Shown here: one piece after another, positions 1 through 64,000 of the stretch
Position numbering within the stretch: position 1 is the first letter of the stretch
How the letters are laid out: each line of letters starts with the position of its first letter
Assembly: GCF_003591175.1 (NCBI RefSeq)
Contig: NZ_QYYG01000003.1
Location: 124,001 to 188,000 of the forward strand
Length of the DNA: 64,000 bases
Source of the DNA: Serratia inhibens
Lineage (GTDB): Bacteria > Pseudomonadota > Gammaproteobacteria > Enterobacterales > Enterobacteriaceae
Direction: 5' to 3'
Position numbers and translations under genes: made by a program
The notes under the pieces: generated by a model
Told to the model about the DNA's origin: nothing
The model's input: the letters and a program-made list of their open reading frames with translations, nothing else
Databases searched by the model: none

Positions 1-115
1 CACCAACCAGACGGCTGTCTTTGGCAGGTAAAGGATAAACGACAGCGAAGGCAGCCTGGCTGAATGCAACCAGCGCCGTAAACAGGGTTAATAACGCGCG
101 AATGTTCATTTTCAT
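1..115 (-). CDS. L,D-transpeptidase (YbiS/ErfK type), 5' end only
   Basis: Only the first 38 codons are in the window; the gene runs off the left edge. The translation starts MKMNIRALLTLF, continues with a hydrophobic signal peptide ending near AFA, and the mature part begins VVYPLPAKDSRLVG. That matches the start of the periplasmic L,D-transpeptidases YbiS/ErfK, which cross-link peptidoglycan or attach Braun lipoprotein to it. The start could be the ATG at 115 or the one at 109; a GAAG element precedes the second at usable spacing. The catalytic Cys domain is outside the window, so which family member this is cannot be settled. Confidence 0.7.
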   Translation of the reverse strand, partial: MKMNIRALLTLFTALVAFSQAAFAVVYPLPAKDSRLVG

Positions 116-280
116 CTTCGTGTTGGTCGGTGGCCACTGGCAGATTATTGATATAGGTTATTTTCGGCCATAAATGACCGGATGCGCATTATATGTGCAC
201 ATTGACCTAAGTGCGAAACATTACCGGTGTCATGGCGCACTTTTTTGTAACCTGCTGCGGCGTGAAGATGAATTACTGTG

Positions 281-305
281 AAAAACACCGCTAAAGCGCG
301 GCGGT
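281..305 (-). terminator. Terminator of the Rob-like gene
   Basis: On the minus strand a 5-bp ACCGC/GCGGT stem is followed by TGTTTTT. The stop codon of the regulator lies inside the hairpin. Confidence 0.5.
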
Positions 306-1169
306 TGACGGTGTCATTCGGCGTATGGGGATCAGGTATTCACAACGGATCGCCGTGCTCGCTCCGTTGCATACCCCACCCGGCGTGGGGTAAAAACGCT
401 CGATATCCTGCCCGGGCCGGCGGACCGCTTTCATCATCGGGATCGCGGTGTCGTACAGGCGAGCGATAAAGTTTTGCAATTCTTCTACCCTGCCCTGATA
501 GGCAAAACTGGCGTAGTCGCCTTGCTCGATAAACACCGCCTCGCCTTCCGCCTGCTGATCCGCCAGCGCCACGGTATAGACCACGCGTTTGGCACCGCGT
601 TGGCGGCTGTCCGCTTCCAGGCTGGTGAGGCCATACACCACCGTCGGCAGCTCGGCTTGGGTGCTTACCATCTGGCGCCAGGCGTGTTGACGCAGCTCGT
701 TTTTCGGATGCGGCAATTGCTCCAGGGTGCCGCTGCTACGCCGGGTACGCCCCACCAGCTGCATGGCGGGCAGAGTGACAATGTCCGCCTGCGGCAACGG
801 CCCTTCGCTCAACCGCAGCGGCGGTTGCATGCCGTGGCTGGCCCAATCCGGGCTGCGGCGATAGCCGGCCGGCGGCAAACCGAACTGCTTTTTGAAACAG
901 CGGGTGAAGGTTTGCTGGGAATCAAACTGGTATTTATCGGCAATGCAAGCCACGCTGATGTGGGTGAGCCGCAACTCGCGCGCAGCGGCGCTCAGCCTTC
1001 TGCGCCGGGCGTAGGTCCCCAGAACATGGCCGGTGACCTGTTTGAACAACCGCTGCAAATGCCATTTGGAATAGCCGGACCTGGCGGCGATATCGTCCAG
1101 CGTCAGCGGCTGGTCAAGATTTTGCTCAATCCAGTCCAGCAGCTGCATGATTACCTGTTGCTGATACAT
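291..1169 (-). CDS. AraC-family regulator, Rob/MarA type with GyrI-like domain
   Basis: A 292-residue protein with an N-terminal MarA/SoxS/Rob type DNA-binding domain: first helix-turn-helix around residues 25-50 (SGYSKWHLQRLFKQ), second around 75-100 (FDSQQTFTRCFKKQFG). A C-terminal GyrI-like effector-binding domain follows from about residue 120 and ends in IPIRR, as in E. coli Rob (289 aa). Rob activates stress and efflux genes after binding hydrophobic ligands. The start is supported by a strong GAGGGGG ribosome site. It is transcribed divergently from the AraC gene at 1284. Whether it is the orthologue of rob or a paralogue cannot be told, because the usual rob neighbours are absent; the last ten residues extend beyond the E. 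coli protein. Confidence 0.8.
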   Translation of the reverse strand: MYQQQVIMQLLDWIEQNLDQPLTLDDIAARSGYSKWHLQRLFKQVTGHVLGTYARRRRLSAAARELRLTHISVACIADKYQFDSQQTFTRCFKKQFGLPPAGYRRSPDWASHGMQPPLRLSEGPLPQADIVTLPAMQLVGRTRRSSGTLEQLPHPKNELRQHAWRQMVSTQAELPTVVYGLTSLEADSRQRGAKRVVYTVALADQQAEGEAVFIEQGDYASFAYQGRVEELQNFIARLYDTAIPMMKAVRRPGQDIERFYPTPGGVCNGASTAIRCEYLIPIRRMTPSTAAL

Positions 1170-1269
1170 TACGCCCCCTCAAAGCACCAAGACTGGTGCC
1201 TACTTTATCGACTGCGGCGCTAGACCGCATTGCACAATCAGGACATAATGTTTTTCAATTGCGCCAAAT

Positions 1270-1284
1270 TGAGAATTATTCTCA
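1270..1284. promoter_or_regulatory. Fur box overlapping a start codon
   Basis: TGAGAATTATTCTCA is a perfect 7-1-7 inverted repeat of the Fur type (TGATAATNATTATCA with two symmetric changes). Its last base is the A of the ATG of the AraC-type gene, so bound Fe-Fur would cover the ribosome-binding region and probably the promoter start. This implies iron-repressed expression; the inference is from motif only. Confidence 0.6.
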
Positions 1285-2102
1285 TGACCATCATTACCAA
1301 ACCGCGTTTCGATATCGATCAGGTGCCACGGGCGATTTTCGCTGTTCAGGGCTCCACCATCAGCAGCGATTGGGAGATGGCCCCTCACCGCCACCGCAAA
1401 GCTCAGTTGATTTATACGGTGCGCGGCATGATCCGCTGCGAGGCGGAAAACGGCCTATGGCTTGTGCCGCCACAGTGCGCGCTTTGGATGCCGGGCAACG
1501 TGCTGCATAACGCCCAGGGGGCCGGCGACACCGAATGCTATTGTCTGTTTGTCGATCAGGACGCTATCGCCGGCCTGCCCAGCCATTGCTGCACGCTGGC
1601 GGTGTCGCCGTTGCTGCGCGAGCTGCTGTTGCAGGCCAGCGGGTTCGATCCGCTCTATGACGAACGGGGCCCGGAAGGCCGGCTGACCACCGTGCTGCTG
1701 GATCAGGTGGTTAACGCACCGATCGAGAATCTGCATTTGCCGGTCTCTCAGGACGCGCGCCTTCGCCAACTGACCGAACGCCTGCTGGCCAATCCGGCGG
1801 ACAAAGCCACCCTGAACCAATGGGCGCAGCGCATCGGCATGAGCGAGCGCTCTCTCAATCGCACCCTGCAGCAGCAAATGGGCATGAGCTTCGGCCACTG
1901 GCGGCGGCAGTTGCACGTGATGCTGGCGTTGCAACGGCTGACCAAGGGCGACAGCGTGCAAAGAGTCGCGCTGGATCTGGGCTACGAGAGCGCCAGCGGC
2001 TTTGTCACCATGTTCCGCAAAGCGGTGGGCAAACCGCCGGCGCGCTATCTGGCGGAGAGAAGCGCCGCGGGGCAGGCGGCAGGGAGCGGCATTGCCATGT
2101 AG
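1284..2102 (+). CDS. AraC-family regulator with N-terminal cupin
   Basis: A 272-residue AraC/XylS regulator. An N-terminal cupin-like sensor carries PHRHRKAQL around residues 33-41, and the C-terminal DNA-binding domain has two helix-turn-helices (MSERSLNRTLQQQMG and SASGFVTMFRKAVGKPPARYL). The closest recognised family is the NimR/RipA-like repressors that control small exporters. An upstream in-frame ATG at 1248 would place the perfect Fur box inside the gene, so the ATG at 1284, which the Fur box abuts, is preferred although its ribosome site is poor. The adjacent operator suggests iron control. Its own target is not evident; a short stretch after it (2124-2189) may be a transporter relic. 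Confidence 0.75.
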   Translation: MTIITKPRFDIDQVPRAIFAVQGSTISSDWEMAPHRHRKAQLIYTVRGMIRCEAENGLWLVPPQCALWMPGNVLHNAQGAGDTECYCLFVDQDAIAGLPSHCCTLAVSPLLRELLLQASGFDPLYDERGPEGRLTTVLLDQVVNAPIENLHLPVSQDARLRQLTERLLANPADKATLNQWAQRIGMSERSLNRTLQQQMGMSFGHWRRQLHVMLALQRLTKGDSVQRVALDLGYESASGFVTMFRKAVGKPPARYLAERSAAGQAAGSGIAM

Positions 2103-2336
2103 CGGGCGGCGGTTAAGCACTAACTTCTCATTGCGGCGGTGCCGATCTTTATATTCACGCCGATGGAGATCATCGCCTTTTTACTTTAGCCATTTCGGGG
2201 AGTAATTTTTCTGGCTATTGGCAGCGGAAACGCGCTTCCCGGCAGCACGTCATAAACGTGCCAACCGATCGGTATCCTTGGTGTAGCACCGCAGTTTCAA
2301 CGCAATGCCCCCTCGCGGGTTGGAAAATATAATTTT

Positions 2337-2891
2337 ATGGCACACGAATTTCGCATTTTGGGCATTTCCGGCAGCTTGCGCGCCGCGTCGCTGAACAGCC
2401 TGTTTTTGCGCGCCATGGCGCTGGTGAGCCCCGACAGCGTGCAGTTCGAGATTTACTCGCACCTGGGCGCCATTCCCTTATTCAACCCAGACCATGAACA
2501 ACAGGGCCATCCGGCCGTCGCCCACTGGCAATCCGCACTGGCGCAGGCCGATCTGGTGCTGTTGGCCAGCCCGGAATACGCGCACGGCGTGACCGGCGTG
2601 ATGAAGAATGCGTTGGACTGGATCGTCGGCAGCGGAGAACTTGTGGACAAGCCACTGGCTTTTCCCAATATTTCCGTACGCGCAAAACTGGCGCAGTCGC
2701 AGTTGGCGGAAACGTTGCAAATTATGGGCTGTCGCCTGATCGAAACCTGCAGCCCCTGCGCCACCCTCGCCGCGCCTTATGTCTTGTCGGAGGCCGATGA
2801 ACGCACTTTGGTCGACCATCCCGACATAGGCCCACGGCTGAAGGCTCTGTGGCGCAACATTGAACTCAGTCTGTCGTCGGGCAGACAATAA
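2337..2891 (+). CDS. NAD(P)H-dependent FMN reductase
   Basis: A 184-residue flavodoxin-fold protein of the NADPH-dependent FMN reductase family. The FMN phosphate loop GISGSLRAASLN is at residues 8-19 and the isoalloxazine-binding loop SPEYAHGVTGVMKNALDWI at about 79-97, both hallmarks of the family. It reduces FMN or quinone-like substrates with NAD(P)H in the cytoplasm. It stands alone between an AraC regulator and yncE. A link to iron (reduced flavin can release iron from siderophores) is tempting because both neighbours carry Fur-like sites, but no such site is visible in front of this gene. The physiological substrate is not identifiable from sequence. Confidence 0.8.
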   Translation: MAHEFRILGISGSLRAASLNSLFLRAMALVSPDSVQFEIYSHLGAIPLFNPDHEQQGHPAVAHWQSALAQADLVLLASPEYAHGVTGVMKNALDWIVGSGELVDKPLAFPNISVRAKLAQSQLAETLQIMGCRLIETCSPCATLAAPYVLSEADERTLVDHPDIGPRLKALWRNIELSLSSGRQ

Positions 2892-3022
2892 CGCCGCTGC
2901 ATTTGCATTAATGAGGCAAACGGGGGATTAACAGGCAAGCGGGGAAGATGCTGAATGACGGCATCCCCCTCCACATTGTGATTTTCACCCCAACCCCTGC
3001 CGAAATAGCTCCCCTCCGTCAT

Positions 3023-3040
3023 GAATAATGATTATTATTC
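3023..3040. promoter_or_regulatory. Putative Fur box upstream of yncE
   Basis: GAATAATGATTATTATTC is an inverted repeat with 8 of 9 base pairs matching and resembles the Fur consensus. It lies about 130 bp before yncE, a gene known in E. coli to be derepressed without Fur. Confidence 0.6.
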
Positions 3041-3167
3041 GCAACTAAAAGGATCGGCGCGCGACGACGCGACCGGCCGGATTTCCCCTTTATTCAATGT
3101 TGAGCTTTCCTGGCTCCAGGGCCACCGCCCTGTGGGCGATATGCTTTGTTAACTCCATGGAGAGGTT

Positions 3168-4244
3168 ATGAATTCTGCCACCACCACCAGCCGCCGCTTT
3201 GGCGCACGCGCCACCTTCCCGCTGCTGCTGCTCACGTCGATGCTGTTTTCCGCCCCGCTGCTCGCCCAGGGCGAGCCTGAACTGCTGCGCAAACCGGTAG
3301 GTAAAGGCGCTTACGAGATGGTGTACAGCCAGGGCGAAAACGCGCTGTACCTGGCGACCTCGCAAAGCCGCAAGCAGGACAAGGGCGGCGTGGTTTATCG
3401 GCTGGATCCCAAGACGCTGGACATCACCCAGGTTATTCACAACGACATCAAACCTTTCGGCGCCGCGATTAACGGCAAGACCGATACGCTGTTCTTCGGC
3501 AACACGGTAAACAATTCGGTGACCGCTATCGACGCAAAAACCGGCGAAGTGAAAGGCCGCCTGGTGCTGGATGCCCGCCAACGCACCGAGACGGTAAAAC
3601 CGCTGGCGCCGCGTGAGCTGGTGGCCGACGCCGCGACCGACACGCTGTACATTACCGGGCTGGGTGAATCCAGCGTGGTCTGGGTGGTGGACGGTAAAGC
3701 TCTCACCCTGCGCACCACCATCGCCGATACCGGTAAATACGGCACCGGCCTGGCGCTGGACGCCGCAGCCGGCCGCCTGTATGTGACCAACGCCGACGGC
3801 GAGCTGGTGACTATCGACACCAAAACCAACAAGGTGCTCACCCGTAAAAAGCTGGATGAAGGCAAAGAGCACTTCTTCCTGAACCTCAGCCTGGATCCGG
3901 CCACCCACCGCGCGTTTATCACCGATTCCAAGCAGCCGCAGGTGTTGATCGTCGACACCCGCGACGGCACTGTCCTGAGCAAAATCGAGGTGCCGGAATC
4001 GCTGGCGGTGCTGTTCAACCCGGCGCGCAATGAAGTTTACGTGACCCACCGCAAGGCGGGCGAAGTGAGCGTGATTGACGCCAAAAGTTACAAGCTGCTG
4101 AACACCCTCAAGACGCCGACCCACCCGAACAGCCTGGCGCTGTCACCGGATGGTCAGACGCTGTACGTCAGCGTCAAACAAGCTTCCAGCCGCGAAAAAG
4201 AAGCCACGGCTCCGGATGACGTGATCCGTATCGCGTTGAAATAA
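3168..4244 (+). CDS. yncE: YncE-type periplasmic beta-propeller protein
   Basis: A 358-residue exported protein. After a signal peptide (hydrophobic stretch LLLLTSMLFSAPLLAQ, cleavage near residue 33) the mature part is a repeated YVTN/WD-like beta-propeller with blades such as LYLATSQS, LFFGNTVNNSVTAIDAKTG, LYVTNADGELVTIDT and VYVTHRKAGEVSVIDA. It is colinear with E. coli YncE over its whole length, including the C-terminal PDDVIRIAL. E. coli YncE is a periplasmic DNA-binding seven-bladed propeller of uncertain role whose gene is iron-repressed. The GAGAGG ribosome site before 3168 supports the start. The upstream palindrome at 3023 fits Fur control. A strong hairpin follows the gene. Confidence 0.92.
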   Translation: MNSATTTSRRFGARATFPLLLLTSMLFSAPLLAQGEPELLRKPVGKGAYEMVYSQGENALYLATSQSRKQDKGGVVYRLDPKTLDITQVIHNDIKPFGAAINGKTDTLFFGNTVNNSVTAIDAKTGEVKGRLVLDARQRTETVKPLAPRELVADAATDTLYITGLGESSVVWVVDGKALTLRTTIADTGKYGTGLALDAAAGRLYVTNADGELVTIDTKTNKVLTRKKLDEGKEHFFLNLSLDPATHRAFITDSKQPQVLIVDTRDGTVLSKIEVPESLAVLFNPARNEVYVTHRKAGEVSVIDAKSYKLLNTLKTPTHPNSLALSPDGQTLYVSVKQASSREKEATAPDDVIRIALK

Positions 4245-4252
4245 TCAAGACC

Positions 4253-4272
4253 GGGGGCGCTTCGGCGCCCCC
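4253..4272. terminator. Bidirectional hairpin with UUCG loop
   Basis: GGGGGCGC and GCGCCCCC form a perfect 8-bp stem closed by TTCG. It lies between convergent yncE and the small gene at 4277. There is no long T tract, so it may act as a transcript-end stabiliser. Confidence 0.65.
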
Positions 4273-4276
4273 ACCT

Positions 4277-4591
4277 CTACGGCTTCCCCAGAAACCCATC
4301 GGCTTCCTGAACCACTGCCTTTTGGGTCGCCCGCTGGTAAAGGCACAGCGCTTTGCCCGGTTTGTTCTTCATAAACGGCTGCGGATAGCGCCCGCTGATC
4401 AACAGCGCCGAGTAACCGACGGCGTCATCATAATGAATGATCGCCCCGGCGGCTTTGGCCGCTTTCAATCCGCTGGCCTTCAGGCAGGCAGCCTGCAGCG
4501 CTTTATCCCCCTTGGCCCAGGCGGCTTCGGACGAGGCAGCCGCATTGAAGGCGGTGATGACGGCGGCAAACAGGATAATGATTCTGAGCAT
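4277..4591 (-). CDS. Small exported protein of unknown function
   Basis: A 104-residue protein with a clear signal peptide (MLRIIILFAAVITAFNAAAS, cleavage near residue 20). The mature part of about 84 residues is alanine- and lysine-rich in its first half and holds two cysteines (near residues 35 and 82) that could form a periplasmic disulfide. No family is recognised. It is convergent with yncE and divergent from the ligase gene at 4847, so it is probably a single-gene unit. The Shine-Dalgarno-like GGAGAG before the ATG supports the start. Confidence 0.65.
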   Translation of the reverse strand: MLRIIILFAAVITAFNAAASSEAAWAKGDKALQAACLKASGLKAAKAAGAIIHYDDAVGYSALLISGRYPQPFMKNKPGKALCLYQRATQKAVVQEADGFLGKP

Positions 4592-4846
4592 GGCTCTCTC
4601 CGATTTATTTTGTTATCCGCAGTATATGCAGCCTTTTATTATTCAGCCATCGGACAGCCGCGTATTATTTACAGTTTTTTTATTCCGGGCAGAAATAAAG
4701 TTACGGCGTTTTTACAGACAGTTTTCAGGGGCGCGGATAACATCATTACATCGCCATTATGGCCTCACGAGACGGATGCCTCATGTGTTTATACCCTGCC
4801 TTGTTTATTATTGAACCCGCGTTTTTCATTAAGCTCGGGGGCCGCC

Positions 4847-6226
4847 ATGTATTCTAATATTATTGGCTTCAACCCTATGCTGGCGGATATTCCTGCCTCG
4901 CGGTCGCGCTCATTTCGCAAGGAAGTCGAACAGTATTTACAGCGCTATCCGGATACCGAACACGTCGATATTTATCTCAACGATCTGAATGGCCAGTTTC
5001 GCGGCAAGCGGCTGCCGGTGGCCGAACTGTTCTCGCTGGATAAGGGCTGCTATTTCCCGTTGTCGATTTATGCCATGGATCTCGGCGGGCGGGTGATCGA
5101 GGAAAGCGGGCTGGGCCAGCAGGCGGGCGAACCGGATCGCTTGTGCCTGCCGGTGCCCGGCACGCTGCGGCCCTGCGCCCGCGATCCGCAACGCCATGCT
5201 CAACTGCTGCTGACGATGAAAGATGCCGATGGCGACGCCTGCGAGCTGGAACCGCGCGTGGTGCTGCAACAGCTGCTCGGGCGGTTGCATGCCAAAGGCT
5301 ATTACCCGGTGGTGGCGGCCGAGCTGGAGTTTTATCTGCACGATCCGCAGCAACTGCCCGCCGGGGCCGGCCACAGCCCAACGCAGAGTTTTTCTGTCGA
5401 TGCGCCGGAGCGCCACCATGCGCTGCTCAATGAGATTGAGCATCAGGCCCGGTTGCAGGCGCTGCCGCTGACGGGGATCGTGGCCGAGGCCGCCTCCGGC
5501 CAGTATGAGTTGAACCTGCACCACAGCGCGCGGGTGCTGGAAGCCTGCGACCAGGTGTTGGCCCTGAAACGGCTGACGCGCCAGATGGCGGAAAAACACC
5601 ACCAGCACGCCTGCTTTATGGCCAAGCCCTGCGCGCAGGCCGCCGGCAGCGGTTTGCATTTTCATATCAGCCTGCAGGATGAACAGGGCCACAACCTGTT
5701 GGCCGGCACGCCGGGCGAGCTGAGCGCCACCATGACGCAGGTGATGGCCGGGATGCTGGCGCTGATGCCGGCCTCGATGGCGATATTCGCGCCGAATATC
5801 AATGCATTCCGCCGTTTCCGCCAGGGCATGCACGTGCCGCTGCGCGCCTCCTGGGGCCACAACAACCGCACGGTGGCGCTGCGCCTGCCCTGTGCCGACA
5901 GCGCCAACCAGCGGATCGAATACCGGCTGGCCGGTGCCGACGCCAACCCTTACCTGGCGATGGCGGCGATGCTGAGCGGCATGCTGTACGGGCTGGAGCA
6001 TGCACTGCCGCTGCCCCCGGCGGCCTGCGGCAACGGTTATGAAAACGACGACGCGGCGGCGCTGCCGCTGAGCCAGCAAGAAGCGCTAACGCTGTTCCGG
6101 CAAAGCCTGCCGCTGCGCGAAACGCTCGGCCCGGCGTTTACCGCACTGTGGCACACCTGCAAGAGCGCCGAATTGCGCCGTTTTGAAGAGCAGGTCACCG
6201 AGGCGGAAATAAGCTGGATGCTGTAA
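4847..6226 (+). CDS. Glutamine-synthetase-family ligase, PuuA-like
   Basis: A 459-residue glutamine synthetase fold enzyme, colinear with E. coli gamma-glutamylputrescine synthetase PuuA (472 aa). Shared motifs include RFPDTE-like YPDTEHVDIYLNDLNGQFRGKR near the N terminus, the metal site ELEFYL, GSGLHFHISL, and the ATP/phosphate segment ASWGHNNRTVALR followed by RIEYRLAGADANPYLAMAA. The family ligates glutamate to an amine with ATP. No other puu genes (puuB, C, D, P, R) are nearby; instead the next two genes encode an acetyltransferase and a half trehalose synthase, so the substrate may not be putrescine. The ATG at 4847 follows a GGGGG element; an open frame extends upstream but without family similarity. 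Confidence 0.8.
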   Translation: MYSNIIGFNPMLADIPASRSRSFRKEVEQYLQRYPDTEHVDIYLNDLNGQFRGKRLPVAELFSLDKGCYFPLSIYAMDLGGRVIEESGLGQQAGEPDRLCLPVPGTLRPCARDPQRHAQLLLTMKDADGDACELEPRVVLQQLLGRLHAKGYYPVVAAELEFYLHDPQQLPAGAGHSPTQSFSVDAPERHHALLNEIEHQARLQALPLTGIVAEAASGQYELNLHHSARVLEACDQVLALKRLTRQMAEKHHQHACFMAKPCAQAAGSGLHFHISLQDEQGHNLLAGTPGELSATMTQVMAGMLALMPASMAIFAPNINAFRRFRQGMHVPLRASWGHNNRTVALRLPCADSANQRIEYRLAGADANPYLAMAAMLSGMLYGLEHALPLPPAACGNGYENDDAAALPLSQQEALTLFRQSLPLRETLGPAFTALWHTCKSAELRRFEEQVTEAEISWML

Positions 6227-6283
6227 CGCCGTGGTTTCGCCACGGTGACGACCTTATTTATTGGCAATGCAAAGAGGACGACG

Positions 6284-6823
6284 ATGAAGTATCAACCTCG
6301 GTCGGTAATAGCCGACAATAATAATCAGCCGAACGCAGTCAATGATGGGCCGCTATTCACCTGGCATAAAGGTGCCTTGACGATCAGCACCGATCGCCGG
6401 CTATTGGACATCGATTTCATTCATCACTTTCTTCGTCATTCGCACTGGGCGCAGGGGATCGACCGCACCACGCTGGAGCATGCCATTCGCCACAGCCTGT
6501 GCTTCGGCCTGTACCGAAAAAAACGCCAGATCGGTTTTGCCCGGGTAGTGACGGACCGCGCCACCTTCGCCTGGTTGAGCGACGTGTTTATCACTGCCGA
6601 ATATCGCGGCAACGGGCTGGGGCAATGGCTGATGCACAGTTGCCTGGAGCATCCGCTCATCGGCGGGCTGCAGCGCATCATGCTCTATGCCAGCCAGGCG
6701 CCATGGCTTTATGCCAAGGCAGGCTATGAACCGATCAACCAGCCAGACAGGGTGTGGACCATCACGCAGCCCGCGATTGATCAGCCCTGCGGCGCACTCA
6801 ATATCCCCCAATCTGTGCACTGA
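6284..6823 (+). CDS. GNAT-family N-acetyltransferase
   Basis: A 179-residue protein with the GNAT fold: beta4 and the acetyl-CoA loop are recognised in WLSDVFITAEYRGNGLGQWLM (the R/Q-x-x-G-x-G/A signature is RGNGLG) and the C-terminal YAKAGYEPI is typical. It would transfer an acetyl group from acetyl-CoA to an amine. The start at 6284 is chosen because an AGAGGACGACG ribosome site precedes it. It sits 57 bp after the PuuA-like gene and 14 bp before the OtsA-like gene, so the three are probably one transcript and may act on a shared amine or amino-sugar substrate. The N-terminal 35 residues are not part of the core fold. Confidence 0.8.
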   Translation: MKYQPRSVIADNNNQPNAVNDGPLFTWHKGALTISTDRRLLDIDFIHHFLRHSHWAQGIDRTTLEHAIRHSLCFGLYRKKRQIGFARVVTDRATFAWLSDVFITAEYRGNGLGQWLMHSCLEHPLIGGLQRIMLYASQAPWLYAKAGYEPINQPDRVWTITQPAIDQPCGALNIPQSVH

Positions 6824-6837
6824 GTAAGGAAGACACC

Positions 6838-7539
6838 ATGTCCCGTTTGGTTTTGATCTCGAATAAACAGTGTGACAGCAAGGATCTGGCCTGCGCCACG
6901 CAGGCCCTTTCGCCCGACGGTGCGAGTGAGGCGGATCGGGGATTGTGGCTGGGCTGGAACGGCGACGTGCAGAACTTTGGCGAACGCCCGGTCAGCTATC
7001 GGCACAACGTCGGCTATGAACAAGTGACCTTCCCGCTGTCGATCGATGAGTTTTGCCGCCACTATCAGGGCTACTATCACGATGGCCTGTGGCCGGTGTT
7101 CCACAACCAGCCGGAGAAAGCGCATTTCACGCCGGAGAATTACCGGGCTTACCGGCAGCTCAACCTGCATTTCGCCGACATCGCCTGCGAGTATGTTTGC
7201 CCAGGCGACATCATCTGCATCGATGATTACCAGTTGCTGCCCTGCGGCCAGGCGCTGAAGGAGCAGGGATTGCTGAACCCGAGCGCGTTCTTTTTCCACC
7301 TGCCGTTCCCGTCGGCGGCGCTGCTCAGGCAGATCCCCGAGCACCATGGGTTAATCGAGTCGCTGTTTTTCTACGATCTGATCGGCTTTCAGTCGCTTGA
7401 CGACCGCAATAATTTCCTCAGCTATCTGGCCGGAGAATACCCGCTGGAAATGTTGCCCGACGACCAGTTGCAGGTTAACGGGCACATCTTCGCCACCGGC
7501 ATCTTCCCCGCCGGGATCAACGCCAGGAAGATTTACTGA
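6838..7539 (+). CDS. Stand-alone N-terminal half of a trehalose-6-phosphate synthase (OtsA-like)
   Basis: A 233-residue protein that aligns only with the N-terminal Rossmann lobe of glycosyltransferase family 20 (OtsA, about 470 aa). Landmarks kept are GLWLGW, YHDGLWPVFH (Tyr and Trp of the sugar-phosphate site), the DDYQLLP loop (equivalent of Asp130), FFFHLPFP (His154) and ending GIFPAGINARKIY, matching the OtsA segment VYPIGIEPKEI. The glycine-rich loop (AGGLA in OtsA) is missing and the N-terminal SNR is SNK. The whole UDP-glucose-binding C lobe is absent, and no remnant of it follows in any frame. The frame itself is clean. It is either a repurposed pseudo-glycosyltransferase or an old 3' truncation. 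It has an AAGGAAG ribosome site and follows the GNAT gene by 14 bp. Confidence 0.75.
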   Translation: MSRLVLISNKQCDSKDLACATQALSPDGASEADRGLWLGWNGDVQNFGERPVSYRHNVGYEQVTFPLSIDEFCRHYQGYYHDGLWPVFHNQPEKAHFTPENYRAYRQLNLHFADIACEYVCPGDIICIDDYQLLPCGQALKEQGLLNPSAFFFHLPFPSAALLRQIPEHHGLIESLFFYDLIGFQSLDDRNNFLSYLAGEYPLEMLPDDQLQVNGHIFATGIFPAGINARKIY

Positions 7540-7824
7540 TTCAGGCTGCCGCATTGGCAACATCCTCCGTCGTATCGGTGTTGCCAATGCGCTAAAGCAA
7601 CCACTTCGGCGCCCAACCGTTCACCCTGCATTTCCGACCGTTCAGCCTGCGTATTGAACCGCTGACTGAAATTCACATGTCTTCCCTTTCCCTAAGCCGC
7701 AATGATGAGCTGTTGCCAAACCTACGGCTCCACCGTTATCCGCACCCCGGCTACGTGCCTGAAACATCTTATAAGCGGATTAACTCACTCATTTTTTTGC
7801 AGATTGAACCATTAAGGACACCTC

Positions 7825-10005
7825 ATGAACCGAGAGGGGATTTTAAAACACATTCCGTGGATGCTACTGGGGATACTCGGTGCTTCCTGCCTGGGCGTGG
7901 TTGCGCTGCGCCGTGGCGAACACATCAGTGCGCTGTGGATCATCGTCGCGTCGGTGGCGGTGTATCTGGTGGCATACCGGTATTACAGCCTGTATATCGC
8001 CACCAAGGTGATGAAGCTGGACGCCTTCCGCGCCACCCCGGCGGTGGTCAACAACGACGGCCTGAACTATGTGCCGACCAACAAGAACGTGCTGTTCGGC
8101 CACCACTTCGCCGCCATTGCCGGCGCAGGCCCGCTGGTCGGCCCGGTGCTGGCGGCGCAGGTCGGCTACCTGCCCGGCACGCTGTGGCTGCTGGGCGGCG
8201 TGGTGTTGGCGGGGGCGGTGCAGGACTTTATGGTGCTGTTCATCTCCTCGCGCCGCAACGGCGCTTCGCTCGGTGAGATCATCAAAAAGGAAATGGGCCC
8301 GGTGCCGGGCACCATCGCGCTGTTTGGCTGCTTCCTGATTATGATCATCATCCTGGCGGTGCTGGCCCTGATCGTGGTGAAAGCCCTGGCGGAAAGCCCG
8401 TGGGGCGTGTTCACCGTCTGCGCCACCGTGCCGATCGCGCTGTTTATGGGCATTTACATGCGCTTCCTGCGCCCCGGCCGGGTAGGGGAAGTGTCGGTGA
8501 TTGGCATCGTGCTGCTGGTGGCTTCCATCTGGTTCGGCGGCGTGATCGCCCAGGACCCGTACTGGGGCCCGGCGCTGACCTTTAAAGACACCACCATCAC
8601 CTTCACGCTGATTGGCTATGCGTTCGTCTCCGCTCTGCTGCCGGTGTGGCTGATCCTGGCGCCGCGCGACTATCTGGCCACCTTCCTGAAGATTGGCGTG
8701 ATTGTCGGGCTGGCGATTGGCATCGTGATCCTCAACCCCGAGCTGAAAATGCCGGCGGTGACGCAGTTTGTCGACGGCACCGGCCCGGTGTGGAAAGGTT
8801 CGGTGTTTCCGTTCCTGTTCATTACCATCGCCTGCGGCGCGGTTTCCGGCTTCCATGCGTTGATCGCATCCGGCACCACGCCGAAGCTGCTGGCCAATGA
8901 AAAAGACGCGCGCTTTATCGGTTACGGCGCGATGCTGATGGAATCCTTCGTCGCCATCATGGCGCTGGTGGCGGCCTCGATCATCGAACCGGGCCTGTAC
9001 TTCGCCATGAACACCCCGCCGGCTGCGCTGGGCATCACCATGCCGGACCTGCACCGTTTGGGTACCGAAGACGCGCCGATGATCATGGCGTCGCTCAAAG
9101 ATGTGACCGCTCACGCGGCGGCGACCGTCAGTTCCTGGGGTTTCGTCATCAGCCCGGAACAGATCCTGCAAACCGCCAAAGACATCGGCGAGCCTTCGGT
9201 GCTGAACCGCGCCGGTGGCGCGCCAACGCTGGCGGTGGGCATCGCACACGTGTTCCACCAGATCATCCCTGGCGCCAATATGGGCTTCTGGTATCACTTC
9301 GGCATTCTGTTCGAGGCGCTGTTTATCCTGACCGCGCTGGACGCCGGCACCCGTTCCGGCCGCTTTATGCTGCAGGACTTGCTGGGCAACTTTGCGCCCT
9401 TCCTGAAAAAAACCGACTCGCTGGTGGCCGGTATCGTCGGCACCGCCGGTTGCGTGGGCCTGTGGGGCTACCTGCTGTACCAAGGGGTGGTCGATCCTCT
9501 CGGCGGCGTGAAGAGCCTGTGGCCGCTGTTCGGCATCTCCAACCAGATGCTGGCGGCCGTGGCGCTGGTATTAGGCACCGTAGTGCTGATCAAGATGAAG
9601 CGCACCCAATACATTTGGGTCACCGTGCTGCCGGCGGTGTGGCTGCTGATTTGCACCACCTATGCGCTGGGCCTGAAGCTGTTTAGCGACAACCCGCAAC
9701 TGGAAGGTTTCTTCTTCCAGGCCGGCGAGTACAAACGCAAAATCGCCGAGGGCGGCGCCGAGCTGAGCGCCCAGCAGGTAGCCAACATGCAGCATATCGT
9801 GGTGAACAACTACACCAACGCCGGGCTGAGCATTCTGTTCCTGCTGGTGGTGTACAGCATCATCTTCTACGGGGTGAAAACCGCGATGGCGGCGTATAAA
9901 AACCCGAACCGCAGCGACCAGGAAACGCCGTACGTGCCGATGCCTGAAGAGATGCCATCCCACGGCGTAACTGAGGGGGACGTCAAAGTTTCGCCGCAGC
10001 ACTGA
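7825..10005 (+). CDS. btsT: Pyruvate/H+ symporter BtsT (CstA family)
   Basis: A 726-residue inner-membrane protein with about 18 hydrophobic segments. It is nearly identical in order and motif to E. coli BtsT/YjiY (716 aa): KHIPWMLLGILGA at the start, NNDGLNYVPTNKNVLFGHHFAAIAGAGP, and the conserved GNF...LKKTDSLVAG and LWPLFGISNQMLAAVAL. BtsT takes up pyruvate in exchange for proton influx and is induced by the BtsSR two-component system when nutrients run out. The paralogue CstA is shorter in the C terminus and is not followed by yjiX-yjiA in the same way. Downstream yjiX and yjiA confirm the operon, with an ERIC element inserted in between. Confidence 0.93.
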   Translation: MNREGILKHIPWMLLGILGASCLGVVALRRGEHISALWIIVASVAVYLVAYRYYSLYIATKVMKLDAFRATPAVVNNDGLNYVPTNKNVLFGHHFAAIAGAGPLVGPVLAAQVGYLPGTLWLLGGVVLAGAVQDFMVLFISSRRNGASLGEIIKKEMGPVPGTIALFGCFLIMIIILAVLALIVVKALAESPWGVFTVCATVPIALFMGIYMRFLRPGRVGEVSVIGIVLLVASIWFGGVIAQDPYWGPALTFKDTTITFTLIGYAFVSALLPVWLILAPRDYLATFLKIGVIVGLAIGIVILNPELKMPAVTQFVDGTGPVWKGSVFPFLFITIACGAVSGFHALIASGTTPKLLANEKDARFIGYGAMLMESFVAIMALVAASIIEPGLYFAMNTPPAALGITMPDLHRLGTEDAPMIMASLKDVTAHAAATVSSWGFVISPEQILQTAKDIGEPSVLNRAGGAPTLAVGIAHVFHQIIPGANMGFWYHFGILFEALFILTALDAGTRSGRFMLQDLLGNFAPFLKKTDSLVAGIVGTAGCVGLWGYLLYQGVVDPLGGVKSLWPLFGISNQMLAAVALVLGTVVLIKMKRTQYIWVTVLPAVWLLICTTYALGLKLFSDNPQLEGFFFQAGEYKRKIAEGGAELSAQQVANMQHIVVNNYTNAGLSILFLLVVYSIIFYGVKTAMAAYKNPNRSDQETPYVPMPEEMPSHGVTEGDVKVSPQH

Positions 10006-10045
10006 TGGTGATTTAACGGATACCCTGCATAATGAAAGCTAAGTA

Positions 10046-10170
10046 GTACCCAATGGATTTCGAGCCGCAACACGGCGGCAAATGAGCGCCCCCCAGGAGC
10101 TTGCACAGGTAAGTGACTGGGGTTCGCGAGTGCAGCCAACACCGCTGCGGCTCGAAAGACGACGGGTACG
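10046..10170. repeat. ERIC element between btsT and yjiX
   Basis: A roughly 125-bp imperfect palindrome bounded by TTTCGAGCCGCA (10058-10069) and its exact complement TGCGGCTCGAAA (10146-10157). The centre contains CCAGGAGCTTG and AGGTAAGTGACTGGGGT, the diagnostic ERIC core used for ERIC-PCR. It is transcribed within the btsT-yjiX unit and probably folds into a long hairpin in the mRNA. Confidence 0.9.
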
Positions 10171-10195
10171 CAGGGTCATTTTTTGGGAGAAGGCC

Positions 10196-10399
10196 ATGTT
10201 CGGAAATCTCGGCCAGGCGGGGAAATATCTCGGGCAGGCGGCGCGCATGTTAGTGGGCGTGCCCGACTACGATACCTACGTCCAGCACATGAAAGACAAC
10301 CACCCGGACAAGCCGGTGATGACCTATAAAGAATTTTTCCGCGAACGCCAGCAGGCCCGCTACGGCGGCGACGGCAAAGGCGGCATGCGCTGCTGCTGA
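10196..10399 (+). CDS. yjiX: YbdD/YjiX family small protein
   Basis: A 67-residue protein starting [32 protein letters not shown] and ending GGMRCC. The [10 protein letters not shown] core and the [18 protein letters not shown] stretch are diagnostic of the small cysteine-tailed YbdD/YjiX family, which is always found next to CstA/BtsT transporters; its molecular role is unknown, probably an accessory of the transporter. The ATG follows an AGAAGG ribosome site. It lies 22 bp before yjiA. The double cysteine at the end is a likely metal or redox site. Confidence 0.9.
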
Positions 10400-10421
10400 T
10401 TTGAGTCAATAAGGACCCGAC

Positions 10422-11384
10422 ATGAAACCCATCGCCGTCACCATTTTGACCGGCTTTTTGGGCGCAGGCAAAACCACCCTGCTGCGCCATATTCTGAACG
10501 CCGACCACGGCTACAAGATTGCGGTTATCGAAAACGAGTTCGGCGAAGTGCCGATCGACAACGCACTGATTGGCGACCGCGCCAGCCGCATCACCACCCT
10601 GAGCAACGGCTGCATCTGCTGCAGCAAAGCCAACGAGCTGGCAGACGCACTGCTGGACCTGCTGGACGGCGTAGACAGCGGCCAGTTGGAGTTCGACCGG
10701 CTGATCATCGAATGCACCGGCATGGCCGACCCCGGCCCGATCACCCAGACCTTTTTCTCGCATGAGCTCATTTGCGAACGCTTCCTGCTGGACGGCATCA
10801 TCACGCTGGTGGACGCCGCGCATGCCGATCAACAACTGAACCAGTTCAGCATCGCGCAGGCGCAGGTGGGATACGCCGACCGCATTCTGCTGACCAAAAC
10901 CGACGTAGCGCCGGACTGCGAGGCGCTGACCCAACGCCTGCAACTGATGAACGCCCGCGCGCCGGTTTACACCGTGACGCACGGCGATATCGACCTGAGC
11001 CTGCTGTTCGGCATCGAAGGCTTTACGCTCAACGACAGGCTGAACCTGACGCCGCCCACCCCGCTGTTCCGCCGCATTCCGCAGCCGCAGAACGACATTC
11101 GGTCGATCGTGGTGTACCACGACCAGCCGCTGGAACTGATGCAGATTTCCGAAGTGATGGAAGGCCTGCTGCTGGAATACGCCGACAGCCTGCTGCGCTA
11201 CAAGGGCATTTTGTCGATCAAGGACGAACCGCGCCGGCTGCTGTTCCAGGGCGTGCAACGGCTGTATAACGCCGACTGGGACCGCGAGTGGCTGCCTGAG
11301 GAAGAACGGCGCAGTACGCTGGTGTTTATTGGCGTGGACTTGCCGGAGGAGGAGATCCGGGAGCGGTTTGCTGCGTTGGGTTGA
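10422..11384 (+). CDS. yjiA: COG0523 metal-binding GTPase YjiA
   Basis: A 320-residue GTPase of the CobW/COG0523 family, colinear with E. coli YjiA. Walker A is GFLGAGKTT (residues 11-19), the metal-binding CXCC motif is GCICC (about 64-68), followed by ECTGMADPGP (Walker B/switch region) and the guanine-specific TKTD at about 159-162. The C-terminal domain ends EEEIRERFAAL. The family uses GTP hydrolysis to handle zinc, cobalt or nickel; YjiA binds these metals, but its client is unknown. It is the last gene of the btsT operon. Confidence 0.93.
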   Translation: MKPIAVTILTGFLGAGKTTLLRHILNADHGYKIAVIENEFGEVPIDNALIGDRASRITTLSNGCICCSKANELADALLDLLDGVDSGQLEFDRLIIECTGMADPGPITQTFFSHELICERFLLDGIITLVDAAHADQQLNQFSIAQAQVGYADRILLTKTDVAPDCEALTQRLQLMNARAPVYTVTHGDIDLSLLFGIEGFTLNDRLNLTPPTPLFRRIPQPQNDIRSIVVYHDQPLELMQISEVMEGLLLEYADSLLRYKGILSIKDEPRRLLFQGVQRLYNADWDREWLPEEERRSTLVFIGVDLPEEEIRERFAALG

Positions 11385-11439
11385 GAGCTTGGCTCAACCT
11401 AAGAACCCTAATGCGTGGCGCTTTAACGACATAACAGTA

Positions 11440-11486
11440 GGGGCATACTAAAATATAACCAAGAACTGAGGATGCCCTTATGCCCC
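11440..11486 (+). promoter_or_regulatory. Inverted repeat covering the start codon of the 84-residue gene
   Basis: GGGGCATA (11440-11447) pairs perfectly with TATGCCCC (11479-11486), which contains the start codon at 11480. The ribosome site GAGGA lies in the loop. ATGCCC at 11472-11477 offers a competing partner that would leave the start free. Confidence 0.35.
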
Positions 11487-11734
11487 AAAGAACTGTTGTT
11501 AGTGTTGCAAGTTATGTTCATAAACTTGCAGAAGATCATAAGATTACAGCGTACCGCGACGGAATGAGCCGTATGGCGGTTGCCATTACCGCGCTGGCTG
11601 ACGACGCTGTCGAATTGGATGACGTTGAGCAATTATTGGTTAATCTTAAACGGAAAGGTGTTCTTACCAAGTCGGAAATACTTGAGCTTCAGGGGCGTTA
11701 CTTCCGCGAACAAAGGAATGAACGGTTTAGATAA
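11480..11734 (+). CDS. Small protein of unknown function
   Basis: An 84-residue protein beginning MPQRTVVSVASYVHKLAEDHK and ending in the charged helix ILELQGRYFREQRNERFR. The middle (AVELDDVEQLLVNLKRKGVLTKSEILELQGRY) looks like a small helical, possibly DNA- or protein-binding, domain of the kind seen in antitoxins, but no family is recognised. Its end overlaps the start of a 29-codon frame (11718), which could be a partner or only noise. GC content is lower than in the flanking yjiA and ascG genes, suggesting an acquired gene. GAGGA at 11468-11472 supports the start. Confidence 0.55.
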   Translation: MPQRTVVSVASYVHKLAEDHKITAYRDGMSRMAVAITALADDAVELDDVEQLLVNLKRKGVLTKSEILELQGRYFREQRNERFR

Positions 11735-11807
11735 AGAAAATATCTCCTACGGCAGTCTGGATGATCCTGAAATTCAAAGTATTTATATGACATACCGCGG
11801 AAAATAA
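11718..11807 (+). CDS. Possible 29-residue ORF overlapping the preceding gene
   Basis: The frame ATG at 11718 to TAA at 11807 encodes MNGLDKENISYGSLDDPEIQ followed by SIYMTYRGK. It is +1 to and overlaps the last 17 bases of the 84-residue gene, with AAAGGA immediately upstream but too close for ideal initiation. Translational coupling is possible. It is too short to assign to a family. Confidence 0.25.
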   Translation: MNGLDKENISYGSLDDPEIQSIYMTYRGK

Positions 11808-11821
11808 TAAAACACGCCTCC

Positions 11822-12844
11822 TTACTCCACCTGAAAATAAGGCCCCGCCGCCACAGAATCCCGCAGGATCAGGCTCGCCGGGAAGGTCGGGCGTTTGCTC
11901 AGTTCGCCGCCGTCCAGCATAGATACCAGGCGGTTGATGGTTTCCTTAATCATCTCGGTCACCGGCATCTTCATGCTGGAGAGCGAGGGAATGGTGTAAG
12001 GCGCCAGCGGAATATCATCGAACCCGATCACCGACACGGCGGACGGCACCGGGATTTGGCATTCCGCCAGCCGCTTCATGGCGCCGATGGCCATTTCGTC
12101 GTTGCTGGCGACAATGGCGCTGAACGCATGGCCGCCGGCCAGCAGCGCATCGACCGCCGCCATGCCGCTTTGCGCATTCCACTTCCCTTCGACAATCAAG
12201 GCATTGTTGACCGCAATACCCTGTTCCGCCAGCGCGGATTTGTAGCCGGAGAGCCGCTCCAGCCCGGTGGGCGAATCCAGCGAACCGGTGATAAACGCAA
12301 TATCGCGATGCCCAAGTTGGATAAGGTGCGTCACCGCCGCGGCACTGGTGGCGTGCTGATCGCTGAAGATGCAGTAGCTGTCGTTCAGCCTTAAGCGGCG
12401 GTTGATGACCAGGATCGGCTGCTTATGCCGGGAGATGATCTCGTCCATTTGCGCGATAGAGAGAAAACGCGGGTAGATAATCACCCCGTCGCAGCGCAGA
12501 TCCAGCAGGAATTGAATGGCCGCCATTTCTTCTTCTGCGGTGTGCTTGCCGTCCGCCAGGATCAGCTGGCGGCCGTTTTCTTCCATGATGCGGGCGGATT
12601 GAGACATCAGCTCGCTGAAGTAGTTACCGCTGTACAGCGTGTTGGTGACCACCAGCCCGATGGTCTGGGTGGTTTTGGTCGCCAGATTGCGCGCCAGCAG
12701 GTTGGGCCGATAACCCGTCTCGGCAATGGCTTTATCCACCAGCGCACGCTTCTCCGGGCTGACATAGCCGCTGCCGGACAACACGCGGGATACCGTCGCC
12801 TTAGAAACGCCGGCCTTTTTAGCCACCTCAAGTATTGTTGCCAT
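11822..12844 (-). CDS. ascG: LacI-family repressor AscG
   Basis: A 340-residue LacI/GalR repressor. The N-terminal helix-turn-helix and hinge are ILEVAKKAGVSKATVSRVLSGSGYVS, followed by a periplasmic-binding-protein-like effector domain with YRPNLLARNLATKTTQTIGLVVTNTLYSGNYFSEL, very close to E. coli AscG throughout. AscG represses the beta-glucoside genes ascFB, which lie divergently here, and autoregulates. The start at 12844 (MATILEVAKK) matches the family; an in-frame ATG 21 bases further out is less likely. The palindromic operator at 13022 lies in the shared promoter region. Confidence 0.9.
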   Translation of the reverse strand: MATILEVAKKAGVSKATVSRVLSGSGYVSPEKRALVDKAIAETGYRPNLLARNLATKTTQTIGLVVTNTLYSGNYFSELMSQSARIMEENGRQLILADGKHTAEEEMAAIQFLLDLRCDGVIIYPRFLSIAQMDEIISRHKQPILVINRRLRLNDSYCIFSDQHATSAAAVTHLIQLGHRDIAFITGSLDSPTGLERLSGYKSALAEQGIAVNNALIVEGKWNAQSGMAAVDALLAGGHAFSAIVASNDEMAIGAMKRLAECQIPVPSAVSVIGFDDIPLAPYTIPSLSSMKMPVTEMIKETINRLVSMLDGGELSKRPTFPASLILRDSVAAGPYFQVE

Positions 12845-13021
12845 CTGTGCGCCGTCAAAATCCATTGGATGAGCGCAGTCTACCCAAGACGCCCCCCGTT
12901 TGAAATGTTTTCACGCCCGCCAGCGCGAGCGCCCTTGATCTAAAAGTGACCAGCCTCACGAAACGAAAAACCAAAAAATCATAATTCTTGCCAACAACAA
13001 AATACACCTTCATGATTTTGT

Positions 13022-13033
13022 GAAACCGGTTTC
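13022..13033. promoter_or_regulatory. AscG operator
   Basis: GAAACCGGTTTC is a perfect 12-bp palindrome identical to the core of the known AscG box (TGAAACCGGTTTCA). It lies 97 bp before ascF, where a bound repressor would block the asc promoter. Confidence 0.8.
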
Positions 13034-13129
13034 TTGTGGGCGTTTCATTGAGATGGAACGGCGGATCGCCCAGGCAGTAAAAATTCGCCTTTGGGCAATC
13101 CAAATTCATATCTTAAGAGACGATATTTC

Positions 13130-16022
<2,893 letters not shown>

Positions 16023-16147
16023 TGGGGCTGACGGCGACAAGGGCCGCTGAAGGCGATAGTTGCGAGCTGGATTCCAGATTAAGTAGTAAGCCCCTGTAAT
16101 TCCATACAGGCTATTTTTTCACCTTTCTGCCAGCGCTATAGTCCCTT

Positions 16148-16310
16148 GGCTGCGGCACAATCCGCAGCCGGAGTTAGCGTTCCGAATCTGACATATACCG
16201 CGGCGTTGTGTAATAATGCCGCAGCTTTAGCTCACCCCAAATAATGGTGGCTCAGGCGGGGGCTTCGCAAGAAGCGCCGGTTCCTATGTCCCGGTGACGC
16301 TAACCCCGTC
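16148..16310 (+). ncRNA. Strongly folded leader or small RNA
   Basis: Several perfect or near-perfect helices are packed in about 160 bases. GGCTGCGG/CCGCAGCC (16148-16169) has a 6-base loop. GTTAGCGT (16173-16180) pairs with ACGCTAAC (16297-16304) and encloses three hairpins: 16200-16222 (8 bp with one G-U), 16229-16252 (7 bp with a bulged T), and GCTTC-GCAA-GAAGC (16262-16275, a GNRA tetraloop). This looks like a closed multi-branch RNA. It lies just before the small gene at 16378. No named family is recognised; a phage-type antisense (C4-like) RNA or a cis leader are both possible. Confidence 0.45.
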
Positions 16311-16377
16311 TGGGCTACCACCCGAGTTTAGCGTCTCTGGTGATAGTCATTATCTAATGACATATGGAGATGCAATC

Positions 16378-16695
16378 ATGGCTGATACTTCCACCTCACA
16401 ACCCGCCACAAGTACCCTCACCCTCTATCGCGAACTGTTCAACCAACTCGATCTCAGCACCTTAGACTCGTCACAGCTCCTAGACTTAGCCGCACTCTCC
16501 GCCGAGCAGGCCGAAGGGTTATGTCATGGCCTGATGCTGTGCGGCAACCTGCTGCAAAAGCACCCACAAACCGATGACACCGGTTGGGAACAACTAAATC
16601 ACTACCTCAATGCAACAGCTCACTTGGTGCCCGCCCTGTGCAACCTTTATGGCCGTGCATTGCGGGAGATGGAGTGCCAGGAGCTGGCAGGTTAA
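16378..16695 (+). CDS. Small protein of unknown function at the island edge
   Basis: A 105-residue, acidic, helical protein (MADTSTSQPATSTLTLYREL at the start; cysteines at the C-terminal half in EGLCHGLMLCGNLLQ and PALCNLYGRALREMECQELAG). No family is recognised. ATG 16378 follows a GGAG site; an upstream in-frame ATG at 16294 lies inside the folded leader and is disfavoured. It is the first gene of the AT-richer island after ascB, and the folded RNA before it suggests post-transcriptional control. Position and size fit an accessory or phage-satellite gene, without proof. Confidence 0.55.
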   Translation: MADTSTSQPATSTLTLYRELFNQLDLSTLDSSQLLDLAALSAEQAEGLCHGLMLCGNLLQKHPQTDDTGWEQLNHYLNATAHLVPALCNLYGRALREMECQELAG

Positions 16696-16717
16696 AAACA
16701 GATAAAAATGATAATAA

Positions 16718-16748
16718 TAAGGACGGTATTAGTTTGGTGCCGTTCTTA
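16718..16748 (+). terminator. Hairpin after the 105-residue gene
   Basis: TAAGGACGG pairs with CCGTTCTTA (9 bp, one G-U) around a 13-base loop. There is no T run after it, so it is a weak terminator candidate. The rest of 16696-16952 shows nothing else. Confidence 0.35.
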
Positions 16749-16952
16749 TCCCCTCCAGAAAATCCCATAGATTTCGATTACATATCACGATAAATACATT
16801 CACGAGGATAGGCATTTTCCCCCTAGCCTGGCATAGTTAACGCATTCGATAAATCGATGAGCTAACTGCTGGATGACTACGTATGGCCTCCGCCTACTGG
16901 CAGTAAGCCCACGCATTGCCCAGAACCTGTTCTGCAATGAGAGGGGGATGTT

Positions 16953-18074
16953 TTGACTATTAATATAGAGATGTTATCTTCGAAAGAGGCTGTTTTAAAA
17001 GCCATTGAAGAATATAAAGCACTGGGTTGTGATGCTCTTCTGGAAAAATATAACGTCAAACGAATTAAAAAATGTGTGCTTCGTTATAATAATGAAAGTT
17101 ACGACATCAGAGTTATCGCCGCGGCCGCTTATATTTATCAGTTCGGAAAGCCACTAGAAAAAATAAAAACTAATAGTGGTCCTAAGATAGCTATTCAAGC
17201 ACTTAAAAATCTCGGTTTCGATATCGTAGAAACGCCACACCCTATTGAGCACTTAGTAAAGGGTAAACTGTACACGCGTAAAGAGCTCATCGACCTCTAC
17301 GGTGGGCAACTCCAGGGCGGCATCTGGACACCGACAGAGTTCCCCGTCATCTTCATTTTCACCGGCGAAAGTGGCGAGGCTTATGGGTACAAGGATGGAT
17401 GGTCTGCTGATGGCAGTTTCTCCTACACAGGAGAAGGTCAAAAAGATGACATGAAGTTTATTAGAGGTAATAAGGCCATCCGTGACCACAAAGAGAATGG
17501 CGAAGACATATTCCTCTTTGAAGATAATAAGAAAGATAAGGGTGTAAGATTCGTTGGAATGTTTGAATGTGATACTTGGGATTACATTGACTGCCTGGAT
17601 TACAAAAAAGATAAAATGAGGAAAGGGATAGTTTTTAATCTATTCCCGGTATCTTCTGCTCGAGAAGTTGATAATGATATTGATACTTCAGAAATAGCCC
17701 CGAAGAAAGAAACACTCGAACAGCTACGTGCCAAGGCGATAAAATCATCAATGATGACAGGCCAGCGCCAGCAAGGTGACAGTAAGAAATCTTGGTTCAA
17801 ACGCAGCGAGGACGTGAAAAAATACGTTCTGCAACGTGCCAATGGTATCTGTGAGTCGTGCGATCAGCCTGCGCCGTTCAAGAAAAACAACGGTGAACCG
17901 TACTTAGAACCCCACCACACAAAACGACTAGCCGATGAAGGCCCCGACCACCCGCAGTGGGTTGGCGCCATCTGCCCTACCTGCCACCGTCGGATACATA
18001 GTGGGGCTGATGGGGTGGACGTTAACAACAAGCTTATGGTGAAGTTGGAGTTGAAAGAGGCGACGTTGGGTTAG
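16953..18074 (+). CDS. McrA-like methyl-directed HNH endonuclease (type IV restriction)
   Basis: A 373-residue protein. Residues 1-90 are a helical N-terminal domain. Residues 95-235 hold an SRA-like fold (YGGQLQGGIWTP, IFIFTGESGEAYGYKDGW, FSYTGEGQKDDMKFIRGN) as in ScoMcrA/EcoKMcrA-type enzymes that read modified cytosine. The C-terminal HNH nuclease has a Cys4-type zinc site (CESC at 300-303 and CPTC at 341-344) and the catalytic histidines in EPHHT (321-322) plus His345. It should cut foreign DNA carrying modified bases. Initiation is probably TTG 16953, since the strong GAGAGGGGGA site is correctly spaced only for it; ATG 16971 is the alternative. It is followed by mrr. Confidence 0.8.
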   Translation: MTINIEMLSSKEAVLKAIEEYKALGCDALLEKYNVKRIKKCVLRYNNESYDIRVIAAAAYIYQFGKPLEKIKTNSGPKIAIQALKNLGFDIVETPHPIEHLVKGKLYTRKELIDLYGGQLQGGIWTPTEFPVIFIFTGESGEAYGYKDGWSADGSFSYTGEGQKDDMKFIRGNKAIRDHKENGEDIFLFEDNKKDKGVRFVGMFECDTWDYIDCLDYKKDKMRKGIVFNLFPVSSAREVDNDIDTSEIAPKKETLEQLRAKAIKSSMMTGQRQQGDSKKSWFKRSEDVKKYVLQRANGICESCDQPAPFKKNNGEPYLEPHHTKRLADEGPDHPQWVGAICPTCHRRIHSGADGVDVNNKLMVKLELKEATLG

Positions 18075-18130
18075 TTTCCAATATAAAGCTTACGGTCATA
18101 AACAGAGAAATAAGGATTAGGAGCCCCGCA

Positions 18131-19048
18131 ATGTCAGTGCCTACATACGACCAATTTATTGAGCCAGTATTGCGCTTTTTGGCAACGAAACCTGAAGGTG
18201 CCCTCTCGCGAGATGTTCAAGATGCAGCGGCAGATTTACTGAACTTGGACGAAGAACAACGAGCAGAAACCATCGCCAGCGGCCAATTAGTTTACAAAAA
18301 CCGCACCGGCTGGGCACACGATCGTTTGAAGCGTGCGGGGTTGTCGCAGAGTCTGTCTAGAGGGAAATGGTGCTTAACTGCCAAAGGAACCGAGTGGCTA
18401 CAACAGCATCCTCAACCTTTAACGGATAGCGAAGTTGAGCATATCGCACTGGCTTTCACCAACGTAAAGCTTCAACAAAACAAGGATGCAGTGGACTTAG
18501 ACCCAACGGTGGAGCTACCTAACAGCGAAGCCATGCTTACCAGCAGCCCGGATGATCGACTAGAACAATCCATTAAAGAGATCCGCGATGCTGTTGCAGC
18601 AGAACTGCTTGAGAACTTGCTTCAAGTATCTCCCGGCCGTTTTGAAATCATCGTTCTGGATGTTCTGCATCGCTTAGGTTATGGCGGCCATCGCGATGAT
18701 CTAAAGCGCGTTGGGGGCAGTGGTGATGCGGGTATTGATGGCGTTATCTCGTTGGACAAGCTAGGCCTGGAAAAAGTGTATGTGCAAGCCAAACGCTGGC
18801 AAAACACCGTGGGGCGCCCTGAATTGCATGCTTTCTACGGCGCACTTGTGGGACAAAAAGCCAAACGCGGTGTGTTCATCACCACTTCTGGCTTTACCAA
18901 GCATGCAGTTGAATTTGCTCATTCGGTGGAAGGCATGGTGCTCATTGACGGCAACCGGCTTGTGCACCTGATGATGGACAATGAGGTTGGCGTGAGCTCA
19001 AGGCTGCTTAAGGTCCCTAAGCTTGATAGCGACTATTTCGATCAGTGA
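18131..19048 (+). CDS. mrr: Mrr-type restriction endonuclease
   Basis: A 305-residue protein with the two-domain layout of Mrr. An N-terminal winged-helix DNA-binding domain (about 1-100, ending LTAKGTEWLQQHP) is followed by a C-terminal PD-(D/E)XK nuclease: GGSGDAGIDGVI with Asp199 and Asp203, and the QAK triad at Gln219-Lys221 in VYVQAKRW, then VFITTSGFTKHAVEFA. Mrr cuts methylated DNA and responds to high pressure or foreign methyltransferases by inducing SOS. It lies between the McrA-like nuclease and hsdM, a classic immigration-control arrangement. Length equals E. coli Mrr (304 aa). Confidence 0.9.
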   Translation: MSVPTYDQFIEPVLRFLATKPEGALSRDVQDAAADLLNLDEEQRAETIASGQLVYKNRTGWAHDRLKRAGLSQSLSRGKWCLTAKGTEWLQQHPQPLTDSEVEHIALAFTNVKLQQNKDAVDLDPTVELPNSEAMLTSSPDDRLEQSIKEIRDAVAAELLENLLQVSPGRFEIIVLDVLHRLGYGGHRDDLKRVGGSGDAGIDGVISLDKLGLEKVYVQAKRWQNTVGRPELHAFYGALVGQKAKRGVFITTSGFTKHAVEFAHSVEGMVLIDGNRLVHLMMDNEVGVSSRLLKVPKLDSDYFDQ

Positions 19049-19210
19049 TGCACCAGATAAGATGGCTGTCTTGGTAGGAATCGAGACTGCAGACTACTCA
19101 CTGACACAAGTTCGAAAAGCCTTGCCACTAGCAAGAGGCTCCTATCAAACGTACAATCAAAACCCTAAAATAGCCTTTTCAAAAAAGAATTGCTTTAAAC
19201 AGGATTTATA

Positions 19211-21802
19211 GTGAATAAACAACAGCTTGCGGCAAAAATCTGGGAATCCGCCAACCAGATGCGTTCTAAAATTGAAGCCAACGAATATAAAGATTACATA
19301 CTCGGCTTTATCTTCTACAAGTACCTAAGTGACCAGCTAGTGCAGTTTGTCACCAAACAGGGTATGAGGCCCGAAGATATCAAAGCCCTCAATGAAGAAG
19401 ACGCCGACACCGTTAAATACGTGCAAAGCAACTTGGGCTACTTTATTGCCTACGACAATCTGTTTTCTACATGGATTGATCCAGCATCCGAATTTGATGA
19501 ATCTAACGTGCGTGATGCGCTCTCAGCATTTAGCCGTTTGATTTCGCCAACTTACAAAAAACTGTTCGAAGGCATTTTTACTACCTTAGAAACAGGTTTA
19601 AGCAAACTGGGTGAAAGTGCTGGCAAACGCACCAAAGCCATCAGCGACTTACTGCACCTGATCAAAAGCATCCCCATGAATAGTAATCAAGGGTATGACG
19701 TACTGGGCTACATTTACGAATACCTACTTGAGAAATTTGCCGCCAATGCGGGTAAAAAAGCCGGTGAGTTTTACACGCCTCATGAAGTCTCAGTACTCAT
19801 GTCGAACATCATCGCCCATGAGTTAAAACACAAAGATACCATCAAAATTTACGACCCTACTTCCGGCTCTGGTTCGTTGCTAATCAATATCGGTGAGGCG
19901 TTCGAGAAATACGCTAAAAACAAAGACAGCATCACCTATTTCGCCCAAGAGTTAAAAGCCAATACCTACAACCTAACCCGTATGAACCTCATCATGCGCG
20001 GTATCAAAGCCAGCAACATTAAAACCCGTAATGGCGACACCCTCGAAGAGGATTGGCCGTATTTTGATGATAGCGATCCTCAAGGCTCATACTACGCCTT
20101 GCATGTCGATGCAGTGGTGTCCAACCCGCCTTACTCACAAAACTGGGACCCCAGCTTTAAAGACAGCGATCCACGCTATTCACGTTTTGGCCTCGCACCT
20201 AAAACCAAAGCCGATTTTGCTTTTTTACTGCATGACCTCTACCACCTAAAACCCGATGGCATTATGGCTATAGTACTGCCCCATGGTGTCTTGTTCCGCG
20301 GCGGTGAAGAGGGTCAAATTCGTAAGCAACTCATTGAGCAGAATCATATTGATACTGTTATCGGTTTACCGGCTAATATCTTTTTTGGCACCGGCATTCC
20401 AACGGTGATTTTAGTACTCAAACAAAAACGCCAAAACACCGATGTATTGGTGGTCGATGCCTCCAAACACTTTATGAAAGAAGGCAAAAACAACAAACTA
20501 CAAGCCAGTGACATCAAGCGCATTACTGATGCAGTGATTAACCGAGAAAGTATCGACAAGTTCTCGCAACTGGTGAGCAAACAAACCCTGTGCGACCACG
20601 GTTACAACCTCAACATACCGCGCTATGTAGATTCCTCTGCGGCGGCACCAAGCTGGGATTTACATGCCACCATGCTCGGCGGTATCCCCAATAGCGAAAT
20701 TGCCGAGCTGCATCATTTTTGGCAAGCCTTCCCGCAATTACACGGTACCCTGTTTACCCCCAAATCCGACGCTTACAGTGAGCTAGCAATTGCCAAACAA
20801 GACGTCAACGCCAGCATTAGCGGGCACCCGCAAGTGCAGGCATTTATCAGCGCCTACAACCAGGCATTTAATGGCTTTGATGACCAGCTAAACGCCCAGT
20901 TAATACAAAATTGGCAAAGCGTAAAGCGTAACCAACAAGAGGCGGTATTAAGTACCGAGCTATTTACTCGCTTAGCCACCATTGCCTTAATCGACAAATA
21001 CCAGGCTTACCAATTTCTAAACAACCAATGGCAAATTATCAGCGCCGATTTAGAAATGATGCAAACCGAAGGTTTTGCTGCCACCAAGCAAGTTGATCCC
21101 AATATTGTTATAAAGAAAAAAAATGGCAATGACACCGAAGTACAAGAGGGTTGGAAAGGCCATATATTACCCTTCGATTTAGTGCAACAAACTTGCTTAA
21201 GTGATGACTTACAAGCCCTGGCAGCTCAAGAAACCCGCTTGGTAGAAATCGCCAGCCTGCTTGAAGAAATTTTAGAATCCCTGACCGAAGAAGAAAAAGA
21301 ACAAGATACGGTCAAAGAAAGCAGAGACGGCTTTGCCAATGCCGAATTAAGCAAGGCCGCCAAAGCCTTCTTGAAAGAACAAAAAGAGAGCAAGGTGAAA
21401 TTTGCCGCAGAAAGCTACGAAGCCAAAATCATTGCCGCGAGTAAACTCATTGATGAAGAAAAAGTCCTGAAAAAAGCGGCTAAAGATGCCGCCACGGCCC
21501 TGCACTTAACCACCAAAACCACCCTCGAAGGGTTAACTGATGAACAAGTGAACCACCTGCTGCACCTTAAATGGATTGCGCCATTAAGCAGCGAACTGGC
21601 TGCCATGCCAAATGCCGTGATTAGCCAGCTCACCAGCCAAGTGCAAGCCCTGGCGGATAAATACGCCGTCACCTATGCGCAAGTGGCGAGTGAGATAAAA
21701 ACCACCGAGCAACAACTGGCACAGATGATGGGCGAACTCATCGGTAATGAGTTTGATTTGCAAGGCTTGGCAGAGCTCACCCACTTATTGAAGGGGGAAT
21801 AA
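19211..21802 (+). CDS. hsdM: Type I restriction-modification methyltransferase subunit HsdM, with long C-terminal extension
   Basis: An 863-residue protein; the first ~500 residues match HsdM. An N-terminal helical domain (KIWESANQMRSKIEANEYKD) is followed by the methylase: SAM motif I DPTSGSGSLLINI from residue 215 and catalytic NPPY from residue 305, typical of N6-adenine methylation. Usual IC-type HsdM is about 520 residues; here roughly 350 extra residues form a charged, largely helical tail (EEEKEQDTVKESRDG, AAKAFLKEQKESKVK) of unknown function. Start is GTG 19211 with AGGA seven bases upstream. hsdS starts one base after its stop codon, so the subunits are translationally coupled. Base composition is AT-richer than the flanks. 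Confidence 0.9.
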   Translation: MNKQQLAAKIWESANQMRSKIEANEYKDYILGFIFYKYLSDQLVQFVTKQGMRPEDIKALNEEDADTVKYVQSNLGYFIAYDNLFSTWIDPASEFDESNVRDALSAFSRLISPTYKKLFEGIFTTLETGLSKLGESAGKRTKAISDLLHLIKSIPMNSNQGYDVLGYIYEYLLEKFAANAGKKAGEFYTPHEVSVLMSNIIAHELKHKDTIKIYDPTSGSGSLLINIGEAFEKYAKNKDSITYFAQELKANTYNLTRMNLIMRGIKASNIKTRNGDTLEEDWPYFDDSDPQGSYYALHVDAVVSNPPYSQNWDPSFKDSDPRYSRFGLAPKTKADFAFLLHDLYHLKPDGIMAIVLPHGVLFRGGEEGQIRKQLIEQNHIDTVIGLPANIFFGTGIPTVILVLKQKRQNTDVLVVDASKHFMKEGKNNKLQASDIKRITDAVINRESIDKFSQLVSKQTLCDHGYNLNIPRYVDSSAAAPSWDLHATMLGGIPNSEIAELHHFWQAFPQLHGTLFTPKSDAYSELAIAKQDVNASISGHPQVQAFISAYNQAFNGFDDQLNAQLIQNWQSVKRNQQEAVLSTELFTRLATIALIDKYQAYQFLNNQWQIISADLEMMQTEGFAATKQVDPNIVIKKKNGNDTEVQEGWKGHILPFDLVQQTCLSDDLQALAAQETRLVEIASLLEEILESLTEEEKEQDTVKESRDGFANAELSKAAKAFLKEQKESKVKFAAESYEAKIIAASKLIDEEKVLKKAAKDAATALHLTTKTTLEGLTDEQVNHLLHLKWIAPLSSELAAMPNAVISQLTSQVQALADKYAVTYAQVASEIKTTEQQLAQMMGELIGNEFDLQGLAELTHLLKGE

Positions 21803-21803
21803 G

Positions 21804-22988
21804 ATGAGTGCGGATAATAAAGTGCCAGAGATTCGCTTTAAGGGGGTTAGTGGGGCGTGGTATGAGGTAGCTTTATCAAGTGTTATTGATATTCGAAGCG
21901 GAAAAGACTACAAGCATTTAGGCAAAGGCAATATACCTGTTTATGGAACAGGCGGCTATATGCTTAGTGTAGATAGTGCATTGTCAAATTATGATGATGC
22001 AATCGGAATTGGTAGAAAAGGAACTATAGATAAACCTTGTATTTTACGTGCTCCCTTTTGGACAGTAGATACTCTTTTTTATGCAGTACCTTTTCCAGGT
22101 TTCAATCTAGATTTTTTATTTTGTCTTTTTCAAAAAATTGAATGGAAAAAACATGATGAATCTACAGGAGTACCAAGCCTATCGAAGATCGCAATTAATA
22201 ATGTGTCAGTTTATGCAACCAATGAATTAGAACAAACTGCCATCGGCAACTATTTCCAAAAACTCGATAGCCTAATCAACCAGCACCAACAAAAGCATGA
22301 CAAACTCAGCAACATAAAAAAAGCCATGCTGGAAAAGATGTTCCCCAAACAAGGTGATACCATACCAGAGATTCGGTTTAAGGGGTTCAGTGGGGAGTGG
22401 GCGGAGATTAAGTTTTCAGAGATATTTAATGAAAAAGATGGAATTCGTAGAGGCCCTTTTGGTGGTTCGATTAAGAAGGAAATGTTTGTAGCCAAAAGCG
22501 ATTACGTTGTTTATGAACAACGCAATGCTATTTATGATCGATATGATACTCGGTACAATATATCAAGAGAAAAGTACCAAGAGTTAATTAATTTCAGCTT
22601 GGCCTCTGGCGACTTTATTATGAGTGGAGCTGGAACAATTGGTAGAGTTTCAAGGGTACCAGATGGCGTTAAAATTGGTGTTTTTAATCAAGCGATTATC
22701 AGAATTAAAATAAATGATGAGCGTGTTGATTCAGAGTTCTTTTTGCAGTGGATCAGGTCGGAAAAAATGCAAGAAAGATTAACGGAATCCAATCCAGCAT
22801 CAGCCATGGTTAATTTGGTTCCTATGAATGAGTTAAAAGCTTGGGATGTAGTAGTTCCAAACAAAAAAGAACAAACCGCCATCGGTAACTATTTCCAAAA
22901 ACTCGACGCGCTAATCAACCAGCACCGACAGCAAATCACCAAACTCAATAACATCAAGCAGGCTTGCTTGAGCAAAATGTTTGTTTAG
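21804..22988 (+). CDS. hsdS: Type I restriction specificity subunit HsdS
   Basis: A 394-residue specificity subunit with two target-recognition domains (about 8-150 and 186-340), each followed by a conserved helical spacer: EQTAIGNYFQKLDSLINQH near 142-160 and EQTAIGNYFQKLDALINQH near 355-373. Both halves begin with PEIRFKG.SG.W, and the DNA encoding these pairs is nearly identical, giving sites for domain swapping. The two different recognition domains would read the two halves of a bipartite target, which cannot be predicted here. Its first base lies one base after the hsdM stop, and hsdR follows by 17 bp. Confidence 0.9.
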   Translation: MSADNKVPEIRFKGVSGAWYEVALSSVIDIRSGKDYKHLGKGNIPVYGTGGYMLSVDSALSNYDDAIGIGRKGTIDKPCILRAPFWTVDTLFYAVPFPGFNLDFLFCLFQKIEWKKHDESTGVPSLSKIAINNVSVYATNELEQTAIGNYFQKLDSLINQHQQKHDKLSNIKKAMLEKMFPKQGDTIPEIRFKGFSGEWAEIKFSEIFNEKDGIRRGPFGGSIKKEMFVAKSDYVVYEQRNAIYDRYDTRYNISREKYQELINFSLASGDFIMSGAGTIGRVSRVPDGVKIGVFNQAIIRIKINDERVDSEFFLQWIRSEKMQERLTESNPASAMVNLVPMNELKAWDVVVPNKKEQTAIGNYFQKLDALINQHRQQITKLNNIKQACLSKMFV

Positions 22989-23005
22989 CAGGGGTAGAAG
23001 AAATC

Positions 23006-26000
23006 ATGACCACCTTTACCACTGAAGCACAATTTGAGCAGGCCTTTATTGAAGTACTGACCCATAAGGGCTGGGAAACAGAGATACTCAAACATAAAAC
23101 CGAAGCGGATTTACTGCAAAACTGGGCGAACATTTTGTTTGAAAACAATCGCCAGCGGGATCGTTTAAACGATGTTCCGCTTAGCGCGACTGAAATGCAG
23201 CAAATTATTGAGCAAATCAAAGAACTTAAAACCCCGCTCAAGCTCAACGGTTTAATTAACGGCAAAACCGTGGCTATTAAGCGCGATAACCCGGCCGATA
23301 CCTTGCATATGGGCAAAGAAATCAGCTTAAAAATATACGATCGCCAAGAAATCGCCGCAGGCCAAAGCCGTTACCAAATTGTGCAACAGCCTAAATTTGA
23401 ACGCGGCAGCCCCTTGCGCAACGACCGCCGTGGTGATGTGTTGCTACTGATTAACGGTATGCCGGTGATCCATGTAGAAATAAAGCGCAGTGGCATTCCA
23501 GTTAGCCAAGCCGTAAACCAAATTGAAAAGTACAGTAAAGAGGGTGTATTTAGCGGCCTGTTTTCGCTCATCCAAGTGTTTGTAGCCATGGAGCCCAACG
23601 AGGCCAAATATTTTGCCAACCCCGGGCTAGACGGCAAGTTTAACCCTGACTATCAGTTTAACTGGGCCGATTTTAATAACGAACCCATGAACCACTGGAA
23701 AGACATTGCCTCCACCCTGCTTTCCATCCCTATGGCGCACCAGTTAATTGGCTTTTATACCGTTGCTGACGATACCGATGGCGTGCTTAAGGTAATGCGC
23801 AGTTATCAGTATTACGCCGCCAATGCGATATCTGACAAAGTGGCTAAAACCAACTGGCAGCAACTGGGTAGCGCGGCCAATAATCCCGATCGCCTCGGGG
23901 GTTATGTGTGGCATACCACCGGTTCGGGTAAAACCATGACCAGCTTTAAATCGGCGCAGTTGATTGCACAATCGAAAGATGCCGATAAAGTGATTTTTTT
24001 AATGGACAGGATTGAGCTGGGTACCCAATCTCTCCTCGAGTATCAAGGTTTCGCTGACGATAGAGATTCCGTTCAAGCCACCGAAAATACTCACGTACTC
24101 ATTACCAAATTAAAAAGCACCGCCCCCGCCGATACCTTAATTGTCAGCTCCATTCAAAAAATGAGTAATATTTTTGAAACGGTAGATGATGAAGGCGCGG
24201 CCACAAACTCCGCGGATATTGAAAAAATTCGCGCTAAACGTTTGGTGTTTATTATCGATGAGGCGCACCGCTCTACCTTTGGCGACATGCTGATTATTAT
24301 TAAACGTACCTTTCCGCGCGCTTTGTTTTTTGGCTTTACCGGTACACCGATTCAAGAAGAAAACGAAAAAAACGGCAATACCACCAGTACCGTATTTGGC
24401 AACGAGCTACACCGCTATAGCATTGCCGATGGCATACGCGATGGCAACGTACTCGGTTTTGACCCTTACAAAGTGCCAACCTTTAGAGACAGCGACCTAA
24501 GACAAGCTGTGGCGTTAGATCAAGCCAAGGCCGGTTCAGTGAAGGAGGCCATGGATAACCCAGCCAAGAAGAAAAAATTTAACCACTTTATGAATGATGT
24601 GCCTATGGCTGGCCACAAAGATGCCACGGGGAAATACCACAGAGGTATTGAAGACTATGTGCCTAAAAGTCAATATTTAAGCGACACCCACCAAGCCAAG
24701 GTGGTGGAAGATATTCTGCATAAATGGGATGTGCTCAGCCAAGGCACTAAATTCCACGCCATTTTGGCCACTAACAGCATTGCCGAAGCCATTGACTATT
24801 ACCGCCGTTTAAAAGCAGCTAAACCTGAACTTAAAGTATCGGCCCTATTTGACCCGAACATTGATAACGACGGCAGTGGCGACCGTGGCCCCACCTTTAA
24901 AGGCGATGGCCTGGACGAAATTATGACCGACTATAACGTGCGTTACGGCCAGGATTTTGATTTTGCCCGCCACGCTGCCTTTAAAAAAGATTTAGCGGCA
25001 CGCCTTGCCCATAAAAAGCCCTATGAGCGCATTCATACCGAGCCTTCAAAGCAATTAGATTTACTGATTGTTGTAGATCAAATGCTCACTGGCTTTGACT
25101 CTAAATGGCTTAATACCTTGTATTTAGATAAGGTGATTAAATACCAAAATATTATTCAAGCGTTCTCGCGCACCAATCGCTTGTTTGGCCCAGACAAACC
25201 CCACGGCATCATCCGTTATTACCGCTATCCACACACCATGGAGCAACATATCAATGATGCGGTAAAACTCTATTCAGGTGACAGACCTATCGGCTTGTTT
25301 GTTGATAGGTTAGAAAGCAACCTTAAAGCCATGAATGACTTAGTGGTAGACATTGCCGAGTTGTTCGTCAGTGCGGGTGTTGAGAATTTTGAAAAACTGC
25401 CAGACGATATAGAAACCTGTGCCCAATTCGCCAAATTATTTAACTCCTTTAGCCAACACCTAGAAGCGGCTAAAGTACAAGGTTTGCATTGGGAACAGTC
25501 GATCTATTCCTTTACTGAAAATGATGTAGAACATGAGGTAACGCTGTCCATAGACGAACAAACTTATCTGAGCCTAGTTCTGCGTTACAAAGAGTTGGTA
25601 GCCAAAGGTGATGGCAGTGGCACAGGTGGCGGCGATGTGCCTTTTGATATCAGTGGCTATTTAACTGAGATAGATACTGGCAAAATCGATGCCGACTACA
25701 TGAACAGCCGCTTTGATAAATATTTAAAAGAGCTGAACAAACACCAAGACTCTGCGAACATTGAAACCACATTAAATGAGCTGCACAAGTCGTTTGCATC
25801 ACTCACCCAAAGCGAGCAAAAGTACGCCAAGCTCTTCTTGCACGACTTGCAGCGTGGTGATGCGCAGTTAATTGAAGGCCATACTTTCAGAGACTATATC
25901 AACACCTACAAAGATAACGCTGAAAATGCGCAATTAAACGCAGTTGTTAATGCTCTTGGTTTAGATAAAGGACTACTCATAGCATTAATGGCTGATAGTG

Positions 26001-26215
26001 TTAATGATAAGAATCTCAACGACTTTGGTCGCTTCGACGCATTAAAAGAAACGGTAGATAAAGCGAAAGCCAAGGCCTATTTTGAAAAACAAGACGGAGT
26101 AACCATACCTCTATTTAAGCTGAATATTCGCATTGACCAGTTTTTGAAGCAGTTTATTTTTGCACAAACGGATGATTTCTTAAGTGACAAAGATGTTGTT
26201 GGTGATGTGATGTGA
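23006..26215 (+). CDS. hsdR: Type I restriction endonuclease subunit HsdR
   Basis: A 1069-residue motor-nuclease. The N-terminal nuclease domain has the PD-(D/E)XK motif with D in RRGDVLLLINGMPVIHVEIKR and catalytic Glu158-Lys160. The helicase motor has Walker A HTTGSGKT (303-310), DEAH at 418-421 and FTGTP. The C-terminal helical domain binds HsdM/HsdS. It translocates DNA past the methylase complex and cuts unmodified DNA at a distance. ATG 23006 is preferred over upstream TTG codons that overlap hsdS. Together with hsdM and hsdS this makes a complete and apparently intact system. Confidence 0.92.
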   Translation: MTTFTTEAQFEQAFIEVLTHKGWETEILKHKTEADLLQNWANILFENNRQRDRLNDVPLSATEMQQIIEQIKELKTPLKLNGLINGKTVAIKRDNPADTLHMGKEISLKIYDRQEIAAGQSRYQIVQQPKFERGSPLRNDRRGDVLLLINGMPVIHVEIKRSGIPVSQAVNQIEKYSKEGVFSGLFSLIQVFVAMEPNEAKYFANPGLDGKFNPDYQFNWADFNNEPMNHWKDIASTLLSIPMAHQLIGFYTVADDTDGVLKVMRSYQYYAANAISDKVAKTNWQQLGSAANNPDRLGGYVWHTTGSGKTMTSFKSAQLIAQSKDADKVIFLMDRIELGTQSLLEYQGFADDRDSVQATENTHVLITKLKSTAPADTLIVSSIQKMSNIFETVDDEGAATNSADIEKIRAKRLVFIIDEAHRSTFGDMLIIIKRTFPRALFFGFTGTPIQEENEKNGNTTSTVFGNELHRYSIADGIRDGNVLGFDPYKVPTFRDSDLRQAVALDQAKAGSVKEAMDNPAKKKKFNHFMNDVPMAGHKDATGKYHRGIEDYVPKSQYLSDTHQAKVVEDILHKWDVLSQGTKFHAILATNSIAEAIDYYRRLKAAKPELKVSALFDPNIDNDGSGDRGPTFKGDGLDEIMTDYNVRYGQDFDFARHAAFKKDLAARLAHKKPYERIHTEPSKQLDLLIVVDQMLTGFDSKWLNTLYLDKVIKYQNIIQAFSRTNRLFGPDKPHGIIRYYRYPHTMEQHINDAVKLYSGDRPIGLFVDRLESNLKAMNDLVVDIAELFVSAGVENFEKLPDDIETCAQFAKLFNSFSQHLEAAKVQGLHWEQSIYSFTENDVEHEVTLSIDEQTYLSLVLRYKELVAKGDGSGTGGGDVPFDISGYLTEIDTGKIDADYMNSRFDKYLKELNKHQDSANIETTLNELHKSFASLTQSEQKYAKLFLHDLQRGDAQLIEGHTFRDYINTYKDNAENAQLNAVVNALGLDKGLLIALMADSVNDKNLNDFGRFDALKETVDKAKAKAYFEKQDGVTIPLFKLNIRIDQFLKQFIFAQTDDFLSDKDVVGDVM

Positions 26216-26227
26216 TGACGTATCTCC

Positions 26228-26270
26228 CTCAGCGTAAGTCCTGCCATACTTATGCTGAGTGTTCTTTTTT
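26228..26270 (+). terminator. Terminator after hsdR
   Basis: A 12-bp stem (CTCAGCGTAAGT with ACTTATGCTGAG, one G-U pair) and 8-base loop are followed by a stretch ending TTCTTTTTT. It could also be the flank of the IS110 fragment that begins at 26286. Confidence 0.7.
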
Positions 26271-26285
26271 CAGAGGTACTGCATC

Positions 26286-26345
26286 ATGAACTCGATAAAA
26301 GTCATTGGAATCGATCTGGCTAAATCTGTCTTTCAGGTCCGCGTC
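26286..26345 (+). pseudogene. IS110-family transposase N-terminal fragment
   Basis: The frame starts MNSIKVIGIDLAKSVFQVRVF. This is the N terminus of IS110-type DEDD transposases (first catalytic Asp in GIDLAK); it then changes abruptly to unrelated sequence that is the 3' end of hipA on the other strand. Only about 20 codons remain, so this is a scar of an insertion element or of a recombination that joined the hsd and hip modules. Confidence 0.75.
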
Positions 26346-26379
26346 TTCCCTTATAATCATCTAGCGAACAACAATCCCC

Positions 26380-27678
26380 CTACCCCGGCAACCTCTCAGC
26401 CTGCCGCCGAACCCCAGAGAAAATCGCATCACTCACAGAACGGGGGAAATCGTCCGGCAGCATCGCTTCCACATTAGCGATTGCCTGTTCCGTTTGCGCT
26501 TTTAGCTCAGCCATCACCTGCAGCGTTTTCTCTTCGGAATACCCCACCGCTCTCGCGGTAGAGATAAAATGCCGTGGCAAGATTTGACTCCAACGGTAAT
26601 GACGGCTCTTCCCTATCGCAGCCATGGCCATTTTGGCTTTCTGCGGTGCTATGCCGCGGGCGTGCATAAAGGGGTAGCCTGAGAGCACATCATAAAGTGG
26701 GGTCATTCGATAGGCCGTTTCCTGCTCAATGAACAGGCTAAAGTTTTTGGCATGCCCATCAATGGCCGCCAGCATCCAGAATACAATTTGGCTTTTAAAG
26801 AAGGTGTCTCGATCGGGTAATGGCTGCTGAGAACCCATTAGCAGTTGCATCGCAGCCGCAATACCGGGCCCGCCATCAGCCTCATATTTCAGCGCAGGAG
26901 CAATGCCTAACGCCTGGCAGAAATCCTCTTGCGGCAAACGAATCAGCCAGCTGTTATCCCGCGCCCAACGCCGGTCAAAACGTTCGACGATCAGGACCTT
27001 CTGCTCGCCAAAATGCGCTAACTCGGCCTGCGCTACCGGCAGGCCAAACTGTTCTGCCATGCGCAAACATAACCACTCATTCTCACAGCTTTCGCTGAGA
27101 TCCAGATTGTTATGTGCGATATGCCCAATGGGTAGTTTTATGATGTGGCTGGTTGGCGTACTCCCCTGTGGCCGGCACCACTGATTGCCGAACCAAAGCA
27201 GAGCGGTCTTTTCCTGCGCACCCGCCAGAGAGATCCGGAAATCATCAGTACCCGCCTCCATGCCCAACGGCGCCTCGCGGTACCCCAGCAGAAGTTGCTC
27301 TATTTCTTCGTCACTGACAGGCACGGCGTTCACTTGCCTTACCGAGGCCACATCGGCATGTTCAGGGTAAAGCTGGATCGCACCCACGCAGTCGCCGCCA
27401 ATGCTGGAAAGCAGATCAAAAGGCTGTTTGGTTGCCGTTCTAAAATGCGCCTGTAGGCGGCTGCGAATAAGCTCGCTGTCCGGCAGCAGGTTGTCGAAAA
27501 AGTTATACACCACGTCACCGCGAAACGGTTCTGGTTGTAGCGGCAGGGATAACGATATGGCGCGCACGCCGGCTTGTGTCAGCCACTGTTCGTGGTAAAC
27601 AAACGACATCGCGCCGCCCGCATGCTTTTCCAGCGTCCCTACAAGGGTGCCATTCAGCGCCACACGTAGCTTTTCCAT
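26380..27678 (-). CDS. hipA: HipA-type serine/threonine kinase toxin
   Basis: A 432-residue HipA, colinear with E. coli HipA (440 aa): LSLSLPLQ and NFFDNLLPDSELIRSR in the N-terminal domain, the P-loop/phosphoserine segment DFRISLAGAQEKTALL, PTSHIIKLPIGHI, ERFDRRW, the catalytic loop DGHAKNFS and the metal site YDVLS. HipA phosphorylates glutamyl-tRNA synthetase, stopping translation and producing persisters. ATG 27678 is chosen because AGGAG inside the end of hipB lies nine bases before it; GTG 27687 is too close to that site. All key residues are present, so it should be active. It overlaps the border with the IS110 scar at its 3' end. Confidence 0.9.
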   Translation of the reverse strand: MEKLRVALNGTLVGTLEKHAGGAMSFVYHEQWLTQAGVRAISLSLPLQPEPFRGDVVYNFFDNLLPDSELIRSRLQAHFRTATKQPFDLLSSIGGDCVGAIQLYPEHADVASVRQVNAVPVSDEEIEQLLLGYREAPLGMEAGTDDFRISLAGAQEKTALLWFGNQWCRPQGSTPTSHIIKLPIGHIAHNNLDLSESCENEWLCLRMAEQFGLPVAQAELAHFGEQKVLIVERFDRRWARDNSWLIRLPQEDFCQALGIAPALKYEADGGPGIAAAMQLLMGSQQPLPDRDTFFKSQIVFWMLAAIDGHAKNFSLFIEQETAYRMTPLYDVLSGYPFMHARGIAPQKAKMAMAAIGKSRHYRWSQILPRHFISTARAVGYSEEKTLQVMAELKAQTEQAIANVEAMLPDDFPRSVSDAIFSGVRRQAERLPG

Positions 27679-27680
27679 GC

Positions 27681-27929
27681 TCACCACTCCTGATCCCAGG
27701 TTTTGGGATCGACCGGCTTGCCGCGCGGAGTCACTTGTAGCTCTAAATCCAGCGCAGCAAGCAGTTTGAACAACGTCTCCAGCCGCGTGCCGTCCGGGTT
27801 GTTTTCAAACGCGGAAACCGTGGCCTGCTTTAACCCAATGCTGTCAGCAGTTTTACTTTGGCTTTGGTTACGCTTTTTACGTTCATTGCGTAGCGCATGC
27901 GCCAACATCTTTGCCGAGGTGATTTTCAT
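27681..27929 (-). CDS. hipB: HipB antitoxin / repressor
   Basis: An 82-residue Cro/CI-type helix-turn-helix protein: LRNERKKRNQSQSKTADSIGLKQATVSAFENNPDGTRLETLFKLLAALDLELQV. It binds HipA and represses the operon. The C-terminal tail (PVDPKTWDQEW) is the flexible, protease-sensitive part typical of HipB, whose last Trp is conserved. Its stop lies two bases before hipA, so the two are coupled with the antitoxin first. Three operator copies lie directly upstream. Confidence 0.9.
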   Translation of the reverse strand: MKITSAKMLAHALRNERKKRNQSQSKTADSIGLKQATVSAFENNPDGTRLETLFKLLAALDLELQVTPRGKPVDPKTWDQEW

Positions 27930-27931
27930 TT

Positions 27932-28005
27932 TATCCTCCCAAGCGGATGAAATGAGTATTATCCCCTATAGCGGATAAAGCAAATATTATCCTCTATAGG
28001 GGATA
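27932..28005. promoter_or_regulatory. Three HipB operators in a 28-bp ladder
   Basis: TATCC-N8-GGATA sites, identical to the E. coli HipB operator rule, are at 27960-27977 and 27988-28005. A third with one mismatch (GGATG) is at 27932-27949, beside the hipB start codon at 27929. Start-to-start spacing is exactly 28 bp in both cases. Cooperative repression is expected. Confidence 0.88.
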
Positions 28006-28053
28006 AAATAACCTACTCTGATTAAGCGGCTCTTTAGCTCTATCCATAAAAAA

Positions 28054-28073
28054 ATCCACGCCGGAACGTGGAT
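28054..28073 (-). terminator. Terminator of the carbonic anhydrase gene
   Basis: ATCCACG/CGTGGAT forms a perfect 7-bp stem with a 6-base loop; on the minus strand it is followed by seven T residues. Confidence 0.85.
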
Positions 28074-28103
28074 TCAATTTCATCGCCAAGGCCAGGCATC
28101 ACG

Positions 28104-28739
28104 TTATTCGAAGTGAACTTCGGGGTTATCCGCCAGCGAAACGAAATTCTTCGTATTTTTATCCAGCGTGCGGATCTCGCCACTTTCGATGTCGTACACC
28201 CAGCCGTGCAGACGCAGGCCGTTGTTGCGCAGACCAACAGCAACGGACGGGTGAGTCTTAATATTATTTAGCTGGGCTATAACGTTCTCTTCAACCATAG
28301 CGTTAACTTTGTCGGTTTCGCTATCCCACGTTTTCTTCTCTACCACCGCTTTTGCCGCGTCCGCATAGTGCAGCCAGTGGGCCACAGCTGGCATCGGGTC
28401 AAGGCACTGGCAAGAAGCTATCGCCTTCATGGCGCCGCAGTTCGAGTGGCCGCAAATCACGATATCCGAGACGCCCAATGCCACCACCGCGTATTCAATG
28501 GTCGCCGACACCCCACCCGGCTCCGGGCCAAAGGAAGGAACGATGTTGCCTGCGTTACGGATAACGAAAAGCTGCCCCGGCTCTTGCTGAGTCACAAGCT
28601 CGGGTACCAGGCGGCTGTCAGAACACGAAATAAAAAGCGCTTTAGGGTTCTGGCTGGAGGCAAGGCTGCGGAAGAGCTCCTGACGCTGAGGGAAAATCTC
28701 TTTCTGGAAGTTGAGGAAGCCTTCAATGATATGTTGCAT
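28104..28739 (-). CDS. Beta-class carbonic anhydrase (CynT/Can type)
   Basis: A 211-residue beta-carbonic anhydrase. Zinc ligands and the Asp-Arg dyad are in [10 protein letters not shown] (Cys about 39, Asp 41, Arg 43) and HSNCGAM (His about 98, Cys 101); VIRNAGN is also conserved. It interconverts CO2 and bicarbonate for carboxylation reactions. The length and the C-terminal [11 protein letters not shown] are closest to the CynT/Can group; no cyanase genes are beside it, so the exact orthologue is uncertain. It lies between hipBA and the AbiE unit and has its own terminator, so it is a single-gene unit. Confidence 0.9.
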
Positions 28740-28878
28740 AGCACACTCTCTGGATCTGTAGTCTCGATAACATGATAAGCATCACTTCCCGTTAGTCCAG
28801 CACCTCGTAGGCAAAAAAGCGCGTTTCAAGGGCCTGGGGGGCAAGCCTGCCAAGTTACGAGGTACTGCAATCCGTTGA

Positions 28879-28994
28879 TGAAGATAAGTCTGGGTAAGAT
28901 GAGGAAAACTCGCGGGGCAAATCGCAGACACAAAAAAACCACCTTTCGGTAGCTTCTTGTTCGCGCTGTACTAATGGTGCGAAGGCCGGACTCG
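28879..28994. repeat. Degenerate copy of the leuX 3' end and flank (left repeat)
   Basis: This 116-bp stretch is about 90% identical to 30640-30756. It contains the last ~20 bases of tRNA-Leu (TGGTGCGAAGGCCGGACTCG, with one C lost) and the tRNA terminator, here damaged (GGTAGC instead of GGTGGT). The two copies flank the AbiE genes in direct orientation, as expected for an element integrated at the tRNA. The sequence between 28740 and 28878 shows only the carbonic anhydrase promoter region. Confidence 0.85.
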
Positions 28995-29148
28995 CACATA
29001 ATGATTAATCATTTGATTTTAAAAAATTAAAAATAACTTTTAGATAATGTACCAACATCGATACCAACACATTAAATCGTTGAGTTTGGGACTCGAATCG
29101 GGCCAGCCCTGCCCAGGAAGATACTAACAATCGAACATATCTCTGGCG

Positions 29149-30099
29149 CTATGCATCAACCACATCCAATGCCGTCTTGCGAAAACAGGTATAGGCCTCT
29201 TCCCAGGAAACCTGGCTTTCACCGAATACCATTGGTGTAACAAACTGCAGATAGCGTTCCTTATAAACAGGATTGCTCGCCAGTTCTTCCAGCCCCATTT
29301 TCAGCTCTTCAACAGGCGATTCGCAGAATTCAGGGTACTGGGCACCGTAGCGTTCAATATCCTGCTCAATGCATTCCTGCACCAAGTGCTTCAAAACAGG
29401 AACGTCAGAACCTTTTTCTCTAACTATACAAAAATTGTCGTAGATATGACGCACCAGTGACTCATCCACTGCACGCTCCACATCACGCATGCTTGCAGCC
29501 GTTCTACGCATCATCGAAATCAGCTTTTCAGCCTGCGTGCTGGTGATAGTTGCGCAGGGGAAAGCCCCCACTACTTCGCCCTTCTTTGTTAGATCCATTA
29601 CCAATGAACTAATAGCGCGGTTTTCCGCAACCTCAAGCAAATCTGTTTCCATTAGTTCCAGTTTGATAAATGGCCTTAAGCAGGGAATTTGTGCATATTC
29701 CTGCGGGTAGCGCACCGGAATTTCATTATAGCGATATTCATCACGAGTAACCTTTGGATACTCTTCATCCAGGCGAAACGTACCAGAGGCTGCAATCGTT
29801 TCGATAATGATCTGAATAATACCCTTACGGATGTTTTTACGCTGACCTCTGGAATATTGCTGGGAAAAACCGGCGACAGGGACAAGCTTAATGTCCACGT
29901 CCTCCGACATCCTGTTCAAAGATATCCCCGCTTTTGACAATGCCGTTCCACCGGCAAAAACCAGTTGATGCGTATCAAAGGCCAGAGGCTGGAGCAATCG
30001 CAATAACTCAACGATGTAATAATCTTTCTCTACAATTGCAACTGATTCAATGCCCAGAGCATCGGCAACATCTGGGAATAGCGTTGTTAAATCATCCAT
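29149..30099 (-). CDS. abiEii: AbiEii-type nucleotidyltransferase toxin
   Basis: A 316-residue protein of the AbiEii/MenA nucleotidyltransferase family. The nucleotide-binding signature is VFAGGTALSKA (about 47-57) followed by the metal-binding RMSEDVDIKL (about 63-72). These enzymes add nucleotides to tRNA or otherwise block growth when phage infection occurs, and are held in check by AbiEi. The start overlaps the antitoxin frame by 8 bases. The pair is the only cargo between the two leuX-derived repeats. Key residues are intact, so it should be functional. Confidence 0.85.
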   Translation of the reverse strand: MDDLTTLFPDVADALGIESVAIVEKDYYIVELLRLLQPLAFDTHQLVFAGGTALSKAGISLNRMSEDVDIKLVPVAGFSQQYSRGQRKNIRKGIIQIIIETIAASGTFRLDEEYPKVTRDEYRYNEIPVRYPQEYAQIPCLRPFIKLELMETDLLEVAENRAISSLVMDLTKKGEVVGAFPCATITSTQAEKLISMMRRTAASMRDVERAVDESLVRHIYDNFCIVREKGSDVPVLKHLVQECIEQDIERYGAQYPEFCESPVEELKMGLEELASNPVYKERYLQFVTPMVFGESQVSWEEAYTCFRKTALDVVDA

Positions 30100-30487
30100 T
30101 TAATTTACTGTTCCCTACTGACAACGTTCTCTTAAAACGTGGTGAGGTTTTGATTTCCAGTGATGCGGGGATCTGAGTGGATTTACCACTATTATAGGCG
30201 CTTGTTGCTCCAACCAAGCGGTAATCCACGTTCAGACGTTCCAACGCCTCAATCACTACCGCAGCAGAACCTCCGGGAGCAGCAGGCATCAACTTGCCGG
30301 TAATCACATTTTGCCGCGCTTTGGTATAGACGCCATAGCCTACTTTCAACAGCTGTCCTTCCTTCACCAGTTCACGCAGTGCTCTACCAATTTGATCGTA
30401 ACCAGCAAGATCTTTGAAATCGTCACGAGTGAAAACATAACGCTTTGAGCGTTTCAGTCGTGACTGAATACGAGCTTTTATGGTCAT
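30092..30487 (-). CDS. abiEi: AbiEi-type antitoxin / autorepressor
   Basis: A 131-residue protein with an N-terminal winged helix (YVFTRDDFKDLAGYDQIGRALRELVKEGQLLKVGYGVYTKAR), the mark of AbiEi/DUF6088 antitoxins, and a shorter C-terminal part than the ~200-residue classical AbiEi. It represses the operon and neutralises AbiEii. AAAGGAGG five bases before the ATG is an excellent ribosome site. Two 15-bp direct repeats upstream are its likely operators. Confidence 0.82.
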   Translation of the reverse strand: MTIKARIQSRLKRSKRYVFTRDDFKDLAGYDQIGRALRELVKEGQLLKVGYGVYTKARQNVITGKLMPAAPGGSAAVVIEALERLNVDYRLVGATSAYNSGKSTQIPASLEIKTSPRFKRTLSVGNSKLNG

Positions 30488-30517
30488 GTTATCCTCCTTT
30501 GGTCATTTCTTCATCAT

Positions 30518-30554
30518 AGCAAACATACGACATTTTTACAGCAAACATACGACA
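30518..30554 (-). promoter_or_regulatory. Direct-repeat operator of abiE
   Basis: AGCAAACATACGACA occurs twice (30518-30532 and 30540-30554), 22 bp apart, i.e. on one face of the helix. On the minus strand the repeats overlap a TATGAT-like -10 box before abiEi. Confidence 0.65.
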
Positions 30555-30639
30555 CTTAACTTACCCTGCTGCCAGCATTCCCGGATAGTGTCTAGCGATG
30601 ATGTCACTCATCAGCTCAAGGCGCTTGAAGGTTATGTAC

Positions 30640-30756
30640 TGAAGATAAGTCTGGGTAAGATGAGGAAAACTCGCGGGGCGGATTTCAGGCACAAAAAAAC
30701 CACCTTTCGGTGGTTTCTTGTTCGCGCTGTACTAATGGTGCCGAAGGCCGGACTCG
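30640..30756. repeat. leuX 3' end and flank (right repeat, intact copy)
   Basis: The intact partner of the degenerate repeat at 28879. It comprises the last 21 bases of leuX, its terminator and about 60 bp beyond. The repeat-to-repeat distance is 1,761 bp, defining the AbiE unit. Confidence 0.85.
30698..30715 (-). terminator. Terminator of leuX
   Basis: AACCACC/GGTGGTT is a perfect 7-bp stem with a 4-base loop followed on the minus strand by seven T residues. Confidence 0.9.
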
Positions 30757-30820
30757 AACCGGCACGTATCTCTACGGTTGATTTTGAATCAACTGCGTCT
30801 ACCGATTTCGCCACTTCGGC
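30736..30820 (-). tRNA. leuX: tRNA-Leu (CAA anticodon)
   Basis: On the minus strand 85 bases begin GCCGAAGTGGCGAAATCGG and end GGCCTTCGGCACCA, with encoded CCA. The anticodon loop TTCAAAA in a GTTGA/TCAAC stem gives CAA, and the TTCGAGTCC loop and long variable arm fit a class II leucine tRNA. It is the leuX gene of enterobacteria, a frequent integration site of genomic islands; here the 3' side carries the AbiE unit. Confidence 0.95.
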
Positions 30821-31355
30821 ACTGCAAGTAGTATGCGGAAAACGGGTGCATTATACCTTTCAGCGATCCGCGTGCAACACTTATCCGTTGTTCAATGAGT
30901 TAAGTGCTGAAAAAATCGTCATAGTCGCTACTTTCCCCTTCCCTCCAATGCTTTTCTGCAAAGAATGCGCGAACTTTATCGCCCGCACGTCCGCCGCTTC
31001 TGCATATCAGATGGCCGCGTCGCCCACCACAGGAGTGATAAAAATGGCTCATTCAGGCCGCAATCATGCCGAAGCGGCATCGACTCTGCGCAAAATGGAT
31101 AAGCAACCAATCAATTGAAATTAATATGCACCCTATTTTAGTAGCCAGAAAGTGGTATCGGTACCGTATCAAGACGGGAGGGAGGCAGAGTTGGGGGATT
31201 TTGCGCAGCAAGATGGCTGGTGTATGACCAACGATGCAATAGCGCGCTATAGCAAGCTCACCCATGGCAAAAACCAGCAGAGAACACTTGCCTCTGCTGA
31301 GTTGATAGCTCTAAGATGGTGAAAGTAAAATTTCCCTGGTGTTGGCCTATTTGGC

Positions 31356-31387
31356 AACCTGATTCAACATAGGTCAGGTTTTTTTAT
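31356..31387 (+). terminator. Orphan terminator upstream of luxI
   Basis: AACCTGA (31356-31362) pairs with TCAGGTT (31374-31380) and is followed by seven further T residues. No intact gene precedes it. Confidence 0.7.
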
Positions 31388-31454
31388 TATTTTTCATCAA
31401 AACTTAATAGGGAAATTATATGGTCTTATAGCGTCAGAGGCTAGTTAGACTAAA

Positions 31455-31473
31455 GTATAGTACGGCACTATAC
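31455..31473. promoter_or_regulatory. Palindrome upstream of luxI, possible LuxR-type box
   Basis: GTATAGT-ACGGC-ACTATAC is a perfect 7-bp inverted repeat with flanking AAA and CTTT. It shares the ACTATA core with EsaR/YpeR-type boxes. It is 470 bp from luxI, so the assignment is tentative. Confidence 0.35.
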
Positions 31474-31944
31474 CTTTATTTGTTCATGTGGTTTATTATT
31501 TCACACCAAGGCAATCGGGCAACGTAACTATTTAAAACCAACAGTAATTAAGATTTATCAGCAGTCAACCAGCAGGCGTCATTTTGTAAAATAACAACCC
31601 CCCTATATCAATCCTGTTAGAAAACACTTTCCACGTTGCACTCACTAACCCCCTTATATTTATTGTCATTCATCTTATCGACCTCAATAATATTATTTTC
31701 ATTCTGCATTCCAGCTACAGCAAATATCTTTCAGGCCACCCTGCACAACCGCTAAAGACAGTGCTGCTTCCCCCTCTATCACAGGGCCGGCGGAGCCGTT
31801 CACGCAAGCTGAAACCTGACTGGGCGGGATAATAAGGTTAACCAAAGTAGATTAAAAAGAATTATCATTATTGCGCCTGGCATGCGGTTAATGAAACTTC
31901 ACTGATGTTACCGGATAAGTTTATTTTAATACAAGGGTGACATT

Positions 31945-32589
31945 ATGTTTAATATCTATAGCGTTAACTACTCATCAATGAGTAACGAAAAGTCAGAAGA
32001 TCTTTATATGCTAAGAAAGAACACGTTTAAGGACCGATTACAGTGGGCTGTAAACTGTTCAGACGGCAAGGAGCTGGATCAGTTTGATAATGAAAAGACC
32101 AATTACATTTTTGGCGTTAAGAACGACGTAATCATTTGCGGCACGAGGATGATTGATATGAAACACGACAATATGTTGAACAGCGCATTCTCCTCATTTT
32201 TTAACAACGCCTACATTCCAGAAGGGAACTTCATCGAGTCCACGCGCTTTTTCGTCGATAAAGAAAGAACCCATTCGCTGTTGGGGCGTCGATTCCCCGT
32301 TACCCTGGCTTTGTTCCTCTCGCTGATTAACTATGCACGGCAGCACCGTTATGACGGCATTCTTGCCGTCGCCAGCCATCCGATGCTACATATCATCAAG
32401 AGCTCAGGCTGGAATGTCTCGCTGCTGGAGACCGGAATTTCCGAAAAGAACGAGCCTGTTCATCTGTTGCTGGGTCATGTGGACGACAAAAGCCTGGAGG
32501 CGTTGAAAGCCAGAATATTCAGTAAGCTCAGTATGCCGGACGAAAGCATTCTGAACGCCTGGCCGCTGACGTCAAAGCCGGCAATCTAA
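31945..32589 (+). CDS. Acyl-homoserine lactone synthase (LuxI family)
   Basis: A 214-residue LuxI-type synthase. The invariant residues are present: Arg and Trp in LRKNTFKDRLQW, Asp residues in ELDQFDNEKTNYIFG, Arg in CGTRMID, and Glu-Arg in ESTRFFVDK; R-rich LLGRRFPVTLALFLS forms part of the acyl pocket. It makes an N-acyl homoserine lactone from SAM and acyl-ACP. It is closest by eye to the EsaI/SwrI/SpnI group of Serratia and Pantoea; the acyl length cannot be told. AAGGGTG precedes the ATG. It converges on luxR with no gap between stop codons. Confidence 0.92.
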   Translation: MFNIYSVNYSSMSNEKSEDLYMLRKNTFKDRLQWAVNCSDGKELDQFDNEKTNYIFGVKNDVIICGTRMIDMKHDNMLNSAFSSFFNNAYIPEGNFIESTRFFVDKERTHSLLGRRFPVTLALFLSLINYARQHRYDGILAVASHPMLHIIKSSGWNVSLLETGISEKNEPVHLLLGHVDDKSLEALKARIFSKLSMPDESILNAWPLTSKPAI

Positions 32590-33306
32590 TCAACAAACCG
32601 GTCTAATCAGCTGAAGTTCCATACCCAGACGTATTGCATGCCGGGCATTCGCCACCCCCAGCTTTTTGACAATGTTGGACATATGAAACTTGATGGTACA
32701 GGTCTTTATCCCCAGGATCATTCCCGTTTCCTGGTAGGTTTTACCCACGCTGGCCCAATAGAGGATCTCGTTTTCCCTGTCGGTAAAGCGGGAGTTTTTT
32801 TCCGAGTCGGCGGCGTTTTTTTCTGACAGTGAAGCCAGCGTAAGATACGTCTCATGCACTGACGCCAGCAAGAGCGCAATGTCGCCTTTATTCTCGATAA
32901 GCGCCTGCATTATTTCCGCCTTGCGCTCGCAGTTGAGCGTAAAGGACAGGGTGACAAGATTATTATTAAAGTCGTGCAACACGAAGGTATAGCCGTTAGC
33001 CACCCCAAACTCACGCGCCCGATCGAAAAGTTCAGGGAAGCGAAACCCTGCGCCGGCCATCAAATTTTCATCCCAGGCGAAAGGCGTCAGACGATTCAGC
33101 GCGGTAATAACCACCGGGTCGGTATACTGCAATCCTTTTTCTTTATATTGCTTTACCCATTCCCCCGGGTAGTTTGTTACGCCAAAGATGCACGACATAT
33201 CTTTTTTGGATAAGACAACATATGCCCAGATGAGCTCGCCGAAATCATGTAATGCCGCTTCCAGACGCTTGCTGATAACGCTGCTGATATTGTCTTCATA
33301 TTCCAT
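32590..33306 (-). CDS. LuxR-type quorum-sensing regulator
   Basis: A 238-residue LuxR-family regulator. The autoinducer domain has the conserved Trp-Tyr-Asp set in WVKQYKEKGLQYTDPVV and a Trp in TPFAWDE. The C-terminal FixJ/NarL helix-turn-helix reads FTDRENEILYWASVGKTYQETGMILGIKTCTIKFHMSNIVKKLG. It is cognate to the adjacent luxI by position. Its type (EsaR/SmaR/SpnR-like) usually represses and is released by the signal. The stop codon abuts that of luxI, the convergent layout of this subgroup, so antisense read-through between the two mRNAs is likely. Confidence 0.92.
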   Translation of the reverse strand: MEYEDNISSVISKRLEAALHDFGELIWAYVVLSKKDMSCIFGVTNYPGEWVKQYKEKGLQYTDPVVITALNRLTPFAWDENLMAGAGFRFPELFDRAREFGVANGYTFVLHDFNNNLVTLSFTLNCERKAEIMQALIENKGDIALLLASVHETYLTLASLSEKNAADSEKNSRFTDRENEILYWASVGKTYQETGMILGIKTCTIKFHMSNIVKKLGVANARHAIRLGMELQLIRPVC

Positions 33307-33464
33307 TAACTGCCGGCTCCCGATAGCTAAAAAATACCGCTCAGCAGAATATACCAGAAAGAGGTACGCAGCCGGAACCTCCGGCTCGGCTATACGTTGA
33401 CGAGTGGCTTATCAGGGCGCAGGCATGAACTGCACCCCAGAACGTCCGCAACGCGTAGAAACAA

Positions 33465-33492
33465 AAAAGGCGCAACCCAATGGCTACGCCTT
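33465..33492 (-). terminator. Terminator of lptFG
   Basis: AAGGCG/CGCCTT stem with further pairing in the loop; on the minus strand it is followed by a T run (TTTTTTG). It ends the lptF-lptG transcript. Confidence 0.75.
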
Positions 33493-33513
33493 CTTAAACT
33501 GCCCGTAATGCCG

Positions 33514-34584
33514 CTACTTGCGTTTCAGCAGCATATACACGCTGATCAGCAGGAACAGCATGCTCGGCAGCAGCGCGCCCAGCACCGGCGGCATGTTGTA
33601 CACCAGGCTCAGCGGGCCGAAGATCTGGTCCAGCACGTAGAACAGGAACCCGAAGCTGATGCCGGTCACCACGCGCACGCCCATCGGCACACTACGCAGC
33701 GGCCCGAAGATGAACGACAGCGCCATCAGCATCATCACCGCCACAGAAAGCGGCGAGAACACCTTGCTCCACATGTTCAGCTGGTAGCGGTTGGCTTCCT
33801 GGCCGCTCTGCTTCAGGTACTTCACGTAGTTGTGCAGGCCGCTGATGGAGAGTGAGGTTGGGTCCAGCGCCACCACGCCCAGTTTGTCCGGGGTGAGGTT
33901 GGTTTTCCATTCGCCGGTCAGCGTTTGGGTGCCGGTGACCTGTTTTTCGTTGGTCAGGTCGGAAGTATCCACCTGCGAAAGCTTCCACACGCCGTCTTCA
34001 AAGCTGGCGGTGGCGGCATAGCGCACCGTCTCCAGCCTGCGCTGGTCGTTGAAATGGTAGATGTTTACGCCGGAAAGCTCTTTCTCGCCCGCCACGCGCT
34101 CAATGTAGATGAAGTCGTTGCCGTCCTTCGCCCACAGGCCGTTTTTGGTGGAAAGCAGCGAGCCGCCGTACATCTGTTGCGCACGGTAGTTGCGCGCCAT
34201 CTGGTCGCCCTGCGGTGCCACCCACTCGCCAATCGCCATGGTCAACAGCACCAGCGGGATAGCGGTTTTCATCACCGAGCCGGCGATCTGCATGCGGGTA
34301 AAACCGGAAGCCTGCATCACCACCAGTTCGCTGCGCGTTGCCAGTTGCCCCAGGCCGAGCAAGGCGCCCAGCAGGGCCGCCATCGGGAAGAAAATCTCGA
34401 TGTCCTTCGGCACGCTCAGCAGGGTAAACATCCCCGCGCTCAGCGCCGTGTACTCGCCCTGGCCCACTTTGCGCAACTGGTCGACGAACTTGATGATGCC
34501 GGAAAGCGACACCAGCATGAACAGCGTCATGATGATGGTGTTGAAAATCGTCTTACCGATATAACGGTCTAAAACGCCAAACAT
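33514..34584 (-). CDS. lptG: LPS export permease LptG
   Basis: A 356-residue YjgP/YjgQ family inner-membrane permease. It starts MFGVLDRYIGKTIFNTI, has three N-terminal and three C-terminal membrane segments, and a periplasmic beta-jellyroll between (about 110-260). With LptF and the ATPase LptB it extracts lipopolysaccharide from the inner membrane and passes it to LptC. The C terminus LFLLISVYMLLKRK matches the family. Its ATG overlaps the lptF stop (TGATG). Confidence 0.93.
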   Translation of the reverse strand: MFGVLDRYIGKTIFNTIIMTLFMLVSLSGIIKFVDQLRKVGQGEYTALSAGMFTLLSVPKDIEIFFPMAALLGALLGLGQLATRSELVVMQASGFTRMQIAGSVMKTAIPLVLLTMAIGEWVAPQGDQMARNYRAQQMYGGSLLSTKNGLWAKDGNDFIYIERVAGEKELSGVNIYHFNDQRRLETVRYAATASFEDGVWKLSQVDTSDLTNEKQVTGTQTLTGEWKTNLTPDKLGVVALDPTSLSISGLHNYVKYLKQSGQEANRYQLNMWSKVFSPLSVAVMMLMALSFIFGPLRSVPMGVRVVTGISFGFLFYVLDQIFGPLSLVYNMPPVLGALLPSMLFLLISVYMLLKRK

Positions 34585-35678
34585 CAGGCCGCTCCTCTCA
34601 GGCGTGCGCGCAGCTTACGCATCGGCACGGTATCCCACAGGTTTAGCGCCAGCGCGATCGCGAAGTACGCCGCGTTGACCACCCACAGCCAGATCATCGG
34701 GTCCAGCTTGCCCTTGCCGCCGTTGGAACGCAGCGAGGTCTGCAGCAGGAAGAAAATCAAATACAACAGGATGGCCGGCAGCATGCTCAGCACGCGGCCC
34801 TGGCGCGGGTTCACCACGCTGAGCGGCACCACCAGCAGCGCCATGATGGCCACGGACAACACCAGCGTCAGGCGCCAGTGGAACTCGGCGCGCGCGTCCG
34901 GGTCGTCCGACTGCCACAGCGTCTGCATCGACATCTGTTCGGCCTGGTTGCCGTCAATGGCGACCGCACGGTGGCCCACCACCGCTTTATAGTCGTTGAA
35001 ATCGGTTATGCGGAAGTCACGCAGCAGCGCGGTGCCTTCAAAGCGGGTGCCCTTGTCCAGCGTCACCACCTGCGAACCGTCTTTCATTTGGTTGATCTTG
35101 CCGTGCTCGGCCACCACCACGGAAGGGCGCTGGTTGCCGTTCGGCCGCAGTTGCGCCAGGAACACGTCGTTGAAGGTGCTGCCCTTGACGTTGCCGATAA
35201 ACAGCACCGCGTTGCCGTCTTGCGAGGGTTTGAACTGCCCTTCCGCCAGGCCGGCGATGCTCGGGTTGGCTTTCGCCTCGCTGATCACCACGTCCTGATA
35301 ACGGGAGGCCAGCGGGCCGGCCCAGAACACGTTCACCGCCGCCACGGCGGAGGTTATCAGCGCCAGCACCATCGCAGCGATGATCAGGGTGCGTTTACCC
35401 AGCCCGCAGGCGTGCATAACGGTGATTTCGCTGTCGGTATACAACCGCCCAAGCGTCATCAACAAGCCGAGAAACAGGCTTAATGGCAGGATTAGCTGCG
35501 CCATCTTCGGCACACCCAATGCAAGCAGAGAGAGGACTAAATTTGTCGGGACATCGCCGTCCACCGCGTCGCCTAACACCTTGACCAGGTTCTGACAAAA
35601 GAAGATCAGAAGCAGGATAAAAAGGATCGCGATTTGGCTCTTTAGCGTTTCCCGTACCAGATATCTTATGATGATCAC
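34584..35678 (-). CDS. lptF: LPS export permease LptF
   Basis: A 364-residue permease starting MIIIRYLVRETLKSQIAILFILLLIFFCQNLVKVLGDAVDGDVPTNL when read from GTG 35678. That start matches E. coli LptF (366 aa) exactly, while frames further upstream are not conserved. Six membrane segments and a periplasmic jellyroll are visible; the C-terminal part contains VVPLSVVNPRQGRV and NGGKGKLDP. It works with LptG and LptB in LPS extraction and is essential. It is divergent from pepA; the intervening region holds the promoters of both. Confidence 0.93.
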   Translation of the reverse strand: MIIIRYLVRETLKSQIAILFILLLIFFCQNLVKVLGDAVDGDVPTNLVLSLLALGVPKMAQLILPLSLFLGLLMTLGRLYTDSEITVMHACGLGKRTLIIAAMVLALITSAVAAVNVFWAGPLASRYQDVVISEAKANPSIAGLAEGQFKPSQDGNAVLFIGNVKGSTFNDVFLAQLRPNGNQRPSVVVAEHGKINQMKDGSQVVTLDKGTRFEGTALLRDFRITDFNDYKAVVGHRAVAIDGNQAEQMSMQTLWQSDDPDARAEFHWRLTLVLSVAIMALLVVPLSVVNPRQGRVLSMLPAILLYLIFFLLQTSLRSNGGKGKLDPMIWLWVVNAAYFAIALALNLWDTVPMRKLRARLRGAA

Positions 35679-35944
35679 GCTTATTACGCCTGTGAAAACT
35701 TGTCTTTTTGCAGGAAAATCGATAGTTTCATCGCTAATCCGCCATTTATTCTCATCATATGGCAACCGTCATAGCTAAAATAGTATTACAACATCTAGCA
35801 TTTGGGTGTCCTATAGGAACTTGCTTATAGTCGCCAAAACAGAGCAATTTACGCCGTTCAGGTTAACATAGTTAGTTAACTCAATGGCGGGAGTTGATTA
35901 CGGCGTTGGGTCATTCTAGCCGTAGCTTCCGCCTTTGTCTTTAA

Positions 35945-37471
<1,527 letters not shown>

Positions 37472-37500
37472 ATCTGAGCGGTAATTCAGGTATAATCCCG

Positions 37501-37534
37501 AGGGGCACAGCATGCTGTGCCCCTACATTTTTTT
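37501..37534 (+). terminator. Terminator after pepA
   Basis: AGGGGCACAG and CTGTGCCCCT form a perfect 10-bp stem around CATG, followed by ACATTTTTTTAT. Confidence 0.9.
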
Positions 37535-37553
37535 ATAGGCAGCGGTGAATCAG

Positions 37554-38006
37554 ATGATCAAGCAGGCAACGTTCTATTTAATTGAACACGCGGAACCGGC
37601 AGGCGCGCTCAGCGCGCATGAGGCCGTGGCCTGCGCCGTTGCCGCCGAACGTTGGCGTTCCGGCAAGCGGGTGTTGATCGCCTGCGAGAGCCAGGAACAG
37701 GCCCAGCGGCTGGACGAAGCGCTGTGGCAGCGCGATCCGCACCAGTTCGTGCCGCACAACCTGGCCGGCGAAGGCCCGCACTACGGCGCGCCGGTAGAGC
37801 TGTGCTGGCCCGGCAAGCGCGGCAACTCCCCGCGGGATCTGCTGATCGCCCTGCTGCCGCAGTTTGCAGATTTTGCTACTGCTTTCCATGAAGTGGTAGA
37901 CTTCGTCCCTTACGAAGACACCCTGAAACAGTTGGCGCGCGACCGATATAAAGCCTATCGCAGCGTCGGCTTCCATTTGACCACGGCAACGCCGCCAACT
38001 CACTGA
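37554..38006 (+). CDS. holC: DNA polymerase III chi subunit HolC
   Basis: A 150-residue chi subunit: [37 protein letters not shown] and the C-terminal [21 protein letters not shown] are strongly conserved. Chi pairs with psi (HolD) in the clamp-loader complex and contacts SSB. The ATG at 37554 matches the E. coli N terminus (MKNATFYL); a GTG at 37545 with a better-placed AGG is the alternative. valS begins 13 bp later, the normal holC-valS pair. Confidence 0.94.
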
Positions 38007-38019
38007 ACAACGATATAAA

Positions 38020-40911
38020 ATGGAAAAGACAAACAGTCATCTCGATACCGCATACGACCCGAAAGAGATCGAACAGAAGCTGTACGATCACTGGGAAAAC
38101 CAGGGTTACTTCAAGCCAAACGGCGATACCAGCCAGGAAAGCTTCTGCATCATGATCCCGCCGCCGAACGTCACCGGCAGCCTGCACATGGGCCACGCTT
38201 TCCAGCAGACCATCATGGACACCATGATCCGCTACCAGCGCATGCAGGGGAAAAACACCCTGTGGCAGGCCGGTACCGACCATGCCGGTATCGCTACCCA
38301 GATGGTGGTTGAGCGCAAGATCGCCGCAGAAGAAAACAAAACCCGCCATGACTATGGCCGCGACGCGTTCATCGACAAAATCTGGCAGTGGAAAGCGGAA
38401 TCCGGCGGCACCATCACCCGCCAGATGCGCCGTCTGGGCAACTCCGTCGACTGGGAGCGCGAGCGCTTCACCATGGACGAAGGCCTGTCCAACGCGGTAC
38501 GCGAAGTGTTTGTCCGCCTGCACAAAGAAGATCTGATCTACCGCGGCAAGCGCCTGGTGAACTGGGATCCGAAACTGCGCACCGCCATCTCCGATCTGGA
38601 AGTGGAAAACCGCGAGTCCAAAGGCTCGATGTGGCACCTGCGCTACCCGCTGGCCGACGGCGCCAAAACCGCCGAAGGCAAAGATTATCTGGTGGTCGCC
38701 ACCACCCGTCCGGAAACCGTGCTCGGTGATACCGGCGTGGCGGTGAACCCGGAAGATCCGCGCTACAAAGACCTTATCGGCAAAGAAATCATTCTGCCGC
38801 TGGTTGGCCGCCGCATCCGCATCGTCGGCGACGAACACGCCGATATGGAAAAAGGCACCGGCTGCGTGAAAATCACCCCGGCGCACGACTTTAACGACTA
38901 CGAAGTCGGTAAACGTCACGGCCTGCCGATGATCAACATCCTGACTTTCGACGGCGATATCCGCCAGGAAGCGGAAGTGTTCAACACGCTCGGTGAAATC
39001 TGCACCGACTACTGCAACGAAATTCCGGCCCAGTACCGTGGCCTGGAGCGTTTCGCGGCGCGTAAAGCGGTGGTTGCCGCCTTTGAAGAATTGGGTCTGC
39101 TGGAAGAGATCAAACCGCACGACCTGACGGTGCCTTATGGCGACCGCGGCGGCGTGGTGATCGAGCCGATGCTGACCGACCAATGGTACGTGCGCACTGC
39201 ACCGCTGGCGAAAGTGGCGGTGGAAGCCGTTGAGCAAGGCGAAATTCAGTTCGTGCCGAAGCAGTACGAAAACATGTACTTCAGCTGGATGCGCGACATT
39301 CAGGACTGGTGCATCTCCCGTCAGCTGTGGTGGGGCCACCGCATTCCGGCCTGGTACGACGTGAACGGCAAAGTCTACGTTGGCCGCAGCGAAGAAGAAG
39401 TGCGCAGCGAAAACAACCTGGGCGCCGACGTGGTGCTGAACCAGGACGAAGACGTGCTGGACACCTGGTTCTCTTCCGGCCTGTGGACCTTCTCTACCCT
39501 GGGCTGGCCAGAGCAGACCGACGCGCTGAAAACCTTCCACCCGACCAGCGTGATGGTCAGCGGCTTCGACATCATCTTCTTCTGGATTGCGCGCATGATC
39601 ATGCTGACCATGCACTTCATGAAGGACGAAAACGGCAAGCCGCAGGTCCCGTTCAAGACGGTCTACATGACCGGCCTGATCCGCGACGACGAAGGGCAGA
39701 AAATGTCCAAGTCGAAAGGCAACGTCATCGATCCGCTGGACATGGTTGACGGCATCTCGCTGGAAGATCTGCTGGAAAAACGCACCGGCAACATGATGCA
39801 GCCGCAGCTGGCGGAAAAAATCCGCAAGCGCACCGAGAAGCAGTTCCCGAACGGTATCGAACCGCACGGCACCGACGCCCTGCGCTTCACCCTGGCGGCG
39901 CTGGCCTCTACCGGCCGTGACATTAACTGGGACATGAAGCGTCTGGAAGGCTACCGCAACTTCTGTAACAAGCTGTGGAACGCCAGCCGCTTTGTGCTGA
40001 TGAACGCGGAAGGTCAAGACTGCGGCTTCAACGGCGGCGAGAAAGTGCTGTCGCTGGCGGACCGCTGGATCCTGGCCGAATTCAACCGCACGGTGAAGGC
40101 TTACCGCGAAGCGCTGGACACCTATCGCTTCGATCTGGCCGCCAACATTCTGTATGAATTCACCTGGAACCAGTTCTGCGACTGGTATCTGGAGCTGACC
40201 AAGCCGGTGGTAAGCAACGGCAGCGAAGCGGAACAGCGCGGCACTCGCCACACGCTGATCACCGTGCTGGAAGCCCTGCTGCGCCTGGCGCACCCGGTGA
40301 TCCCGTTCATTACCGAAACCATCTGGCAGCGCGTGAAAACCCTGACCGGCGAAACCGCAGCGGCTCTTCAAAACGAAAGCATCATGCTGCAGCCGTTCCC
40401 AGAGTACGACGCCGCGCTGGAAGACACGCAGGCGCTGAACGACCTGGAGTGGATCAAGCAGGCGATCACCGCGGTGCGCAACATCCGCGCCGAGATGAAC
40501 ATCGCGCCGAGCAAACAGCTGGACGTGCTGCTGCGCAACTGCAACGCCGATGCCCAGCGCCGCGTGCTGGAGAACCAGAGCTTTATCGAGCGTCTGGCGC
40601 GCCTGGCATCCATCACCCTGCTGCCTGCGGGCGAGAAAGGCCCGCTCTCGGTCACCAAGCTGGTGGACGGCGCCGAGTTGCTGATCCCTATGGCCGGCTT
40701 TATCGATAAAGACGCCGAAATCGCGCGTCTGTCGAAAGAGATGGGCAAGCTGGATGCGGAAATCGCGTCGATCGAAGGCAAGCTGTCGAACGAAGGCTTT
40801 GTGGCGCGCGCACCGGAAGCGGTGGTCGCCAAAGAGCGCGAGCGTCTGGCGGCCTGTAAAGAAGGCAAAGTGAAGCTGCTGGAACAGCAGGCGACCATCG
40901 CCGCGCTGTAA
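38020..40911 (+). CDS. valS: Valyl-tRNA synthetase
   Basis: A 963-residue class Ia synthetase. The HIGH motif appears in [13 protein letters not shown] (about 42-54), the editing CP1 domain is at about 190-370 ([15 protein letters not shown]), and KMSKS is in [10 protein letters not shown] near 565. A C-terminal coiled coil (about 890-963, [25 protein letters not shown]) clamps the tRNA. It charges tRNA-Val and edits threonine. Length is slightly above E. coli ValS (951). A terminator hairpin follows. Confidence 0.97.
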
Positions 40912-40939
40912 CGGCTGCGGGTTGGTGGCAACAGCTGAA

Positions 40940-40968
40940 AACAGCGGGGATCTCCCCGCTGTTTTTTT
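40940..40968 (+). terminator. Terminator after valS
   Basis: ACAGCGGGGA and TCCCCGCTGT form a 10-bp stem with a two-base tip (in practice a 4-base loop), followed by seven T residues. Confidence 0.9.
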
Positions 40969-41107
40969 ATCGCCGTTGCATCCGGCCCGGTTAAGATGTT
41001 ATTACAAGGTGAAAGGCAACGTCCCATATGGACGCCGCCAGGGTATAAACCCGGCGCGTTTTTGTCTGCACCAAAAATGATATTCCGGAACCATTCAGGT
41101 TCTTTTT

Positions 41108-41626
41108 ATGGCGAGTGTAAACATGACAACAGCAACCCCAGTGCGTCTTCTGGTGCGCCCAATAACGGCCGACGACAATGCCGCTATTGCTAACGTCATT
41201 CGCGAAGTCTCCGCCGAGCACGGTTTGACGGCGGATAAAGGCTATACCGTTTCCGACCCCAATCTGGACGTCTTGTATCAGCTCTACAGCCTGCCGCGCA
41301 GCGCTTATTGGGTGATAGAAGTCGACGGTCAGATTGCCGGCGGCGGCGGCATTGCCCCGCTGCAGGGCGGTGAAGACGATATTTGCGAATTACAGAAAAT
41401 GTATTTTCTGCCGGTTTTGCGCGGCAAGGGCCTGGCGAAACGCCTGGCGTTAGAAGCCCTGGAGTTTGCCCGTCAACAGGGCTTCCGCTGTTGTTATTTA
41501 GAAACCACCGCCAGTCTGACGCAGGCCATCGGACTGTATGAGCATCTGGGCTTCGAACACATCGACTGCGCCATGGGCACCACCGGCCACGTCGACTGCG
41601 AAGTGACCATGCTGAAAACGCTTTAA
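41108..41626 (+). CDS. yjgM: GNAT N-acetyltransferase YjgM
   Basis: A 172-residue GNAT protein. [32 protein letters not shown] and the acetyl-CoA site [29 protein letters not shown] are almost identical to E. coli YjgM, as is the tail [13 protein letters not shown]. YjgM also lies beside valS in E. coli, supporting orthology; it has been linked to O-acetylserine or related substrates, but the reaction is not firmly set. Start 41108 has AGG eight bases upstream; ATG 41123 is an alternative. Confidence 0.88.
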
Positions 41627-41642
41627 TCAGAGTTGGTTGTAA

Positions 41643-41711
41643 GCCCGAGATACTCGGGCCTAGCGCACCGAGGGGCGCTCCGACGGCCAAGGCCGTTACG
41701 ACCCCTTCGGC
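41643..41711. repeat. REP-like palindromic intergenic unit
   Basis: GCCCGAG-ATA-CTCGGGC (41643-41659) is followed by a second foldback in which CCGAGGGG pairs with CCCCTTCGG around an inner CGGCC-AA-GGCCG hairpin. It lies between convergent yjgM and the acyltransferase and may end both transcripts. Confidence 0.6.
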
Positions 41712-41736
41712 ACGCTCTCCCTAATAACGGACTTTG

Positions 41737-42762
41737 TCAGCCTTCTGGCAGATCCCGCCTTGAATCTGTTTTCCCCCCCATCCCCCCGCTTTTGATCGCC
41801 CACTCAATCCGGCTCAGTACCAGGCTGGTGAGGTACGACACCAGGATCAACAACAGCAGCACCAGCGGCGTATAGCGCGGCGCAAAAATCAGTTTCTGGG
41901 TGAAGTAATAGCAGTAGAAGCTGTGGGTCAGCCACATGTACATCGAATGTTTGCCCAGCTCAACCACCACCTTGTTCACCCTGCTGCCCAGCGCGTCGGC
42001 GGTTTTCATCATCGCGATAATAAACAGCGGCGTCACCAGCAGCAGCCCCGGATTATGGGCAACGATAAACACCGCCACGGTTACCACCAGCAAGATCAAC
42101 GGATGGGTGCGCCCCAGCGTGGCTATCAGCTTCGCCAGCCACGAGCCCGCCGGGGCCTGTTGGGTACGGCCAAACACCATGCCAAAACCAAAAGGCAGCA
42201 GCCAGGTGCAATATTCGATCAGCACCTGCGGCGCCCAAGGGAAATACTGCAATCCCTTGCCGCACATCGCCGCAGCAAACAGCACGCCCAACAAGGCCGT
42301 CGTATTCAGTTTCGACAACAGCGGCAACGAGAGCACATACAGAACATAAAGTTTGAAGAACCACCACTCGCTGTTATAGGTGGATTTGAGGCCAATAAAG
42401 TTTTCAATAAACAGCGATGGCGAAAGGGAATATCTTTCACCCGGAAAGAAAATGATGCCGATCGGCACAAAGATAAACAACACTATCCAGTAGCTGATAT
42501 ATAAATTCTTCAGCTTGCCCCAGATATATTTAAAAGAAATTTCTTTTTTAAGTGAAAAGCCATAACCGGACAAGAACAGGAACATCGACACGCAAATCTT
42601 GCCGAACAGGCCAAGATACATCTCAATGTCTATCCCGTTAACAATATGATATACCGAAATATCAGGGCTAATTCGGCCTGGATAAGCGAACAGGTGATGG
42701 ACCAACATCAGAATGATGGCAATCCCTTTTAAATAATTAGACTTATTAATTGAAATTTCCAT
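41737..42762 (-). CDS. Membrane acyltransferase, family 3
   Basis: A 341-residue integral membrane protein with about ten hydrophobic segments and the acyltransferase-3 signatures: N-terminal YLKGIAIILMLVHHLF (catalytic His in the first helix), FLFLSGYGFS, and WWFFKLYVLYVLSLPLL. Family members move acetyl or other acyl groups onto periplasmic sugars such as O-antigen. The gene is AT-rich near its 5' end and has no polysaccharide neighbours, so it is probably an acquired single-gene modification function. The substrate is unknown. Confidence 0.82.
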   Translation of the reverse strand: MEISINKSNYLKGIAIILMLVHHLFAYPGRISPDISVYHIVNGIDIEMYLGLFGKICVSMFLFLSGYGFSLKKEISFKYIWGKLKNLYISYWIVLFIFVPIGIIFFPGERYSLSPSLFIENFIGLKSTYNSEWWFFKLYVLYVLSLPLLSKLNTTALLGVLFAAAMCGKGLQYFPWAPQVLIEYCTWLLPFGFGMVFGRTQQAPAGSWLAKLIATLGRTHPLILLVVTVAVFIVAHNPGLLLVTPLFIIAMMKTADALGSRVNKVVVELGKHSMYMWLTHSFYCYYFTQKLIFAPRYTPLVLLLLILVSYLTSLVLSRIEWAIKSGGMGGKTDSRRDLPEG

Positions 42763-43164
42763 ATTTCTTAATATATTATCCGCTATCAGGTGTCGTTATC
42801 ATATAGCAGCCCCCATTTTCTGACACTTCCTTTCTAATCGGATTAATCCCATATTTAATTTCCCGGTAAAAAACAAAGGCACAGCGTTTTTATTAACGCG
42901 TTTTTCCCACTCTGGTTGCCTTTTTTTGTTATCCCACGCCACCAAAACCCGGCCCGAAACCAGGAATCAAAAATCATTAACATGGTCATATTTTAATTAA
43001 TTTGTTAAATACAAATAAAATCAAATAGATAATAACAAAACAAAAATCAATCATCATATTTTTTGTGATATTCATTAACAAATTAACGATCACAAATTGA
43101 CCTCTTGCCGCCTTGCGATACTCTGCCCTGACAGGCTTATGCCGCATTCGCACGGAGAAGGGTC
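42763..43164. other. 402-bp AT-rich intergenic region
   Basis: No gene is seen. The sequence is strikingly AT-rich compared with its right flank and contains an inverted pair TTTGTGA (43062-43068) and TCACAAA (43090-43096). It probably carries the divergent promoters of the acyltransferase and the GMC oxidoreductase and may be bound by H-NS-like proteins. Confidence 0.4.
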
Positions 43165-44772
43165 ATGTCGGAAAACGCTTTTGATTACATCATTGTCGGC
43201 GCAGGCTCCGCCGGCTGCGTGCTGGCGGCGCAGCTGATCCGCCGTACCCAGGCGCGGGTACTGCTGCTGGAAGCCGGCGGCGACGACAATAACCTGTTCA
43301 TCAAGATGCCGGCCGGCGTGGCGAAAATCATCGCCAAAAAAAGCTGGCCGTATGAAACCGAACCGGAGCCGCACGCCAACAACCGCCGCATGCAAATTGC
43401 CCAGGGCAAAGTGTTGGGCGGCAGCAGCTCGGTCAACGGCATGATCTACATTCGCGGCCAGCGGCAGGATTACGACGAATGGGCCGAACGTTACGGCTGC
43501 GTCGGCTGGGGCTATCAGGATGTGCTGCCCTATTTCAAACGTGCCGAGGCCAACGAGAGCCTGTCCGACGCTTATCACGGCGGCGAGGGGCTGCTGCCGG
43601 TCAGCGAGAACCGCTACCGCCACCCGCTCAGCATGGCGTTTATCCGCGCCGGCCAGGAGCTAAACCTGCCTTACCGCAACGATTTCAACGGCGACAGCCA
43701 GCACGGCGTGGGGTTTTACCAAACCACCACCCATAACGGCGAACGCGCCAGCACCGCCCGCACCTATCTGAAAGCGGTACGTAACGACCAACGGCTGGTG
43801 GTGAAACTGAACGCGCTGGTGCATCGGGTCGTGTTCGACGGCAACATGGCCACCGGCGTGGTGTATAGCCAGAACGGCGGCAGCGAAGTCACCGCCCATG
43901 CCGCGAAAGAAGTGATCCTCAGCGCCGGCGCGGTAGGCTCGCCGAAGATCCTGATGCTGTCCGGCATCGGGCCACGCGAGCACCTGCAACAGCTGGGGAT
44001 CGAACCGCGTGCGGACTTGCCGGTGGGCAAGAACTTTCACGATCACCTGCATATGTCGATCAACGTCAGCACCCGTGAACCGGTCAGCCTGTACGGGGCC
44101 GATCGCGGCCTGCAGGCGCTGCGCCACGGCACTGAATGGCTGGCGTTCCGCAGCGGCGTGCTCACCTCCAACGTGCTGGAAGGCGCCGCCTTCACCGACA
44201 GCCTGGGCGACGGCCGGCCGGACGTGCAGATCCACTTTCTGCCGCTGCTGGACAGCTGGGACGACGTGCCCGGCGAGCCGCTGCCGGACATTCACGGCTT
44301 CACGCTGAAGGTCGGCTACCTGCAACCGAAGGCGCGCGGCGAAGTGCTGCTGCGCAGCCGCGATCCGCGCGATCCGGTCAAGCTGCACGCCAATTACCTC
44401 GGCCACCCGGAAGATCTGGCCGGCAACGTGCGCGCGGTGAAGTTCGGCCTGCGCTTCCTGCAAACCGCCGCCCTCAAGCCGATCGTCAAAGATCTGCTGA
44501 TGCCGCAACCGGCGTGGCTGAACGATGAAGCGCAACTGGAGGAGTTCGTGCGTAACTTCTGCAAAACGGTGTATCACCCGGTAGGCAGTTGCCGCATGGG
44601 CCCGTCGCCGCAGGACTCGGTGACCGATCTGCAACTGCGGGTACACGGCTTTGAACGGCTCCGGGTGATCGATTGCTCGGTGATGCCGCAGGTGACCAGC
44701 GGCAACACCAATGCGCCGACCATCATGCTGGCGGAAAAAGCGGTGGATTTGCTGCTGGGCGCGCCGCAATAA
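43165..44772 (+). CDS. GMC-family FAD oxidoreductase (alcohol/choline dehydrogenase-like)
   Basis: A 535-residue flavoenzyme. The FAD-binding Rossmann motif is IIVGAGSAGCVLA (about 10-22), GMC signature 1 is GKVLGGSSSVNGMIYIRG (about 82-99), and signature 2 is SAGAVGSPKILMLSGIG. Catalytic C-terminal His/Asn pair is in YHPVGSCRMG and SGNTNAPTIMLAEKA. It oxidises an alcohol such as choline or another primary alcohol; BetA proper is clustered with betB/betI, which are missing here, so the substrate is open. Good AGAAGG ribosome site before ATG 43165. It converges on miaE. Confidence 0.88.
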   Translation: MSENAFDYIIVGAGSAGCVLAAQLIRRTQARVLLLEAGGDDNNLFIKMPAGVAKIIAKKSWPYETEPEPHANNRRMQIAQGKVLGGSSSVNGMIYIRGQRQDYDEWAERYGCVGWGYQDVLPYFKRAEANESLSDAYHGGEGLLPVSENRYRHPLSMAFIRAGQELNLPYRNDFNGDSQHGVGFYQTTTHNGERASTARTYLKAVRNDQRLVVKLNALVHRVVFDGNMATGVVYSQNGGSEVTAHAAKEVILSAGAVGSPKILMLSGIGPREHLQQLGIEPRADLPVGKNFHDHLHMSINVSTREPVSLYGADRGLQALRHGTEWLAFRSGVLTSNVLEGAAFTDSLGDGRPDVQIHFLPLLDSWDDVPGEPLPDIHGFTLKVGYLQPKARGEVLLRSRDPRDPVKLHANYLGHPEDLAGNVRAVKFGLRFLQTAALKPIVKDLLMPQPAWLNDEAQLEEFVRNFCKTVYHPVGSCRMGPSPQDSVTDLQLRVHGFERLRVIDCSVMPQVTSGNTNAPTIMLAEKAVDLLLGAPQ

Positions 44773-44787
44773 GGGAACGCCCGGCGG

Positions 44788-45561
44788 TCAGGCGGCTGCG
44801 GGCACGCCGCTGTGGAAACGCAGCTCGCTGTCCGGCGACAGGATCAGCGCCGCTTCAATGCGGCCGAAGTGGGCCACCCGCTCGCTGATGTCGCCGCCGG
44901 CAATCTGTTCGGCCAGTGTCAGGTAATCCTGATAATGCCGTGCCTCGGAGCGCAGCAACGAGACGTAGAAACGGTTTAACTCGTCGTCCAGGTGCGGTGC
45001 CAGCCGGGCGAAGCGTTCGCAGGAGCGCGCTTCGATATAGGCGCCGCAGATCAGCTTGTCGATCAACGTGGCCGGATCGTGGGTGCGAACCTCGCGGATC
45101 ATGCCTTTGGCATAGCGGCTGGCGGTGATTTTCTTGTAGGGGATGCGCCGCGCCTGCATGATCTCCAGCACCTGCGAGAAGTGGTGCAGCTCTTCTTTGA
45201 TCAGCAGCACCATCTTGTCCGCCAGTTCCTGGCCGTAGGCCGAACCGTTTTTCGGCAAGATTTTCCTGGTGAACTGGCCCTGGCGGAACAACGCTTCCGG
45301 CTCGCCCTGCGCTTCATGCAGAAAGGCCTCGTAAGGCCTGAGCAACGCCAGCAAGGCATCGCCGCTCTCTTTGTCCGCCACGTAGCGACGGATCAGCCAC
45401 ATGCCGGTCTGCGCCGCTTTCAGCTCGCACACCATATGGTCAGTCAGCAACAGCGGCAGGTTTTCCGGACGGCGCGCAGCGTCGATCCAGGCATCAGGCG
45501 TTTCACAGTGCAGGAAGTTTAAAATCGGGGATAACAGGGATTGGTATTTCATCAGCTTCAA
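44788..45561 (-). CDS. miaE: tRNA 2-methylthio-N6-isopentenyladenosine hydroxylase MiaE
   Basis: A 257-residue non-haem diiron monooxygenase. The iron-binding carboxylate/histidine set is spread over CELKAAQ, KEELHHFSQV, EARSCERF and RSEARHYQDY, the pattern of MiaE. It hydroxylates the isopentenyl group of ms2i6A37 in tRNAs reading UNN codons, using O2. MiaE is present in Salmonella and Serratia but not in E. coli K-12, which fits. ATG 45561 and 45552 are both possible starts. It lies 35 bp after rraB on the same strand. Confidence 0.92.
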   Translation of the reverse strand: MKLMKYQSLLSPILNFLHCETPDAWIDAARRPENLPLLLTDHMVCELKAAQTGMWLIRRYVADKESGDALLALLRPYEAFLHEAQGEPEALFRQGQFTRKILPKNGSAYGQELADKMVLLIKEELHHFSQVLEIMQARRIPYKKITASRYAKGMIREVRTHDPATLIDKLICGAYIEARSCERFARLAPHLDDELNRFYVSLLRSEARHYQDYLTLAEQIAGGDISERVAHFGRIEAALILSPDSELRFHSGVPAAA

Positions 45562-45596
45562 TTAGGGGCCGGCTAGCGCCGGCCCACAGAAATTAA

Positions 45597-46025
45597 TCAG
45601 TGGCGTTTGCCGTCGTCGTCTTCGTCGATCAATTCACCGTCTTCTTCATCATCCTCACCGTCTTCACCGTTCGGATCTTCGTAGTAGGTGCCCCAACCGT
45701 CGTAGTTAACGCCGCAACGTTCCGCCAGCGCCACCAACTGCTCTACCTGGGTGTCGATCAGTTCGGCGTTCAGGCCGACTTCGCTGATCACGTCGCAGCA
45801 CATCACCAGCGTGCCGTCTTCCACTTCCAGCTCTTCGGCGTCGGTCACTTCGTAGCCCAGCTTGAAGGCTTCGACAGCGGCCTGCTCCAGCACTTCAAAC
45901 TTTTCAGCAGAGAAATGGTGTTCGATGGTGTAGAGCGCATCCGGATCGCTGCCGTCTTCCAGCAGTTCTTCGATGATCAGGCGGGTCTCTTCACGTTGTT
46001 CTTCCAGCTGTTCGCGGTTTGCCAT
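45597..46025 (-). CDS. rraB: Ribonuclease E inhibitor RraB
   Basis: A 142-residue acidic protein colinear with E. coli Rra[42 protein letters not shown] and [14 protein letters not shown]. The very acidic C-terminal tail ([19 protein letters not shown]) is typical. RraB binds the C-terminal region of RNase E and changes its mRNA cleavage. It is divergent from argF, as in E. coli. Confidence 0.94.
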
Positions 46026-46126
46026 GCCTATATCCTCAAGTCAAATGGCCTGTATTCCTTCTATTTTCACACACCGCCGTCATAGCTGCCACGATAAACG
46101 TGAAAGATTTCTTCTGCGGGGTTGAA

Positions 46127-46165
46127 ATTGAATATTCATACATATAAAGTGAATTTTAATTCAAT
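46127..46165 (+). promoter_or_regulatory. Tandem ARG boxes (ArgR operator)
   Basis: Two 18-bp ARG boxes separated by 3 bp: box 1 at 46127-46144 (TGAAT-ATTC-ATACA, one mismatch) and box 2 at 46148-46165 (TGAAT-TTTA-ATTCA, perfect). Spacing is exactly that bound by an ArgR hexamer with arginine. It lies 33 bp before argF. Confidence 0.92.
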
Positions 46166-46197
46166 TGAAACGATCAGGACATGCGGAAATGAGTACG

Positions 46198-47208
46198 ATG
46201 AACCCGTTCTACAAACGTCACTTTCTGAGGTTAATGGATTTCACGCCGGCAGAGCTGCTGGCGCTGTTGCGGCTTTCGGCCGAATTGAAGCAGGCCAAAA
46301 AGCAGGGTAAGGAAACGCGGCGTCTGCAGGGCAAGAACATTGCGCTCATCTTCGAAAAAGACTCGACCCGCACCCGTTGCTCTTTCGAAGTTGCCGCTTT
46401 CGATCAGGGCGCCCAGGTCACCTATCTCGGCCCAAGCGGCAGCCAGATCGGCCATAAGGAATCGATGAAAGACACCGCCCGCGTGTTGGGCCGGATGTAC
46501 GACGGTATTCAATACCGCGGTTACGGCCAGCATCTGGTGGAAACCCTGGCCACCCATGCCGGCGTGCCGGTGTGGAACGGGCTGACCAATGAATTCCACC
46601 CAACCCAGCTGCTGGCGGACCTGCTCACCGTACAGGAACAGTTGCCGGGCAAACCTTTGAGCGAGGTGAAATTCGCTTACCTCGGCGACACGCGCAACAA
46701 CATGGGCAACACCTTGCTGGAAGCTGCCGCGTTGGCGGGCATGGATCTGCGCCTGGTGGCACCGAAAGCCTGTTGGCCGCAGCCGGAACTGGTGGCCGAG
46801 TGCCAGGCGCTGGCGCAACAGACCGGCGCCAAGATCACCCTGACCGAAGACATTGCCGAAGGGGTGAAAGACGCGGATTTCCTGTACACCGACGTGTGGG
46901 TGTCGATGGGCGAACCGAAAGAAACCTGGCAGGAGCGGATCGCGCTGCTGAAACCCTATCAGGTCAATATGGCGATGGTGAAACTGACCGGTAACCCGAA
47001 CGTCAAATTCCTGCATTGCTTGCCGGCGTTTCACGACGACCAAACCACCCTCGGCAAACAGATGGCGGAACAATACGGGCTGCAGGGTGGCATGGAAGTC
47101 ACCGATGAAGTGTTCGAATCTGCGCACAGCGTGGTGTTCGATCAGGCCGAAAACCGCCTGCACACCATCAAGGCGGTGATGGTCGCCACGCTGAGCGAAA
47201 CCATTTAA
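46198..47208 (+). CDS. argF: Ornithine carbamoyltransferase
   Basis: A 336-residue transcarbamylase. The carbamoyl-phosphate motif is [12 protein letters not shown] (about 52-63), with HPTQLLAD and the ornithine-binding HCLPAFHDD near residue 273. It makes citrulline from ornithine in arginine synthesis. The N terminus [15 protein letters not shown] matches E. coli ArgI (MSGFYHKHFLKLLDF), so ATG 46198 is preferred; ATG 46189 (MSTMNPF) is the alternative. The rraB/arg gene layout is that of E. coli argI; the enzyme could equally be called ArgI. ArgR control is shown by the tandem boxes upstream. Confidence 0.94.
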
Positions 47209-47448
47209 AGCATATTGCCGGGGCGCGTCACGCACAGGCAATGGGGCGCGCAGGCCTGCCGGCTTGCGCGCCCCAACCCCTTCCCCGCTCTGGCAACCCC
47301 CGGCCGGCGCGCCTAATATATTCTTGTCATATCAAATAGCCGATTGACCTTTGCCAGCCTTGGGCAAAGGTTCTACCGTGGTGCGAAAACCAACGATAAC
47401 AAACACTTCTCAGCACTGCCGCGCAGTGCCCTCAGGGGATACACACCG

Positions 47449-49017
47449 ATGAACGCCAAAGTCCTGCCGCTGTTAATGCTTGCCGCTCTGTCCGCCTCTG
47501 CGCTCGCCGCCACCCCGCCCAACACGCTGGTGGTAGTGCAATCGCTGGACGATATCGTCAGCCTGGATCCGGCGGAGGCCAACGAGCTGTCCAGCATCCA
47601 GACCGTGCCCAGCCTGTATCAGCGGCTGGTGCAGGCGGATCGCGACGATCCGGCGAAAGTGGTGCCGGTGCTGGCGGAAAGCTGGCAGGGCGATGCGGCG
47701 GCAAAAACCCTGACAATCAAGCTGCGCCCGCAGGCGGCGTTCGCCTCCGGCAACCCGCTGACCGTCGACGACGTGATCTTCTCCTACAGCCGCGCGGTGA
47801 AAATGAACAAATCGCCGGCCTTTATCCTCAACGTGCTCGGCTGGCAGCCGGACAATATCGACGCGCAGCTGAAAAAGATCGACGAGCACAGCCTGCAACT
47901 GAGCTGGACGGCTGACGTCAGCCCGGCGGTAGCGCTGAACATTCTCTCTACGCCGATCGCCTCGATCGTCGACAGCAAGGCGGTACAGCCGAACGCCAAA
48001 GACGGCGACTACGGCAATGCCTGGCTGAAGATGCACTCCGCCGGTAGCGGGCCGTTTAAAATGCGCGTCTACCAGCCGCATCAGGCGATCGTGCTGGACG
48101 CCAATTCAACCTCGCCGGGCAGCAAGCCGCTGCTGCACAGCATCATCATTAAAAGCGTGCCGGACCCGGCCACCCGCCGCCTGCTGATCCAGCAAGGCGA
48201 CGCCGATGTGGCGCGTGAGCTTGGCCCGGACCAGACCCTGGCGTTAAAAAATCAGCCGGGCGTGAAGGTGTTGGAAATCCCGTCCGCCGAGCAGAACTAT
48301 TTAGTGTTCAATACCGGCAACGCCGCCAATCCGCTGCTGAAAAACCCGGCCTTCTGGGAGGCAGCGCGTTATCTGATCGATTATCAGGGCATCACCAGGG
48401 ATCTGCTGAAGGGCCAATATTTTGTGCATCAGAGCTTCCTGCCGATCGGGCTGCCGGGCGCGCTGGAAGACAACCCGTTCGGCTTCGATCCGGCCAAAGC
48501 CAGGGCGATCCTGGCCAAGGCCGGCATCACCAACGCAGCCCTGACGCTGGACGTGGAGAACAAGCCGCCGTTTATCACCATCGCCCAGGCGTTGCAGGCC
48601 AGTTTTGCCCAAGGCGGCGTGAAGCTGGACCTGTTGCCGGCCGCCGGCAGCCAGGTGTATTCGCGGGTGCGCGCCAAACAGCACCAGGCAGCGATCCGTT
48701 TGTGGATCCCGGACTACTTCGACGCTCACTCCAACGCCAGCGCCTTCGCCTATAACGACGGCAAGGCCAGCACGGTAGCGGGCCTCAATGGCTGGCAGAT
48801 CCCGCAGCTCAGCAAGCAGACGCTGGCGGCGGTGGCCGAAGCCGATCCGGCCAAACGCACTGCGCTGTACACCGCCATGCAGCAGGAGCTGCAACGCAGT
48901 TCGCCGTATGTGTTTATCGATCAGGCCAAAACCGAAGTGGTGCTGCGCGATAACGTCAAAGGCTACCAACAGGGTCTGAACGCCGACATGGTCTACTACG
49001 ATCGCGTCAGCAAATAA
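47449..49017 (+). CDS. Periplasmic peptide-type ABC substrate-binding protein
   Basis: A 522-residue family 5 solute-binding protein (DppA/OppA fold). A signal peptide (MNAKVLPLLMLAALSASALA) is followed by TPPNTLVVVQSLDDIVSLDPAEAN and AAFASGNPLTVDDVIFSYSR, the usual start of the family. The ribosome site CAGGGGA before ATG 47449 sets the start; the frame extends upstream without homology. It binds di- or oligopeptides, nickel or similar ligands. No permease or ATPase genes are adjacent, so it must serve a transporter encoded elsewhere. Confidence 0.85.
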   Translation: MNAKVLPLLMLAALSASALAATPPNTLVVVQSLDDIVSLDPAEANELSSIQTVPSLYQRLVQADRDDPAKVVPVLAESWQGDAAAKTLTIKLRPQAAFASGNPLTVDDVIFSYSRAVKMNKSPAFILNVLGWQPDNIDAQLKKIDEHSLQLSWTADVSPAVALNILSTPIASIVDSKAVQPNAKDGDYGNAWLKMHSAGSGPFKMRVYQPHQAIVLDANSTSPGSKPLLHSIIIKSVPDPATRRLLIQQGDADVARELGPDQTLALKNQPGVKVLEIPSAEQNYLVFNTGNAANPLLKNPAFWEAARYLIDYQGITRDLLKGQYFVHQSFLPIGLPGALEDNPFGFDPAKARAILAKAGITNAALTLDVENKPPFITIAQALQASFAQGGVKLDLLPAAGSQVYSRVRAKQHQAAIRLWIPDYFDAHSNASAFAYNDGKASTVAGLNGWQIPQLSKQTLAAVAEADPAKRTALYTAMQQELQRSSPYVFIDQAKTEVVLRDNVKGYQQGLNADMVYYDRVSK

Positions 49018-49078
49018 CCGGCGGGCGGCCATCGCCGGCCAATCGATTGCGAAGCGGCAAAAATCGGCGTTTTAGCGC

Positions 49079-49106
49079 TTGCAGTGGCGAAAAGCGCGAG
49101 TATAAT
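49079..49106 (+). promoter_or_regulatory. Promoter of the pyrLBI operon
   Basis: TTGCAG (49079-49084) and TATAAT (49101-49106) are separated by 16 bp, a strong sigma-70 promoter 25 bp before pyrL. Confidence 0.8.
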
Positions 49107-49131
49107 GCGCGACAATTTGCCAGGAGAAAGC

Positions 49132-49245
49132 ATGAAAAACGCCGTGTGTTTTGTTAGCCGCAACCGACAAAACCAACCGCCAATCGGCGGCCAGCTGCCG
49201 TTGTTTCTCCTGTTGCTAAACCGATCGTTTCAGGCCCCTCGTTGA
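49132..49245 (+). CDS. pyrL: pyrBI operon leader peptide
   Basis: A 37-codon frame after CAGGAGAAAG that ends inside the attenuator. The product [20 protein letters not shown] continues with [17 protein letters not shown]; the Phe/Leu run is encoded by a pyrimidine-rich stretch (TTGTTTCTCCTGTTG) where RNA polymerase pauses when UTP is low. Translating ribosomes that catch up prevent the terminator from folding, so pyrBI is expressed only in pyrimidine shortage. The sequence itself is poorly conserved against E. coli PyrL, as expected, but layout is the same. Confidence 0.88.
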
Positions 49246-49258
49246 GGGGCTTTTTTTT
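49234..49258 (+). terminator. pyrBI attenuator
   Basis: GCCCCTC-GTT-GAGGGGC followed by eight T residues. The pyrL stop codon (49243-49245) lies at its loop, so a ribosome reaching the end of pyrL melts the stem. Confidence 0.93.
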
Positions 49259-49305
49259 GCCTTAAAAAGCCCCGCGCCACGGGCACGAGTCGAGGAGAGT
49301 GAAAA

Positions 49306-50241
49306 ATGGCCAACCCGCTGTATCACAAACATATCATCTCTATTAACGATCTCAGCCGCGAGGATCTGGAGCTGGTGCTGCGCACCGCCGCCAGCCTGAA
49401 AGCCACCCCGCAGCCCGAGTTGCTCAAGCACAAGGTGATCGCCAGCTGCTTCTTCGAAGCCTCGACCCGTACCCGCCTGTCGTTTGAAACCTCGATGCAC
49501 CGCCTCGGTGCCTCGGTGGTCGGCTTTGCCGACGGCAGCAATACGTCGCTGGGCAAGAAAGGCGAAACGCTGGCCGACACCATCTCGGTCATCGGCACCT
49601 ACGTAGACGCCATCGTGATGCGTCACCCGCAGGAAGGCGCCGCGCGGCTGGCGACGGAGTTTTCCGGCGGCATCCCGGTGCTCAACGCCGGCGACGGTGC
49701 CAACCAGCACCCGACCCAAACGCTGCTCGACCTGTTCACCATCCAGGAAACCCAGGGCCGCCTGAACAACATCAATATCGCCATGGTCGGCGACCTGAAA
49801 TACGGCCGCACCGTACACTCGCTGGCGCAGGCGCTGGCCAAGTTCGAAGGCAACCGCTTCTACTTTATCGCCCCGGATGCGCTGGCGATGCCGGCTTACA
49901 TCCTGAAAATGCTCGAAGAGAAAGGCATCGAGTACAGCCTGCACAGCAGCATTGAAGAAGTGGTGCCGGAGCTGGATATTCTCTACATGACCCGGGTGCA
50001 GAAAGAGCGTCTGGATCCTTCGGAATACGCCAACGTGAAGGCGCAGTTCGTACTGCGCGCGGCGGATCTGGCCGGCGCGCGCGTCAATCTCAAAGTGCTG
50101 CACCCGCTGCCGCGCATTGACGAGATCACCACCGACGTGGACACCACGCCGTACGCCTACTACTTCCAGCAGGCCGGTAACGGCATCTTCGCGCGCCAGG
50201 CGCTGTTGGCGCTGGTATTAAACGCAGATTTGGCTCTTTAA
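49306..50241 (+). CDS. pyrB: Aspartate carbamoyltransferase catalytic subunit
   Basis: A 311-residue transcarbamylase, the same length as E. coli PyrB. The carbamoyl-phosphate loop is [12 protein letters not shown], then the 80s loop [33 protein letters not shown] and the aspartate-binding HPLPRIDEI. It makes carbamoyl-aspartate, the first committed step of pyrimidine synthesis, in a dodecamer with PyrI. AGGAGAG before the ATG. pyrI starts 12 bp downstream. Confidence 0.97.
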
Positions 50242-50253
50242 GGGGGAACCGCC

Positions 50254-50718
50254 ATGACTCAGGATAACAAACTGCAGGTTGAAGCGATCAAGTGCGGTAC
50301 GGTGATTGACCATATCCCGGCGCAGGTGGGTTTTAAACTGCTGACGCTGTTCAAATTGACCGCCACCGACCAGCGTATCACCATCGGCCTGAACCTGCCC
50401 TCCAACGAGCTGGGCCGCAAAGACCTGATCAAAATCGAGAACACCTTCCTGACCGAGCAGCAGGCCAACCAGCTGGCGATGTACGCGCCGAAAGCCACGG
50501 TGAACCGCATCGACAACTACGAAGTGGTGCGCAAGCTGACCCTCAGCCTGCCGGACCATATCGACGGCGTGCTGACCTGCCCGAACGGCAACTGCATCAG
50601 CCGCAGCGAGCCGGTGGCGTCCAGCTTTGGCGTGAAATCCCGCGACGGCGAAGTGCATTTGAAGTGCCGCTACTGCGAGAAAGAGTTCGACCATCAGGTG
50701 GTGCTGCAGGCGGATTGA
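50254..50718 (+). CDS. pyrI: Aspartate carbamoyltransferase regulatory subunit
   Basis: A 154-residue regulatory chain. The N-terminal allosteric domain ([22 protein letters not shown]) binds CTP and ATP; the C-terminal zinc domain has four cysteines in CPNGNC and CRYC, as needed for contact with PyrB. It gives feedback inhibition by CTP. AGGGGG precedes the ATG. Confidence 0.97.
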
Positions 50719-50780
50719 AATATGCCCATTTGCCGGGAACGACGCTGTTAATCCGCGCGTCACTCCCTATAATGGAATGC

Positions 50781-50856
50781 CGTAGGGGCGAATTTATTCG
50801 CCCCTACGGCGAGCATACGCAGCCGACCACGCTGCGGTTTGAAAGACAAATGGTAT
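50781..50856. repeat. Palindromic hairpin plus truncated ERIC end
   Basis: CGTAGGGGCGAA and its exact complement form a 12-bp stem around TTTA (50781-50808). It continues into CAGCCGACCACGCTGCGG and TTTGAAAGAC, which matches the right end of the ERIC copy at 10132-10160. It follows pyrI and may end its transcript. Confidence 0.65.
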
Positions 50857-50865
50857 GCCCAAAAT

Positions 50866-50980
50866 AATTGGAGTTGCGTCACGGCGGCAAGGGAACTCAT
50901 CCCGATGAGCTTACTGTAGTAAGTGATTCGGGTGGGTGAGCGCAGCCAACACAGAGGCAGCTTCAAGTATGACGGGTATA
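50866..50980. repeat. ERIC-like element before ridA
   Basis: A roughly 115-bp unit with the ERIC core CCCGATGAGCTTACT, AGTAAGTGATTCGGGT and GAGCGCAGCCAAC, ending CAAGTATGACGGGTAT. It is diverged from the 10-kb copy but has the same layout, and ends 14 bp before the ridA start codon. Confidence 0.8.
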
Positions 50981-50994
50981 TATCAGGAGAAAAA

Positions 50995-51381
50995 ATGTCA
51001 CGTAATATCAGCACTGAACTCGCCCCGGCAGCCATTGGTCCTTACGTGCAGGGCGTTGATCTGGGCAGCATGATCATCACTTCCGGCCAGATCCCGGTGG
51101 ATCCGAAAACCGGCGAAGTGGCCGACGACGTTTCCGCACAGGCACGCCAGTCGCTGGAAAACGTTAAGGCGATCGTTGAAGCCGCCGGCCTGAAAGTCGC
51201 CGACATCGTGAAAACCACGGTCTTCGTGAAAGATCTGAACGATTTCGCCACCGTAAACGCCGCTTACGAAAGCTTCTTCACCGAGCACAACGCGCCGTTC
51301 CCGGCCCGTTCCTGCGTCGAAGTGGCCCGTCTGCCGAAAGACGTGAAAATCGAGATCGAAGCCATCGCCGTTCGTCGTTAA
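50995..51381 (+). CDS. ridA: Enamine/imine deaminase RidA
   Basis: A 128-residue RidA/YjgF/Rid family protein: PAAIGPYVQGVDLGSMIITSGQIPVDP, TVFVKDLNDFATVN and the catalytic arginine in PFPARSCVEVARLPKDV. It hydrolyses reactive 2-aminoacrylate made by PLP enzymes. ATG 50995 follows an AGGAGAAAAA site. It lies downstream of pyrI as in E. coli, separated here by repeats. Confidence 0.95.
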   Translation: MSRNISTELAPAAIGPYVQGVDLGSMIITSGQIPVDPKTGEVADDVSAQARQSLENVKAIVEAAGLKVADIVKTTVFVKDLNDFATVNAAYESFFTEHNAPFPARSCVEVARLPKDVKIEIEAIAVRR

Positions 51382-51400
51382 TTCCACGACCCCGCGCCCA

Positions 51401-51427
51401 ACGGTCAGCCATCGGCTGGCCGTTTTT
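51401..51427 (+). terminator. Terminator after ridA
   Basis: ACGGTCAGCC-ATC-GGCTGGCCGT, a 10-bp stem with one G-T, followed by TTTT. Confidence 0.85.
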
Positions 51428-51655
51428 ATTTGCCCTGCCTGAAGCAACGATCCGTTAGGGTGCGCTATCAAGGATCATAGTGCCCCCAACGCCCCCCATT
51501 TTCGCCCCATTTTAAGGCAACGCCCGCCGCTCCTGCACCCAAATCGCGCTTTCCCCTGCCTTTTTCCTGCTTTTTACGCCGGTTTTCGCCCCTTTCACAT
51601 TTTGGCACATTTTATGCTCGATCCTGTTACAGCCTGCAATGTCAACGAGGTGACG

Positions 51656-53092
51656 ATGCTAAATATCGACCTGTCCGCTTCACCGTTTTTTGATGAGATG
51701 CTTCTGGCTGAGGGTAAACACCGGGGCCACTACGAAGCTTACTGGCATTGGCTGCAACAGGCCGACCAAAAGGCCATTCAACGCAAAAGAGAAGAGGCTG
51801 CACTGCTGTTTCACCGGGTGGGCATTACCTTTAATGTTTACGGTGAGGATGACGGCGCCGAACGGCTGATCCCGTTCGACAGCGTGCCGCGCATCATCCC
51901 CGCAAGCGAATGGGCGATGCTCGATCGCGGCATTCGCCAGCGCGTACAGGCGCTCAACGCCTTTCTGCACGATATCTATCATCAACAACATATTCTGAAA
52001 GCCGGGATCATTCCGGCGGAACAGGTGCTGGCTAACGATCAGTATCAGCCCTGCATGCAGGGGGTCGATCTGCACCGTAATATTTACGCGCATATCGTCG
52101 GCGTGGACATGGTACGCAACGGCGACGGCCAGTATTACGTGCTGGAGGACAATCTTCGCACCCCGTCCGGCGTGTCCTACATGCTGGAAAACCGCAAGAT
52201 GATGATGCGCCTGTACCCGGAGCTGTTCGCCCAGCAGCGCATCGCCCCGGTGGAGCGCTACCCGTCGCACCTGCTGCAAACCCTGCGCGAAAGCTCGCCG
52301 ATTAACGATCCTACCGTGGTGGTGCTGACGCCGGGCCGTTTCAACAGCGCCTATTTCGAACACAGCTTCCTGGCGCAGCAGATGGGCGTGGAGCTGGTTG
52401 AAAGCGCCGACCTGTTCGTCAAGGACGGCGCGGTGTTTATGCGCACCACCGCCGGGCCGTGCAAGGTGGATGTGATCTACCGCCGGGTGGACGATGCCTT
52501 CCTCGATCCGCTGGCGTTCCGCCCGGACTCGATGCTCGGCGTGCCGGGGCTGCTTTCCGTCTACCGCGCCGGCAACGTGGTGCTGGCGAACGCCATAGGT
52601 ACCGGCGTGGCCGACGACAAGTCGATCTACCCTTACGTGCCGGACATGGTGCGCTTCTACCTGCAGGAAGAGCCGATCCTCAACAACGTGCCCACCTGGC
52701 AATGCCGCCACAAGAATGAACTGTCGTACGTGCTGGCGAACCTGGAGCAGATGGTGGTGAAAGAGGTTCACGGCGCCGGCGGTTACGGCATGCTGATTGG
52801 GCCGGCGGCGACCAAAGACGAAATCGCCCACTTCCGCACCCTGCTGCTGGCCAAACCGCACAACTACATTGCGCAGAACACGCTGGCGCTGTCGACCTGC
52901 CCGACCTTCGTCAACGACGGCCTGGCGCCGCGTCATATCGATCTGCGGCCGTTTGCCCTGAGCGGTGCGGAAATTCGCCTGGTGCCCGGCGGCCTGACGC
53001 GCGTAGCGCTGGCGCAAGGCTCACTGGTGGTCAACTCGTCACAGGGCGGGGGAACCAAGGATACCTGGGTGTTGGAGGATGACGCATGCTGA
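51656..53092 (+). CDS. Circularly permuted ATP-grasp protein of the Anbu operon
   Basis: A 478-residue circularly permuted ATP-grasp type 2 protein (formerly DUF404/DUF407). Recognisable parts are NAFLHDIYHQQHILKAG, GQYYVLEDNLRTPSGVSYMLENR, VVKEVHGAGGYGMLIGP and the C-terminal RLVPGGLTRVALAQGSLVVNSSQGGGTKDTWVL. The fold suggests a peptide-bond-forming ligase using ATP, but no product is known. ATG 51656 has GAGGTG at the right distance. It is the first of four genes; it overlaps the alpha-E gene by 7 bases. Confidence 0.88.
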   Translation: MLNIDLSASPFFDEMLLAEGKHRGHYEAYWHWLQQADQKAIQRKREEAALLFHRVGITFNVYGEDDGAERLIPFDSVPRIIPASEWAMLDRGIRQRVQALNAFLHDIYHQQHILKAGIIPAEQVLANDQYQPCMQGVDLHRNIYAHIVGVDMVRNGDGQYYVLEDNLRTPSGVSYMLENRKMMMRLYPELFAQQRIAPVERYPSHLLQTLRESSPINDPTVVVLTPGRFNSAYFEHSFLAQQMGVELVESADLFVKDGAVFMRTTAGPCKVDVIYRRVDDAFLDPLAFRPDSMLGVPGLLSVYRAGNVVLANAIGTGVADDKSIYPYVPDMVRFYLQEEPILNNVPTWQCRHKNELSYVLANLEQMVVKEVHGAGGYGMLIGPAATKDEIAHFRTLLLAKPHNYIAQNTLALSTCPTFVNDGLAPRHIDLRPFALSGAEIRLVPGGLTRVALAQGSLVVNSSQGGGTKDTWVLEDDAC

Positions 53093-54015
53093 GCCGAACT
53101 GCCAGTGAACTCTATTGGATGGCCCGCTATCTGGAGCGGGCGGAAAGCATCGCCCGGGTGCTCGACGTGACCAACAAACTGTCGATGATGCCGATCCGCG
53201 ACAGCGAGGATCATGATCTGCAGGTGCCGCTCAACCTGACCGGCACCGGGCAACTGTACGCCGCCGCCTATCCCGATCTGACGATGGCCAATCTGGTGAG
53301 CTTTTTTGCGCTCGACAGCCGTAACCACAGCAGCATCTACAGTTGTCTGCAAATGGGTTGGAACAACGCCCATGCGGTGCGCGGCAGCCTGTCTTCCGAG
53401 GTCTGGGAATGCATTAACGCCACCTGGATCGAAATGAAGCTGATCCGCCGCCAGGGCATAGGTTCGGTGGGCGCCGACGGCTTCTTCGACTGGGTCAAGG
53501 AACGCTCGCACCTGTTCCGCGGCGCGATGTTCGGCACCCTGCTGCGCAGCGATGCGATGTGCTTTATCCGCCTCGGCACTCTGCTGGAGCGGGCCGACGG
53601 CACCGCGCGCCTGCTCGGAGTCAAAAACGAGTTGCTGGATAACGACAACGATCCGGTGCGCGAGTATTACCGTATGGACACGCTGCTGCGGGCGGTCAGC
53701 GCACGCGAAGCTTATCACAGCATTTACAAGCAACAGCTCAGCCGGGAGACCATTGCCGAACTGATGATCCTGCGTAACGAAATCCCGCGATCCCTGCTGG
53801 CCTGCGTCGGCGACATGGTGCAACAGCTGGAGCAGATTGGCGGCAACAGTGCCAATGAGCCGCGCCGGCTGGCGCACACGCTGCACGCCGCACTGCGTTT
53901 CAGCAGCATGAAGGATCTGAACAAGGTGGGGCTGAATGACTGGCTGGGCTTATTCCTCGGGCAGATCAACGGCATCGCGGAAAGCATCCATCACACTTAC
54001 CTGGAGGCGCAATGA
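53086..54015 (+). CDS. Alpha-E domain protein (DUF403)
   Basis: A 309-residue, almost entirely helical protein beginning MLSRTASELYWMARYLERAESIARVLDV, the hallmark of the alpha-E family, with further helices RLGTLLERADGTARLL and EAYHSIYKQQLS. It always occurs next to the ATP-grasp partner, sometimes fused to it, and is thought to support a peptide-modifying reaction; a direct function has not been shown. Overlaps both neighbours (7 and 4 bases), so translation is coupled. Confidence 0.88.
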   Translation: MLSRTASELYWMARYLERAESIARVLDVTNKLSMMPIRDSEDHDLQVPLNLTGTGQLYAAAYPDLTMANLVSFFALDSRNHSSIYSCLQMGWNNAHAVRGSLSSEVWECINATWIEMKLIRRQGIGSVGADGFFDWVKERSHLFRGAMFGTLLRSDAMCFIRLGTLLERADGTARLLGVKNELLDNDNDPVREYYRMDTLLRAVSAREAYHSIYKQQLSRETIAELMILRNEIPRSLLACVGDMVQQLEQIGGNSANEPRRLAHTLHAALRFSSMKDLNKVGLNDWLGLFLGQINGIAESIHHTYLEAQ

Positions 54016-54818
54016 AACTGAACATTGAGCACAATACCCATTATACCTACGCCCGGCAGGTGCAGCGCAGCACCCAGTATCTGCGTTTGACGCCGCAGGA
54101 TTCGCAGCACCAGCGCATCATCTCCTGGCAGTTAACACTGCCGGAAGACGCGGTGTGTACCACCGACGCCTTCGGCAATGTGCTGCACGTGCTGACGCTG
54201 GATCACCCGCATCAGGCGATCACCATTCAGGCCCACGGCGTGGTGGAGATTGAAGACGGCGTAGAAGACCCGGCGATGGGGCATCTCTCGCCGCTGGTGT
54301 TCCTGCGCCACAGCCCGCTGACCCAGCCCGACAGCGCCATCCAGGCCTTCGCGCTGCGCTATTACCAACCCGAAGCGCTGCTTGCCGGGCTGGAAAAACT
54401 GATGGGCGATCTGTTGCTGAAAATGCCTTATACGCCGGGCGCCACCGAGGTTACCGACAGCGCCGCCCAGGCGTTCGCTTCCGGCAACGGCGTCTGCCAG
54501 GATCATACTCACGTCTTTCTGGCCTGCTGCCGTAGCCTGAACATTCCGGCACGCTACGTCAGCGGCTACCTTTACAGCGAAGATTCCGCCCACGTAGCCA
54601 CCCACGCCTGGGCGGAAGCCTGGGTGGACGAGCGCTGGCACAGCTTCGACGTCACCAACAACACCCGCCTGCCGAATCAGCACCTTAAGCTGGCGGTGGG
54701 GATCGATTATCTGGATGCCTGCCCGGTGCGCGGTATCAGGCTCGGCGGCGGCAGCGAGGATATGCAGACGGTGGCGGCGGTGCAGATGATGCCGGCCGGC
54801 CAGGCGCAAGGGCAATAA
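54012..54818 (+). CDS. Transglutaminase-like cysteine peptidase of the Anbu operon
   Basis: A 268-residue protein with an N-terminal beta domain (KLNIEHNTHYTYARQVQRSTQYLRLTP) and a transglutaminase core. The triad is Cys162 in GVCQDHTHVF, His198 in THAWAEAWV and Asp213 in HSFDVTNN, all present. It likely cleaves or transfers acyl groups on peptides. ATGA overlap with the alpha-E gene. The C-terminal RGIRLGGGSEDMQTV is conserved in family members tied to ATP-grasp/alpha-E operons. Confidence 0.88.
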   Translation: MKLNIEHNTHYTYARQVQRSTQYLRLTPQDSQHQRIISWQLTLPEDAVCTTDAFGNVLHVLTLDHPHQAITIQAHGVVEIEDGVEDPAMGHLSPLVFLRHSPLTQPDSAIQAFALRYYQPEALLAGLEKLMGDLLLKMPYTPGATEVTDSAAQAFASGNGVCQDHTHVFLACCRSLNIPARYVSGYLYSEDSAHVATHAWAEAWVDERWHSFDVTNNTRLPNQHLKLAVGIDYLDACPVRGIRLGGGSEDMQTVAAVQMMPAGQAQGQ

Positions 54819-54914
54819 CATCCCCTTGCCGAACGCAGCGGTTTGCGGCACGCTGGTTTTTTCCGGCGTGCCGTCATCGAGCACGGTGTTATTTCGCGTT
54901 TGAAGGATTTTGGT

Positions 54915-55643
54915 ATGACCTATTGTGTGGCCATGCGCTTGTCATCCGGATTGGTGTTTGCTTCCGATTCCCGCACCAATGCCGGGGTGGATCATATTTC
55001 CACCTTCCGCAAGCTGCACGTGTTCCAGCAGGACGGTGAGCGCACGCTGGTGCTGCAAAGCGCCGGCAACCTGGCGACCACCCAGAGCATCATCAGCCTG
55101 CTGCTGCGCCGCAGCAAGGATGCCGATCGTCCCAACCTGCTCAACGTGCCCAACCTGTATGAAGCCGCCACGCTGGTGGGCGAAACGGTGCGCGAAGTGA
55201 TCCAGCGCGACAGCGAAGCCCAGCAGAGCGGCAGCACCACCGATTTCAGTTGCAGCCTGCTGCTCGGCGGCCAGATTGACGGTGAAGAGATGCGGCTGTT
55301 CCATATCTACCCGCAGGGCAACTTTATCGAAGCCACCCGGGATACGCCCTATTTCCAGATTGGCGAAAGCAAATACGGCAAGCCGATTATCGATCGGGTG
55401 CTGAATTACGATACCCCGCTGGAGCAGGCGATGCAGTGCGCGCTGATTTCTCTCGACTCCACGCTGCGCAGCAACCTGTCGGTCGGCCTGCCGCTCGACG
55501 TGATGATCTACCCGCGCGACAGCTTCAGCAGCCAACAACAGTACCGCATTACCGAAGATCACCCGCACTTCAGCGCCATTCGCAAAGGCTGGGGCGAAGG
55601 GCTGGTCAGCATTTTCAAACAGCTGCCGCCGTTGCAACTGTAA
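54915..55643 (+). CDS. Anbu (proteasome-like peptidase)
   Basis: A 242-residue member of the proteasome beta-subunit (Ntn-hydrolase) superfamily. After removal of Met1 the catalytic Thr2 is exposed (MTYCVAMRLSSGLVFASDSRTNAGVD); Asp and Lys follow in SDSRT and FRKLHVF. Anbu forms an open helical ring assembly and is encoded with ATP-grasp, alpha-E and transglutaminase genes in many proteobacteria. Substrate unknown. AAGGA before ATG 54915 sets the start, which leaves the threonine in place; a longer upstream frame would not. It is 96 bp behind the transglutaminase gene. Confidence 0.9.
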   Translation: MTYCVAMRLSSGLVFASDSRTNAGVDHISTFRKLHVFQQDGERTLVLQSAGNLATTQSIISLLLRRSKDADRPNLLNVPNLYEAATLVGETVREVIQRDSEAQQSGSTTDFSCSLLLGGQIDGEEMRLFHIYPQGNFIEATRDTPYFQIGESKYGKPIIDRVLNYDTPLEQAMQCALISLDSTLRSNLSVGLPLDVMIYPRDSFSSQQQYRITEDHPHFSAIRKGWGEGLVSIFKQLPPLQL

Positions 55644-55648
55644 GTTGT

Positions 55649-55676
55649 TTTCGGGCTCAGCATGCTGAGCCCGAAA
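55649..55676. terminator. Bidirectional hairpin between Anbu and mgtA
   Basis: TTTCGGGCTCAG-CATG-CTGAGCCCGAAA, a perfect 12-bp stem with T and A runs at its ends, between two convergent genes. Confidence 0.8.
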
Positions 55677-55722
55677 TCCCCCCCTATTCAATCGCGCAGC
55701 AGTGCAGAGAGGGCTTGAGAGA

Positions 55723-58431
55723 TTACTGCCAGCCGTAGCGGCGCACGAACCAGCCTTTCACGCACTGGGTCAGCACCATATAACCGGCCAGGATCAGCAC
55801 CAGCCACGGGAAGTAACCAAGCGGCAACGCCTGCAATTGCAGGAAACCTGCCAACGGCGAGAAGGTCAGGCCGATGCCGGTGGCGATCACCGCCAGCGTC
55901 ATGATGCACAGCGGCCATGAAGGGCGGCTCTGGATAAACGGAATTTTGCGCGTGCGGATCATATGCACAATCAACGTTTGCGACAGCAGCCCTTCCACGA
56001 ACCAGCCTGACTGGAACAGCGTCTGCATTTCCGGCGTATTGGCCTTGAATACCCACCACATCAGGCAGAAGGTCAGTACGTCAAAGATCGAGCTTATCGG
56101 CCCGAAGAACACCATAAACCGCCCCAGATCGCTGGAGTTCCAGCGCTGCGGTTGGGTAATTTGATCGTCGTCGACGTTGTCGAACGGAATGGCGATCTGA
56201 GAAATGTCGTACATCAGGTTCTGGATCAGCAGATGCAGCGGCAACATCGGCAGGAACGGCAAGAAAGCGCTGGCAATCAGCACGCTGAACACGTTACCGA
56301 AATTGGAGCTGGCGGTCATCTTGATGTACTTCAGCATGTTGGCAAAGGTGCGACGCCCCTCGATCACGCCCTGCTCCAGCACCATCAGGCTTTTTTCCAG
56401 CAGGATGATGTCCGCCGCTTCCTTGGCGATATCCACCGCCGAATCGACGGAAATGCCGATATCCGCCGCACGCAGCGCCGGGGCGTCGTTGATGCCGTCG
56501 CCCATAAAGCCGACCACGTGCCCCTGCTGACGCAACAGCTTGACGATGCGCTCCTTGTGCATCGGCGTCAGTTTGGCGAACACCGTGGTGCGCGCGGCCG
56601 CCTGCGCCAGTTGTTCATCCGTCATCTGTTCGATTTCACTGCCGCGCAGCACGTGATCTGCCGCCAGCCCGACGTCTTTGCAGACCTTGGCTGCCACCAG
56701 CTCGTTATCGCCGGTGAGGATCTTCACCGTCACGCCGCTTTTCTTCAGCGCCGCCAGCGCCGGTGCGGTGCTCTTTTTCGGCGGATCGAGGAAGGCCACG
56801 TAGCCTTCGAGGATCAGATCGGATTCATCGGCCACGCCGTATTCATGCGCCTGCGCCGGCAGGATCTTGCTGGCCACCGCCACCACCCGCAGCCCCTGCT
56901 GGTTAAGATCGTCGGTAATGCGCCGAATGCGCGCCAGCAATGCATCGCTGAGTGGGATCACTTCATTGTCCTGACGCACGTGGCTGCAAATCGCCAGCAT
57001 TTCCTCCAACGCGCCCTTGCAGATCAGCTCGTGATAGTGCACGTCGTTGGCGACTACCACCGACATGCGGCGGCGTTCAAAATCAAACGGGATCTCATCC
57101 ACCTTGCGGTAATGCTGCAGCGCATCCGGCTGCCGGTTCTGCTCCGCGCAGCTCAGCACCGCCACGTCGAGCAGGTTTTTCAGCCCGGTCTGGTAGAAGC
57201 TGTTCAGCCAGGCGTAACGCAGCACCCGGTCGCTGTTGGCACCGAACACATCGGTGTGGCGTTCCAGCACGATTTTATCCTGGGTCAGGGTGCCGGTTTT
57301 GTCGGTGCACAGAATGTCCATGGCGCCAAAGTTCTGGATCGCGTCCAGGCGTTTGACGATCACTTTCTGTTGCGACAGCTTCACCGCCCCTCTGGCCAGG
57401 GTGGTGGTCACGATCATCGGCAGCATTTCCGGCGTCAGCCCCACCGCCACCGACAGCGCGAACAGCGCCGCTTCCCACCAGTCGCCCTTGGTGTAGCCGT
57501 TGATCAGCAGCACGATCGGCGTCATCACCAGCATAAAGCGGATCAGCAACCAGCTGACCTTGCTGATGCCGCTCTGGAAGGCGTTCGGTTGTTCATCCTG
57601 GCTGGTGACGCGCTGCGCCAACTGGCCGAAGTAGGTGTCGCCGCCGGTGCCGATCACCATCGCCAGCGCGGTGCCGCTCACCACGTTAGTGCCCATAAAA
57701 CACAGGTTCCGGCACTCCAGCGGATCCTCCTCCACCCCGTGCGGTTCGGCGATCTTCTCCACCGGCAGAGATTCGCCGGTCAGCGCCGCCTGGCTGATAA
57801 ACAGATCCTTGGCCGACAGTACGCGCAGATCCGCCGGGATCATATCCCCCGCCGCCAGCTTGATGACGTCGCCCGGCACCAACTGGGCAATCGGCAACTC
57901 AAGGTGTTCGCTTTTACCGGTGATGGCGTCGCTGCGGATAACCGTGGCGGTATTGCTGACCATCGCTTTCAGCGCATCCGCCGCCTTGTTGGAACGCGCT
58001 TCCTGAATGAAATGCAGCAGCGTGGAGATCAGCACCATCAGGCCGATCACCAGTGCGCCGGTCAGGTCTTCGGTGGCGTAGGAGATAAGCCCGAGCACCG
58101 TCAGCAGCAGGTTGAACGGGTTGCGATAACAGTGCCACAAATGGTGCCACCAGGACTCCGCCTGCTGGTTATCAATCACATTGGCGCCAAAGCGCTGGCG
58201 CAGCTGTTCCGCCTCATGGGCGGTAATGCCTTCCGGGTGGCTGTGGAAACGCTCGTAAAGCTGGGTCACATCGGCGGCGGCGCATTCCAGCCGCTGTTGG
58301 GTCAGGCCGGCGGGCAGTTCATGCCCCGCGCCGCTGACGCCTTCCAGCAGGGGATCGCGCCGAATCAGCCGGCGCGGCAAATTGCGGCTGAGCAGGCCCA
58401 GCAGCTGACGGGGGATGTTTTTAAGTTTCAT
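55723..58431 (-). CDS. mgtA: Magnesium-transporting P-type ATPase MgtA
   Basis: A 902-residue P3B-type ATPase. Actuator motif LTGESLPVEK, phosphorylated Asp377 in CTDKTGTLT, nucleotide-binding KGALEEML, hinge motif GDGINDAPALRAADIGIS, and about ten membrane helices with NLMYDISQIAIPFDNVDDD near the end. It imports Mg2+ under magnesium starvation. Start 58431 (MKLKNIPRQLL) fits E. coli MgtA (898 aa). Control by PhoP and by the leader is indicated by the PhoP box and the mgtL frame upstream. Confidence 0.95.
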   Translation of the reverse strand: MKLKNIPRQLLGLLSRNLPRRLIRRDPLLEGVSGAGHELPAGLTQQRLECAAADVTQLYERFHSHPEGITAHEAEQLRQRFGANVIDNQQAESWWHHLWHCYRNPFNLLLTVLGLISYATEDLTGALVIGLMVLISTLLHFIQEARSNKAADALKAMVSNTATVIRSDAITGKSEHLELPIAQLVPGDVIKLAAGDMIPADLRVLSAKDLFISQAALTGESLPVEKIAEPHGVEEDPLECRNLCFMGTNVVSGTALAMVIGTGGDTYFGQLAQRVTSQDEQPNAFQSGISKVSWLLIRFMLVMTPIVLLINGYTKGDWWEAALFALSVAVGLTPEMLPMIVTTTLARGAVKLSQQKVIVKRLDAIQNFGAMDILCTDKTGTLTQDKIVLERHTDVFGANSDRVLRYAWLNSFYQTGLKNLLDVAVLSCAEQNRQPDALQHYRKVDEIPFDFERRRMSVVVANDVHYHELICKGALEEMLAICSHVRQDNEVIPLSDALLARIRRITDDLNQQGLRVVAVASKILPAQAHEYGVADESDLILEGYVAFLDPPKKSTAPALAALKKSGVTVKILTGDNELVAAKVCKDVGLAADHVLRGSEIEQMTDEQLAQAAARTTVFAKLTPMHKERIVKLLRQQGHVVGFMGDGINDAPALRAADIGISVDSAVDIAKEAADIILLEKSLMVLEQGVIEGRRTFANMLKYIKMTASSNFGNVFSVLIASAFLPFLPMLPLHLLIQNLMYDISQIAIPFDNVDDDQITQPQRWNSSDLGRFMVFFGPISSIFDVLTFCLMWWVFKANTPEMQTLFQSGWFVEGLLSQTLIVHMIRTRKIPFIQSRPSWPLCIMTLAVIATGIGLTFSPLAGFLQLQALPLGYFPWLVLILAGYMVLTQCVKGWFVRRYGWQ

Positions 58432-58598
58432 TATTCGCACCTCGTCACCCGCAGCCTCATGGCGGCGGGTAAACGCACAATTGCACCCGGGCGAAGCTTT
58501 CGGACACGCCAAAAGCCTCTGCCGGGGCAGATTCTTGTATTTTTAAAAGCAGCAGGAGCGAACGACAGAGCGCGCGCGACCGGTTACCGTTGACTTCA

Positions 58599-58635
58599 CC
58601 GGTAAAACAGCCGCGCCAAGCGGAGAGGTTTTACC
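58599..58635 (-). promoter_or_regulatory. mgtA leader hairpin overlapping the mgtL stop
   Basis: CCGGTAAAAC and GTTTTACCGG form a perfect 10-bp stem with a 17-base loop on the mgtA leader RNA. The mgtL stop codon (58629-58631) is in its 5' arm, so a ribosome finishing mgtL would melt it, the logic of the Mg2+/proline-sensing mgtA leader. Confidence 0.7.
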
Positions 58636-58676
58636 GGAACACCGAATGGGTGTCTGTTGGGGTCGGATCGGGATCC
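58629..58676 (-). CDS. mgtL: MgtL-like leader peptide
   Basis: A 15-codon frame encoding MDPDPTPTDTHSVFR. Its start MDPDPTP is nearly the same as the Salmonella/E. coli MgtL start (MEPDPTP), the proline-rich segment that causes ribosome stalling or drop-off at low Mg2+ or low proline and so opens mgtA. A GGAGG element lies upstream (near 58693 on the minus strand). It is about 245 bp before mgtA, in the leader. The rest of the peptide differs from the reference. Confidence 0.82.
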
Positions 58677-58832
58677 ATACGGGTAATAACCTCCGGTAAA
58701 TAAAAAGATCGAACGACAAGAGCGGCCGTTCAGCGCAGTACGAAGATCCCCGCATTGCGCCAAGATCCATACTGGAAAATAAGCTATGCTGACGGGCATT
58801 CATCGCAGGCGGCCAGATTACGCCTTTTAACC

Positions 58833-58849
58833 TAAACGATAAGTAAACC
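58833..58849 (-). promoter_or_regulatory. PhoP box of mgtL-mgtA
   Basis: On the minus strand GGTTTA-CTTAT-CGTTTA is a direct hexamer repeat with 5-bp spacing, the PhoP box. A TAATCT -10-like element follows 12 bp downstream, the normal distance. The box ends at the base before the treR start codon. Confidence 0.85.
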
Positions 58850-59797
58850 ATGCAAAACCGGCTGACCATCAAGGACATCGCCCGCCTGAGCGGCGTGGGG
58901 AAATCCACCGTATCGCGCGTATTGAACAACGAAGGCAGCGTGAGCCCGCAAACCCGTGAACGGGTAGAAGCGGTGATCCGTCAGCAGGGGTTTACGCCGT
59001 CCAAATCGGCGCGCGCCATGCGCGGGCAGAGCGACAAAGTGGTGGGAATTATCGTTTCCCGCCTCGATTCGCCGTCGGAAAACCAGGCGGTGCGCACCAT
59101 GCTGCCGCTGCTGTATCAGCAGGGTTACGACCCGATCGTGATGGAAAGCCAGTTTGAAACCCGCCTGGTAGAAGAGCATCTGCACGTGCTGCAACAGCGC
59201 AACGTCGACGGGGTGATCCTGTTCGGTTTCACCGGCCTGACGGCGGCCATGCTCAGCCCCTGGCAGGAAAAAATGGTGGTGCTGGCGCGCGAATACGATG
59301 GGTTTTCATCGGTTTGCTACGACGACGATGGCGCAGTCCGGCTGCTGATGGAACGCCTGCAACAGCAGGGCCACCGGCATATCAGCTATCTGGGGGTGCA
59401 ACTTGCCGATGCCACTACCGGCCTGCGCCGCCATCAGGCCTATCTCGACGCCTGCCGCCAGCAGCGGATCACCCCGAGCGTCGCCTTGGGCGAACTGAGT
59501 TACCAGAGCGGTTTTCAACTGGCCGCCGAAGTGATTGGCCCGCAGACCACCGCGCTGGTGTGCGCCTCCGACACCATCGCCCTCGGCGCCATCAAATACC
59601 TGCAACAGCAGCATATCGCCCCGCTGCAAGTCTGCGGCATCGGCAATACGCCGCTGCTTAATTTCCTGTTCCCCGAGACGTTTTCGGTCGAGCTGGGCTA
59701 CGGCAGCGCCGGGTTGCAGGCCGCCCAACAGCTGCTGGGCCAGCTCAGCGGCGAACAGGGCATCCGCCAAATCATCGTGCCCAGCAAACTCGCCTGA
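58850..59797 (+). CDS. treR: Trehalose operon repressor TreR
   Basis: A 315-residue LacI-family repressor identical in length to E. coli TreR. It begins MQNRLTIKDIARLSGVGKSTVSRVLNNEGSVS, followed by the conserved KSARAMRGQSDKVVGIIVSRLDS and QGYDPIVMESQF of the trehalose-6-phosphate domain. It represses treBC; mgtA is divergent as in E. coli. No treB follows: the next genes are the bacteriocin locus. The start codon has no clear ribosome site and touches the PhoP box. Confidence 0.93.
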   Translation: MQNRLTIKDIARLSGVGKSTVSRVLNNEGSVSPQTRERVEAVIRQQGFTPSKSARAMRGQSDKVVGIIVSRLDSPSENQAVRTMLPLLYQQGYDPIVMESQFETRLVEEHLHVLQQRNVDGVILFGFTGLTAAMLSPWQEKMVVLAREYDGFSSVCYDDDGAVRLLMERLQQQGHRHISYLGVQLADATTGLRRHQAYLDACRQQRITPSVALGELSYQSGFQLAAEVIGPQTTALVCASDTIALGAIKYLQQQHIAPLQVCGIGNTPLLNFLFPETFSVELGYGSAGLQAAQQLLGQLSGEQGIRQIIVPSKLA

Positions 59798-59948
59798 CGG
59801 CGGGGTTTGCCCCCATGAATCCCCCTACCCGCCATCCCCGGTTCTTGCCCACATCAGGTGGGCATAAGTTCTTCGCCATTTTGTACCCGCCACCACACAA
59901 CAACGGATAGCCTTTCCTGATTGACCTCTGTCGCCCATAGCAACAATA

Positions 59949-59968
59949 TACTGGTCAAACATACAGTT
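59949..59968. promoter_or_regulatory. LexA (SOS) box of the bacteriocin locus
   Basis: TACTG-GTCAAACATA-CAGTT has the CTG-N10-CAG core of a LexA box. It lies 131 bp before the tail-fibre-like gene in the 302-bp gap after treR, which otherwise holds only a weak G/C hairpin just after treR (59799-59814). Confidence 0.75.
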
Positions 59969-60099
59969 ATTTATTGTATGTTCCAGCGGTTTGGCAGCAC
60001 ACGGAACGTGAACACCGATAGCCATTAGCCAGAATGGGCGGAAGGATACCGGATGCTGTTAGCCATCAAATAACAGAGTGTCAAAAAGGAAGATTCATC

Positions 60100-61233
60100 A
60101 TGGCTGAAGAAAAGAAAAATGCTCAGGTGCTTAACGGCATTAATGAAGACATCACTGAACTGAAATCACTGTCCACATTGCGCAAACGCGTTGTCAGTGA
60201 CGGTGAGATTGTCTCCAAATCACCAAACGGTTTTCGTCTGGCAAACGGCAATGCCGGCGTAATCTTGCGTAATGATGGCAAAGATTTTTACGCCCTGAGC
60301 ACACCGGACGGGCAGGCGCAGGACGGGCAGTGGAATACGCTGCGCCCCTTCTCCTTCAACCTCTCTACCGGCCGCGTGTCGCTGCGTAACGGCGTGGATG
60401 TCTCGGGCGGCGCGCTGGTGTCGCATAACGCAGGCATTGGCGCGGTCACCACCGGCCCCGCTTCTCTTATCAGCGGGCAAACGTACGGCGCGCCGCCTGT
60501 ACATACCGATTTTACCAGCGGCAACGTCACCACCACGATGATGGTGGGGTCACGGGTTACCCCGGGTAAAGAAGATTGCGGCCTGATTTCATATCGCGAC
60601 AGACAGGGTAACTGGAACGAACTCCAGGTAAGAGCCAACGCGGAGCTTTCGGCAGGGCAACTGGTCAAGCGCAATGTGGAAGGCTGGATTGTGGCTGAAG
60701 GCAACAAGAACGTTAATAACAATGCCGACCGAACGACCTACGGATTGCGCCTCCAGGGACAAGGCAACCTGTTTGCCGAGCTTTGTCATTATGAACGTAT
60801 TGGGAATCACCATCTAATGGCACTTCGCGTTGCCAATGGCGGAGGCGACGGTTGGTATGAGTTCCGGGATAAAGGCAATGCCTATACCAACGGTGCCTGG
60901 CACAGCAGCTCAGATGCCCGCATGAAAACGGAAATCGTGAAAATTGATGGCGCACTGGAGAAGCTGGGGAAAATCAGTGGCTATACCTACCTGAAACAAG
61001 GCGTTCCGGAGGCTGGCGTAATAGCCCAGGAAGTGGAGAACGTATTACCTCAATCCGTCACCACCACCGAACTGAAATTAAATGACGGCAGCGTTCTGAA
61101 AGATGCCCGTGGAATTAATATCAATGGCGTAGTGGCACTTTTGATCGAAGCGTTAAAGGAAGAACGTGAGGCCCGGCTTGAGTTGGAAGCTCGGTTGGCA
61201 ACGCTGGAAAAAACAGGCTCCGGTGAACACTAA
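60100..61233 (+). CDS. Tail-fibre-like protein with S74 chaperone domain, upstream of the bacteriocin
   Basis: A 377-residue protein. Residues 1-70 are charged and helical; the middle (about 75-280) is a glycine/threonine-rich, beta-type stalk (NGVDVSGGALVSHNAGIGAVTTGP, WYEFRDKGNAYTNGAW) like phage tail fibres. The C-terminus has the intramolecular chaperone (peptidase S74) signature SSDARMKTEIVKIDGALEKLGKISGYTYLKQ, GVIAQEVENVLP and a terminal coiled coil (EALKEEREARLELEARLATLE). S74 domains trimerise fibres and cut themselves off, so this is probably a receptor-binding fibre. AAAAAGGAAG precedes the ATG. It is 48 bp before the bacteriocin and behind a LexA box, yet no other phage gene is present. 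Confidence 0.8.
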   Translation: MAEEKKNAQVLNGINEDITELKSLSTLRKRVVSDGEIVSKSPNGFRLANGNAGVILRNDGKDFYALSTPDGQAQDGQWNTLRPFSFNLSTGRVSLRNGVDVSGGALVSHNAGIGAVTTGPASLISGQTYGAPPVHTDFTSGNVTTTMMVGSRVTPGKEDCGLISYRDRQGNWNELQVRANAELSAGQLVKRNVEGWIVAEGNKNVNNNADRTTYGLRLQGQGNLFAELCHYERIGNHHLMALRVANGGGDGWYEFRDKGNAYTNGAWHSSSDARMKTEIVKIDGALEKLGKISGYTYLKQGVPEAGVIAQEVENVLPQSVTTTELKLNDGSVLKDARGININGVVALLIEALKEEREARLELEARLATLEKTGSGEH

Positions 61234-61281
61234 ATTCCCAGAAATACAAGAACCACTTATAAAATTAATAAGGAAATTATC

Positions 61282-63330
61282 ATGGCCACTATAGCATACT
61301 ATAAAAATGGATCGCCTTATGATGCTAATGGGAGCGTTATTATCACCATTTTTGGTAACTCTACTCCACCGAAAAATACAATTCCGGATTCCCCTCCATC
61401 AAATGGTGGTTTGTTTGTATCTATGTTACCTCCGAACGTAGCCCCTGTTTATTTGAAGGATCGTTTAAAGGTAGAGTACATCTCTGACAAGTCACCTAAA
61501 TTTACCCCTTACGGTCAATTATCTCAGTTACAAAAAATGTTTGACGACCAAATTAGCTCTGCCAGAGATCGTGTTGTTGAGCCCGTAAGTCAGATTATTG
61601 ATCGTGTAAATTCTTTTTTTCGCGAAGTGGTTAATACTCAAACTAATACCGATGATAGGGTATCAAGTACTGAAAAAATTCTTCGCGATGCCGTTAAAGG
61701 CTTACAAGACGCCAATAATGAAGTTCAAGCGGCCGAAAGTAATGTTGTTCAGAAATATAATGCGGCAGAGAAAGCCTTGAAAGATGCAATTCCAAAATTG
61801 GGTCTTACTAATGTCTCACCTGTTGATTACGATATTATTTTAACAAGAATCCTGGAGCCAGTATCCCGTAGATATTGGGAGGAATACTCTGTAAAGCCTC
61901 GAGTAGAAGAATTCAATGCTAAACAGCGTTTGCTCGCAGCATTAGATAACATAGCGCTGGTTATTACAGATGTCCTATCAAAATCACAGTCACTGACTGT
62001 AGCTATTAATCAAGTAAAAAATGAAAGAGAAGCAAAAGCCAACGCAGAAGCCAAGGCAAGAGCCGAAGCGGAGGCTAAAGTAAGAGCCGAAGCGGAAGCT
62101 AAAGTAAGAGCCGAAGCGGAAGCTAAAGTAAGAGCCGAAGCGGAAGCTAAAGTAAGAGCCGAAGCGGAAGCTAAAGTAAGAGCCGAAGCGGAAGCTAGAG
62201 CGAAAACAGCGGAGTTAATGACCAAAGCTGGAGTAAAACCTACTCCGGTTTACACACCGGAAATGGTTAAATCGGCTCAAGCGTCCCTTGCAGCTGTCGG
62301 AGCGATGGTGCTAAATCGTGCCCCAGGGATGTTACAGCTATCAACTGCCGCCGAAGGCGTTCTCACCACTACCAGTGAGTTAGCGGGCTCAATAGCCGGG
62401 GCTGTGTGGCGAGGAGCTATTGCGTTAGCTGAGGCCGCAACCGTCAGCACCGCAGGGGCAACTGTTAGCGCTTTAGTCATGGGCTTCTGGCCCACAGAAG
62501 CAGGGAAAGGCAGCGACAAGCTTTATGGACGCGACATTGTCATGTTTGGCTTTCAGGCTAATCTAATTGCTGCCGGCAAAGTCAGCATTTCGCCGGAAAT
62601 GCACTCTGTCGACTTACCGGTCCGTGGCTCTTTAGTTATGGAGAATGGTCAGCAACAGGTCAGACTGGTTAAAACGAGTATAGGTGGCGTACCCGCGAGC
62701 GTGCCTGTTCTAAAGGCGGTACGTGATGAGAAAACCGGGCTGGATAGGATTACGCTTCCGTCGGTGGGTGGTGCTCCATCGCGAACCATCCTGATTAACC
62801 CAGCTCCGGTCGGGCCGACAGCACCTCCCCATACCGGAAACAGTTCGCCTGCCCCCGTCACGCCAGTGCATACTGGCACGACAGTAAAACAGGCTGATAG
62901 TATAGTTACCACCAGCTTCCCGGCGGATGACCTTAAAGAGCTGCAGGACTTCATCTACTGGCAACCGGATGCCACGGGCAGTGGCGTCGAGCCGATTTAT
63001 GTAATGCAGAGTGATCCTCTTGATTCGGGACGATTTACCCGCAAACAGTTGGACAAGAAATTTAAGCACGCCAGTGATTTTGGTATTGCCGATACGAAAA
63101 AAAATAGAGTAACGTTGACTCAATATCGTGATGCAGTTGAAGCACACTTGAAGGATAGAGACACTGTGGAAAAAGGAACTTATCGGCGGGAAAAGGGATC
63201 TAAGGTGTTCTTTAATACTAAAACAAACAATGTCGTCGTTCTCGATAAGGATGGCGAGTTTGTTTCTGGATGGAATTTAATTCCTGGTTCACCACAATAT
63301 AACGGATATATTAACACAGGAGTTTTATAA
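61282..63330 (+). CDS. Colicin D-type tRNase bacteriocin with pyocin S translocation domain
   Basis: A 682-residue bacteriocin. Residues 1-110 are a Gly/Pro-rich start without a recognised TonB box; 110-320 form a long coiled coil including five AEAKVRAE repeats (264-303); about 375-510 is a pyocin-S type domain (VMFGFQANLIAAGKVSISPEMHSVDLPVRGSL, GLDRITLPSVGGAPSRTILINPAP); a Pro-rich linker follows; about 555-682 is a colicin D nuclease domain (KKFKHASDFGI with putative catalytic His596, EKGTYRREKGSKVFFN, FVSGWNL). Colicin D cuts the anticodon loop of tRNA-Arg. Its TAA overlaps the immunity ATG (TAATG). SOS control is likely from the upstream LexA box. No lysis gene is seen. Confidence 0.85.
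   Translation: MATIAYYKNGSPYDANGSVIITIFGNSTPPKNTIPDSPPSNGGLFVSMLPPNVAPVYLKDRLKVEYISDKSPKFTPYGQLSQLQKMFDDQISSARDRVVEPVSQIIDRVNSFFREVVNTQTNTDDRVSSTEKILRDAVKGLQDANNEVQAAESNVVQKYNAAEKALKDAIPKLGLTNVSPVDYDIILTRILEPVSRRYWEEYSVKPRVEEFNAKQRLLAALDNIALVITDVLSKSQSLTVAINQVKNEREAKANAEAKARAEAEAKVRAEAEAKVRAEAEAKVRAEAEAKVRAEAEAKVRAEAEARAKTAELMTKAGVKPTPVYTPEMVKSAQASLAAVGAMVLNRAPGMLQLSTAAEGVLTTTSELAGSIAGAVWRGAIALAEAATVSTAGATVSALVMGFWPTEAGKGSDKLYGRDIVMFGFQANLIAAGKVSISPEMHSVDLPVRGSLVMENGQQQVRLVKTSIGGVPASVPVLKAVRDEKTGLDRITLPSVGGAPSRTILINPAPVGPTAPPHTGNSSPAPVTPVHTGTTVKQADSIVTTSFPADDLKELQDFIYWQPDATGSGVEPIYVMQSDPLDSGRFTRKQLDKKFKHASDFGIADTKKNRVTLTQYRDAVEAHLKDRDTVEKGTYRREKGSKVFFNTKTNNVVVLDKDGEFVSGWNLIPGSPQYNGYINTGVL
62071..62190 (+). 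repeat. 24-bp tandem repeat, five copies, inside the bacteriocin
   Basis: Five head-to-tail units of 24 bp encode AEAKVRAE. The units are nearly identical (one G/A change in the first), with imperfect units on both sides. They lengthen the coiled coil by about 12 nm if fully helical and can change number by slippage. Confidence 0.95.
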
Positions 63331-63602
63331 TGAGTCTAAAGTTAATTGACTTGGCCCAAAGACTAATATCATCACAATTAACTGCTGATGATTTCGAGTC
63401 ACAATTTTTTAAATTATGGAGAGAAGAAGGGAAGGCAGGACTGTTAGCCAAAGATAGCAAAGATGTTGGTGAGTGTGCATCTGAGATTTTTATCCTTGCT
63501 GACTGCTATACTTCCAATCCAGATCGAAGAGAAAGTGAATTGGACGCTGATGGGTTAAAGAAAGAAGTCAAAGCCACCTTGGAAAAATTCAACCTGCTTT
63601 GA
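63330..63602 (+). CDS. Colicin D-type immunity protein
   Basis: A 90-residue helical, acidic protein: LKLIDLAQRLISSQLTADDFESQFFKLWREE at the start and LDADGLKKEVKATLEKFNLL at the end. It matches the colicin D immunity protein ([20 protein letters not shown] at the start, NGLKVEVRSILEKFKL at the end) in length and pattern. It blocks the tRNase by binding its positively charged active-site face. Overlap with the toxin stop (TAATG) couples their synthesis. A terminator follows. Confidence 0.88.
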   Translation: MSLKLIDLAQRLISSQLTADDFESQFFKLWREEGKAGLLAKDSKDVGECASEIFILADCYTSNPDRRESELDADGLKKEVKATLEKFNLL

Positions 63603-63638
63603 TCTTTCGTCATTTCTGAAAAACGTTATTTAAACAAT

Positions 63639-63669
63639 GCCCAATAAACTCTCGTTTATTGGGCTTTTT
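63639..63669 (+). terminator. Terminator of the bacteriocin operon
   Basis: GCCCAATAAAC-TCTC-GTTTATTGGGC, a perfect 11-bp stem followed by five T residues. Confidence 0.93.
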
Positions 63670-63818
63670 CATTAATAGCGTATTTATCTATGCCACTCAA
63701 GGTCGCCCTTCGTAGCCACCCCAATAGGTGGCAACGGCGGAATCCAGCAGGATCTTCCGTTGTTTTTGCGGGTTATCTGCCGAATGTTTGCGGTTGATAA
63801 ATATCCACTTCTGCCCAC

Positions 63819-63999
63819 TTCACTCAGGAGTTCAGGGCTACGGAAAAAGGGACATACCTACTTATTAAGCATTCAAAGATATTTTTTAACCCTAAAAAAT
63901 AATGTTATTGTAGACAGTAATGACAACAACCTCGTATCAGGATGGAGTTTGAAAAAGATAGTCAGCAATACCAAAACTACGTTGGAAAAGGAGTTTTAA
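63819..63999 (+). pseudogene. Frameshifted C-terminal fragment of a second colicin D-type toxin
   Basis: Two frames together give EKGTYLLIKHSKIFFNPK, then, after a shift in a run of six A residues (63894-63899), NNVIVDSNDNNLVSGWSLKKI. Aligned with the intact toxin (EKGTYRREKGSKVFFNTKTNNVVVLDKDGEFVSGWNL) this is clearly the last third of a colicin D domain; loss of one A would restore the frame. The upstream catalytic half is absent. The end AAAAGGAG (63986-63993) is a ribosome site for a gene, presumably a matching immunity gene, starting just past the window. Confidence 0.78.
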
Positions 64000-64000
64000 G

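What the first reader, a model, noticed from the sequence alone, without database searches (positions are those of the whole stretch)
63819..64000. Orphan second toxin tail with a one-base frameshift and a ribosome site at the edge
The remnant shares EKGTY, FFN and VSGW motifs with the intact toxin but differs in sequence, so it is not a simple duplicate. One A in a six-A run breaks the frame. A strong ribosome site at the very end predicts a second immunity gene outside the window. This is the toxin/immunity cassette pattern known for contact-dependent and pyocin systems, suggesting past replacement of the cytotoxic domain, and possible protection against a rival bacteriocin.
Basis: partly seen in the sequence, partly recalled or inferred. 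Interest (0 to 1): 0.6.

Follow-up and report, generated by a model that had tools for sequence, protein, structure and literature searches.

The report
Bacteriocin toxin remnant before immunity gene
A broken tail of an old bacteria-killing toxin sits in front of an intact immunity gene in Serratia, one layer in a small stack of toxin/immunity cassettes that probably records past weapon swaps and may still protect the cell from rivals; similar arrangements are known from other bacteriocins.

Summary
One base beyond the window (64001-64273) lies an intact 90-codon colicin D-type immunity gene, imm2 (PF09204, 57.1 bits, cut-off 22). The tail is real, with corrections. Its first ~25 bases belong to a stray 3' fragment of the neighbouring Exc2-type lipoprotein gene, fused to the last ~50 codons of a colicin D-type killing domain. 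Homology runs through three successive frames, so there are two frame breaks, not one, and the half with the catalytic histidine is absent, so the frame does not decide activity. Further on lies a third module, an intact orphan killing domain plus immunity gene, which a close relative carries on its full-length toxin at the same site. The locus is a three-layer stack: active toxin with immunity, dead tail with immunity, orphan cassette with immunity. Relatives carry up to six modules mixing tRNase-, DNase- and rRNase-type domains. Precedents: the pyocin S6 remnant with a protective orphan immunity gene in P. aeruginosa PAO1, and orphan CdiA-CT/CdiI arrays. A new member of a known kind; the layered, mixed stack at a soluble-bacteriocin locus is the interesting part. 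Expression and protection by imm2 are untested.

The parts
59951..59966 (.). LexA-like palindrome about 150 nt before the fibre-like gene; probable SOS control of the operon
   Evidence: Conserved in place in 8 of 9 aligned relatives including this one (2 of 11 loci tried were dropped because the start was not found); by itself not above chance in the locus, 5 sites found against 5.1 expected
60034..61233 (+). Tail-fibre-like protein with C-terminal Peptidase_S74 chaperone domain, first gene before the bacteriocin
   Evidence: PF21446 and PF13884; phage tail fibre families
61282..63330 (+). Intact bacteriocin, 682 aa: Pyocin_S domain plus colicin D-type killing domain CT1 (about 63043-63327)
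   Evidence: PF06958 132.7 bits and PF11429 56.7 bits; colicin D in PDB, E 2.1e-122
62836..63047 (+). Linker: first copy of a 212-bp perfect direct repeat; second copy precedes the orphan domain CT3 at L005:4592-4803, outside the window
63330..63602 (+). imm1, immunity gene of the intact toxin (TAATG overlap)
   Evidence: PF09204, 58.3 bits
63639..63664 (+). Intrinsic terminator after imm1
   Evidence: fold z-score -6.7
63661..63845 (-). Second, partial copy of the 3' end and flank of the Exc2-type lipoprotein gene, of foreign origin
   Evidence: 86.5% to the resident copy over 163 bp, 89.2% to L043 over 186 bp
63843..64000 (+). Remnant of killing domain CT2 (positions 43 to the end), homology in three successive frames, no catalytic His; directly followed outside the window by intact imm2 (64001-64273), then orphan CT3 and imm3
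63988..63993 (+). Ribosome site AAGGAG of imm2, inside the remnant

Best explanation
The feature is the fossil of an earlier killing domain (CT2) of the resident Serratia bacteriocin, kept because the immunity gene behind it (imm2) is useful and has its ribosome site in the toxin tail. A newer cassette, CT1-imm1, entered from another Serratia lineage: one side anchored in the conserved Pyocin_S linker, the other side joined through a few shared bases, carrying a piece of the donor's lipoprotein gene into CT2 and cutting off its catalytic half. CT3-imm3, furthest downstream, is the oldest layer. Shown: the anatomy, the lost catalytic half, the open imm2 frame, the divergent lipoprotein fragment, the perfect linker repeats, and a same-site relative with CT3-imm3 on its full toxin. 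Inferred: the route and order of events, that imm2 is expressed, and that it protects against bacteriocins with a CT2-type domain.
For: imm2 intact and in PF09204. Fusion point between lipoprotein fragment and toxin tail, with about 4 shared bases; fragment 86.5% to the resident copy, so not a recent internal duplication. Linker copies identical over 212 bp, killing domains diverging right after. L043 has CT3 99% and imm3 98% on its full toxin directly before the lipoprotein gene. Parallel cases: in G016 a 25-residue CT3 tail before an intact imm3, behind a DNase-type toxin; in G007 a 76-bp deletion in an old domain whose immunity gene differs from that of G006 by 5 synonymous and 0 non-synonymous changes. 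12 of 13 N-truncated killing domains are followed by a full-length immunity gene. An intact toxin with an immunity protein 70% identical to imm2 exists in G002.
Against: Expression is unproven: a strong terminator follows imm1 and no promoter-like site was found on the + strand between it and imm2. dN/dS of imm2 against its nearest relative is uninformative, synonymous sites being saturated. The remnant is too short to assign its type: its first piece is nearer to the L040 domain (78%) than to that of G002 (72%), and its second piece nearer to CT1 (56%) than to G002 (50%). The 12-of-13 count is anchored on immunity genes, so domains that lost theirs are undercounted. Broken immunity genes occur (L047, L112). 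How the linker came to be duplicated perfectly is not resolved.
Confidence: 0.7

Rival explanations
1. The remnant and imm2 are neutral debris of recombination at a hotspot; imm2 is open only because the event is recent.
For: No promoter-like site found before imm2 and a terminator in front; broken immunity genes exist elsewhere (L047, L112); selection on imm2 itself could not be measured.
Against: The remnant has two frame breaks and a truncation while 90 codons of imm2 are open. Orphan immunity genes elsewhere change mainly at synonymous sites (G007/G006 5:0; orphan imm3 of G016 against imm3 here, omega 0.09), although those branches include time before orphaning. In PAO1 such an orphan gene protects.
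Confidence: 0.2
2. The modules are a reserve for switching: recombination between the 212-bp linker repeats could put CT3-imm3 back on the main toxin.
For: Perfect linker repeats in the same reading frame; CT3 is complete for PF11429; orphan cassettes in relatives carry linker pieces. Proposed for CDI.
Against: A simple switch would lose imm1 and imm2, a cost noted for CDI by Poole et al.. It does not explain why the CT2 tail is kept. No population data.
Confidence: 0.25
3. Sequencing or assembly error: the tail belongs to a full second toxin gene.
For: Frame changes at A-runs are typical of some sequencing errors (general knowledge); reads were not available.
Against: The upstream half of the domain is replaced by a lipoprotein-gene fragment, not merely out of frame; there is a second frame change; similar tails before immunity genes occur in other genomes.
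Confidence: 0.03

Closest known systems
Pyocin S6-type remnant plus orphan immunity gene downstream of pyocin S2 in P. aeruginosa PAO1 (PMC4905994; abstract and passages seen)
   Same: A 3' remnant of a killing domain before an intact immunity gene, downstream of a different active S-type bacteriocin; a further orphan PF09204 gene is present too.
   Different: There the remnant is an rRNase domain and the orphan gene was shown to protect; here it is a colicin D-type domain, fused to a lipoprotein fragment, with a third intact cassette behind it, and protection is untested.
Orphan cdiA-CT/cdiI modules of CDI systems (PMC3150448; passages seen)
   Same: Detached toxin tips with immunity genes in arrays behind a full toxin gene; tips lacking start signals; relatives carry the same tips on full toxins.
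   Different: CDI toxins are contact-dependent CdiA proteins marked by VENN; here the main toxin is an S-type/colicin-like bacteriocin and the shared region is the Pyocin_S linker.
Tip replacement model and polyimmunity loci of Zhang et al. 2012 (PMC3482391; passages seen)
   Same: They read strings of immunity genes behind full toxins as remnants of former tip replacements that put a new immunity gene ahead: the model adopted here.
   Different: Stated for classical polymorphic toxins; here there are same-site relatives with other states at a bacteriocin locus.
Chromosomal nuclease bacteriocins of Serratia with interchangeable DNase and tRNase domains (PMC5536347; passages seen)
   Same: Same genus, colicin D-like group, domain exchange inferred.
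   Different: In the passages seen, orphan modules are not described ('orphan' and 'cassette' have 0 occurrences in the main text).
Usp with three downstream Imu genes in E. coli (PMC3917654; listing only)
   Same: A bacteriocin-like nuclease followed by several immunity genes.
   Different: Whether toxin tips precede the Imu genes was not looked up.

Membership tests
Colicin D-type tRNase domain (PF11429), for the remnant | Residues essential for activity, K608, H611, D614, S677 (list in PMC3482391) | tested here: not met
   Homology starts at position 43 of the 95-residue domain. H611, placed by motif spacing in the alignment at residue 596 of the intact toxin, lies before that; only the VSGW part with S677 remains.
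Colicin D-type tRNase domain (PF11429), for CT1 and orphan CT3 | Score over the curated cut-off | tested here: met
   56.7 and 51.3 bits, cut-off 25. tRNA cleavage itself not tested.
Colicin_immun / ImmD (PF09204), for imm2 | Score over the curated cut-off, full length | tested here: met
   57.1 bits, cut-off 22, profile 1-87 of 88
Colicin_immun / ImmD (PF09204), for imm2 | Neutralises a colicin D-type domain | not testable with these tools
   Needs an assay
Orphan toxin-tip/immunity module (as in Poole et al.) | Detached tip lacking a start, behind a full toxin, followed by an intact immunity gene, with relatives on full toxins | tested here: met
   Order and frames; relative with an immunity protein 70% identical beside a full toxin in G002
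Orphan toxin-tip/immunity module (as in Poole et al.) | Orphan immunity gene expressed | not testable with these tools
   No promoter-like site found on the + strand before imm2; no RNA data
CDI system (CdiA) | Main toxin is a CdiA-type secreted protein | tested here: not met
   Pfam families over cut-off in the main toxin: Pyocin_S and Colicin_D only
Polyimmunity locus in the sense of Zhang et al. | Immunity genes never interrupted by toxin genes or cassettes | tested here: not met
   Toxin tips lie before imm2 and before imm3; definition

The most novel reading that the evidence does not exclude
The treR-treB site of Serratia is a time-layered archive of bacteriocin weapons. New killing-domain/immunity cassettes of any nuclease chemistry are added at the toxin end through the shared Pyocin_S linker, with the far end joined by microhomology inside the previous domain. 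Older domains thus lose their catalytic side first, and their immunity genes stay expressed as a cumulative shield, so that the order of modules can be read as the order of past arms-race events.
Probability: 0.35. Interest if true: 0.65.

Novelty: new member of a known kind. Interest (0 to 1): 0.42.

Why it matters
It is a worked example, with same-site relatives in other states, of how a soluble bacteriocin changes its killing domain while keeping the immunity gene of the one it gave up. If the orphan genes are expressed, such stacks would help predict which strains resist which bacteriocins, which matters for microbial competition and for bacteriocins as narrow antibiotics.

Tried and rejected
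Searches for a source of imm2: no DNA match of remnant plus imm2 in plasmids; 58 plasmid records by protein, all below 60% identity; one phage record at 38%; in 394 genomes drawn from the order, nothing above 40% outside the window's own genome (G002, with 70%, was not in that draw). A genome-contig scan with imm2 confirmed no relative among 89 pattern matches; as it also missed G002's relative, if that genome is held there, this is weak evidence.

LexA: a consensus with up to 3 mismatches gave none, a loose pattern only chance numbers; alignment of relatives made one site credible. Selection on imm2: uninformative. Rejected as names: CDI system and strict polyimmunity locus (see membership test); sequencing error making a full gene (see rivals). 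Literature: ten answered searches; two gave no paper. Only open-licence papers are held, so I do not claim that such stacks are absent from print.

Full report
What was asked. The window is G000:C23:124001-188000 of a 362,774-base contig, so the prediction could be checked. Nearest relatives of the toxin with names are Serratia; the host is taken to be a Serratia near S. plymuthica.

What is there. On the + strand (window position = L005 position + 59800): treR (58850-59797); a tail-fibre-like protein (60034-61233); a 682-residue bacteriocin with Pyocin_S and Colicin_D domains (61282-63330); imm1 (63330-63602); a terminator; the reported feature; then, outside the window, imm2 (L005:4201-4473), a linker with a complete orphan Colicin_D domain CT3 (4547-5086), imm3 (5083-5349), an Exc2-type lipoprotein gene on the other strand (5459-5872) and treB. 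The names treR and treB are recalled from sequence and gene order; no family search was run on them. The three immunity proteins score 58.3, 57.1 and 40.5 bits for PF09204, cut-off 22. imm2 is 47% identical to imm1 and 44% to imm3 and matches the solved colicin D immunity protein (E 4.5e-8).

The remnant. Bases 63661-63845 are a second, partial copy of the junction between an immunity gene and the lipoprotein gene's 3' end: 86.5% identical to the resident copy over 163 bp and 89.2% to L043 over 186 bp. At about 63843, across about four shared bases, it passes into the toxin tail. The tail aligns with other colicin D-type tails in three successive frames and ends in a stop overlapping the imm2 start; AAGGAG lies 7 nt before that start. 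Homology begins at domain position 43 of 95. The catalytic His611 of colicin D (passage of PMC9990079) falls, by motif spacing in the alignment, on residue 596 of the intact toxin, and this part is absent from the remnant.

The third module and a relative in another state. The linkers before CT1 (62836-63047) and before orphan CT3 are identical over 212 bases, after which the domains diverge (63% protein identity). In L043 (contig of the same length as the S. plymuthica NBRC 102599 record L092) the treR-treB site holds a toxin with CT3 (99%) and imm3 (98%) directly before the lipoprotein gene. Its linker differs from both copies here at several positions, so the two copies here share a more recent origin.

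The same site in relatives. Of 30 genomes held for the genus, 24 have a lipoprotein match; 11 have one at 74% identity or more, all 11 next to treB. Of these 11, two are empty (G004, G005: treR next to the lipoprotein gene), four hold one full toxin and immunity gene (G015, G018, G020, G023), four hold more modules (G000 three, G006 two, G007 six, G016 two) and one (G017) holds a cassette without a full toxin. In the four multi-module sites the module next to the lipoprotein gene is of the CT3/imm3 type, and the heads differ: two distinct colicin D-type variants, a DNase type and an unassigned type, X. The last two modules of G007 correspond to the two of G006. In G007 the older domain has a 76-bp deletion, while its immunity gene differs from that of G006 by 5 synonymous and 0 non-synonymous changes. 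In G016 a DNase-type toxin and its immunity gene are followed by the last 25 residues of CT3 and an intact imm3.

Elsewhere. G618, of another genus, has a full colicin D-type toxin and immunity gene followed by four tandem units of toxin tail plus immunity gene. Enterobacter wuhouensis (L101) has a 23-residue tail before an intact immunity gene. Among 72 distinct immunity genes in 53 loci, 13 follow a killing domain aligned only from beyond position 8, and 12 of the 13 are full length. The table is anchored on immunity genes, so domains without one are undercounted; the other classes are rough outside Serratia, since my queries miss some linkers; and in L036 the loss is an internal deletion with the linker kept. 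Broken immunity genes occur (L047, L112). PF09204 genes occur in 12 of 30 genomes of the genus, in tandem in 5 of the 12, and in 22 of 392 genomes drawn from the family, tandem in two, G000 and G618.

How it most likely works. A new cassette arrives on foreign DNA and pairs with the conserved linker; its far end joins by a few shared bases inside the older domain. The new weapon with its immunity gene stands in front, and behind it an old weapon without its catalytic part but with an untouched immunity gene, whose ribosome site lies in the toxin tail. The divergent lipoprotein fragment between imm1 and the CT2 tail is what such an event would leave. These steps are inferred from end products. 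Expression of imm2 is unproven: imm1 ends in a strong terminator (z -6.7), and no promoter-like site was found on the + strand between it and imm2. For one CDI orphan, co-transcription and a functional immunity protein were shown (passages of PMC3150448); in PAO1 an orphan pyocin S6-type gene protects (PMC4905994).

Known or new. The closest precedent, in PAO1, has the same arrangement with another nuclease type. Orphan arrays are established for CDI and Rhs, Zhang et al. state the replacement model, and domain exchange in Serratia bacteriocins was inferred by Sharp et al.. A recent survey finds many orphan immunity genes on E. coli plasmids (PMC12546727, passages). The feature is a new member of a known kind. 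In my ten answered literature searches I did not come upon a description of layered, mixed stacks at a soluble-bacteriocin locus, but most hits were seen only as listings.

Verdict. Observation partly confirmed, with corrected limits and frame count; interpretation supported, protection untested. Interest 0.42: tidy and testable, with clear precedents.

Noticed in passing
60034-61233; also loci: A phage-tail-fibre-like protein with a Peptidase_S74 domain precedes the bacteriocin gene here and in most related loci: matches in 17 of 29 loci and 19 of 26 (overlapping sets, some partial matches). Its role with a soluble bacteriocin is unclear.
   Followed up: partly
59951-59966: LexA-like palindrome about 150 nt before the fibre-like gene, kept in place in 8 of 9 aligned relatives: the operon is probably SOS-induced.
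   Followed up: partly
L036:9404-10643: A killing-domain/immunity type (X) whose tip has no Pfam, NCBIfam or PDB match beyond the Pyocin_S/colicin D linker, and whose immunity proteins have none over a cut-off; it recurs in many loci. The Sharp et al. paper has a non-HNH DNase type that it could belong to; not tested.
   Followed up: partly
L083:2642-4526 (G618): Four tandem units of about 400 bp, each a short in-frame colicin D-type tail plus an immunity gene, behind a full toxin; the immunity proteins differ mostly in the middle.
   Followed up: partly
62006-62224: 24-base tandem repeats in the toxin's central coiled coil (seven overlapping copies in register, 65-100% to the reference), with TolA-like similarity; probably length-variable.
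   Followed up: no
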